Origin: Phycisphaerae bacterium
Lineage (GTDB): Bacteria; Planctomycetota; Phycisphaerae; UBA1845; PWPN01
Direction of reading: 5' to 3'
DNA length: 36,193 nt
NCBI GenBank assembly: GCA_012729395.1
Contig: JAAYDF010000341.1
Location: 1-36,193, forward strand
The position numbers were made by a program, and so were the translations under genes. The notes under the pieces are model-generated. The model did no database searches and had not been told where the DNA came from. It was given only the letters and a program-made list of their open reading frames with translations. This document shows positions 1 to 36,193 of this stretch, in pieces. The number at the start of each line of letters is the position of its first letter. Positions within the stretch are counted from its first letter, which is position 1.

Positions 1-470
1 ACGTCGCTGACGCTCCACATCCCGTCGCTCGCGCTCCGGGCTCGTAGGGGGTTCGCGTCGCTCGCGTTCCGGTCTCGTAGGAGGTTCGCGTCGCTTGCGT
101 TCCGGGCTCGTAGGGGGCGTGCGTCGCTCGCGCTCCGGGCTCGTAGGGGGCGCGCGTCGCTTGCGCTCCGGGCTCGTTACTGGGCGAGTGAGATAGGGGC
201 CCCGAGCGCGAGCGAGGGAGGCAACGAGCCTTCATCGCCAGTGAGCGAGACAACGAGTTCCGAGCCCCAGCGAGTGGGACAACGAGCCCCGAGCGCGAGC
301 GAGTGGGTGGCGCTGGGCAAGGGCGTGTACGTCGCTGACGCTCCACATCCCGTCGCTCGCGCTCCGGGCTCGTAGGGGGTCCGTGTCGCTCGCGTTCCGG
401 GCTCGTAGGGGGCGTGCGTCGCTCGTGCTCCGGGCTCGTAGGCGTGGAGTGATCGGGATTGCAGGCGCCT
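1..470. repeat. Array of about 30-bp degenerate direct and inverted repeats
   Basis: This stretch has no convincing gene. It is built from degenerate copies of a roughly 30-bp unit with the core GCTCCGGGCTCGTAGGGGG preceded by CGTCGCTCGC, repeated about five times at 25-180 and three times at 353-450. The first 51 bases recur exactly at 329-379. Between them (about 200-310) the complementary form (CCCGAGCGCGAGCGAG) appears, so two blocks of direct repeats flank an inverted block. Every frame reads as a low-complexity Arg/Ala/Ser/Asp pattern, which is the translation of a repeat and not a protein. The array may continue beyond the left edge of the window. Confidence 0.8.
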
Positions 471-1499
471 TCACTTGGTCAGCCAAGCGGCGAGGAGGTC
501 GACGCCGGCCTGGACGTCCTTGCGGTGCACGCTCTCGGTGGGGGTGTGCACGTAACGCGTCGGGATGGACAAGGTGAAGGCTTTGCAGCCGGCACCGGCT
601 CGCTGCATGGAACCCGCGTCCGTGCCGCCCAGGGGCAGGATTTCGAGTTGGTGCGGGATCTTGCGTTGGCGGGCCGTGGCGATGAACTCATCGAGCAGAC
701 CGCGGTCGCTGATCGAGTACGAGTCCATGACTTTGAGGGCGCAACCTTTGCCCAGTTCGCTGATGGCGTCGGTCTTCTCGATGCCGGGCGTGTCGCAGCT
801 TAGTGTGATGTCCACGGCAATGGCGATGTCGGCGTCGATACCATAGGCGCCAGGCCCGGCCCCGCGGCAGCCCACCTCCTCCTGCACGGTGCCGACGAAG
901 TAGATATCGTGCGGGCTTCTCTCCGCGGCTTTACGAAGGGCGTTGATCGCGACCCAGATGGCGATGCGGTCGTCCATGGCCTTGCCCGTCCAGACGTCGC
1001 CGATGACCTCCAGATCCTGAATCCAGGTGACCGGGTCGCCGACGCGGACAAGCTTCTGCACCTCCTTGGCTGGCAGGAAGAGGTCGACGAAGAAATCCTT
1101 GACTTCCACAACCTTCTTGCGGTCCTCCTCCGAGGCGACGTGGATGGGCCGAATGCCGGGGTTCATCACCCCCACGAGGTCGCGCTGCCCCTGAACGAGT
1201 ACGCGGCGGGCGAAGAGGTTGCGGGGCTCGAATCCACCGACCTTCTGCAGACGCAGTCGGCCCTCCTCGTCGATGGCCCGGACATAGAACCCGATCTCGT
1301 CCATATGGGCGGCAATCATGACCTTGTGGGCGGTCTTGCCCGACCGCTTGCCGGGCTTCTTGTGGCAGATCAAGTTGCCCATCGGGTCGACCGTGGTCTC
1401 ATCGAACAGGCCAGCGGCCTCGGCGAGGATCAGCTCGCGGATGCGTTCTTCGCGGCCCGCGACACCAGGGGTGGCGATCAGCTTCTTCAGAAACTCCAT
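471..1499 (-). CDS. M42-family metallo-aminopeptidase
   Basis: A 342-residue cytosolic dinuclear metal aminopeptidase of the M42 (glutamyl aminopeptidase/CelM-like) family, expected to trim N-terminal residues from peptides in large tetrahedral or dodecameric shells. Metal ligands and catalytic residues are visible in order: AAHMDEIG (His65, Asp67), GKAMDDR, the paired Glu of VQEEVGCRGAG, the Asp of AIAVDIT, GGTDAG, and the final His of RYVHTPTE. Length is normal for the family. I chose the ATG at 1499 (MEFLKKL) because homology begins there; an open frame upstream to 1661 is not protein-like. An AGGTG lies just upstream. It is the last gene of the minus-strand block, 91 bp after ilvE. Which peptides it cleaves cannot be read from sequence. 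Confidence 0.93.
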   Translation of the reverse strand: MEFLKKLIATPGVAGREERIRELILAEAAGLFDETTVDPMGNLICHKKPGKRSGKTAHKVMIAAHMDEIGFYVRAIDEEGRLRLQKVGGFEPRNLFARRVLVQGQRDLVGVMNPGIRPIHVASEEDRKKVVEVKDFFVDLFLPAKEVQKLVRVGDPVTWIQDLEVIGDVWTGKAMDDRIAIWVAINALRKAAERSPHDIYFVGTVQEEVGCRGAGPGAYGIDADIAIAVDITLSCDTPGIEKTDAISELGKGCALKVMDSYSISDRGLLDEFIATARQRKIPHQLEILPLGGTDAGSMQRAGAGCKAFTLSIPTRYVHTPTESVHRKDVQAGVDLLAAWLTK

Positions 1500-1590
1500 G
1501 AGGCACCTGTCGAATAGAGGCCATGAGGGCGGACGCAACCAAGCCTCCGCGTGTGTCTGCACTGCCCAACCATACATCCTGTTTTGAGGC

Positions 1591-2502
1591 TCATTCGCCG
1601 CCGTTGACGAGAGCCTTGAAGTCGGCAATGAGCTGTCGGGTGATCGGCCCGGGCTGCCCATTACCGATTGGCCGGCCGTCGATCTGCGTGACGGGGATGA
1701 CCTCGGCGGCGGTGCCGGTGAGGAAGCACTCGTTGGCGACGTAGAGATCGTGGCGGTTCAAGTCCGTCTCCCGGAAGGGGAGCTTGCGTCGCTGCACGAG
1801 CTCGATGACCGCGTCGCGAGTGATGCCTTCGAGGATACCGGCCGCGACCGGAGAGGTCAGCACGGTGCCCTCACGCACGAGGAAGATGTTGTCACCGGTG
1901 CATTCGGCGACATAGCCCAAGTGGTTGTACATGACCGCCTCGTGCACGCCTGCGTCGAGGGCCTCGATCTTGGCGAGGATGTTGTTGAGGTAGTTGAGGC
2001 TCTTGATGCGCGGAGCGATGGCGTTGGGGTGGTTGCGGACCACGCTGCAACTGATGATCGCCATGCCCTGCTCGTAGAGCTCGCGGGGGTAGAGTTCGAT
2101 CTGGCTGGTGATGATGAACACGGAGGGGCATTCGGTGCGTCTGGGGCTCAAGCCCAGCGTGCCCACGCCACGAGTGACCACCAGCCGAACATAGCCGTCG
2201 ATGATTTTGTTGGCTTCCAGCGTTTCGTAGGTGGCGGTGACGAGTTCCTGCCGGGTCATGGGCAGTTCGAGGCGGATGGCCCGGGCGGATTCTTCGAGCC
2301 GCTGGAGGTGGCGGTCGAGGCGGAAGACCCGGCCGCTGTAGCTGCGGAGGCCCTCGAAGACGCCGTCGCCGTAGAGCAGTCCGTGATCGAAAACGCTGAC
2401 CATGGCCTCGGCCGCGGGCACGATGCGCCCGTTCACGAAGATCTTGAGGTCGGGGTTCGGTGCGTACTTCTGAGGTGGTTTGAAGTCCATGCGCGGTTCC
2501 AT
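1591..2502 (-). CDS. ilvE: Branched-chain amino acid aminotransferase (class IV PLP fold)
   Basis: A 303-residue PLP enzyme of fold type IV. It would catalyse the last step of Val/Leu/Ile synthesis, moving an amino group from glutamate to the branched 2-oxo acid. The order of motifs is that of IlvE: VFDHGLLYGDGVFEG near residue 37, a basic RLDRHLQRL segment, the PLP lysine Lys167 in RIKSLNYLNN, the CTGDNIF loop near 207, and TGTAAEV near 267 for the cofactor phosphate. The start at 2502 gives MEPRMDF; the Met at residue 5 is a possible alternative. D-amino acid aminotransferase and aminodeoxychorismate lyase share the fold, but length and the NYLNN signature favour IlvE. It follows the lolD-like gene by 119 bp and precedes the M42 peptidase. 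Confidence 0.9.
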   Translation of the reverse strand: MEPRMDFKPPQKYAPNPDLKIFVNGRIVPAAEAMVSVFDHGLLYGDGVFEGLRSYSGRVFRLDRHLQRLEESARAIRLELPMTRQELVTATYETLEANKIIDGYVRLVVTRGVGTLGLSPRRTECPSVFIITSQIELYPRELYEQGMAIISCSVVRNHPNAIAPRIKSLNYLNNILAKIEALDAGVHEAVMYNHLGYVAECTGDNIFLVREGTVLTSPVAAGILEGITRDAVIELVQRRKLPFRETDLNRHDLYVANECFLTGTAAEVIPVTQIDGRPIGNGQPGPITRQLIADFKALVNGGE

Positions 2503-2621
2503 CTGCCTACAACCCTTCCGGGCACCGCGGATTCTCTTCGGGCAGTCGCCGATGGCCTGCGGTCCCGGTCAAGGTTCCCCATGCGTTTCCTGCGGGCCGG
2601 CCCGCGCCGGTGCTTCCGAGG

Positions 2622-3422
2622 TTACGCACCGCGTGCGTGGATCCTGCCGTCCTCCAAGGTGACGACGCGGTCGGCGGCTGACGCCACCTTCGGATCGTGG
2701 GTCACCATGACGATGGTCTGCCCCTGGCTGTTGAGCTTGTGGAGCAGTTCGAGGATTCCCGCACCGGTCTTGGCATCCAGGTTACCGGTAGGTTCGTCGG
2801 CAAGCAAGACTTGGGGGCCGTTGATCAGGGCCCGGGCGATGGCCACGCGTTGCCTTTCCCCGCCAGAGAGCTCGTTCGGGCGGTGGCGCAGCCGGTGTTC
2901 GAGCCCGACCCACTTGAGCAGGTCATGGGCCCGAGCGACGACCCGAGAGCGATTCGCCAGCCAGCCGGGCACGGAGTGGCAGACCATGGCGGGCAGGAGG
3001 ACGTTCTCCAGCGTGTTGCACTCCGGGAGCAGGTGGTAGAACTGGAAGACGAACCCGAAATGCACGTTGCGGTGATAGTCACGCTGGTCCGACGACCGAT
3101 CGATCAGCAGGCGCAGCAGCTTATAGACGATGATCGCGGGGTAGGCGGCGACGTAGAGGGAGGTGCTGCCGGTCGTCGTCGTCGGCGGCTTGCATCCGGC
3201 GAACAGGTCCGTGTTGTGGAAGGCGACCGTTCCGCGGTCGGGAATGTCCAGGGCACCCAGAAGGTGCAGAAGTGTGCTTTTGCCGCTGCCGGAGGCCCCC
3301 ATGACCGTCACGAACTCGCCACGCTGCACCGTCAAAGAGACGCCTTTGAGTACCTGGACTTTCGCGTTGCCGAGGTGGTAGGTCTTGTGCAGACCGCTTG
3401 CCTGGAGGATGACGTCACTCAT
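2622..3422 (-). CDS. lolD: LolD-type ABC transporter ATPase with an internal insertion
   Basis: ATPase subunit of a LolCDE/MacB-class exporter, which would power lipoprotein release from the inner membrane. Walker A GASGSGKST is at residues 42-50, the Q-loop Gln is about 127 in FVFQFYHLLPE, the signature LSGGERQR and Walker B VLLADEPTG follow, and the H-loop is in VMVTHD. The protein is 266 residues, against about 230 for typical LolD. The excess is an insert of roughly 40 residues (about 76-115) between the first half of the core and the Q-loop. It has a PPTTTTG turn followed by a hydrophobic, then basic stretch. Its ATG at 3422 overlaps the end of the permease gene by 8 bp, so the two are probably translationally coupled. 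Other MacB-like roles remain possible. Confidence 0.88.
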   Translation of the reverse strand: MSDVILQASGLHKTYHLGNAKVQVLKGVSLTVQRGEFVTVMGASGSGKSTLLHLLGALDIPDRGTVAFHNTDLFAGCKPPTTTTGSTSLYVAAYPAIIVYKLLRLLIDRSSDQRDYHRNVHFGFVFQFYHLLPECNTLENVLLPAMVCHSVPGWLANRSRVVARAHDLLKWVGLEHRLRHRPNELSGGERQRVAIARALINGPQVLLADEPTGNLDAKTGAGILELLHKLNSQGQTIVMVTHDPKVASAADRVVTLEDGRIHARGA

Positions 3423-5004
3423 AGCGGATGGCCTCCACCGGCCAGACCTCGGCCGCCCGGATCGCCGCGATCACCGAGCCGATCATCGACGCCGCGATGG
3501 CGATGCCGTAGATCACCAGGACGTCGACGGGTCGCACTTGGTTGGGAATCACATCGAAAGAGTAGACCTCCGGGTTCCAGACCCTGGCCTGCGGAGAGAT
3601 CCAGGCCAGCAGATCCTGTATGTCGTTGATATACCAGACGAAGAGCGTGCCGAGGAGCGTGCCCAGAGCCCCGCCGACCACGCCGACGGCCGCCCCGTAG
3701 GTCAGGAAGATACCGGCCACGCCGCGCGATGTGGCCCCCACGCTCTTGATGACTCCGATGTCGCGGGTCTTCTGCTGCACGATCATGTAGAAGATGCAGC
3801 CCACCAAGAAAACAGCCACCACGCTGATGACCCCGAAGAGGATGGTCACCAGGTGCTTCTCCTTTTTGACGGCGGCGATGAAGCGCTCCTGCTTCTGCTC
3901 CCAGGTGCGGATCTCGACCATGTCCAGAACCTCGGGCGAGAAGATGCGGAGGGCTTCGGCGCGGTTGTGGGAGGCGATCCTGTTCCAGATCTTCTGAGCT
4001 TGGTCCAGGGCTTTGATGGGATCGGTCCCATGCGTGACCTTGATTTGTATCTGCGTGGCCCGGCCGGGGATCCGCTGACCGGTGTCCTCGTCGACCACCG
4101 TGTTCATCTCGACGACCTCTTGCAGCATGTCGAAGTCGACATAGACGCTCATCGAGTCGATGTCGTAGATGCCGGTTCGGGCGTCGTCGACATAGCGGAA
4201 CAGCTTGTTGGGCATGCCTGTGGCGGTTCGCGGTTGCCCGGTGGGCGAGAACGGCACGAAGGTCAGGGAGACGCGGGTGCCGCGCCAGTAGAACCGCCGG
4301 TAGTCGCCGGTGTCGAGCCGGCGGGCGCACAGGTCCGTGCCCAGGATGATGCCCGGCAACTCGGGCTCCAGCCACGTGGGCGAGACGTCCACGAGGTAAT
4401 TCTCGTGGGGAATGGGCCGGTAATAGCCCGGGCGGTCATAATCCATGCGTCGTTCGGCGTCGGCTTTCTTGCGCTGGGCGGGCGTGGCTTGTGCCCACCA
4501 TCTCTGCCAAGCTCCCTCGAGCTCGGGCGGCAGGGCGATCTTGCCACCCTCGACCGCTCCGTAGGCGGGCTCCTTCCATGGCCCCAGCGTGGTTGTCTCG
4601 GGGTAGTACTTCTCGTAATACAGCCCGTTCTTGAAATCGTTGACCCGGTAGGTTTCGTGCAGCCGGATACCGACAATCTGGGCCGGCTTGGTGATCTGGT
4701 CGATCGGGAAGCGCAACACCCCGTAGGTGATGATCACCGGGGTGGCCTCTTCAATCTGGTCGGGCATCGCCAGTTTGAGCTCGTCGATGAACTCTTGGTA
4801 GTAGGGAAAGCCCTGCAACGTCCCGTTCTCGACCACCAAGTCGCCTAACATGCCGCGCGAACGGTCTTTGACCATCTGCAGGAAGCCGCCCATGACGCTG
4901 ACCACGATCAGGACCATGGCCACGCACAGGCAGACGGCGGCGACCGCGAAGAACGCGATGCGTCGCCGGCGAAGGTAGCGAAGGCAGAGGAACAGCTTGT
5001 ACAT
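3415..5004 (-). CDS. LolC/LolE-like FtsX-fold permease
   Basis: A 529-residue inner-membrane permease of the FtsX/MacB_PCD type. The start at 5004 (MYKLFLCLRYLRRRR) places a transmembrane helix at about residues 16-38 ending in SVMGGF, the usual LolC/LolE entry motif. A long periplasmic domain of about 330 residues follows, rich in Tyr/Pro/Trp. Three C-terminal helices begin near LVTILFGVISVVAVFLVG and end with AIRAAEVWPVEAIRYE, the typical FtsX tail. With the overlapping ATPase downstream it forms a complete exporter, probably as a homodimer because no second permease is present. The periplasmic domain is larger than in E. coli LolC. GAGGAGG lies upstream but about 17 bases from this ATG, so an unusual start a few codons earlier is possible. 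Confidence 0.87.
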   Translation of the reverse strand: MYKLFLCLRYLRRRRIAFFAVAAVCLCVAMVLIVVSVMGGFLQMVKDRSRGMLGDLVVENGTLQGFPYYQEFIDELKLAMPDQIEEATPVIITYGVLRFPIDQITKPAQIVGIRLHETYRVNDFKNGLYYEKYYPETTTLGPWKEPAYGAVEGGKIALPPELEGAWQRWWAQATPAQRKKADAERRMDYDRPGYYRPIPHENYLVDVSPTWLEPELPGIILGTDLCARRLDTGDYRRFYWRGTRVSLTFVPFSPTGQPRTATGMPNKLFRYVDDARTGIYDIDSMSVYVDFDMLQEVVEMNTVVDEDTGQRIPGRATQIQIKVTHGTDPIKALDQAQKIWNRIASHNRAEALRIFSPEVLDMVEIRTWEQKQERFIAAVKKEKHLVTILFGVISVVAVFLVGCIFYMIVQQKTRDIGVIKSVGATSRGVAGIFLTYGAAVGVVGGALGTLLGTLFVWYINDIQDLLAWISPQARVWNPEVYSFDVIPNQVRPVDVLVIYGIAIAASMIGSVIAAIRAAEVWPVEAIRYE

Positions 5005-5033
5005 GGGGCCCCGTGGGATCCTCCTCACCCGTG

Positions 5034-5108
5034 TAGCGGTGTCGCTGTATAGCGGTGTCGCTTGCGACACCGATCGGCAAGCGACACCGCTAGACTGCGA
5101 CACCGCTA
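5034..5108. repeat. Palindromic TAGCGGTGTCGC element between lysS and the permease
   Basis: Two forward copies of TAGCGGTGTCGC (5034-5045 and 5050-5061) face two reverse copies (5081-5092 and 5097-5108). The inner pair extends through CTTGC/GCAAG to give a near-perfect hairpin, and the whole element can fold into one long stem. The stop codon of lysS (5106-5108, read on the minus strand) is the TAG of the outermost copy. The element fills most of the gap between lysS and the permease gene. It could attenuate read-through or protect an mRNA end, but it has no terminal T-run. Confidence 0.85.
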
Positions 5109-6629
5109 AACGGAGTCAACGTCTTCGTCGATCGCGGCTTTCGGCCGCTGCAGCGGAAACAGGATCACGTCGCGGATGCTGGCCGAGTTGGTCAGCATCA
5201 TGACCAGTCGATCGATCCCCACACCCAGTCCGCCGGCCGGCGGCATGCCATACTCGAGGGCCAGCACAAAATCCTCGTCCAGCACGGCCATGGTCTCGTC
5301 GCGCCGCTCGCCGGCCAGAGTCCGCCGCAGGTTCTCCTCCTGCACCCGCGGGTCGTTCAACTCGGTATACGCGTTGGCGATCTCGCAGCCGGCCACGAAG
5401 GCCTCAAACCGCAGGGCGATGTTCGGGTCGTCCGGCTTGCGTCGCGTCAGCGGGCAAAGCGGGGCCGGGTAGTCGCGCACGAAGGTCGGCTGGATCAGCC
5501 GCGGCTGGACCATCGCATCGAAGACCTCGTTGACCAGAATCGCATGGTCCGGAACAACGAATTCGGTCGCCGCGGCCTTCATCTTGGCGAGCACGCCGAG
5601 TTCCTCCGCCTTGCGAGCCACGGCCGGCTCGTCGTTCATGTCCACGCCGGCGTATTCCTTGAGGAGTTCGGCATAGGTCGCCCGGCGCCAGGGCGGTGTG
5701 AAATCGAGCTCCAGCTCGCCGAATTGCCGCTTGAACCCGCCGCCGATCCGCTCAATGGCCGCGGCGACCATGGCCTCGGTGATGTCCATCATATCATGGT
5801 AGTCGCCGTAGGCCTGGTATATTTCTAGCAACGTGAACTCGGGGTTGTGCTGGGTGTCGATGCCCTCGTTGCGGAAGACGCGGGCAAACTCAAAGACCCG
5901 CTCGATCCCGCCGACCAGCAGCCGCTTGAGATACAGCTCCGGGCTGATGCGCAGGAACAGGTTCAGGTCCAGGGCGTTATGATGCGTGGTGAACGGCCGG
6001 GCCGCCGCTCCACCGTAGATCGGCTGCAGGACCGGTGTATCCACCTCGAAGAAGCTCCGTTCGACGAGGCACCGGCGGATGGCGTCGATGATCATGCTCC
6101 GCTGCTTGAAGACCTCGCGGACCTGCGGGTTGGTGAACAGGTCGACGTAGCGGCGGCGGTAGCGGAGATCGACATCCTTGAGGCCGTGCCACTTCTCCGG
6201 CGGCGGTTGGACGGCCTTGCACAGCACGGTCAGCGACGTGGCCCAGACGGTCAGCTCGCCGGTGCGGGTGCGGCCGAGGGTGCCCTCGACACCGATGATG
6301 TCGCCGAGGTTGAGCAACTTGTTGGCGATGGTGAAGGCTTCGGGGCTGACGGCGGCCTTGCTGAGACCGATCTGCAGGTCGTCCGTGCCGTCGCGGATGG
6401 TCATGAAGACGAGCTTGCCGCAGGGGCGGTGGAGCATCACCCGGCCGGCGACGCGCACGGTGGTGTTCTCGGCATGCTGGCCGGGCTCGAGGTTGAGGCT
6501 CTCGCTGCTTGCCCGGACGGTGGCAAGCGGCTGCACGTTGGGGAATCGGTGTCCATACGGGGCGACGTTCATCGCCCGCAGCTTATCCAGCTTGATCTTA
6601 CGGTCTTGTACCTGTTGGGGGTCGGTCAT
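5106..6629 (-). CDS. lysS: Lysyl-tRNA synthetase, class II
   Basis: A 507-residue class IIb aminoacyl-tRNA synthetase that charges tRNA-Lys. The N-terminal OB-fold anticodon-binding domain (about 55-160) contains VRVAGRVMLHRPCGKLVFMTI. Catalytic motif 1 is around DAIRRCLVERSFFEVDTPVL, motif 2 is RVFEFARVFRNEG (with the ATP-binding Arg) and motif 3 is GLGVGIDRLVMMLT near the C-terminus. The RISPELYLK segment and the conserved EFTLLEIYQAY distinguish LysRS from AspRS/AsnRS. Length is as expected. No clear Shine-Dalgarno lies before the ATG at 6629. It appears to head the lysS-permease-lolD-ilvE-M42 run on the minus strand. Its stop codon sits inside a palindromic repeat. Confidence 0.96.
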   Translation of the reverse strand: MTDPQQVQDRKIKLDKLRAMNVAPYGHRFPNVQPLATVRASSESLNLEPGQHAENTTVRVAGRVMLHRPCGKLVFMTIRDGTDDLQIGLSKAAVSPEAFTIANKLLNLGDIIGVEGTLGRTRTGELTVWATSLTVLCKAVQPPPEKWHGLKDVDLRYRRRYVDLFTNPQVREVFKQRSMIIDAIRRCLVERSFFEVDTPVLQPIYGGAAARPFTTHHNALDLNLFLRISPELYLKRLLVGGIERVFEFARVFRNEGIDTQHNPEFTLLEIYQAYGDYHDMMDITEAMVAAAIERIGGGFKRQFGELELDFTPPWRRATYAELLKEYAGVDMNDEPAVARKAEELGVLAKMKAAATEFVVPDHAILVNEVFDAMVQPRLIQPTFVRDYPAPLCPLTRRKPDDPNIALRFEAFVAGCEIANAYTELNDPRVQEENLRRTLAGERRDETMAVLDEDFVLALEYGMPPAGGLGVGIDRLVMMLTNSASIRDVILFPLQRPKAAIDEDVDSV

Positions 6630-6792
6630 GTTTGGTTCAAGTTAGCCTTCGGCAGTGGGGCATCACCGCCCGCAACTCCTCCCTGCCGGCGAGTCGGATC
6701 GTAAGGGCAGGGGCCACCGGATGCAACTGAGAGCGATCGGGCACTCCTCACGCGACGCCGCCCACTTCGTAAACAGTCTTTTCGCGCCGCGG

Positions 6793-8124
6793 CTATCCCG
6801 CGGGTTGTACCTTGTCGTTGTAGTTGTCCCAGGTGAGTGTCTGCTTCTGGCGGTAGGCGAGCACGCTCATGGTGATGGCGATCTGAGCGGCGGTGCCCAG
6901 CTCCACGCCGCAGTACAGCTCCTTCTGCTTGCCGCGGATGACGTCGATGAAGTTGGCCAGGTGATCATCGTGGTTGCCTTGCTGGCCTGGGCCGGGCTTG
7001 GGCAGAGGCACTTGGCCGGCCCCGCCGGACTTCGCCTGGAACTCCTTTAAGAAGGGTTTCTGGGCGGTTGCGCCGCTCTCCAGGTCGATGGTGCCGTACT
7101 GCCCGTAGATGCGGTCCGGCGGTTGATCGTTGTTGGCCATCGAGGAGGTGAGCACGATGGTGTGTTCGCCGGGGTAGTCGATGGTCGCAGCCAGGGTATC
7201 CGGCACGTCGCGGCCGTCTTTCTGTATGTAGACGCCGCCGCCGCTGCTGACCCGCAACGGGCAGGCACCCTGCGGCCCCTCGATCGTCCTCAGCAGTTTG
7301 GCCAGCCGGTGGTAGAACAGGTCGGTGGCGATCCCGCCCGAATACGCCCAGTACTTGCGGAAACGGAAGAAGTGCTCGGGGTTCCAGTCCACGCGGGGAG
7401 CCAGCCCGAACTCGTGCCCGAGCCACATGTCCCAGTCGATGTAGTCGTCGCCGCCGGCTTGCGGGCCGGCTGGCTTGTCGATGGTGTAATTCCATTCGCC
7501 GCGCGGGTTATTGCGGCAATAGCTGCTTTGCGACCACAGCACGTGGCCGATCTGCCCGGCACGGATCATCTCGTTGGCGTGGTGGCAGCGAACGTCGCCG
7601 GTACTCTGAACGCCGACCTGGAGGACGATGTCCTTTGTGCCGCGGATTTTCTGTCGGAGGCGGATGGCTTCCTCCACCGTGTGCGTCATTGGCTTCTGCA
7701 GGTAGACGTGCTTGCCGGCCTCGATGGCGTCCATCGCGTTCTTGAAGTGCCAGTGGTCGGGCGTGGCGACGACGACCGCGTCGATGGCCTGGTCCTCGAG
7801 CAGCTTGCGGTAATCAGCATAAGCCTGCCCGCCGCAGCGCTGGGCTTGGGCGTTAGCTCGTCGGCGATAGACGTCGCACACGGCGGCGAGGGCAAGGTTG
7901 TGCGATTCGCGCATTTTGAGGAGTTGGCTGACGTGGCCCCCTCCCATGCTGCCGACGCCGATGAAGCCAAAGACGATGCGATCATTGGCCCCCAACGTGC
8001 GGCGCGCGGCTTGTGCGGTCGTACCGGGCCGTCGCGGCCAAGCGGCCAGCATGCCCGCCGCGGCCAGGGCGGCGGACCCGGTTTTCAGGAAGCTGCGTCG
8101 GGTAACAGGGTTCTGCTTGGGCAT
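6793..8124 (-). CDS. Tat-exported Gfo/Idh/MocA-family oxidoreductase
   Basis: A 443-residue NAD(P)-dependent dehydrogenase-like protein of the Gfo/Idh/MocA family, a group usually acting on sugars, inositols or their derivatives. The start at 8124 exposes a twin-arginine signal (NPVTRRSFLKTG, then a hydrophobic Ala-rich stretch), so it should be exported folded with its cofactor. The Rossmann motif FGFIGVGSMGGGH follows near residue 50. The signature lysine is in EAGKHVYLQKPMTH, where the commoner EKP is replaced by QKP. DWNPEHFFRFRKYWAYSGG is typical of the paralogues abundant in planctomycetes. Substrate is unknown. It stands alone, with no sugar-related neighbours; lysS is 163 bp downstream. 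Confidence 0.9.
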   Translation of the reverse strand: MPKQNPVTRRSFLKTGSAALAAAGMLAAWPRRPGTTAQAARRTLGANDRIVFGFIGVGSMGGGHVSQLLKMRESHNLALAAVCDVYRRRANAQAQRCGGQAYADYRKLLEDQAIDAVVVATPDHWHFKNAMDAIEAGKHVYLQKPMTHTVEEAIRLRQKIRGTKDIVLQVGVQSTGDVRCHHANEMIRAGQIGHVLWSQSSYCRNNPRGEWNYTIDKPAGPQAGGDDYIDWDMWLGHEFGLAPRVDWNPEHFFRFRKYWAYSGGIATDLFYHRLAKLLRTIEGPQGACPLRVSSGGGVYIQKDGRDVPDTLAATIDYPGEHTIVLTSSMANNDQPPDRIYGQYGTIDLESGATAQKPFLKEFQAKSGGAGQVPLPKPGPGQQGNHDDHLANFIDVIRGKQKELYCGVELGTAAQIAITMSVLAYRQKQTLTWDNYNDKVQPAG

Positions 8125-8285
8125 GAAGGGTCTCCTCGGCGGGTGTGATCGGACCGGGGCGAGTGCCCGCCGCGAATCGCCCCGAGACGGAGATTGTCGC
8201 TGATTCCGCGGTCGTCCGCCAGTGTCCGGCGTTCGTCGCACGGGCGAGTTGAGCCTTTCGTGAACTATGTACTCGATGGCCGACT

Positions 8286-8405
8286 GCACGTAGGCGGTGC
8301 CGGCTCATTGCGTGTGGGCGGTGCTGACTCGTTGCACGTGGGCGGTGCCGACTCATTGCGCGTGGGCGGTGCTGACTCATTGCGCGTGGGCGGTGCCGAC
8401 TTCAG
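8286..8405. repeat. 24-bp tandem repeat, about five copies
   Basis: Five successive units of the form GCGCGTGGGCGGTGCTGACT plus CATT follow each other with only scattered substitutions (GCACGTAGG, GTGCCGGCT and similar). The period is exactly 24, so all frames stay open and give octapeptide repeats on both strands. There are no spacers, so it is not a CRISPR array. Confidence 0.9.
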
Positions 8406-8520
8406 GTCGCTGCTTCTTCACGTGGAACCCTTGAGGCTCATGGCTGATCGTCGATCCCGCGTGAACCCGGGGACGTGCGTCCCCGGCTCGCACTCGCGTC
8501 GCCGGCTCGTGGGATGCGCC

Positions 8521-8597
8521 CAATCTCCAATCTCCAATCTCCAATCTGCAATCTCAAATCTCGAATCTCGAATCTCGAATCTGCGACCTCCAATCCT
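8521..8597. repeat. Heptad repeat of the AATCTCC/AATCTCG type
   Basis: About eleven near-identical 7-bp units (CAATCTC, CAATCTG, AAATCTC, GAATCTC) run without interruption. The unit is purine/pyrimidine biased and much more AT-rich than the flanking coding DNA. A related but looser block is found at 20738-20890. It ends about 90 bp before the AsmA-like gene starts. Confidence 0.88.
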
Positions 8598-8687
8598 TGA
8601 TCGCCAATTCCGCCCCCCGATCCCCCCGCCCCGATTTTTCAGCCCTGTCCTCGCGTTGCCTTACGGGCCTCGGGTACACTGCGGGCC

Positions 8688-10169
8688 ATGACGGCACGCC
8701 GGATCATCTGGACATGGACGGTCTTCCTGGCGGTTGTGGCCTGCGTTGGGGGCACGATCGGCTACGGCACGTATCACCGCAGCGACCTTTACCGGCTGCA
8801 GCTCGAGCAGGAACTGACCGCGTTCTTCGGGTTGCCGGTCGATGTAGGGGCCGTTCGGCCGCACAGTTTCACGACCCGCTCATTGTCCGGGTTGGCCGTC
8901 TGGCTCCCGGATCGCCGCGACCGCGTTTTCTACGCCCCATCCGTCCTCTGGGGGCGACACCCCGAAGGGGAAGGCAGCCGCATCGAGGTTCGCGGTGCCG
9001 AGTGGACCATCGGGTCGGAGGCGTGGTACCCCGACGATTACACGCGAGTGCTGCGGGCCAGCCTGCAACACGACTTTCGGCAATACAACGTGCGAGAAGT
9101 CCATCTGGCGGATTCGCGGATCATCTGGCCGCGGACGGACTTTCGGCTCACCATCGACGACGTGGCCGGGGCCGTGCGTTTCCATGACGACGGCACCGGT
9201 CAGGCGACCTTGACCTGTACCGTGCTCAACGGTCGCCCGGCAAACGAGCCGATCCGGATCGACGCTCGGCTGGACCCGGCCGCGGAGGAGTTTCTCCCCG
9301 AGGTCCGCCTGACGGTCCCGCCGCTGCCGTTGCCCACGCTGGGACTGGACGGACTCTTGACCTCACGAGTGACCCAGGGCTCGTTTGCCGGCCGGATCAC
9401 CTTTCGCCAGTTGGCGGGCGAGGATGAACTACAACTGGCGGGTCGGCTGGCGGACATTCGGCTCGAGGAGTTGACCGCTCGGCTGCCGGGCGGGGCGGTC
9501 TCGGCCCGGGTGGACCTCGACGTGCATGAGGCGTTGGTCCGCGGGCGAAAGCTGGCGTTGTTCGATTTCCGCGGCGACGTGTACGACCTCGACGTGGACG
9601 CCTTGCTGGCCCAGCAGGGCATGCCGCAGGTCGGGGGGCGGGCCAAGCTGCACCTGCATGGGGGGCGAGTCAGTGCACAGGGCATCGAGGTGCTCACCGC
9701 CAGCGGTGAGTGGCTTGGGGCCTCGTTGCCGGTCGTGAGTCAGGCGCTGCTGGGCGAACCGTCTTTGCCGGGCCGGTTCGATCTGCGTATCCACTCGCTG
9801 GCTGTGCAGGACAACGAGTTGACCAGCGCGGACCTGGAGTTGACCGCCATGCCCCCGGGGTCCGGGCCGGGCGTGATCCCGCGCAGCCTGCTCATGGAGG
9901 CGCTCGACCGGCTGAACGTGGCTTTGCCCGCAAGTTTGCTGCCCGAGCAGGTCGAGTACGTGCATGCCGGGGCGAGGATCCTCGCCGATCGAGAGCAGAT
10001 CCGCGTACTGGCGGGCAAAGGCCCGGCCGGTCCAGCCCTCGTGACCGTGCGGCTCTGGGGACGCGACATGCCGCTCATGGGTAATGCCCACCTGACCCTG
10101 GACGTCGCCCCGTTGCGTCAGCGTATCGATCCGCTCCTCGAACGCCTGCGAACATTGCTGGGCGATTAG
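8688..10169 (+). CDS. AsmA/YhdP-like membrane-anchored protein
   Basis: A 493-residue protein with one N-terminal membrane helix (about residues 6-27, RIIWTWTVFLAVVACVGGTI) and a long periplasmic part made of beta-strand repeats. The pattern of short alternating hydrophobic strands with LxGLxV, VxFxDxG and GxxxxRIDxxLD turns resembles AsmA-like proteins (AsmA, TamB, YhdP). These form hydrophobic grooves thought to carry phospholipids between membranes. No catalytic motif is visible. It is a single gene, divergent from the oxidoreductase and followed by a palindromic repeat element. The ATG at 8688 has no obvious Shine-Dalgarno but is the first Met before the helix. The family assignment rests on general pattern and is tentative; the membrane topology is firmer. 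Confidence 0.75.
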   Translation: MTARRIIWTWTVFLAVVACVGGTIGYGTYHRSDLYRLQLEQELTAFFGLPVDVGAVRPHSFTTRSLSGLAVWLPDRRDRVFYAPSVLWGRHPEGEGSRIEVRGAEWTIGSEAWYPDDYTRVLRASLQHDFRQYNVREVHLADSRIIWPRTDFRLTIDDVAGAVRFHDDGTGQATLTCTVLNGRPANEPIRIDARLDPAAEEFLPEVRLTVPPLPLPTLGLDGLLTSRVTQGSFAGRITFRQLAGEDELQLAGRLADIRLEELTARLPGGAVSARVDLDVHEALVRGRKLALFDFRGDVYDLDVDALLAQQGMPQVGGRAKLHLHGGRVSAQGIEVLTASGEWLGASLPVVSQALLGEPSLPGRFDLRIHSLAVQDNELTSADLELTAMPPGSGPGVIPRSLLMEALDRLNVALPASLLPEQVEYVHAGARILADREQIRVLAGKGPAGPALVTVRLWGRDMPLMGNAHLTLDVAPLRQRIDPLLERLRTLLGD

Positions 10170-10181
10170 GCCGCCTCGCCC

Positions 10182-10376
10182 CCCGTAGCGGTCGCGCCCC
10201 GTGGCGACCGGCGTACCAGCGCATTCCTCGGGTATCGCCCCTCCGAGAACTTCTATATTCTTACACGTCTACCGACATCCACGCGCCGGTCGCCACAGGG
10301 GGGGACCCCGCGAACGGCCATCGAGCAGGGCCCGCGGGGCCACGCGCCGGTCGCCACGGGGGGCGACCGCTACGGG
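10182..10376. repeat. Palindromic repeat element with roughly 34-bp inverted ends
   Basis: The left end CCCGTAGCGGTCGC, followed by GCCCCGTGGCGACCGGCGT, is matched in reverse by ACGCGCCGGTCGCCACGGGG plus GGCGACCGCTACGGG at 10342-10376. A third partial copy is at 10281-10307. The element fills the space between the AsmA-like gene and the small membrane-protein gene. It belongs to the same dispersed family as 29327-29425, 32005-32037 and 34157-34241. Confidence 0.8.
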
Positions 10377-10407
10377 AGGCACCGCCGTCAGCTATCCGTA
10401 CGGCGGG

Positions 10408-10776
10408 TCACATCGCGGCTTGGTACATCGGCAGCAGGGCCGCGACGAGGATCGCGATGACCCCAATCACCGTCAACAGGGCGGCTGCCGACGCCAGGAT
10501 CGCCAACGGCCCACGAACCGCCGGCATGATCAGCGCCGCGAGGCCCAACGCGATCGCCGGCATGGGCAGGACGATCAGCCATTGCGGGTTGGCCAGGAGC
10601 CACGCGACGGGCGCGGGCGGCCCGGAATCCGCGGCATACTCGCGAGTCAACCTGGGCCACGCCGTCGAACGCACCACCATCAGAGCCACCAAGGCCATTG
10701 CCCCGGTGAAGGTCGCGCGGATCGCCAGCCATAGCGACCATCCGCCTCGCCGGGGCAACGGGAGATCAATCGGCAC
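10408..10776 (-). CDS. Small three-helix membrane protein of unknown function
   Basis: A 122-residue protein with three predicted membrane helices: around LAIRATFTGAMALVALMVV, around WLIVLPMPAIALGLAALIM and the C-terminal stretch LAILASAAALLTVIGVIAIL. I chose the GTG at 10776 (VPIDLPLPRRGG) because AAGGAG lies seven bases before it; the longer frame to 10821 has no such site. This start overlaps the end of nth by 11 bp, indicating translational coupling with it. I recognise no family. The position after moaDE and nth says little about its role. Confidence 0.72.
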   Translation of the reverse strand: MPIDLPLPRRGGWSLWLAIRATFTGAMALVALMVVRSTAWPRLTREYAADSGPPAPVAWLLANPQWLIVLPMPAIALGLAALIMPAVRGPLAILASAAALLTVIGVIAILVAALLPMYQAAM

Positions 10777-11593
10777 CGTTCTGCTCCTTCCGCCTCGCGG
10801 CTTTCCCTTGCGGTGAGGCAAGCGAAAACGCCGAAGGACACAGCTTGCTCAGCGTGCAACCTTCGCAGTCCGGCTTGCGCGCGGGGCAGACTTTCCGCCC
10901 GTGCCAGATCAACGCATGGCTGGTATAGGTCCACGCATCCCGCGGCAGGATCCGCATCAGATCCTGCTCGATCTTGACCGCGTCCTTCTCGTCGCGGCTG
11001 GTCCAGGTGAGCCCGAGACGATGGGCAAGCCGACCGACGTGCGTATCCACGACCACTCCCTCGTTGAGCCCGAACCAGGTGCCCAGCACAACGTTGGCGG
11101 TCTTGCGGGCCACGCCCGGCAGTTGCGTCAACTCCTCCATGGTCGCCGGCACCTCGCCGCCAAACCGCTCAGCAATCGCCCGGCAGGCGCCGATGAGGCT
11201 CCGCGTCTTCTGCCGAAAGAAACCCGTGGAGTGCACGATGCGCTCGACGTCCGCCGGGTCCGCCGCCGCGAGGTCCGCCGCCGTGGGATACTTCGCGAAC
11301 AGCACCGGCGTGACCTTGTTGACCATCTCGTCGGTCGACTGGGCCGACAGGATCGTAGCGATGAGCAGGTGCAGCGCACTGCTATGCTGCAGGGCACAGT
11401 CGGCGATAGGGTACAGCTTGCGGAGCTGTGTGAGGATGCTGCGAGCGCGGCGACGTCGCTGCTCGACGGACTCATCCGTCGCTTCCGTCGGTGGAGGCTT
11501 CGGCGAACACCGGCGAGACGCGGCTGCCACACTCTTCGCGGTCGAGGCGGTGCTTTTCACTGGCTGGTTTTGCCGAGAGCCGGATCGGCCCAT
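10766..11593 (-). CDS. nth: Endonuclease III (DNA glycosylase/AP lyase)
   Basis: A 275-residue base-excision repair enzyme that removes oxidised pyrimidines and nicks the abasic site. The helix-hairpin-helix with the catalytic lysine is LPGVARKTANVVL, and the catalytic aspartate lies in VVDTHVGRLAHRLGL. The C-terminal [4Fe-4S] cluster has the exact Cys-X6-Cys-X2-Cys-X5-Cys spacing in CPARKPDCEGCTLSKLC. Homology starts around RRRARSILTQLRKLYP; the N-terminus has an extra basic, Ser/Lys-rich extension of about 45 residues compared with E. coli Nth. The ATG at 11593 is favoured by AAGGGGAAG just before it. The gene overlaps the upstream moaDE gene by 37 bp and the downstream membrane-protein gene by 11 bp. 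Confidence 0.95.
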   Translation of the reverse strand: MGRSGSRQNQPVKSTASTAKSVAAASRRCSPKPPPTEATDESVEQRRRRARSILTQLRKLYPIADCALQHSSALHLLIATILSAQSTDEMVNKVTPVLFAKYPTAADLAAADPADVERIVHSTGFFRQKTRSLIGACRAIAERFGGEVPATMEELTQLPGVARKTANVVLGTWFGLNEGVVVDTHVGRLAHRLGLTWTSRDEKDAVKIEQDLMRILPRDAWTYTSHALIWHGRKVCPARKPDCEGCTLSKLCPSAFSLASPQGKAARRKEQNGAD

Positions 11594-12243
11594 GTCGCTT
11601 CCCCTTGCGTCCAGATTTCCTTCTTCCAGATAGGCACATCGCGCTTGACTGCGTCGATGATCCATTGGCAAGCGGCAAAGGCGGCACCGCGGTGTGGGGC
11701 TGACACGACAATCGCCACCGAAACCTCACCCACCGCCAGCCGGCCCAGCCGGTGGGCCAGCACCGCCTCCCAGATGTCGAACCGCTCGATGGCTTGCTCG
11801 CGGATGGCGATCATCTGCCGAAGGCCCATCGATTCGTGAGCGCTGTATTCCAGGGCCGACAGCGGATTGGCGGACGACCCGTCGGCACGCACTACGCCCT
11901 CAAACGTGACCACCGCTCCGCACGAGCGGTCCGCGACCAGCCGGGCCAAAGCCCGCGTATCGATCGGCTCGAGCGTCAGAACCACCGGATCCCAGTCGCC
12001 ACCCGATACCGGAGGAATGACCGCCACCTCACCGCCGTCGGCGAGCGGGGTGCACGGGTCGGCATACGCCTCGTTGACCGCAAATCGCAACCCCGCCGCC
12101 CGCTCGCCCAGGGCCGGATGCCTCAGAAAAAGCAGCTCCACAAGATCCCCTAAGGTGGCCGGCGGGGCGAGGACGTACTCCATCTCGTTGCCGCCGACTG
12201 CGTCCGCGGCCGGGCCGAATAGCCTCACCTTGACGTGGATCAT
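11557..12243 (-). CDS. Fused MoaD-MoaE molybdopterin synthase
   Basis: A 228-residue fusion of both subunits of molybdopterin synthase, which converts cyclic pyranopterin monophosphate to molybdopterin. Residues 1-82 are a MoaD ubiquitin-like fold (VKVRLFGPAAD, GEVAVIPPVSGG) whose C-terminal Gly-Gly, residues 81-82, is the sulfur-carrying end in free MoaD. MoaE begins immediately after: RLGRLAVGEVSVAIVVSAPHR, AACQWIIDAVK and the active-site lysines in VPIWKKE. Because the Gly-Gly is internal, thiocarboxylation would need proteolytic release, as reported for mycobacterial MoaX, or MoaD here is only structural. The start at 12243 is the first Met of the domain; a GTG three codons earlier (12252) has the better-spaced GGGAG. 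No other moa gene is nearby. Confidence 0.92.
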   Translation of the reverse strand: MIHVKVRLFGPAADAVGGNEMEYVLAPPATLGDLVELLFLRHPALGERAAGLRFAVNEAYADPCTPLADGGEVAVIPPVSGGDWDPVVLTLEPIDTRALARLVADRSCGAVVTFEGVVRADGSSANPLSALEYSAHESMGLRQMIAIREQAIERFDIWEAVLAHRLGRLAVGEVSVAIVVSAPHRGAAFAACQWIIDAVKRDVPIWKKEIWTQGEATWADPALGKTSQ

Positions 12244-12292
12244 GTTCCGCACCGCATGGCTCCCAGCAAGCCTCCTGCCTGCGCCTGCCCTG

Positions 12293-12320
12293 ACCATAGC
12301 AGAACGTCAAGGCAGGTCAA
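12293..12320 (-). promoter_or_regulatory. Probable sigma-70-type promoter for moaDE-nth
   Basis: On the minus strand, TTGACC (12315-12320) is followed after 16 bases by TATGGT (12293-12298). Transcription would begin about 40 bases before the moaDE start. It lies in the gap between divergent moaDE and lysA. I found no equally good promoter for lysA in the rest of this 282-bp gap. Confidence 0.4.
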
Positions 12321-12525
12321 CCGGCGGCTTTGTCCCGGGGACGCGAGTCCGTGACGACATCGGCGGGTTGCCAATTGGCTACCGACCCACACGCGAATCA
12401 AGCGGGTCGTTCATGTTGACTTCTCCGCTGTAGTCGCGGACAGTGATGTGTTCCCGCTGCCCTGGGGGGTGGAATGTCTGCGTTTCCGCCGTTCGGTGCG
12501 GCGGCACGGAGCGAGATGCTGAGCC

Positions 12526-13812
12526 ATGGACCAGTTTGTTTATCGTGACGGCGAATTGTACTGCGAGAATGTGCCGGTCGCCCGCATTGCCGACGCGGTG
12601 GGCACCCCGACGTACGTCTACTCCGCGGCGACCTTCCGCGGCCACTACCGAGCCGTGACCGAGGGATTCCGCGACCTGCGGCCGATCATCTGCTACTCGA
12701 TCAAGAGCTGCCAGAACTTGCACATCCTCAAGCTGCTGGCCGGCCTGGGGGCGGGCATGGACGTGGTCAGCGGCGGCGAGCTGTATCGGGCCCTCAAGGC
12801 CGGCGCCGACCCCGCACGCATCGTCTATGCCGGCGTGGGCAAGAGCGACGCCGAGATCAACCAGGCCATCGACGCGGGCATCGGCTGGTTCAACATCGAG
12901 TCCGAGGCCGAGCTGGCCAACCTCGTCGAGATCGCCCGACAACGCCGACAGGTCGTCCGTGCTGCGCTGCGGGTCAACCCGGATGTCGATCCCAAGACGC
13001 ATCGCCATACCAGCACCGGCAAACGCGAATCCAAGTTCGGCGTCGACCTCGAACGCGCCCGCCGCGTGTTCGACGAGTTCGGCCGCAGCGAGCACGTCCG
13101 TCTCTGCGGCATCCATCTGCACATCGGCTCCCCGGTCTTCACCGTCGAGCCCTACGTCGAAGCGGTCACCAAGGCCCTCGATTTGATCGCCGAACTGCGG
13201 GCGGCCGGTTTCACCATCGACACACTCGACCTCGGCGGCGGCTTCGGGGCCAGCTACCACGACGGCCAGTCACCGATGCCCGGCGACTATGCCGCTCGCA
13301 TCGTGCCTCTGCTGAGGGGGCGGAACTTGCAGGTGATCATCGAGCCCGGCCGGTCCATCTCCGCCAACGCCGGTATCCTGCTCGCCCGCACCGTCTTCGT
13401 GAAACGCGGCGGCGACAAGCAGTTCATTATCATCGACGCGGCCATGACCGACCTGATCCGGCCGGCCCTGTATGATGCGTTCCACTTCGCCTGGCCGGCC
13501 GCGCCCGGCACGCGGTTCGTCCCGCCCGGCCGCCGCACCGACCTTGACATGCCCGGCTGCACCGCGGCGGATATCGTCGGCCCGGTCTGCGAGACCGCCG
13601 ACTTCCTCGCCCGCGACCGCAAGCTGCCGCCCGTGCAACGCGGCGACCTGATGGCCCTCTTCACCGCCGGTGCCTACGGCTTTGTCATGGCCAGCCACTA
13701 CAACTCGCGGCCCAACGCCGCAGAGATCCTCGTCGACGGCGATTCCTTCCGCATCATCCGCCGCCGTGAAACCTACGACGACCTCCTCGCCGCCGAGAAC
13801 CAACCCGAATAA
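12526..13812 (+). CDS. lysA: Diaminopimelate decarboxylase
   Basis: A 428-residue fold-III PLP decarboxylase that makes L-lysine from meso-diaminopimelate, the last step of the pathway. The PLP lysine is Lys60 in PIICYSIKSC, a variant of the usual YAVKAN. Further motifs are LGGGFGASY (phosphate binding), EPGRSISANAG, the catalytic Cys at about 355 in GPVCETADFL and the GAYGFVMASHYNSRP block with the PLP-contacting Tyr. HLHIGSP is also as in LysA. Related ornithine or carboxynorspermidine decarboxylases lack this full set. It is monocistronic, divergent from moaDE and convergent with potD, which begins 112 bp beyond its stop. Confidence 0.94.
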   Translation: MDQFVYRDGELYCENVPVARIADAVGTPTYVYSAATFRGHYRAVTEGFRDLRPIICYSIKSCQNLHILKLLAGLGAGMDVVSGGELYRALKAGADPARIVYAGVGKSDAEINQAIDAGIGWFNIESEAELANLVEIARQRRQVVRAALRVNPDVDPKTHRHTSTGKRESKFGVDLERARRVFDEFGRSEHVRLCGIHLHIGSPVFTVEPYVEAVTKALDLIAELRAAGFTIDTLDLGGGFGASYHDGQSPMPGDYAARIVPLLRGRNLQVIIEPGRSISANAGILLARTVFVKRGGDKQFIIIDAAMTDLIRPALYDAFHFAWPAAPGTRFVPPGRRTDLDMPGCTAADIVGPVCETADFLARDRKLPPVQRGDLMALFTAGAYGFVMASHYNSRPNAAEILVDGDSFRIIRRRETYDDLLAAENQPE

Positions 13813-13813
13813 C

Positions 13814-13922
13814 GAGCCGCGGGCTTCAGCCCGCGCGGTTCGTCTACTGGGATCGGCACTCACTTACTGGCATCGGCGCTCACTCCACCTGCAAACACCG
13901 CGCGGGCTGAAGCCCGCGGCTC
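13814..13922. terminator. Long inverted repeat between convergent lysA and potD
   Basis: The 26-bp arm starting GAGCCGCGGGCTTCAGCCCG (13814-13839) is repeated exactly in reverse at 13897-13922. Each arm also contains a smaller palindrome, GCGGGCTTCAGCCCGC. The 57-bp loop holds two copies of TACTGG.ATCGGC.CTCACT. The element occupies the whole gap between the two stop codons, so it is well placed as a two-way transcription barrier, although it has no T-run. The sequence also looks like a mobile or dispersed repeat, and the terminator role is inference. Confidence 0.6.
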
Positions 13923-13924
13923 GC

Positions 13925-15001
13925 TTACCGCGACTTCACCGCGGTCCACACCTCGTCGTACAGTCGCGTATCGTTGCCCACGTCTTCGAGGTACTCCATC
14001 TTTCGCATCAGCTCCTGCGAGGGGTAGATGGCCTCATCCGCCCGGTCGTCGGGTTCGATCAGCGACAGGGCCGCCTCGTTGGGCGTCGCGTACCGGTTGA
14101 AGTCCGACAACTTGGCCCCCACCTCCGGCTCCAGGATGTAGTTGATGAACTGGTGGGCGGCCTCGACGTGCCTGCTGCCGGAGGTCACGGTCATCGCGTC
14201 CACCCAGATCAGCGTGCCTTCCCGCGGGACCACGAAAGCCGCGTTGGGCTCCTCCTCGATCCCACGCATCGCGTCCCCATTGTACACAATCGCCAGGACC
14301 GCATCGCCCGAGACCACCTTGTTCTTGCCGCCCACGCCGCCCTCGAACCCGAGAAAATGCCGACTCTTCTTGGCCTGCAGGATCATCTCGCCCGCCGCCT
14401 TGAGGGCCTCCGGGTCGCGGCTGTTGATCGACTCGCCCCGCAGCTTCAACGCCGCCGCCAGCATGTCGCGCATCGAGTCAATCAGCACCAACGGCCCCGG
14501 CTGCCGCTCAGCGTCAAACACCAACGCCCACGTCGGCTCGATCTCGCCCACCTTGTCCTTGCGGTACATCAGCCCCATCGTGCCCCATTGGTAGGGCAGG
14601 CTGTAACGGCTCTCCGGATCGTAGCCCGGGTTGCGGAACGGCTCGCTGATATGCTTGCGGTTGGGAATCTTCTCCGCGTCCAACGCCTGGATCAGCCCCA
14701 GCTTCGCCAGCACCGGCACCGCGTGGTCCGACACCACGACCACGTCATACTGCTCGGTCCCGCCCGCATGCTGCAGCTTGGCCATCATCTCCTCGGTCGC
14801 CTCGTACACGTCGATCCGGGCCTTGATCCCCGTCGCCTTCTCGAATTCCGCCGGGATCTCCGGGTCGATGTACTCCGACCACATGTACACGTTGATCTGC
14901 TTCGTATCCGCCGCCTGACCCCCCTCGGGCGACCGCGAGCACCCCAACCCCAAGGCCCACACCACCATAGCCGCCGACACGGTCGCCAAGAGTCGTCTCA
15001 T
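13925..15001 (-). CDS. potD: Spermidine/putrescine ABC transporter substrate-binding lipoprotein
   Basis: A 358-residue extracytoplasmic polyamine-binding protein (PotD/PotF family). The start at 15001 has AGGAG eight bases upstream and gives a signal peptide with a lipobox ending at Cys21 (ALGLGC). The family opening INVYMWSEYIDPEIPAEFEKAT is present in order, then YDVVVVSDHAV, LPYQWGTMGLMYRKD and a C-terminal MEYLEDVG..TRLYDEVWT. It should deliver substrate to the PotABC complex encoded upstream (17303-20143). It would normally be the fourth gene of that operon, but an IS110 element and repeat debris of about 2.3 kb lie between potC and potD, so its expression may now depend on a different promoter. 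Confidence 0.9.
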   Translation of the reverse strand: MRRLLATVSAAMVVWALGLGCSRSPEGGQAADTKQINVYMWSEYIDPEIPAEFEKATGIKARIDVYEATEEMMAKLQHAGGTEQYDVVVVSDHAVPVLAKLGLIQALDAEKIPNRKHISEPFRNPGYDPESRYSLPYQWGTMGLMYRKDKVGEIEPTWALVFDAERQPGPLVLIDSMRDMLAAALKLRGESINSRDPEALKAAGEMILQAKKSRHFLGFEGGVGGKNKVVSGDAVLAIVYNGDAMRGIEEEPNAAFVVPREGTLIWVDAMTVTSGSRHVEAAHQFINYILEPEVGAKLSDFNRYATPNEAALSLIEPDDRADEAIYPSQELMRKMEYLEDVGNDTRLYDEVWTAVKSR

Positions 15002-15139
15002 CGCGTCTTCTCCTGTGGATCGAAGGAACTTGCTTGTCACGATTGGCCGTTACGATAGCCCCGCCCGCTAACGAGTCAAACCCCCGCTTGCCACAGAGCC
15101 GCGCCCAACAGAGCCGCGATCGTGAGGCGTCCCGCACCG
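15002..15139. other. Gap between potD and the IS110 transposase
   Basis: This 138-bp stretch is the leader of potD and must also contain the 3' boundary of the IS element. CACCGCTATGCGGTG (15135-15149) is a small palindrome spanning the transposase stop codon. Two copies of ACAGAGCCGCG occur at about 15096 and 15110. No convincing promoter motif was found, and the exact end of the element cannot be fixed without a second copy. Confidence 0.5.
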
Positions 15140-16858
15140 CTATGCGGTGGGTGAGTCCTTGAAAAAACGCTTGACGAGGTCGCGGCGCCCTTGCGGCGTA
15201 GCCATCGGGTCAGAATTCTTCGCCGACGATGGGGGGGCCGAGGGCGTAGCCGACCCCTTGTGCCGACCGGTTGGGCCTGACGGTGACGGGAAGGTTGACG
15301 GCTTCACCGACGGCAGAGATTTGCTTGGGTCCCCAGACTTCATAAGGCTCGATTCGTTCGCCAGCGGCGACGTAGAAGCGGACGACCTCGACTTGCGAGT
15401 TGTCACGTCGGGTGATGGTTCGCTTGCTCCGGCGGACGATGTGTCCACGGAGGAACAGGCCGTCTTCCTGGGCAGGCTGGCCACCCACTTTTGCACTGCT
15501 TCGAGGCATCGCTCTCCGACTCCTGGCTCCTTCGCAAGCCCGTTCTTCCACTTGGCGTAGAGTTGCGACGTCGTCTGGACGCCGATCTTGGCCAGTGTGA
15601 TGACGAATCGACCCGGAAGGAGTCCCTCAAGGGGTCGATCATCGAACGCGTGTAATTCGTCGAGCTTGTAGCCTGCGTACGAGAATGGTTGGCCGGTCCG
15701 CTGAACATGATACAGGCCGAGGGCCACCCGCCGCGCGACCGCCGAACAAGTTTTCTTCCAGGCTCCCTTCTTGGTGCGCCCCATGAGCGATGCTCCCCAC
15801 TGACCGATGGGTTCCTTGCGCAGACGCAAGAGAGCGGCGGCTCCGAACTTGAGGGTCTGGTGCAGTCGCTTGTTACCTCCGCGACGGACGTGCTGGGTTA
15901 CCTTGCCCGCGCTGATCTTCAACGTGGGGTCACAGCCCGCGAATGCCACCGCCGCCTTGGGGCACGGGAACCGCCGCCAGTCGTAGACCTCGGCGATCCA
16001 ATGCAGGGCACACATTTCCCCCACACCGGGCACGGTACGGAGGAGCTTCTCGGCCTCATGACCCGGTAGCAGACGATCTCCGACGGGAACCTGGAGGGTC
16101 TTGAGGTATTCCCGGGCGGATGATTCGAGACCTCGGACGATCTGCTCGGCCGCATCCGCACGGTGCAATTCGAGATCCAGCAGCCAGCGAACATGTGGAG
16201 GAAGCGCGATCGGAGCAACACCGGCCGACTGGGGAAATCGCCCCGCGGCCAAGTCGTCCAGCAACGATCGGCATAACCCGCCCTTGAGACCCGTCAGAGC
16301 GACGAAGGTGTGCCCGAAGCGCAGAACGAGCCCATTGGCACGATTCATCGCCCGCACACGGGTTCGTTTCTGGTCTTCCCGTGCCCGAAGGATCAATCGG
16401 AGTACCTGGCAATCATCCGGGGCGATGAATGACTCCGGCCACAGACTACTCAGAGCATGCCTGGCCAGTGTCTTGGCGTCGAGCCGATCCGTTTTCCGCC
16501 GACCGGGGGCGGCCAGCAGCGGATTGACTACGTGCGGATGCCCCTCGAAGGCCCGAAGTACGGGATAGTGGTAACACCCCGTGCTTTCAATGGTGAATTC
16601 CAGACTGCGTTCCGTCGCCAGGCCCTGTAAGTGCCCGAGAATCCACCGCTTGGCCTCGATCAGGTCGGGCCAGTTGGTACTGAACTCGCGTTCATGGCGG
16701 TCGATCCGGGCTTCCGACCGGACCAGAACGCAGATCTGGATGAACCGGGAGTGCGTGTCGATGCCCACACCGTAGGGGTTGAGGTAAGCCTCAAGCGTTT
16801 CATCCCCGCCCGAATCGGGTGGAGAGAACGATTCTGCCTTGCGTGCTGAGCGCGACAT
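15140..16858 (-). CDS. IS110-family DEDD transposase with an aberrant C-terminal tail
   Basis: A 572-residue recombinase. The RuvC-like DEDD domain shows Asp in YGVGIDTHSRF, Glu in LEFTIESTGCYHYPV, and the two Asp in RRKTDRLDAKTLAR. The second domain (Transposase_20) has LRTVPGVGEMCALHWIAEV and the catalytic-Ser region CDPTLKISAGKVTQHVRRGG. Homology-like sequence ends near residue 455 (CLEAVQKWVAS). The last 115 or so residues are a Ser/Pro/Thr-rich, low-complexity run that is the out-of-frame reading of another ORF (15210-15509). The usual IS110 transposase is about 350-450 residues, so the tail is probably not functional. Start ATG at 16858. All catalytic residues seem present, so activity is possible. 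Confidence 0.9.
   Translation of the reverse strand: MSRSARKAESFSPPDSGGDETLEAYLNPYGVGIDTHSRFIQICVLVRSEARIDRHEREFSTNWPDLIEAKRWILGHLQGLATERSLEFTIESTGCYHYPVLRAFEGHPHVVNPLLAAPGRRKTDRLDAKTLARHALSSLWPESFIAPDDCQVLRLILRAREDQKRTRVRAMNRANGLVLRFGHTFVALTGLKGGLCRSLLDDLAAGRFPQSAGVAPIALPPHVRWLLDLELHRADAAEQIVRGLESSAREYLKTLQVPVGDRLLPGHEAEKLLRTVPGVGEMCALHWIAEVYDWRRFPCPKAAVAFAGCDPTLKISAGKVTQHVRRGGNKRLHQTLKFGAAALLRLRKEPIGQWGASLMGRTKKGAWKKTCSAVARRVALGLYHVQRTGQPFSYAGYKLDELHAFDDRPLEGLLPGRFVITLAKIGVQTTSQLYAKWKNGLAKEPGVGERCLEAVQKWVASLPRKTACSSVDTSSAGASEPSPDVTTRKSRSSASTSPLANESSLMKSGDPSKSLPSVKPSTFPSPSGPTGRHKGSATPSAPPSSAKNSDPMATPQGRRDLVKRFFKDSPTA
15210..15509 (-). CDS. Nested small ORF in the IS110 3' end, beta-rich protein
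   Basis: A 99-residue ORF lying wholly inside the transposase frame but shifted by two bases. Its ATG at 15509 has GGAG four bases upstream. The codons have strongly G/C third positions, and the product is normal-looking: alternating beta-like segments such as LFLRGHIVRRSKRT, QVEVVRFYVAAG, EAVNLPVTVRPN and a GPPIVGEEF end. The transposase frame over the same bases is Ser/Pro/Thr-rich and unprotein-like, so this frame is likely the real one here. The strand pattern and the ending in GEEF recall OB-fold single-strand-binding proteins, but I cannot identify the family. Alternatively it is a former C-terminal domain of the transposase separated by a frameshift. Confidence 0.6.
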   Translation of the reverse strand: MPRSSAKVGGQPAQEDGLFLRGHIVRRSKRTITRRDNSQVEVVRFYVAAGERIEPYEVWGPKQISAVGEAVNLPVTVRPNRSAQGVGYALGPPIVGEEF

Positions 16859-17071
16859 GACTCAACCGTAACACCCGAAGCCGCTGCCTCACGGAGTGAC
16901 CTCACAGGGTCAATCGAGAGCGTGGCGGTCTACCCAGCACAACAAGCTGGCCGCCCCGCGCTTCACGACTCCGCCGGAGCAACCCTAGAACAAGCACGTT
17001 CCTCGCGCCACTCCGGTCTATGCTGGTTCCCTGTAGTAGGTAATACGAGGGTAATGCGAAGGTAATACGAT
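16859..17071 (-). ncRNA. Candidate bridge-RNA region of the IS110 element
   Basis: IS110 elements of the IS110 subgroup carry a structured bridge RNA in the non-coding DNA upstream of the transposase; it guides donor and target recognition. This stretch upstream of the gene is non-coding and contains a good two-part hairpin at 16924-16955: GGCGG pairs with CCGCC and CCAGC with GCTGG, with a 7-base loop and a one-sided internal bulge. Internal loops of that kind are what guide loops look like. Neither the exact ends nor the guide sequences can be determined without the element termini. Confidence 0.3.
17039..17070. repeat. Three GGTAATACGA repeats at 11-bp spacing
   Basis: GGTAATACGA at 17039-17048, GGTAATGCGA at 17050-17059 and GGTAATACGA at 17061-17070 are spaced by exactly 11 bp, about one helical turn. 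They lie in the non-coding DNA upstream of the IS110 transposase. A protein-binding site within the element end is possible. Confidence 0.75.
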
Positions 17072-17104
17072 CTCTGTCTTGCATGAGTCTCCGGAGTAGC
17101 TACT

Positions 17105-17302
17105 ATGATATGTTCTTTAAGGCAGGAAGAGGTTCTTCTCGGCATTGAAGAACCGCTCCCTGACGGTCGCGGCTCTGATACGCCATGCTCTTCGCACACA
17201 TCCTCTCGGGCTCCCACAGGAATGCACAGAGGATCGCAAAGGTCGCCAAGAAGTCGAACACGCCATCTGTGTCCATCTGTGTGATCTGTGGGCCCGCAGT
17301 CC
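17105..17302. repeat. Dispersed-repeat debris downstream of potC
   Basis: This stretch between potC and the IS110 end holds no gene. Two blocks are recognisable by style. One is CCGCTCCCTGACGGTCGCGG (17154-17173), with AAGAGGTTCTTCTCGGCATTGAAG before it. The other is the run of CACAGAGGAT, CATCTGTGTCCATCTGTGTG and ATCTGTGGG at about 17225-17290, with a 9-bp internal period. Both types recur widely between genes in planctomycete genomes from general experience; that recurrence is not shown within this window. Confidence 0.5.
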
Positions 17303-18118
17303 TCAGCCCTTCGCCTCTTGCCGCGTCGACAGCCACATCAGCCGCTCCAGCCCCAGCACCAGCAGCACCGTGGCCAGGAAGATCAACGTCGACAAAGCGT
17401 GCAGCTCCGGCGTCACCCCACGCCGTACCGATGCGTAGATGAAGATCGGCAGCGTCGTCGAGTCCGGACCGGCCGTGAAGAAACTGATCACAAAGTCATC
17501 CAGCGACAAGGTGAACGCCAGCATCGCCCCAGCCACAATCCCCGGCATCAGCAGCGGCAGCATCACCCGCCGCAGCAGGTAGGGCGTATCCGCGTACAGA
17601 TCCCGGGCCGCCTCCTCCAGCGTCCGCCCGATCGTCACCAGCCGACTGTGCACCACCAACGCCACAAACGCGATCTGAAAGGTCACATGCGCGATCACCA
17701 TCGTCAGCAGCCCCGGGTTGAACGCTGCCGACACCGCCCGCAACAACCCAAACGCCACCACCAACGCTGCCGCGAAGATGATGTCCGGCGTCACCACCGG
17801 CAAATACACCGCGAAATCCAGAAACCCCCGCCACCGCCGCGGCCAAGGAAACCGAGACATCCCGATCGCCAGCACTGTCCCCAGCACCGTCGCCACCACC
17901 GTCGAGACCACCGCCAGGATTAGCGTATTCCGCGTCGCCTCCAGAACCTGGGAGTTCTGCAGCAGCCGACCGTACCACTCCAGCGTGAACCCCTTCCACC
18001 CGAACCCGTGCCGACCCGCGTTCACCGAAAACACGCCCACCGCCAGCATCGGCAGGTACAGGAACACCAGGGCCGCGTAGGCCGGCACCGTCAACCACAG
18101 CGGCTTGCCACGCCTCAT
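17303..18118 (-). CDS. potC: Polyamine ABC transporter permease, PotC type
   Basis: A 271-residue inner-membrane permease that forms the channel with PotB. It has about six helices, starting with PAYAALVFLYLPMLAVGVFSV, and the family's cytoplasmic EAA-like loop LEEAARDLYADTPYLLRRVMLP, which docks on the ATPase. The SLDDFVISFFTAGP motif is characteristic of PotC. The ATG at 18118 overlaps the potB stop as ATGA, the usual arrangement for coupled translation; a Met two codons upstream is less likely. A long open frame continuing upstream to 18775 is the shadow of potB. It is the last intact gene before the repeat and IS110 region. Confidence 0.93.
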   Translation of the reverse strand: MRRGKPLWLTVPAYAALVFLYLPMLAVGVFSVNAGRHGFGWKGFTLEWYGRLLQNSQVLEATRNTLILAVVSTVVATVLGTVLAIGMSRFPWPRRWRGFLDFAVYLPVVTPDIIFAAALVVAFGLLRAVSAAFNPGLLTMVIAHVTFQIAFVALVVHSRLVTIGRTLEEAARDLYADTPYLLRRVMLPLLMPGIVAGAMLAFTLSLDDFVISFFTAGPDSTTLPIFIYASVRRGVTPELHALSTLIFLATVLLVLGLERLMWLSTRQEAKG

Positions 18119-19104
18119 ACCCATTCCGCCCCCTCCCCGCGACGCCGTAGCCAGAACAGACCCGCCAGCGTCAGCACCATCAACGCCAGGCTCACCGCCG
18201 CCCCGAACGGCCAGTCCCGGCTCGCACCGAACTGCTGCTGAATCAGGTTGCCCACCAGCATGGTCTTCGCCCCGCCCAGCATGTCCGGCACCACGAACAC
18301 CCCCATCGCCGGTATGAACGTCAGAATCACCGCCACCGTCAGCCCCGGAAACGTCTGCGGCAGGATCGCCTGAAAGAAAATCCGCCGCTTCGAGGCGTAC
18401 AGATCCTCCGCCGCTTCCACGATCGACCAGTCCAGCCGCTCCACGCTCGTGTACAACGGCAGCGTCGCGAACGGCAGAAAACTGCTCACCATGCCCACGT
18501 ACACCGCCCACACGCTCGGATACAGCGACGTCTCCGCCCGGATCAGCCCCAGCAGATGCGCCAGCCGGGCGAAGGGCATGTGCTGCGAGAAAAGCAGCAT
18601 CCACGCGTAGGTGCGGATGACCATGTTCGTGCAGAAGGGAATGACCACCAGCGCCAGCCACAGATAGCGACGCCGCGGCGGACGCGACGCGATGAAGAAC
18701 GCCAGCGGATACGACACGACCACCGCGAAGACCGTGGTCACCAGCGCGACCCACACGCTCCGCCCCAGGATCCACAAGTAGTCCGCCGACCAGTCAAACA
18801 GCCCGAACCCCAGCAACCGCCGGAAGTTCTCCAGCGTGAACGACCACCGGATCTCGCCGTAAGCCCCACGCTCCGCAAACCCCACCGCCACCAGCGCCGC
18901 CGATGGCAGAATCAGGAACCCCACCAGCCACGCCATCGGGACCAGAATGAACGCCACCCCTCGCAGCGACAACCGCCGCTGCGTGGTTAACTCGCCATAC
19001 CAGATCAACAGACGTGAAACCCCGCCCCCTCGCCGCCGCGCACCGCCGCCCGACCCGTGCTCGGGGATCGGGCTCTCGCCACGCTGCTCGGGGGATTCAA
19101 TCAC
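18115..19104 (-). CDS. potB: Polyamine ABC transporter permease, PotB type
   Basis: A 329-residue permease, partner of PotC. Helices begin with GVAFILVPMAWLVGFLILP. The periplasmic part includes FTLENFRRLLGF, and the conserved coupling loop is VEAAEDLYASKRRIFFQAILP. The segment VVVIPFCTNMVIRTYAWMLL is the classical PotB/PotH block. The GTG at 19104 overlaps the potA stop in GTGATTGA, which fits the tight operon; a later start near VSRLLIWYGE would remove about 30 poorly conserved residues and is possible. No good Shine-Dalgarno is seen, so translation is probably coupled to potA. Confidence 0.9.
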   Translation of the reverse strand: MIESPEQRGESPIPEHGSGGGARRRGGGVSRLLIWYGELTTQRRLSLRGVAFILVPMAWLVGFLILPSAALVAVGFAERGAYGEIRWSFTLENFRRLLGFGLFDWSADYLWILGRSVWVALVTTVFAVVVSYPLAFFIASRPPRRRYLWLALVVIPFCTNMVIRTYAWMLLFSQHMPFARLAHLLGLIRAETSLYPSVWAVYVGMVSSFLPFATLPLYTSVERLDWSIVEAAEDLYASKRRIFFQAILPQTFPGLTVAVILTFIPAMGVFVVPDMLGGAKTMLVGNLIQQQFGASRDWPFGAAVSLALMVLTLAGLFWLRRRGEGAEWV

Positions 19105-20143
19105 TGAGAGGTACCAGGTATTCCGGCTCCAGTGCCAGCCAGATCGTCGCTCCCGCCCGCAGGTCGGCTCGCGGGGCCGTCCGCACCCGCAACGCACCAG
19201 GCTCCACGAACAGATCCATGTGGTCGCCCCGGTAGATCACCTCGCGAACGCGGGCGCTCACCCCGTTCATCCCCGGCCGCCGCGAGCAGACGCGGATCCG
19301 CTCCGGCCGGATCGCCAGCGTGCCCCGAGACCAGCCCGGCGACCCGCTCACCGACAGCGGCCCGTGGATCGTCTCCACGTGACCGTTGACCCGCGAGCCC
19401 GAGATCAGATTCGCCGAGCCCAGGAACTCCGCTACGAACCGGCTCACCGGACGCTCGTAGACCTCGGCCGGCGTCCCGCTCTGCACAATCCTGCCGTCCG
19501 ACATCACCAGTACACGGTCGGACACCGTCATCGCCTCGTCCTGATCGTGCGTCACCAGGATGAACGTCTTGCCCAGCCGCCGCTGCAGCCGCCGAAGCTC
19601 GATCTGCACCTCCGCCCGCAGCTTCGCGTCCAGGGCTGACATCGGCTCATCCAGCAGCAGCAACTCCGGCTCGTTGACCAACGCCCGGGCTAGCGCGACG
19701 CGTTGCTTCTGCCCGCCCGATAACTGGTGCGGGTACCGGCCGACCAGCGACTCCATCTGCAGAATCTGCAACGCGACGCCGACTCGCTCCGCCACCGCCG
19801 ACTCCGAAAACCGCCGCGAACGCAGCCCGAAGGCAATGTTCTCACGCACGCTCAGATGGGGAAACAGGGCGTAGTTCTGAAAAACCGTGTTCACGGGTCG
19901 CCGGTTGGCCGGGATACCCGTCATCTCGCGGCCGTCCAGCATGACCCGCCCCCGGTCCGCCAGCTCCAGCCCCGCCAAAATCCGCAGCAGCGTCGTCTTG
20001 CCGCACCCCGACGGGCCCAGCAAGGTCACAAACTCGCCGCTCGACACCTCAAAACCGATGTCCGTCAGTACCTGCACCTCGCCGAAAGACTTGCACACCC
20101 CCTCGACACATAAGGCGGAACGCGTCTCGGCGAAGGTGGCCAT
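19097..20143 (-). CDS. potA: Polyamine ABC transporter ATPase
   Basis: A 348-residue ATPase that powers the PotBC channel. Walker A GPSGCGKT is at residues 43-50, then FQNYALFPHLSVRENI (Q-loop), the signature LSGGQKQRVALARALV, Walker B LLLLDEPMSALD and an H-loop in LVTHDQDEAMT. The C-terminal TOBE domain (LAIRPERIRV, VIYRGDHMDLFVE) is typical of PotA/UgpC/MalK. The start at 20143 (MATFAETRSAL) is where family similarity begins; an open frame reaches 20284 with no protein-like content. First gene of the pot operon, with about 1.2 kb of repeat-rich non-coding DNA before it. Confidence 0.94.
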   Translation of the reverse strand: MATFAETRSALCVEGVCKSFGEVQVLTDIGFEVSSGEFVTLLGPSGCGKTTLLRILAGLELADRGRVMLDGREMTGIPANRRPVNTVFQNYALFPHLSVRENIAFGLRSRRFSESAVAERVGVALQILQMESLVGRYPHQLSGGQKQRVALARALVNEPELLLLDEPMSALDAKLRAEVQIELRRLQRRLGKTFILVTHDQDEAMTVSDRVLVMSDGRIVQSGTPAEVYERPVSRFVAEFLGSANLISGSRVNGHVETIHGPLSVSGSPGWSRGTLAIRPERIRVCSRRPGMNGVSARVREVIYRGDHMDLFVEPGALRVRTAPRADLRAGATIWLALEPEYLVPLSD

Positions 20144-20551
20144 GCCCGCGACGATGCTGTCCGCCGTGGCAGGCCTCAGATTGTGGTCGGCCGGAAAACT
20201 CTTGAGGAACCGCAGGCCGGACGCGAACCCCTTGCGGAGCCGGTCTGCGGCAGGTGAAGCGGACTCAGCGGAAGGTCTGTCCAACTCGCGTATAGATCCT
20301 TTCGGTTTGTGTGCACGCCGCCCGCCAGGGGCACATCCCGCGTGGCTTGACCATGGGTGAATCCTTCCACCCGCCTTCGCCCCATGCTCGGCAACGCTCC
20401 ACGCTTAGCCGTGACGCCAGACGCTCCCGTACGGTGAACACCTCAGAAGCTCCCGTACGGCAAAAGCAACACCAAGATAGGAAACCACACGCCGACGATC
20501 AAGACTAATCTGTCTCCAAAGCTCGCCCGCCCGCACTTTTTTTTCCGCCAG

Positions 20552-20609
20552 CCCGCCTGTCCACATCTTCGCTTTGCCCACCCGCCTGTCCACGTCTTCG
20601 CTTCGACCG
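20552..20609. repeat. 29-bp tandem pair
   Basis: CCCGCCTGTCCACATCTTCG at 20552 and its follow-on bases (to 20580) are repeated directly at 20581-20609 with four substitutions. An eight-T run lies just before it (20538-20545). Confidence 0.8.
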
Positions 20610-20678
20610 CCCGCCGGCCAGTAAGGAGACACCATCGCTCCGAACGCGATAAGGCAGGCTTGGCTAACGCCCAATTCA

Positions 20679-20734
20679 GGCTGAACCGGGACGGCTGAAC
20701 CGGGACGGCTGAACCAGGACGGCTGAACCAGGAC
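20679..20734. repeat. 14-bp tandem repeat, four copies
   Basis: GGCTGAACCGGGAC at 20679-20692 and 20693-20706, then GGCTGAACCAGGAC at 20707-20720 and 20721-20734. The first two copies are identical to each other, as are the last two, with one base difference between the pairs. Confidence 0.92.
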
Positions 20735-20737
20735 AAT

Positions 20738-20890
20738 CGCAGCTCTCCAATCTCAGATTTCAGCTTCCTAATCTCAAATCCTGCATCTCAGATCTCCAAT
20801 TTCAGATCTCCAATTTCAGATTCCTAATCTCAGATTTCCAGTTCCAGATCTCTAATCTCAAATTCCGCATTTCAGATCTCCAATTTTCCT
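20738..20890. repeat. Heptad-type repeat related to 8521-8597
   Basis: About twenty units of the types CAATCTCAG, ATTTCAG, ATCTCCA and AATCTCAA run together, alternating ATCTC and ATTTC forms. It is the same AATCTC family as the block at 8521-8597, but longer and more diverged. Strongly pyrimidine-biased on the plus strand. Confidence 0.85.
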
Positions 20891-21391
20891 TTGCCTTCGC
20901 CTTCACCCTCACCTGTCCCTGCTCCGAACTCGCCCGTCCGTTCCCTTCATCCGCGTATGTTCCGCACGCGCCTTGCTGATCGCCCAGTCATTCGCCGCTC
21001 GCGTTTCCCTTGAGCCATCCCACCCCAACGCGGTTCCCAGCCACACCCGCGATTCCTACGCTCGACAAAAGCCCATCCTCGCTAACGTCATGCCCAAGAA
21101 ACAGTTAAGCACTACAGGCCGGATTTCGGCCGCTTCGGTGTTGCATGGAAGCAACATGCCCGCACAGATCCACCATGGCCGCCCCTCGCCAATTCCGGCG
21201 AGCAAGACCTTAACTCCTTGAAAATGAGAATGTTGTGATTGCATGCGAGAGTCTGCAGGCCGCGATCCACCTTGGCATTGCCGTTGCAGGTATGGGTTGC
21301 CAACCGCCAAGGCCGAACAGTGCTGTCGGGGATCGGTCGCCCGGCACACCGGGACCAGTTGAGATACTGGGTCATGGCAGGGGGAGGAAAC

Positions 21392-21655
21392 ATGGACGAA
21401 GGGACTTTCCAAAAGAGACTGGGCGAACTGGTCAGCGAGATCAAGGATCTGCCCCGGCCAGAGCGAGACAAGCTTGCCGTGCTGGCCGAGGAGACCAAGG
21501 CGCGGCACCAGGAACTCAAGAAAACCGTCAATAGCCTGCACGAGAGCATTGACTTCCTGCGATTGTCAATCAAGTATCTATTGTTCGACTTGGAGGCGAC
21601 CCGTCGCGAGAACGGGTACCTCCGCAAGATGCTCGAGGAACAGACGGGTTCATGA
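21392..21655 (+). CDS. Small coiled-coil protein of unknown function
   Basis: An 87-residue, highly charged protein predicted to be almost entirely alpha-helical coiled coil (DEGTFQKRLGELVSEIKDL, RDKLAVLAEETKARHQELKK, LHESIDFLRLSIKYLLFDLE). It has no Cys, signal peptide or membrane segment. The ATG at 21392 has an excellent GGGGGAGGAAAC immediately upstream, which fixes the start; a longer open frame to 21239 is not needed. I do not recognise a family. The next gene is 380 bp downstream, so it is likely a separate transcription unit. Confidence 0.8.
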   Translation: MDEGTFQKRLGELVSEIKDLPRPERDKLAVLAEETKARHQELKKTVNSLHESIDFLRLSIKYLLFDLEATRRENGYLRKMLEEQTGS

Positions 21656-21734
21656 CCTGTCGCGACGACGAATGTGATGTCTGGCCCGGATTGCCGCGGT
21701 TGGATAGGTACTGGGACGTCGCCGCGAGAGCGCT

Positions 21735-21808
21735 GTGACTGGCGCGGGTCGGCTGGGGGATGAGGAGGAGGCCCGACCCAAGGGGAGTGGATTGAGAGCG
21801 CCAGTCAC
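21735..21808. other. Nested inverted repeat, possible structured RNA
   Basis: GTGACTGGCGC (21735-21745) pairs with GCGCCAGTCAC (21798-21808), and just inside it GGGTCGG pairs with CCGACCC (21774-21780). This gives a two-step stem with a purine-rich loop (ATGAGGAGGAGG) and an 18-base bulge. It lies 80 bp after the coiled-coil gene. Could be a 3'UTR structure or a small RNA. Confidence 0.4.
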
Positions 21809-21885
21809 CGAGAGTGCCCCGGCGATCGGGGACGAATAGTCGGCTCCGGAGAGACGTGGAAGCCTGCCCTCCGGAATCGAGGTTG

Positions 21886-21918
21886 ACGAACGCGAGTGGC
21901 ACCGCCGCTCGCGTTCGT
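21886..21918 (+). terminator. Strong hairpin, possible terminator of the coiled-coil gene
   Basis: ACGAACGCGAG (21886-21896) and CTCGCGTTCGT (21908-21918) form an 11-bp perfect stem with an 11-base loop. It is followed by TACTTTAGG, a poor T-run, so Rho-independent action is uncertain. The remaining bases of the 21656-22034 gap show no gene. Confidence 0.4.
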
Positions 21919-22034
21919 TACTTTAGGCGGGTCGCTGCTGTTGTCCTTGGCGGATCGGGCCGGTAATATCCCGCGCGGAGAACCAGAGAGGCTCCCGAAG
22001 CGTGGGTCGGGGGCCGGGCAGCCATGGGTGGCGT

Positions 22035-23096
22035 ATGGACTGTGGGATGCAATGGCTTAAGGGTGCGGGCACCGGTCGGCGCGAGGTGCGCATCCTGTTC
22101 ACCAGTGCTGGCCGCAGGATTGAACTCCTCCAAGCGTTCATTCGAGCCGCTCGCAAGTTGAACATCAGGCCGGTCTTGCATGCCGCCGATGTGGAGCCCC
22201 ACATCGCCGCCGCCTGCCTGGCGAATGTCTCGCACCAGGTTCCCCGCGCGGATTCGCCAAGTTACATCAACGCGCTGCTCAAGATCGTGCGCCGAGAGGG
22301 CATCGATCTGCTCATCCCCCTGATCGACAGCGACCTGGTCAAACTCGCCGACGCCCGCGAGCGTTTCGCCAAACTGCGCTGCGGGGCTCTCATCTCCGCG
22401 CCTGATGTGGTACGTACCTGCCGAGACAAGCTGGCGATGTTCGATTTTCTCGTCCAGCATGGCATCGATACGCCCGAGACCTGGAGCCTGGCGGTCTTGA
22501 TGCGTCTCCGTAATCATCATTTTCCGTATTTCGTCAAACCGCAATTCGGCAGCGCCAGTCGCGGCAACTTCGTTCTGGAAAATGAGAAGGCCCTCCGTGC
22601 CTATGCTCCCCATGTACCCGACGCCATTATTCAGGAGTTTGTCGCTGGTGTGGAGCACACTCTCGACGTGTACACGGGCTTCGACGGCCGGCCACGCTGT
22701 GTCGTTCCGCGGCAGCGCATCGAGGTCCGCGGCGGCGAGGTGACCAAGGCCCGCACGGTCCGACACGCGGGCATCATCGACACCGGTGTGCGCGTCGCCG
22801 AAGCCTTGGGTGGTTGCGTGGGGCTGGTCACCATCCAGTTGATTCTGACGCCCGACGGGCGGATTCGGGTGATCGAGGTGAATCCACGTTTCGGTGGCGG
22901 TGTGCCCTTGGCCATTCAGGCGGGTGCGGATTTCCCCAGATGGTTGTTGGCTGAGTGGCTTGGCCGCCCAAGCCGGATCCGCCTCGACCATTTCGAGGAG
23001 GGGCTCCTCATGCTGCGGTATCACCAGTCCTTCTTCATTTCGGGAGTCGGCGGCCGATCGACGGCAGGCCGATCCCCCAAGCGGCCCCGGCGGTGA
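22035..23096 (+). CDS. ATP-grasp family ligase (CarB-like fold)
   Basis: A protein of about 353 residues with an ATP-grasp fold, which joins a carboxylate to an amine or thiol through an acyl-phosphate. The N-terminal pre-ATP-grasp part starts with VRILFTSAGRRIELL and includes IDLLIPLIDSDLVKL. The ATP-binding lysine lies in PYFVKPQFGSASRG. The metal- and phosphate-binding end is RIRVIEVNPRFGGGVPLA (Glu and Asn). CarB-like ATP-grasp enzymes of this length are often found with HAD phosphatases in surface-polysaccharide loci, and this one is 7 bp from a HAD gene. The start is uncertain (22035, 22047, or a GTG nearer VRILF). The C-terminal 15 residues are basic and low complexity. Substrate unknown. 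Confidence 0.82.
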   Translation: MDCGMQWLKGAGTGRREVRILFTSAGRRIELLQAFIRAARKLNIRPVLHAADVEPHIAAACLANVSHQVPRADSPSYINALLKIVRREGIDLLIPLIDSDLVKLADARERFAKLRCGALISAPDVVRTCRDKLAMFDFLVQHGIDTPETWSLAVLMRLRNHHFPYFVKPQFGSASRGNFVLENEKALRAYAPHVPDAIIQEFVAGVEHTLDVYTGFDGRPRCVVPRQRIEVRGGEVTKARTVRHAGIIDTGVRVAEALGGCVGLVTIQLILTPDGRIRVIEVNPRFGGGVPLAIQAGADFPRWLLAEWLGRPSRIRLDHFEEGLLMLRYHQSFFISGVGGRSTAGRSPKRPRR

Positions 23097-23103
23097 TTGC
23101 GTC

Positions 23104-23796
23104 ATGGCTGTTGAACGACTTCGGGGCCTGCGGGCCGTGGTGTTCGACCTTGACGACACCCTATACTCGGAGCGGTCGTTTGCCTTCAGTGGTTTCGAAG
23201 CAGTGGCGGCATGGCTCAGCGCCCGATGGCCTTGCCGGTTTGACCCTGCGGTCCGCATGAAAGAACTTTTTGAGACGGATTCCCGTCCACGCGTTTTCAA
23301 TGAGCTGCTCCGCGAGTTGGGTTGCCCTCACGGCGAGGAGTGGGTTCCGGCCATGGTGGAGTGCTACCGCACGCATCGACCCGGCATCGTATTGCACCCC
23401 GACGCAGAGGCGGCGCTGAGCCGTTGGGGGGGATGTGTGCCGTTGGGTTTGATCAGTGACGGTCCGGAAGCTGTCCAGCGGCGGAAAGTGGAAGCCCTGG
23501 GCTTGGCGACGAGGATCGAACATATCATCCTGACGGATCAGTGGGGGCCGGCGTTCTGGAAGCCACATCCCCGGGCTTTTGGGATAATGCAGGAAAGGCT
23601 GGGTTGTGCGGGCCTTGCCTGCGTTTACATTGGTGATAATCCCGGGAAAGACTTCCTGGCTCCGCGGCGGCTGGGCTGGCAGACGGTGCAGGTATGCCGC
23701 TCAGGGGGGCTGTACGGTCAGGTCCAGGCTCCTGAGGGGGGCGAACCCGCCTGCCGGGTGAGTTCGCTCGACGAGCTTGAGCTAAGCTTCGCCTGA
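23104..23796 (+). CDS. HAD-superfamily hydrolase
   Basis: A 230-residue haloacid dehalogenase-fold phosphatase. All four motifs are visible: nucleophile Asp in VVFDLDDTLYSE (residues ~14), Ser in LGLISDGPEA, Lys in FWKPHPRAFG, and the acidic pair in YIGDNPGKDF. The cap is of the small helical type between motifs I and II. The ATG at 23104 follows the ATP-grasp stop by 7 bp, so the two form an operon and probably work in one pathway, perhaps making or dephosphorylating a sugar-derived precursor. The partner makes a role in glycan or amide-sugar synthesis plausible but unproven. Confidence 0.88.
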   Translation: MAVERLRGLRAVVFDLDDTLYSERSFAFSGFEAVAAWLSARWPCRFDPAVRMKELFETDSRPRVFNELLRELGCPHGEEWVPAMVECYRTHRPGIVLHPDAEAALSRWGGCVPLGLISDGPEAVQRRKVEALGLATRIEHIILTDQWGPAFWKPHPRAFGIMQERLGCAGLACVYIGDNPGKDFLAPRRLGWQTVQVCRSGGLYGQVQAPEGGEPACRVSSLDELELSFA

Positions 23797-24251
23797 TTCA
23801 GGAGTTGTCCCAGATCGGGGCGGCCTTGGGGGCTGGTTCGGGCGTGGCCGGGGAGTTGACGGCAGGCGGCGGTTCGCATAAGAAGAAGTACAATGGTGCT
23901 GCTTGTTGTCGGTTCGGTGGGGCACGAAAGGCGAAATGCGGCAAGTTGTGTTGTCGGGACCAGTTAGAGCGATAGGCAGATTTGATTTTTCCCCGTTTCC
24001 GTGGTGGGACGCTCTCAACTGCGTTCTTGTTGAATGCCGATAACTAGGCGGTCACAGCGTATGTGCCCGCAGAGGTGGTGCCGAGAGTGCCGTGGATTCG
24101 AGGCGCGGCCGGCGTCTCGCCCTCACCTGCGGCGTGACCGAGGCAGCGGCCTGTGAATGGCGCGTCCGGTTGGCTGCTTGTACTTGGCGGCCAGCCCCTT
24201 TACCGTGGATCAAGAGTGAGTCACGTTTCAGCTTCACGCGAGCGAATACCC
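23797..24251. other. Intergenic region before the export locus
   Basis: A 455-bp gap ahead of the polysaccharide export gene, likely containing its promoter. It is less GC-rich around 23880-24050 than its neighbours. I saw no inverted repeat, tandem repeat or convincing promoter. An ORF at 24153 runs in frame into the export gene but its first 33 codons do not look like protein. Confidence 0.5.
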
Positions 24252-25868
24252 ATGCCTACTGTGAACCGCATCTATTGTCGGCGGACCGTGGGGAGGTGCC
24301 TGTCGCTCCTGGTTTGCCTGTCGGCCACGGGTTGCGTTTCGCCTTGGTGGAACGCGTTTCTGTCGCCGCACGAATTGGGCAATTTCCGGGAGAACCGGGT
24401 GAACGAGATCCAGCGGAGCATCAGCTTCCGGGATCGGCCCCTGGGTATTCCGGGGGCGGCGGATCCGACCCCGGACGATCTGGTGGCTGTGGTGGAGGAG
24501 TACCGGTTTGGGCCGGGCGATATGCTTTCGATCCGGCTACTGGATTTCATCGCGATCGGGGCTGAGAGCGAGCTGACGCCGACCGTGGATGAACTCGGCT
24601 ACATCGACATGCCACAGCTGGGTTGGCTGCATGTAGAAGGAATGACGCCCCGGCAGCTTCAGGCGGAGTTGATCCAGCGGGCCCGGGAAGCGGGCATTTA
24701 TCCCCCGGATACTCTGCCGACGGTTCTGGTGACCGCGGTGGGGCGGCAGCAAAGGGTCTACAACATCTCGGGGAGTATCGCGGCCCCGGGGCCTTATCCG
24801 GTTTTTCGGCCGGATTTCCGTCTGCGTGAGGCGATCAACCAGGCGGGCGGCTTGGCCGACATGGTGAAGACGATTTACGTTTTCCGCAATGAGCCGCGAG
24901 AGACTCGGCTCAGCGACGTGTCCATTCCGTCCGCGGATCGCGGGACTCCTGCACCGCGGGACGATTCGGCCCCGCCGGTGACTCCGTGGATGAGCGATTT
25001 GAGTCAGTCGGCGGGATCGGGCCAGCCGGCTGAGGGGCCCAAGGAGGCTGCGGAGCCCGTTCAGCGCGAACCGGGCGCCCCCGCTTTGGCGGTGCCTGCG
25101 GATGAGGTTGAGCGGGATTTGCAGGAAGCCCTGTCTCCGACGGCGGCTCCCTCGGAGTCTCCGGATTCACCGCCAGCGCCGGCGATCCCGACCTACATCT
25201 ATGTGAATGACAATTTCGTGGAAGCTCCTCCCACGGCGACACAGTCGGTACCCGCCACGACTCCGTTGCCTTACTCGCCGACAGTGCCGACGGCGCGGAT
25301 CATGGAGTCGGTAGACTGGGAGGACATCGCGGCAGAAGGGCAGCAGCGAGTGATCCGCGTTCCCGCGGAGAAGCTGCGAAACGGGGATCCGAACTTCAAC
25401 ATCGTGGTGCGGCACCAGGACTGGGTGCAACTGGACGCGGGCGAGGTGGGCGTCTTTTACATGATGGGTCATGTGATGCGCCCGGGCGTGTATTCGCTGA
25501 CGGGTCAGGAGATCACCTTGACTCAGGCGATCGCGGCAGCCGGCGGGCTGGACCAGTTGGCCTGGCCGACGCGTTGCGAGATTCGACGTCGGATTGACGG
25601 CGACCGGGAAGAGATCACGCAATGGGATCTGTCTCGCATTGTGGGGGGGCAAGATCCGGATCTCTTCGTCAAGAAGGAGGACGTGGTCACGGTGGGGACC
25701 CATGCGGTGGCTCCGCTGTTGGCGACCATTCGGAACTCCTTCCGGTTGTCCTACGGGTTTGGTTTTGTGTACGACCGGAATTTCGCGGACATCGACGCGT
25801 ACTACGTTCAACAGAATCCGCGTGATCGTCGTCGGAACGAACGTGCGTTGCGGGGGCTGCTGCCTTGA
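24252..25868 (+). CDS. Wza-like polysaccharide export lipoprotein with SLBB domains
   Basis: A 538-residue outer-membrane polysaccharide exporter. The start at 24252 exposes a signal peptide with a lipobox (CLSATGC). A Poly_export domain follows (about 80-180: FGPGDMLSIRLLDF, DELGYIDMPQLGWLHVEGMT), then a first SLBB domain (VYNISGSIAAPGPYPVF). After a long Pro/Ala/Ser-rich linker (about 215-370) comes a second SLBB (VGVFYMMGHVMRPGVYSLTG, about 400-440). The linker is unusually long for the family. It is followed 33 bp later by the exosortase and then the chain-length kinase, giving export, anchoring and length control in one operon. The substrate polymer is not indicated. Confidence 0.9.
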   Translation: MPTVNRIYCRRTVGRCLSLLVCLSATGCVSPWWNAFLSPHELGNFRENRVNEIQRSISFRDRPLGIPGAADPTPDDLVAVVEEYRFGPGDMLSIRLLDFIAIGAESELTPTVDELGYIDMPQLGWLHVEGMTPRQLQAELIQRAREAGIYPPDTLPTVLVTAVGRQQRVYNISGSIAAPGPYPVFRPDFRLREAINQAGGLADMVKTIYVFRNEPRETRLSDVSIPSADRGTPAPRDDSAPPVTPWMSDLSQSAGSGQPAEGPKEAAEPVQREPGAPALAVPADEVERDLQEALSPTAAPSESPDSPPAPAIPTYIYVNDNFVEAPPTATQSVPATTPLPYSPTVPTARIMESVDWEDIAAEGQQRVIRVPAEKLRNGDPNFNIVVRHQDWVQLDAGEVGVFYMMGHVMRPGVYSLTGQEITLTQAIAAAGGLDQLAWPTRCEIRRRIDGDREEITQWDLSRIVGGQDPDLFVKKEDVVTVGTHAVAPLLATIRNSFRLSYGFGFVYDRNFADIDAYYVQQNPRDRRRNERALRGLLP

Positions 25869-25901
25869 TCAGTCGGGCGGCCGGGATCGCAGGAATCTGG
25901 A

Positions 25902-26879
25902 ATGGCTGACTTGTCGGCACAGAGTGTTCCCGTTCCGCGGCCGGCCCGGCCCGGCGCGCGGGCGTGGTGGACGCCAAGCATGACCATTCAGGCCGGCGTG
26001 CTAGCCGGTCTGGTGGCGATTCTTTACTGGCCGGTGCTCTATCGCCTGGTCTACATCTGGCGGAATAACGGCGATTGGTCGCACGGCTTCCTGATTCCCG
26101 TGTTTGGCCTGTACTACCTCTATCTACAGCGGCATCGGATGCCGCGAGGTTTGCGGGAAAGCGGGCTGTTTCCACGGATCGTCGGGGCGTTGTTGGTTTG
26201 TGCTGGCTTCCTGCTCTACGTGTACTGCATCACGCGCAAGATTGAGTATCCCAAGGGCGCGGCGATGGTGGTGACGATCCTGGGCGTGGTGTTGCTGACT
26301 TGCGGGTGGCTGTGGACTCGGTGGGGCTGGTTTGCGGTCGCCTTTCTGATGTTTGCGTTGCCGTTGCCGCAGCGGTTGTACGTTCAACTGACGAGGCCTT
26401 TGCAGCGGATCGCGGCGGAGGTTTCGAGCGCGGCGTTGACGGTGATGATTCCCGGTCTGGACCTGGAGGTCCGGAACGTGGCGGTGGATTTTTACTATGA
26501 GGATCGATCCGGGCAAATCAACGTGGAGCAGGCGTGCAGCGGGATGAAGTCGCTGATGGCGATTTCATCGCTGGGGGTGGCGATGGCCTTCTTGAGTGCC
26601 CGGCCGCTGTGGCATCGGATGGTGATGATCCTGTCGTGTCTGCCGATCGCTATTCTCTGCAACATGATTCGGGTGACGGCGACGGGTGCTTTTGTTGTTC
26701 TTGGTCGCGATGACCTGGCAAGCGGTACGCCGCACATGCTGCTGGGTCTGGTGACATTTGGGTTGGCGTTGTTGCTGTACCTTGGGGTGGGCTACGTGCT
26801 GAGTCACCTGTTTGAGGAGCATCAGCCGCCGGCCAAGGAAGGGGAGCGGGGGATGGCGGCAGGAGGTATGTCCGAATGA
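25902..26879 (+). CDS. Exosortase (multi-pass transpeptidase)
   Basis: A 325-residue membrane protein with about eight helices, of the exosortase/archaeosortase family, which processes C-terminal PEP-CTERM-like tails on exported proteins. The catalytic triad is in place: Cys212 in NVEQACSGMKSL, Arg257 in LCNMIRVTATG and His278 in GTPHMLLGL. The early WSHGFLIP motif is also typical. There is no fused EpsI-like C-terminal domain. AGGA seven bases before ATG supports the start. The ATGA overlap with the following kinase gene shows translational coupling. Target proteins with sorting tails are not in this window. Assignment to a named subfamily (for example the planctomycete types) would need HMMs. 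Confidence 0.93.
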   Translation: MADLSAQSVPVPRPARPGARAWWTPSMTIQAGVLAGLVAILYWPVLYRLVYIWRNNGDWSHGFLIPVFGLYYLYLQRHRMPRGLRESGLFPRIVGALLVCAGFLLYVYCITRKIEYPKGAAMVVTILGVVLLTCGWLWTRWGWFAVAFLMFALPLPQRLYVQLTRPLQRIAAEVSSAALTVMIPGLDLEVRNVAVDFYYEDRSGQINVEQACSGMKSLMAISSLGVAMAFLSARPLWHRMVMILSCLPIAILCNMIRVTATGAFVVLGRDDLASGTPHMLLGLVTFGLALLLYLGVGYVLSHLFEEHQPPAKEGERGMAAGGMSE

Positions 26880-29110
26880 CCACGGTGCCGGTGACAATGC
26901 AGGATCGCGTGCCGATGCCGGTCCCCATGGGGCCGAGGCCGGGTGCGCCCGCGGGCGGGATGACGGTCAATGATCTGATCCGGGCGATGAAGCAGCGGAT
27001 CTTCCTGATCATCTTCATCTTTCTGCTCATTACCGGGGCATCGGTGGCGTTGACCTACTACCTGCAGGAACATTACCCGTTGTATCCGTCCCAGGCCGCG
27101 GTGTTGGTGGAGTCGCCGCTGCCTCGCCAGCCGATGCAATTCGAGGCACGCATTCTCCAGGCGGAGCTGGTGAACCGGTTCATCGCGGACCAGATGTTCT
27201 TGGTTCTTGACGAGGGCCTGCTGCGCGACGCGTTGAAGGACGCGGACATCCAGAGCACGCGGTGGTATGCCACGGAGGAGGACAAGAACCTTCTGGTCGA
27301 GACATTGAGGAACAAGTTGGAGGTTCGCCAGGCCCAGGGGTCGAGCTTCTTCGTGGTGCGGTTCGCGACCAAGGTGAGGGATGACGCTCCCAAGATCGTC
27401 AACACGGTGATTCGGTATTACCTGAACAAGGTTCAGGCCATGTCGTTGGAGCAGTTTTCGACCGAACTGGGCGGCTACCGGCGTCGGCAGGAGGAAATGC
27501 AGAGAACGATCCAACAGATCCGCGATCAGAAAGAGACGTTCATCAGCTCGCAACTGGGCGTTCCGGGGCTGGCGGCGGGCCTGAACGTGGTGGGCGAGAT
27601 GTGGCGGGCGTTGGCGGTCCAGCAGGCGGAGCTGGAGATCACGCAGCTTCAGCTTCGCGCCCAGTGGGAGAACCTGCGGGGCTTGGCTCCGTCGGAGGTC
27701 ACCCTGAGCCCGCAGATGATGATGATGATTGACCAGGACCCGGTGGTGGCCGGGTTGAAGAACACGCTGTTGGCTCTTCGCCAGCAGCGCATGGTCCTGC
27801 TGCAGCGGGTCGGGCCGAACCACCAGGATATCCAGAGCGTCGATGCGCAATTGGCTTCGCATCAGAAAATGCTGGACGAGGTGATGCAGCAGAAGTTGGA
27901 AGAGGCGAGGCAGTATCAGGTGGCCGCGGCGGAAACCGCCTGGTACAACGCGCTTCAGGCTCAGAACCAGCTTCAGGAGCGGGTGGAGGCGGCCAAGGCC
28001 GAGCAACGCGACGCCGACCGCAAGTTGGCCCAGTACCAAACCATGCAGGAAGAGCAGGCGCAACTCGAGCAGCAGTACAACCAGATCACCGATTACATCA
28101 ACCAGTTGGATATTGTCGTGCGTGATCGGCAGACGGTTCGCGTACGGCAGATCAGTCCGGCGGTTCCGGCACTGCAGCGGAGCTTCCCGCGTTGGGAGTG
28201 GAACATTCCGGCCGGTGTGCTTCTCGGGTTGGTCTTGGGTATTGGTTTAGCGTTGTTGCTGGAGATGATCGATACGTCGATCAAGACCCCGCGGGATGTG
28301 TCACGGCATGTCCACGTGCCGATTCTGGGCACCGTGCCGGATCTCGACGACGAGGAAGTTCCGATCGAGAAGATGGAGCTGGCGACTTGGACGGCACCGC
28401 GTTCGCTGATTGCCGAGGCGTTCCGGACGGTGCGAACCAACCTGCAACTGAGTTCTCCGGCCGAGCGGCAGCGGACCATCCTGGTGACCAGCGCCAAGCC
28501 GGAGGAAGGTAAGACAGCGGTGGCGGTCAACCTGGCCATCGCGATCGCTCAGAGCAACCGGCGGGTTCTGCTGGTGGACGCGAATTTCCACCGGCCGGCG
28601 ATCAAGGGTGTTTTCCCCAAGGCGCGGGTAGAGGGTTTGAGCAACTTGCTCGTCGGGCAGGCGGTGCTCGATGATGTCGTGAGTTCGTCCGATCTGCCGA
28701 ATCTCGACGTGCTCAGCAGCGGGCCGATCCCGCCCAACCCGGCCGAGTTGCTCGCCAGCCCATACCTGTCGAAGATGCTGACGCAAGCGATGGACCGGTA
28801 CGACCAGATCATCTTCGACGGCCCGCCGGCCTTGTTGGTCAGCGACGCTCTGGTCTTGGCGGGATCGCTCGACGGCGTACTTCTTGTCTGCCGCGCGAAG
28901 ATGACCTCGCGTGGCGTGGTCATGCGGGCTCGCGAGCAGTTGGAGCGGGCGAAGATTCGTATCTTCGGGGCGGTTCTCAACGCGGCCCAGATTGCCCGTG
29001 GCGGCTACTTCCGCGAGCAGATCCGCACGTACTACGACTACCAGCCTGCCGAGTCCCTGCTGCAGGCCCAAGGACCGGCGGCACTGCCGGGCAAGGGGAC
29101 GGAGAGCTGA
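26876..29110 (+). CDS. Wzc-like polysaccharide co-polymerase and bacterial tyrosine kinase
   Basis: A 744-residue regulator of exopolysaccharide chain length. The N-terminal Wzz part has helices at about 41-63 (RIFLIIFIFLLITGASVALTYY) and about 441-464, separated by a periplasmic domain with a long Gln/Glu-rich coiled coil (about 190-420). The C-terminal BY-kinase has Walker A SAKPEEGKT (about 541-549), Walker A' VLLVDANFHRP (about 563) and Walker B IIFDGPPALLVSDAL (about 645). The C-terminal tail has a tyrosine cluster (RTYYDY, about 717-722) of the kind that is autophosphorylated. It should control and couple to the polymer export machinery. It is the last gene in this operon. Confidence 0.93.
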   Translation: MTTVPVTMQDRVPMPVPMGPRPGAPAGGMTVNDLIRAMKQRIFLIIFIFLLITGASVALTYYLQEHYPLYPSQAAVLVESPLPRQPMQFEARILQAELVNRFIADQMFLVLDEGLLRDALKDADIQSTRWYATEEDKNLLVETLRNKLEVRQAQGSSFFVVRFATKVRDDAPKIVNTVIRYYLNKVQAMSLEQFSTELGGYRRRQEEMQRTIQQIRDQKETFISSQLGVPGLAAGLNVVGEMWRALAVQQAELEITQLQLRAQWENLRGLAPSEVTLSPQMMMMIDQDPVVAGLKNTLLALRQQRMVLLQRVGPNHQDIQSVDAQLASHQKMLDEVMQQKLEEARQYQVAAAETAWYNALQAQNQLQERVEAAKAEQRDADRKLAQYQTMQEEQAQLEQQYNQITDYINQLDIVVRDRQTVRVRQISPAVPALQRSFPRWEWNIPAGVLLGLVLGIGLALLLEMIDTSIKTPRDVSRHVHVPILGTVPDLDDEEVPIEKMELATWTAPRSLIAEAFRTVRTNLQLSSPAERQRTILVTSAKPEEGKTAVAVNLAIAIAQSNRRVLLVDANFHRPAIKGVFPKARVEGLSNLLVGQAVLDDVVSSSDLPNLDVLSSGPIPPNPAELLASPYLSKMLTQAMDRYDQIIFDGPPALLVSDALVLAGSLDGVLLVCRAKMTSRGVVMRAREQLERAKIRIFGAVLNAAQIARGGYFREQIRTYYDYQPAESLLQAQGPAALPGKGTES

Positions 29111-29542
29111 CGCCGATCTGGCGACTCAGCACCGATGGCCCGCAGGCACATGTGTCTGCCGTCGTGTGCTCAAGTGTGAGCGGTAGACGGGGATGCGTGC
29201 GCCGCATGCCGAATTGCGGGTGCTGATGCGGGCGGTCTGTTTGGGTGACGGCCGTGCTGGCTTCGGGCGGCAATCCGATCATTCAACCTATGTAGACAGC
29301 CAGGACTAGAGCGATTCACGCCCCATCGTAGCGGTCGCCCCCCGACTTCGGCGAGCTCAGCCGAGCCGTGGCGACCGGCGTATTCCTTGCGAGTTCGCGG
29401 GCTACCAGGGGCGGCGGCCGCTACGCCATTTGCGTGAAATGCTCCAGGCAACGAACGGCTGATGAGCGCATCACGGGAGCCCACTGCCCAGTTGCACTCG
29501 GGCGGCCGGCGCACGCACGCATTACGCAGAGTAGCGGGGGGA
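29111..29542. other. Gap after the export operon
   Basis: No gene is visible. The region contains the palindromic element at 29327-29425 and a purine-poor stretch at 29430-29540. It ends at the tRNA gene. A terminator for the export operon might be expected near 29111-29200; I see only GGCACATGTGTCTGCC (29145-29160), a weak imperfect stem. Confidence 0.5.
29327..29425. repeat. TAGCGG-family palindromic element
   Basis: Left end CGTAGCGGTCGCC (29327-29339) and right end GGCGGCCGCTACG (29413-29425) are inverted copies. Between them lie CCCCCGACTTCGGCGAGCTC and GTGGCGACCGGCGT. The first 30 or so bases are nearly identical to 32005-32036. Confidence 0.82.
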
Positions 29543-29615
29543 TGGGCCCGGAGGGATTCGAACCCCCGACCAAGCGATTATGAGTCGCCTGCTCTAACCG
29601 CTGAGCTACGGGCCC
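29543..29615 (-). tRNA. ileX: tRNA-Ile2 (anticodon CAU, lysidine-modified)
   Basis: Read on the minus strand, 73 bases fold into a perfect cloverleaf: acceptor GGGCCCG/CGGGCCC, D-arm GCTC/GAGC, anticodon stem GGCGA/TCGCT with loop CTCATAA, T-arm GGGGG/CCCTC around TTCGAAT. CCA is not encoded. The anticodon is CAU, but the D-arm and anticodon arm (GGTTAGAGCAGGCGACTCAT) match E. coli ileX/ileY tRNA-Ile2 and not tRNA-Met. It should therefore be modified by TilS to lysidine at the wobble base and read AUA. Confidence 0.92.
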
Positions 29616-29840
29616 TTGTCGGACGGGCGGATACCCGCCGATTCGCGGGGGGGCGATGGCAATCCCGGGGTGTTCGAGGAGCCGGTCTCGCCATCCCATT
29701 CGCCTTCCGTCTCGATATTGTGGCGTGATGAGGCGGAAAAAGCCACCGCACCCGACGGAAAAACGGGTCGCGGGCCTGCTCCACCGCTGTGCCGGACATT
29801 GAGCCTGCCGGGCAACCTCCGTGAACCGACTGTCGCGGGC

Positions 29841-29869
29841 GTCGATTGTGCCGATGCGATACAATCGAC
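29841..29869. promoter_or_regulatory. Hairpin over the ribosome-binding zone of the VWA gene
   Basis: GTCGATTGT (29841-29849) and ACAATCGAC (29861-29869) are a perfect 9-bp inverted repeat with an 11-base loop, ending six bases before the ATG at 29876. The hairpin would sit where ribosomes bind. It could equally be a protein operator. No Shine-Dalgarno is visible here. Confidence 0.35.
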
Positions 29870-29875
29870 TGTACG

Positions 29876-32008
29876 ATGTGCTGCACGCCGCTGGACCTGT
29901 GGACACTGGCCTGGGGTGGGCTGACCTTTGCCGCCCCCTTGGCCCCCTGGGCGATCCTGTTCTGCGCCATACCCGTCGTGCTCCACCTCGTGCTGCGGCA
30001 GAAAGCTCGCCGACAGGTCTTTCCCGCAATGCGGCTGCTCGCTCAGGCGGCCCCATCCGGCACGCGTGCTCACCGCCTGCGCCGTATCCTGCTGCTGGCC
30101 TGCCGCGTGAGCCTGCTTGGTCTGCTGATCGCGCTGCTGGGTCGGCCGGGTTGTACCCCTGAGGATCGTGCCGCCGGCCCGCGCCCCGCCGGCCAGATCG
30201 AACCCGCCTCCGTGGTGTTCTGCATTGATGACTCCGCCAGCATGGGCTATCGGTTCCAGGGACGATCCCGTTTTGACCATGCCTGCGACCACGCTCGCCA
30301 ACTGCTGTCTGAGCAGCGACGTTTTGCCCCAGGTTGCCAATTCGCCATACTCGCCGCGGCCGGTCGCGAAGGCTTCTCCTGGTCTCCCGATCCGCTCCTC
30401 GCCGCCCGCAAGCTCGATACCCTGCACGTCGGTACCCACGCCCAGGGGGTCGCGTCCCTGCTGCAACGGGGGCTGCGCGTGCTCGCCGACGCCCGATTTG
30501 ACCGCCAGGAGATCTACCTTTTCACCGACTTGGCCGCCCACGCCTGGCGAATCAGCCCGCCGCCTTTGCCCCCGGCAGTCAAGGCCGTCTGGATCATCGA
30601 TGTCGGTGGCGAGGAAAACGCAAACATGACCCTTGCTTGGCCGCTGACCTCCAACAGCCCCTGGCCCGCCGACGAATCTCTCACGCTCCCCATACGCCTG
30701 TCCCGTGCGGGGCCCGCCCCAGAAGACGCCACCATCGAGCTGCGAATCGAGGATCGGCCGAGGCATCGCCAAGCGGTTACCCCGCCGCCCGAGGGAACGG
30801 CCCAAGATACCGACGTCCCGGCCGGTTCGTTTCAGGCCGGCTTGTACCCCGCGACATTCGAGCTTCAGCCGGCAGATCCGCTCGATGTCGACAACCGCCG
30901 ATTCGACTGGATCGAGGTCGCCGGTCCGCCCGTCGTGGTGCTCGCTCACCATGGCGGCGAGGTGCCGGCCTTGCTGTCCGCCATGATCGCCCCCAAAGCG
31001 CTCGACGTATCCCGGCAGCGATACAAGCTGCGCGAATGCAACGCGGACAGCCTCGGCGACCCACCGCTGCAGGGTGCCCGAGCTGTCCTGCTCGCCGATT
31101 CTGCCGTCTCGATGGCCCCGGCCGCTTCGCCTCTTGACGCCTACCTGCAAGGCGGCGGGACGGCTATCCTGGTACCCGGCCCACAGACAACGCCCGCCAA
31201 TCTGGAGGCCATTGAGCACCTGCTCCCCGCACCGGTCCTCGGTGTGACGGTCTGCACCCCGCCCACTCGCGTTGCCGCCGTGGACCTGACGCATCCTTTC
31301 CTGCAAGTCTTCAGCGATACCTCAGCCGACTCGCTGAACGACCGTCTGATCTTTCGCCGGCTCGATCTCGGTTCGCCGGCTGATGCAACCACGGTCCTCG
31401 CCCCCTTTGCCGACGGCACCCCCGCCATCCTCGAACGCCGACTGGGGAAGGGCCGTTTCCTACTGCTTACCTTCTCGCCCGCTCGCGAATGGAGCTTGTT
31501 CGGTTCGCAGGCCGCTCCCATGATCGCGCTTCTGCACCACATGCTCACCGTCCTGGCGCCTCCGTCGGAGGAAATCCAGACCCTCACTGCAGGCAGCGAG
31601 ACGGCCCGTTGGTTTCCCGACCTGCCGGATGCCAACCTGCGTCTGATCGAGCCTCTTACATCCCAAAGCGTCACGCTGCCGCTGCAGGCCGGCCGGGTCA
31701 TGCTGCCGACCGATCGCCCAGGTCTTTACCGCCTGGAGACCGGCTCCATCCCCGCTCGCTCGCTCCTGCACTTCAGCGTGAACGTCGCGGAGGCCGAGTC
31801 CGATCTCGCTCGAATAGCCCCCGACCAGGTACAGAGCCACTTTCCATCCGGCTTGGCCTGTGTGGCCCGGCCCGCTGAGCTCCAAGCTCAAATGGCCAGC
31901 CGCGCCGGACCGGGCCTGGGCCTCATCGTCCCGCTCGGGTTGCTCCTCCTGGCCTTGCTGGTAGCCGAAACCTTATTCTCCAACAGGTTTTATGGGCGAA
32001 GTCGGTAG
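29876..32008 (+). CDS. BatA-like membrane protein with a VWA domain
   Basis: A 710-residue inner-membrane protein. The BatA N-terminal domain (about residues 1-90) has two helices and the diagnostic LHLVLRQKARRQVFPAMRLL. A von Willebrand A domain follows with a MIDAS motif DDSASM (about 116-121). After a long region of Ig- or gatase-like strands the protein ends in a single helix (LGLIVPLGLLLLALLVAE). Such proteins are common in planctomycetes and are thought to act with MoxR ATPases in envelope maturation, but no moxR or other bat genes are here. The ATG at 29876 is the first Met before the helix. The stop codon TAG at 32006-32008 is part of a repeat element. Confidence 0.85.
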   Translation: MCCTPLDLWTLAWGGLTFAAPLAPWAILFCAIPVVLHLVLRQKARRQVFPAMRLLAQAAPSGTRAHRLRRILLLACRVSLLGLLIALLGRPGCTPEDRAAGPRPAGQIEPASVVFCIDDSASMGYRFQGRSRFDHACDHARQLLSEQRRFAPGCQFAILAAAGREGFSWSPDPLLAARKLDTLHVGTHAQGVASLLQRGLRVLADARFDRQEIYLFTDLAAHAWRISPPPLPPAVKAVWIIDVGGEENANMTLAWPLTSNSPWPADESLTLPIRLSRAGPAPEDATIELRIEDRPRHRQAVTPPPEGTAQDTDVPAGSFQAGLYPATFELQPADPLDVDNRRFDWIEVAGPPVVVLAHHGGEVPALLSAMIAPKALDVSRQRYKLRECNADSLGDPPLQGARAVLLADSAVSMAPAASPLDAYLQGGGTAILVPGPQTTPANLEAIEHLLPAPVLGVTVCTPPTRVAAVDLTHPFLQVFSDTSADSLNDRLIFRRLDLGSPADATTVLAPFADGTPAILERRLGKGRFLLLTFSPAREWSLFGSQAAPMIALLHHMLTVLAPPSEEIQTLTAGSETARWFPDLPDANLRLIEPLTSQSVTLPLQAGRVMLPTDRPGLYRLETGSIPARSLLHFSVNVAEAESDLARIAPDQVQSHFPSGLACVARPAELQAQMASRAGPGLGLIVPLGLLLLALLVAETLFSNRFYGRSR

Positions 32009-32037
32009 CGGCCGCCCCCCGACTTCGGCGAGCTCCC
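32005..32037. repeat. TAGCGG-family element fused to the stop codon of the VWA gene
   Basis: GTAGCGGCCGCCCCCCGACT then TCGGCGAGCTC matches 29328-29358 with one change. The TAG of GTAGCGG is the stop codon of the VWA gene. A reverse-like CCCCCCGTGGCCGCCGGGG follows at about 32109-32127, so the palindrome may extend over about 120 bases of the 32009-32308 gap. Beyond it the gap holds the probable promoter of the next gene. Confidence 0.75.
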
Positions 32038-32182
32038 TTCGGGGTTGCCTTCGGCTCTGAGGCTGAGCCTCGTGTTCTGGCTCGAAGCCTCTGTGCCTTC
32101 TGCCCAGCCCCCCGTGGCCGCCGGGGCTCGAACAGGGTTGGCCGGCCCGTCTCCACGGCCACACGCCAGGCCACGCAGGGCT

Positions 32183-32211
32183 TTGCATGACGGGCCGGCT
32201 TCTGCTAGACT
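32183..32211 (+). promoter_or_regulatory. Possible promoter for the histone-like gene
   Basis: TTGCAT (32183-32188) and TAGACT (32206-32211) are 17 bases apart, with a TGC directly before the second box. Both boxes are partial matches to sigma-70 consensus. Transcription would start about 90 bp before the ATG at 32309. Confidence 0.3.
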
Positions 32212-32308
32212 CCCGCCTGCGCTGGATTAGCCCCGGGCCGCACGTACCTGAGCGGCGCGACAGGACGCCCGGCGGGCGCCCAGCCTGCCTAATCTGGAGT
32301 AAGCAAGG

Positions 32309-32485
32309 ATGGAAGACTACGAACGCTTGAAAGAAATGGTGGAAGCGGCTGCGGAAGACGTCGCCAAGGCCGAGGGTGGTAACAAGGCTGCGGGAACTCG
32401 TGTCCGCAAGGCCATGCAGGAGATCAAGGCCGCCGCCCAGGAAGTACGCAAGAAGATCCTTGAGGTCCGTTCCGACGCGAGCTGA
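32309..32485 (+). CDS. Histone H1-like protein (Hc1/HctA family), short
   Basis: A 58-residue basic helical protein that resembles the N-terminal part of chlamydial HctA/Hc1 and the short Hc1-like proteins of other bacteria: MEDYERLKEMVEAAAEDVAK opens it and AEGGNKAAGTRVRKAMQEIK follows. The GNKAAxxRVRK core is diagnostic. It lacks the Lys/Pro/Ala-rich C-terminal DNA-binding tail of the longer versions. GGAG nine bases upstream of the ATG supports the start. It is monocistronic or cotranscribed with the next gene 130 bp away. A nucleoid-associated role is inferred from family. Confidence 0.85.
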   Translation: MEDYERLKEMVEAAAEDVAKAEGGNKAAGTRVRKAMQEIKAAAQEVRKKILEVRSDAS

Positions 32486-32615
32486 CCCGCTCCCGGTTGT
32501 ACCGGTTATCCATTGATCGCTACCAGTGAGCACGTACGGTGGGTGGTTCTCGATGCCTTGGGCATGCGAGTGAGCGTCTGCGCGCCATTCCGTACCCTTT
32601 GACAAGGGCGTGATC

Positions 32616-33089
32616 ATGCCTGCATTGCCGTTCATTGACCTCAACACCCTGGATCTTGAAACCCTGCAATTCACGCGGGAGCAGGTCTATGCGCACCTAC
32701 CCCATCGTTTCGAGTTCATGCAGCTTGACGGTGTGATTCACATCGACCGCGATGCGCAAGTCGCCGTCGGATTGCGAGAGGTCCGCGAGGACGAGTTCTG
32801 GGTTCGCGGGCACATCCCCGGACGTCCACTCTTTCCGGGCGTTCTGATGCTTGAAACCGCCGCCCAGATGGCCTCCTTCCTGTCCCAGGAACTGCAGCCG
32901 GAAAGCCGATTCCTGGGATTCGGCGGATTGGACAATGTGAAGTTTCGCGGTGCGGTCATTCCGCCGGCCCGTATGTACGTGATCGAGAAGGTCGTTGAGT
33001 TGCGGTCAAGGCGGACGGTATGCGACGCTCAGGGCTTCGTGGACGGGCGCATGGTCTTCGAAGCCCGCATCACCGGCATGCCGTTGTGA
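32616..33089 (+). CDS. FabZ/FabA-like hydroxyacyl-ACP dehydratase
   Basis: A 157-residue hot-dog-fold enzyme that would dehydrate 3-hydroxyacyl-ACP in fatty acid synthesis. The active-site His is in LPHRFEFMQLDGV and the Glu in PGVLMLETAAQM; the GHIPGRPLFPGV loop between them is as in FabZ (GHFPGRPIMPGV). Length is normal. The ATG at 32616 is preceded in frame by GTG ATC, but no Shine-Dalgarno separates the options. Several planctomycetes have more than one FabZ-like copy, so it may be a paralogue used in another lipid or polyketide route. Confidence 0.88.
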   Translation: MPALPFIDLNTLDLETLQFTREQVYAHLPHRFEFMQLDGVIHIDRDAQVAVGLREVREDEFWVRGHIPGRPLFPGVLMLETAAQMASFLSQELQPESRFLGFGGLDNVKFRGAVIPPARMYVIEKVVELRSRRTVCDAQGFVDGRMVFEARITGMPL

Positions 33090-33122
33090 GCTTCTTCTCC
33101 CGACCCTGCAGCGGCAACGAAG

Positions 33123-34079
33123 TCAATCCTGCCCGGCAAACGCGCGGTGCAGGTCGTTCATCTCATCCGGGCGTATCGGCCCGGTGCGGACGACTACCTG
33201 GTAGCGCATTCGTGCCGACTGCCCCGCGGGAAGCCGCCAGCCCGCTTCGTCCAGCCAGAAGAACGGCGTCGGCGAGACGAACCCGTAATCGCGGGTGAAC
33301 CAGGGAGCCTTCGGCCAGGGATTGCCCGGGTGATCCATCAGCACGATCGACTCGGTTGTGCCCAGACGGGTGCCTTCGAAACCGCACCATGCGGCGGACT
33401 GCCCGAAGGTCGCCTTCTCGCCCTCCTGGCCCGCCGCGTTGACCAGCCGCCCGCCGCCCAGTGGAGCCAGCCCCCGCGCCGCCCGGATCGAGAACAGCGA
33501 ATGGTTCGTCTTCCCAACGTGCACGTCGACGCGGGCCGTCAGGGTGATATCCGCCCGGATCAGTCGCAAGCCGGTTGCCGGTGCGAGAACGGTGAACCGC
33601 CGTTCGTCCTCGATGATCGGCTCGTGTCCCGGTTGTCGCCATTCGCAGTGGTCGGTGATGACTACGCTGGTCGCGGGCTTCTCGGGTGCTTGCGGGCCGC
33701 GCGAGACGATCTGCCCCCGCTCCGTGCCCTCTTGCCAGTAATTGCCGCCGTTGACGTGATCGCATCCCAGGAACAGCGAGCGGTGGTGCGGCCACGGCAG
33801 AGCGGTCTCATCGGTCATGGGTAACCCGGTGGCCGGCCCCAGCACCGGATAGAAGTACGGATACTTCTGCCCACGCTCCGCCCGATAGCAGGTGAACACG
33901 CCGTCGCCGATGCGCACCCACACACAAGCTCCAAAGCTGTACGCCCCGAGGGCGAGCCCTTCATCCTCGGTGCTTGTCGCCGATGCGGTTGAGCGACCCT
34001 GTCCCGCAAGGACGCAAGTGCTCGCCGCGCCTGCGGCGATCTGTTTGAGGAACGTCCGGCGATTGGTATGCACCGTCAT
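33123..34079 (-). CDS. Tat-exported DUF6807/PmoA-like protein
   Basis: A 318-residue exported protein. The start at 34079 has AAGGAG six bases upstream and begins with a twin-arginine signal (NRRTFLKQIAAGAAS). The body has the DUF6807 pattern: YPYFYPVLGPATGLPMTD, PWPHHRSLFLGCDHVNG, NYWQEG, WRQPG and DHPGNPWPKAPWFTRDYGF. Family members are often annotated 'PmoA family' in planctomycetes, but they are not methane monooxygenase; a role with carbohydrate is guessed. The fold is beta-sandwich-like. It converges on the FabZ gene and shares no operon. Confidence 0.82.
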   Translation of the reverse strand: MTVHTNRRTFLKQIAAGAASTCVLAGQGRSTASATSTEDEGLALGAYSFGACVWVRIGDGVFTCYRAERGQKYPYFYPVLGPATGLPMTDETALPWPHHRSLFLGCDHVNGGNYWQEGTERGQIVSRGPQAPEKPATSVVITDHCEWRQPGHEPIIEDERRFTVLAPATGLRLIRADITLTARVDVHVGKTNHSLFSIRAARGLAPLGGGRLVNAAGQEGEKATFGQSAAWCGFEGTRLGTTESIVLMDHPGNPWPKAPWFTRDYGFVSPTPFFWLDEAGWRLPAGQSARMRYQVVVRTGPIRPDEMNDLHRAFAGQD

Positions 34080-34156
34080 CTTGCACTCCTTCGTACGCCA
34101 CGGCTTCTTCAGTGGACCTGCCGCCTTGGTCGATCGCTGAGCGGTGAGAGGGGGTC

Positions 34157-34241
34157 ACACGCCGGCCGCCACGGGGGGCGGCCGCTACGGGTACCGGCCA
34201 CCACAGGGTGCCGGCCGCCACGGGGGTCGGCCGCTGCAGGC
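34157..34241. repeat. TAGCGG-family palindromic element
   Basis: CACGCCGGCCGCCACGGGG then GGCGGCCGCTACGGGTACCG is the reverse form of the 10182 and 29327 elements. A second copy (GCCGGCCGCCACGGGGGTCG then GCCGCTGC) follows directly. Confidence 0.8.
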
Positions 34242-34295
34242 ATCCGCCGCCATCAGGGGCCGGTGCCGACGCCGACGGCTGGATTCCCGTCCGCT

Positions 34296-34347
34296 TCAAC
34301 TCGTTGGCGTCACCATCAACTCGTTCGCGTCAGCGTCAACTTGTCGG
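34296..34347. repeat. 20-bp tandem repeat at the end of the lipoprotein gene
   Basis: TCAACTCGTTGGCGTCACCA (34296-34315) and TCAACTCGTTCGCGTCAGCG (34316-34335) are followed by the partial copy TCAACTTGTCGG (34336-34347), which contains the lipoprotein's stop codon and last codons. The repeat therefore looks like tandem copying of the gene's own 3' end. Confidence 0.85.
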
Positions 34348-34938
34348 TGGAATGATCTCGACCTCGACGCGAACGCCGGCCGGTTGAGTCTCATCCGGCT
34401 CGAAGGTGTAGATGATCTCTGATCCGGTGACGAAGTCGATGCCGAGCTGGAGAACTTGGCCGTCGAACCCGTAGAGCAGCGTGCTCTGGGCGTCCGGATC
34501 CGACGTCAATTGGTCGTAGAAGAGAATCCCCTCTGCGAGCGTTTCGGTGTCAATGCCGGTGGATCTTGTCCGGGCATATTCGATGAATTCGCGGTCACCT
34601 AAGCTGAGCACTCGGCCCGTCTGTACGGTGTACACGTCGCTGCTCGTATACCGCTCCAACCGCTGGTCGGGGTTGTCGGCGTCGGCGAAGAACTGGCCGA
34701 CGATGGGTGTTCCCGTCTCGTCCAGGGGATCGTACAACCCAAAACTGAACACGGCGAAGTAGGGCGTGTTGTTGACGAAGGAGAGCTTGATGGTGCCGCG
34801 CGAGCCGGGTGTGGTTCCGCCCAGCGAGGCCGTCAGATGCAGGAAGAGTGTCCCGTCGCACCCCGCCACGCTCAGGGCCACCAACGCCAGCCATCGCCAC
34901 GATCGCCTGCCGACCCACCGCGAAACATGTGTTGTCAT
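34336..34938 (-). CDS. Predicted lipoprotein of unknown function
   Basis: A 200-residue protein with a signal peptide and lipobox (ALSVAGC) and a mature part rich in beta-strand residues: SFVNNTPYFAVFSFGLYDP, DREFIEYARTRSTGID and FVTGSEIIYTFEPDE. A pattern of aromatic and acidic residues suggests a beta-sandwich, and no family is recognised. GGGAG lies ten bases before the ATG at 34938. No other lipoprotein of this type is nearby. Its only distinctive surroundings are repeat elements at both ends. Confidence 0.75.
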   Translation of the reverse strand: MTTHVSRWVGRRSWRWLALVALSVAGCDGTLFLHLTASLGGTTPGSRGTIKLSFVNNTPYFAVFSFGLYDPLDETGTPIVGQFFADADNPDQRLERYTSSDVYTVQTGRVLSLGDREFIEYARTRSTGIDTETLAEGILFYDQLTSDPDAQSTLLYGFDGQVLQLGIDFVTGSEIIYTFEPDETQPAGVRVEVEIIPPTS

Positions 34939-35280
34939 GAGCTGAGTACTCCCGAGGATTTAGCCGGGCTGCCGATCAGCGGCAGCGGCCGGGGCGGACT
35001 CGTCCTCACGGGTCAGCCGCTTCCGGCACCGGGACATGCCCGATCACCCGGCGCGAGGCCTGCGGCAGCCCGCTTATCGGGCATTAACGCCGCGGCACAG
35101 GCGGATGTCAACCATCCCCGTTGCATCGGCGGGATCCTGTACCCACCTTGAGCCCAAAAGGTGTCAGGAACCTTTTTCGCGGCGGTGGGGCTGCCCTTGC
35201 TTCCGGCCTATCCGGAATGGTACCCTTAATCGGTGACGAGTTGCCTGCGGCCTTGCATCCGCGGGCGGCTCTCCATGCCG
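34939..35280. other. Gap between the lipoprotein and VanZ genes
   Basis: Divergent promoters would be expected here. ATGCCCGAT (35036-35044) and ATCGGGCAT (35076-35084) form a 9-bp inverted repeat. AAAAGGTGTCAGGAACCTTTT (35156-35176, an imperfect hairpin) carries the GTGTCAGGA core also found in the repeat within the VanZ gene. I see no gene; one open frame through it (35121-35810) is a shadow of VanZ. Confidence 0.55.
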
Positions 35281-36193
35281 ATGCTGGGGGGCATCATGCT
35301 GGCGCGCTTTCTTCAGGCTGGTTTGGACGATGCCGTACGCGGGGACGACCGCGCCGACCGCCCGCACGACGTAGCTTGCCCATCCCGCCCCGCCATCTTC
35401 GGGCGGACAACCGTCCGCCTTTTTGCCCTCTTGGGAATGGCTGCTATCGTATACGGCAGTCTGGCCCCCTTCGACATTGCCCCCGGGAAAACGCTGAACT
35501 GGTGGCTAGGCTGGCATCCCTTGGTGATCGGCGACGCGGTCACGAATGTCCTCATCTACTTGCCCATGGGTTTGCTGGCCCGCCTTGCGTACCGCCGTCG
35601 GGGTTCGCACTGGCTGGGCGAGATCGTCTTCGCTCTGTGCGTCGTGGTGACGCTCAGTTACCTCAGCGAGGTCTATCAGACCATCCTCGCTCGCAGGGTG
35701 GCTTGCTGGGCCGATGTGGTCTTCAATGCCGCGGGAGGGGGGCTCGGAGCGCTTCTGGCCCCGTTGCTGCAGCGTATGCTTCGCAATCAGCACGCCTGGC
35801 TTTACCGTGAACTACGGACCCAGCCGTTCCACGCCGCGGCCTTCGCCGTCCTGGTCGCTTTGGCCTGCTACGCCCTGTTGCCGTTGGACATCCGGCCGAC
35901 GCGCGCCCATGTCGAGCGGGCCTGGTCCCAACTGACGGCCACTTCTTGGTCTGTTCCCTGGGTTTCTGCTTCCGATCCTGCTCGCCCGCTCGCCCCCCTT
36001 CGGGTCTACGACAAGCTCGCCACCGCCAGCGCCTACGGCTTCCTCGCCTTCCTCCTCGTCCTGGCGGCCCAAGAAAATAGTGTCAGGATGATTTTTCCGG
36101 GTACGCTACTGCCCGGGCATGCTCCAAAAAATCATCCTGACACCCTTTTCTCGGTCTGGTACGGTCTGACCCGCGCGATGTGGGTGGTGTTCG
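35281..36193 (+). CDS. VanZ-family membrane protein, 3' end cut by the window
   Basis: At least 304 residues with about six helices; the frame is still open at the window end. The VanZ-like pattern is clear: GDAVTNVLIYLPMGLLAR, LSYLSEVYQTILARR and ADVVFNAAGGGLGALLAPL, preceded by VYGSLAPFD. The VanZ family includes teicoplanin-resistance and many uncharacterised membrane proteins. A second, related segment (VLVALACYALLPLDIRPTR, DKLATASAYGFLAFLLVL) suggests a repeated VanZ-like half. A palindromic repeat is inserted in frame at 36076-36148. The start is uncertain: ATG at 35275 and 35281, or GTG at 35233. Confidence 0.75.
   Translation, partial: MLGGIMLARFLQAGLDDAVRGDDRADRPHDVACPSRPAIFGRTTVRLFALLGMAAIVYGSLAPFDIAPGKTLNWWLGWHPLVIGDAVTNVLIYLPMGLLARLAYRRRGSHWLGEIVFALCVVVTLSYLSEVYQTILARRVACWADVVFNAAGGGLGALLAPLLQRMLRNQHAWLYRELRTQPFHAAAFAVLVALACYALLPLDIRPTRAHVERAWSQLTATSWSVPWVSASDPARPLAPLRVYDKLATASAYGFLAFLLVLAAQENSVRMIFPGTLLPGHAPKNHPDTLFSVWYGLTRAMWVVF
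36076..36148. repeat. Inverted repeat inserted in frame in the VanZ gene
   Basis: GTGTCAGGATGATTTTT (36080-36096) is exactly reversed at 36127-36143, and the match extends outward through GAAAA/TTTTC. The loop contains CCGGGT...GCCCGG, a smaller stem. The reading frame of the VanZ protein passes through it, adding about 24 residues without a stop. Confidence 0.85.

What the first reader, a model, noticed from the sequence alone, without database searches (positions are those of the whole stretch)
15210..15509. Hidden gene inside the 3' end of an IS110 transposase, in another frame
Over these 300 bases the transposase frame is Ser/Pro/Thr-rich and unprotein-like, while the frame shifted by two has G/C third positions, a Shine-Dalgarno (GGAG) at its ATG and normal beta-rich content ending in GEEF. 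Either the element carries a nested accessory protein, possibly an OB-fold nucleic-acid-binding protein, or a frameshift separated a C-terminal domain from the transposase. Accessory proteins in single-gene IS110 elements are rarely reported.
Basis: partly seen in the sequence, partly recalled or inferred. Interest (0 to 1): 0.62.

Follow-up and report, generated by a model that had tools for sequence, protein, structure and literature searches.

The report
Second coding frame inside an IS110 element
A jumping-DNA element of a type known for carrying a single gene has a second, well-supported protein-coding stretch overlapping the end of that gene in another reading frame, but no relative of this small protein was found, so its role can only be guessed.

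Summary
On the minus strand the IS110 ORF (15140-16858, 572 aa) stops looking like protein at about 15475 (aa 461). From there to 15210 the frame shifted by two (N, 99 aa, ATG at 15509) carries the coding signal. N beats the transposase frame by 0.28 log units per codon; in 565 control windows of the same genome another frame wins only in four, from two ORFs, one of which was seen to run over a real neighbouring gene. The transposase frame there is 50% Ser/Thr/Pro and predicted disordered; it stays open by chance in about half of codon shuffles, so dual coding is not needed. The element was delimited: 1,999 bp, inserted at a CT/CCT core in a REP-like repeat pair; the rejoined flanks match an intact pair elsewhere in the genome at 68/70 bases. 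N belongs to the element. Best reading: a recombinase of about 461 aa plus a small overlapping second gene. A frameshift-detached C-terminal domain is the main rival. No homologue of N was found, and the nearest transposases (25-32% identical) lack both the tail and N, so the decisive comparison could not be made. The OB-fold is neither shown nor excluded.

The parts
15128..17126 (-). Whole IS110-group element, 1,999 bp (or 15125-17123; the AGG/CCT at both edges leaves 3 bases of ambiguity)
   Evidence: Rejoined flanks are 68/70 identical, without gaps, to an intact REP-like pair on another contig
16859..17123 (-). Left non-coding end, 265 nt, expected place of the bridge RNA
   Evidence: Length and position fit the IS110 group (PMC11208160); folding not above shuffles (z 0.02); a 7-nt stretch complementary to core plus right target, weak
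15476..16858 (-). Recombinase, real part, about 461 aa: IS110 domains (aa 31-394) plus a helical tail (about aa 399-461) weakly like the RNA polymerase alpha C-terminal domain
   Evidence: NF033542 E 5e-48; Pfam PF01548, PF02371; helices to aa 461; codon change point 15475; PF03118 E 0.08, below cut-off
15140..15475 (-). S/T/P-rich readthrough of the transposase frame, probably not a selected protein sequence
   Evidence: 49.5% S/T/P, codon score in the lowest 0.2% of true-gene windows; mostly coil
15210..15509 (-). N: second coding frame, 99 aa, ATG start with SD-like motifs upstream, stop at 15210-15212
   Evidence: Codon likelihood, composition and change point
15128..15209 (-). Right non-coding end if N is the last gene (82 nt); holds an inverted repeat CACCGC-ATA-GCGGTG in which the 572-aa frame happens to stop
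   Evidence: Sequence and element boundary

Best explanation
The element is an IS110-group insertion sequence that encodes a recombinase of about 461 aa and, overlapping its last 35 bases or so, a second small gene (N, 99 aa) in another frame, started from its own ATG at 15509. The 572-aa transposase ORF is a readthrough: its stop after the tail helix was lost or never existed, and the high G+C keeps that frame open across N by chance. Shown: N carries the coding signal, the transposase frame does not beyond about 15475, and N lies inside a delimited element. Inferred: N is translated by internal initiation as a separate protein. Guess: N is a small beta-rich protein that binds single-stranded DNA or RNA and assists the recombinase, its guide RNA or the circular intermediate.
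For: Codon model: N -3.93 vs -4.21, with another frame winning only in 4 of 565 control windows, 3 of them over a real neighbouring gene. Change point 15475 = aa 461 coincides with the end of the predicted helical tail. Tail composition is abnormal, N's is normal. Element boundaries enclose N. ATG with SD-like motifs lies about 34 nt before the change point. A 461-aa recombinase is at the upper end of the published range of 300-460 aa, a fusion of about 550 aa would exceed it (PMC11208160). The transposase frame stays open over N in 53% of codon shuffles.
Against: No homologue of N found, so no conservation evidence. The SD-like motifs coincide with codons for a Gly-Val-Gly-Glu turn. The transposase has no stop near N's start, unlike usual overlapping gene pairs. 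A single-sequence model of N is of low confidence. A single copy in one draft genome.
Confidence: 0.5

Rival explanations
1. Frameshifted fusion: N is the C-terminal domain of a longer recombinase (about 550 aa) and was separated from it by one indel near 15475, in this copy or in its assembly.
For: The coding signal passes from one frame to the other at a single point with little or no overlap (best point 15475, within about 2 log units from 15493 to 15460); the transposase lacks a stop near N's start; the open readthrough is expected by chance (0.53).
Against: IS110 recombinases are reported as 300-460 aa (PMC11208160); none of the nearest relatives has such a domain; an ATG with SD-like motifs stands just before the switch; the rest of the ORF is intact.
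Confidence: 0.33
2. Chance: N is a fortuitously open frame, and the transposase simply has a low-complexity, disordered C-terminal tail.
For: No homologue of N; at least one alternative forward frame is open in 173 of 565 control windows.
Against: Being open is not enough: outside two over-extended ORFs no control window has an alternative frame scoring above the true one. The S/T/P tail lies outside the genome's composition range and occurs in none of the related transposases.
Confidence: 0.08
3. Programmed -1 frameshifting yields a recombinase-N fusion beside the 572-aa product.
For: The frame relation is the one a -1 shift gives.
Against: No X-XXY-YYZ slippery heptamer in the transposase frame between 15640 and 15430, only GCAAAAG near 15496; the zero frame runs on for over 330 nt instead of stopping soon.
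Confidence: 0.04
4. The real gene is antisense (15147-15560, plus strand, 137 aa) and N is its mirror image.
For: The mirror frame is open and scores only 0.05 per codon below N.
Against: Mirror frames of true genes behave this way, including along the transposase itself (-0.035 to -0.23); the product is unusually acidic (22% D/E, 7% K/R); no Pfam match.
Confidence: 0.05

Closest known systems
IS110-group insertion sequences that insert into REP palindromes (IS621, ISPpu9, ISPpu10, ISPa11)
   Same: DEDD plus Transposase_20 recombinase, long left and short right non-coding end, no long terminal inverted repeats found, CT-containing core, insertion inside a REP-like repeat
   Different: Recombinase only 25-32% identical to its nearest relatives found; extra helical tail; a second coding frame N overlapping its end
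Insertion sequences with overlapping accessory genes (IS21 istA/istB, IS66 tnpA/B/C; from general knowledge)
   Same: Two or more protein genes in tandem, with short overlaps
   Different: Different transposase families; no sequence relation of N to their accessory proteins was found; here the first frame has no stop near the second start
Small OB-fold single-strand-binding proteins (SSB, PriB, RPA domains)
   Same: Size, beta-rich prediction and a short acidic end finishing in Phe (GEEF), a resemblance by eye
   Different: No sequence match; structural matches insignificant (Foldseek best E 0.51; OB-fold 3dm3 E 2.1; OB-folds Z 2.6-2.8 among unrelated rows up to 3.9)

Membership tests
IS110 family element | DEDD_Tnp_IS110 and Transposase_20 domains in the recombinase | tested here: met
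   PF01548 E 6e-11, PF02371 E 2e-13; NF033542 164 bits against a cut-off of 140
IS110 family element | Catalytic acidic residues and conserved serine | tested here: met
   Motifs GIDTHS (32), IESTG (90), TDRLDAK (123), KISAGK (314) present; assignment to the active site is from family knowledge, not from an alignment to a structure
IS110 family element | Site-specific insertion at a short core shared by both edges; IS110-group layout with left end longer than right end | tested here: met
   CCT/AGG at both edges, empty site 68/70 identical to an intact repeat pair; left end 265 nt, right end 12 or 82 nt
IS110 family element | Bridge RNA in the left end | tested here: inconclusive
   Folding no better than shuffles; one 7-nt stretch complementary to core plus right target; no relatives for covariation
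OB-fold / SSB-like protein (for N) | Five-stranded OB barrel | tested here: inconclusive
   Model confidence too low (pLDDT 50.8); weak matches only
OB-fold / SSB-like protein (for N) | Match to a known family profile | tested here: not met
   No family in Pfam or PHROGs at E <= 1, none relevant in NCBIfam
Programmed -1 frameshift IS | Slippery heptamer at the junction followed closely by a zero-frame stop | tested here: not met
   No such heptamer in 15430-15640; zero frame open to 15140

The most novel reading that the evidence does not exclude
A two-gene IS110 element: an RNA-guided recombinase with an added helical tail, plus a co-encoded, overlapping small nucleic-acid-binding protein that assists bridge-RNA-guided recombination or protects its intermediates.
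Probability: 0.2. Interest if true: 0.65.

Novelty: new variant of a known kind. Interest (0 to 1): 0.42.

Why it matters
IS110 recombinases are the RNA-guided enzymes behind bridge-RNA editing and are described as minimal elements with one recombinase of 300-460 aa. An element-encoded partner protein, or an added domain, would be a lead for how that reaction is regulated or improved. It also shows how a gene caller can hide a second gene: the 572-aa call here conceals the frame that carries the coding signal.

Tried and rejected
Homologues of N: own genome, 298 class and 392 phylum genomes, 114 order genomes at E<=1, genome contigs, plasmids, phages, viral contigs, PDB by sequence, Pfam, PHROGs, NCBIfam. 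The best hits (E 0.002-0.009) and several weaker ones were read; they lie in stretches of other genes, mostly out of frame or antisense, or in unrelated proteins, hence chance. Closer transposases: class, order, phylum, a second class, genome contigs, viral contigs, plasmids, phages: none above about 25-32% identity, none with the tail or N (60). Structural comparison of the N model gave noise-level matches. Rfam gave nothing near its cut-offs. DNA search of the element against plasmids: nothing. Literature searches found no report of a second gene in an IS110 element, but the library is open-access only. The first idea that the open transposase frame itself implies selection was dropped, because it stays open in 53% of codon shuffles.

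Full report
What is there. The minus strand carries an IS110 recombinase ORF, 15140-16858, 572 aa. The IS110 profile covers aa 31-391 with E 5e-48, and the acidic and serine motifs are present.

Is N more than chance? A codon model was trained on 83 genes from 177 kb of the same genome. Between 15509 and 15210 the transposase frame scores -4.21 per codon and N -3.93; true genes score -3.80 +/- 0.11 and the transposase's own windows -3.85 to -4.02. In 565 control windows of 300 nt the best other forward frame lies on average 0.52 below the true one. It wins in only four. Three of these are in ORF 17305-18775, whose over-extended start runs over potB, so the test correctly flagged a real gene in another frame; the fourth, at the very start of an ORF on L051, was not examined further. 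G+C at third positions alone does not separate the two frames. The transposase frame there is 49.5% Ser/Thr/Pro and 10% hydrophobic, both outside the range of the genome's genes, while N is average. The mirror antisense frame is the one alternative that codon usage separates only weakly (difference 0.05). I regard it as N's shadow, because the transposase's own windows show the same effect.

Where does the transposase end? The best change point is 15475, within about two log units between 15493 and 15460. That is transposase residue 461. Structure prediction of aa 389-572 gives helices up to aa 461, then coil apart from one short helix near the end. The helical part weakly resembles the RNA polymerase alpha C-terminal domain (E 0.08, below the cut-off). 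The nearest transposases found lack this tail; where they extend past the IS110 domain they end near position 430. So the real protein seems to end at about residue 461, where N takes over. In codon shuffles of N the transposase frame stays open 53% of the time, so its long extension needs no selection.

Is N part of the element? The genome holds 166 copies of a REP-like palindrome, often in inverted pairs. The element interrupts one. Joining the two flanks at a CCT core gives a 70-nt site identical at 68 positions, without gaps, to an intact pair on another contig. This fixes the element at 1,999 bp (15128-17126, with three bases of ambiguity). The left non-coding end is 265 nt, the right end 82 nt after N's stop. 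This is the layout of the IS110 group, several members of which insert into REP sequences (PMC11208160; PMC1525189). N is inside the element. A bridge RNA is expected in the left end but was not demonstrated: no stability above shuffles, and one 7-nt stretch complementary to core plus right target.

What is N? No homologue was found (see Tried and rejected). The single-sequence model has mean pLDDT 50.8, with three strands at residues 23-60 near 70; structural matches are at noise level. A small beta-rich protein is plausible; an OB-fold is possible but unproven. The acidic end with a final Phe recalls the tips of SSB proteins, by eye only.

Mechanism. Most likely N is a second gene whose start overlaps the end of the recombinase gene, with SD-like motifs upstream of its ATG, and the recombinase stop was lost or never existed. 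The main rival is a fusion broken by one indel. The published length range of IS110 recombinases (300-460 aa, PMC11208160) favours a 461-aa protein plus a separate gene over a fusion of about 550 aa, but only relatives can decide and none were in reach. Programmed frameshifting lacks a slippery site and a nearby stop.

Verdict. A real second coding frame in an IS110 element, confidence about 0.85; a separate gene, about 0.5; function no more than a guess at nucleic-acid binding. It would interest the bridge-RNA field if relatives turn up; for now it is a single orphan copy in one draft genome.

Noticed in passing
17153-17176, 15109-15127 and 166 places in the genome: A REP-like palindrome (AGAGCCGCGAYCGTNAGGGAGCGG, up to 2 mismatches), often in inverted pairs about 40 nt apart, occurs 166 times in this genome; the IS110 element is inserted in one pair. 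The transposase that spreads these repeats was not looked for.
   Followed up: partly
13925-20284: The element sits inside a polyamine-type transporter operon (ATPase, two permeases, then the binding protein), between the second permease and the binding-protein gene, on the same strand; it may uncouple the last gene.
   Followed up: no
15476-15664 (minus strand): The recombinase has a helical tail (about aa 399-461) weakly like the RNA polymerase alpha C-terminal domain, not seen in the nearest relatives.
   Followed up: partly
15128-15150: The right end of the element carries an inverted repeat CACCGC-ATA-GCGGTG next to the core; the 572-aa frame stops inside it.
   Followed up: no
17038-17090: Short direct repeats AGGTAATACGA (17038 and 17060) in the left non-coding end of the element, with a similar copy between them.
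   Followed up: no
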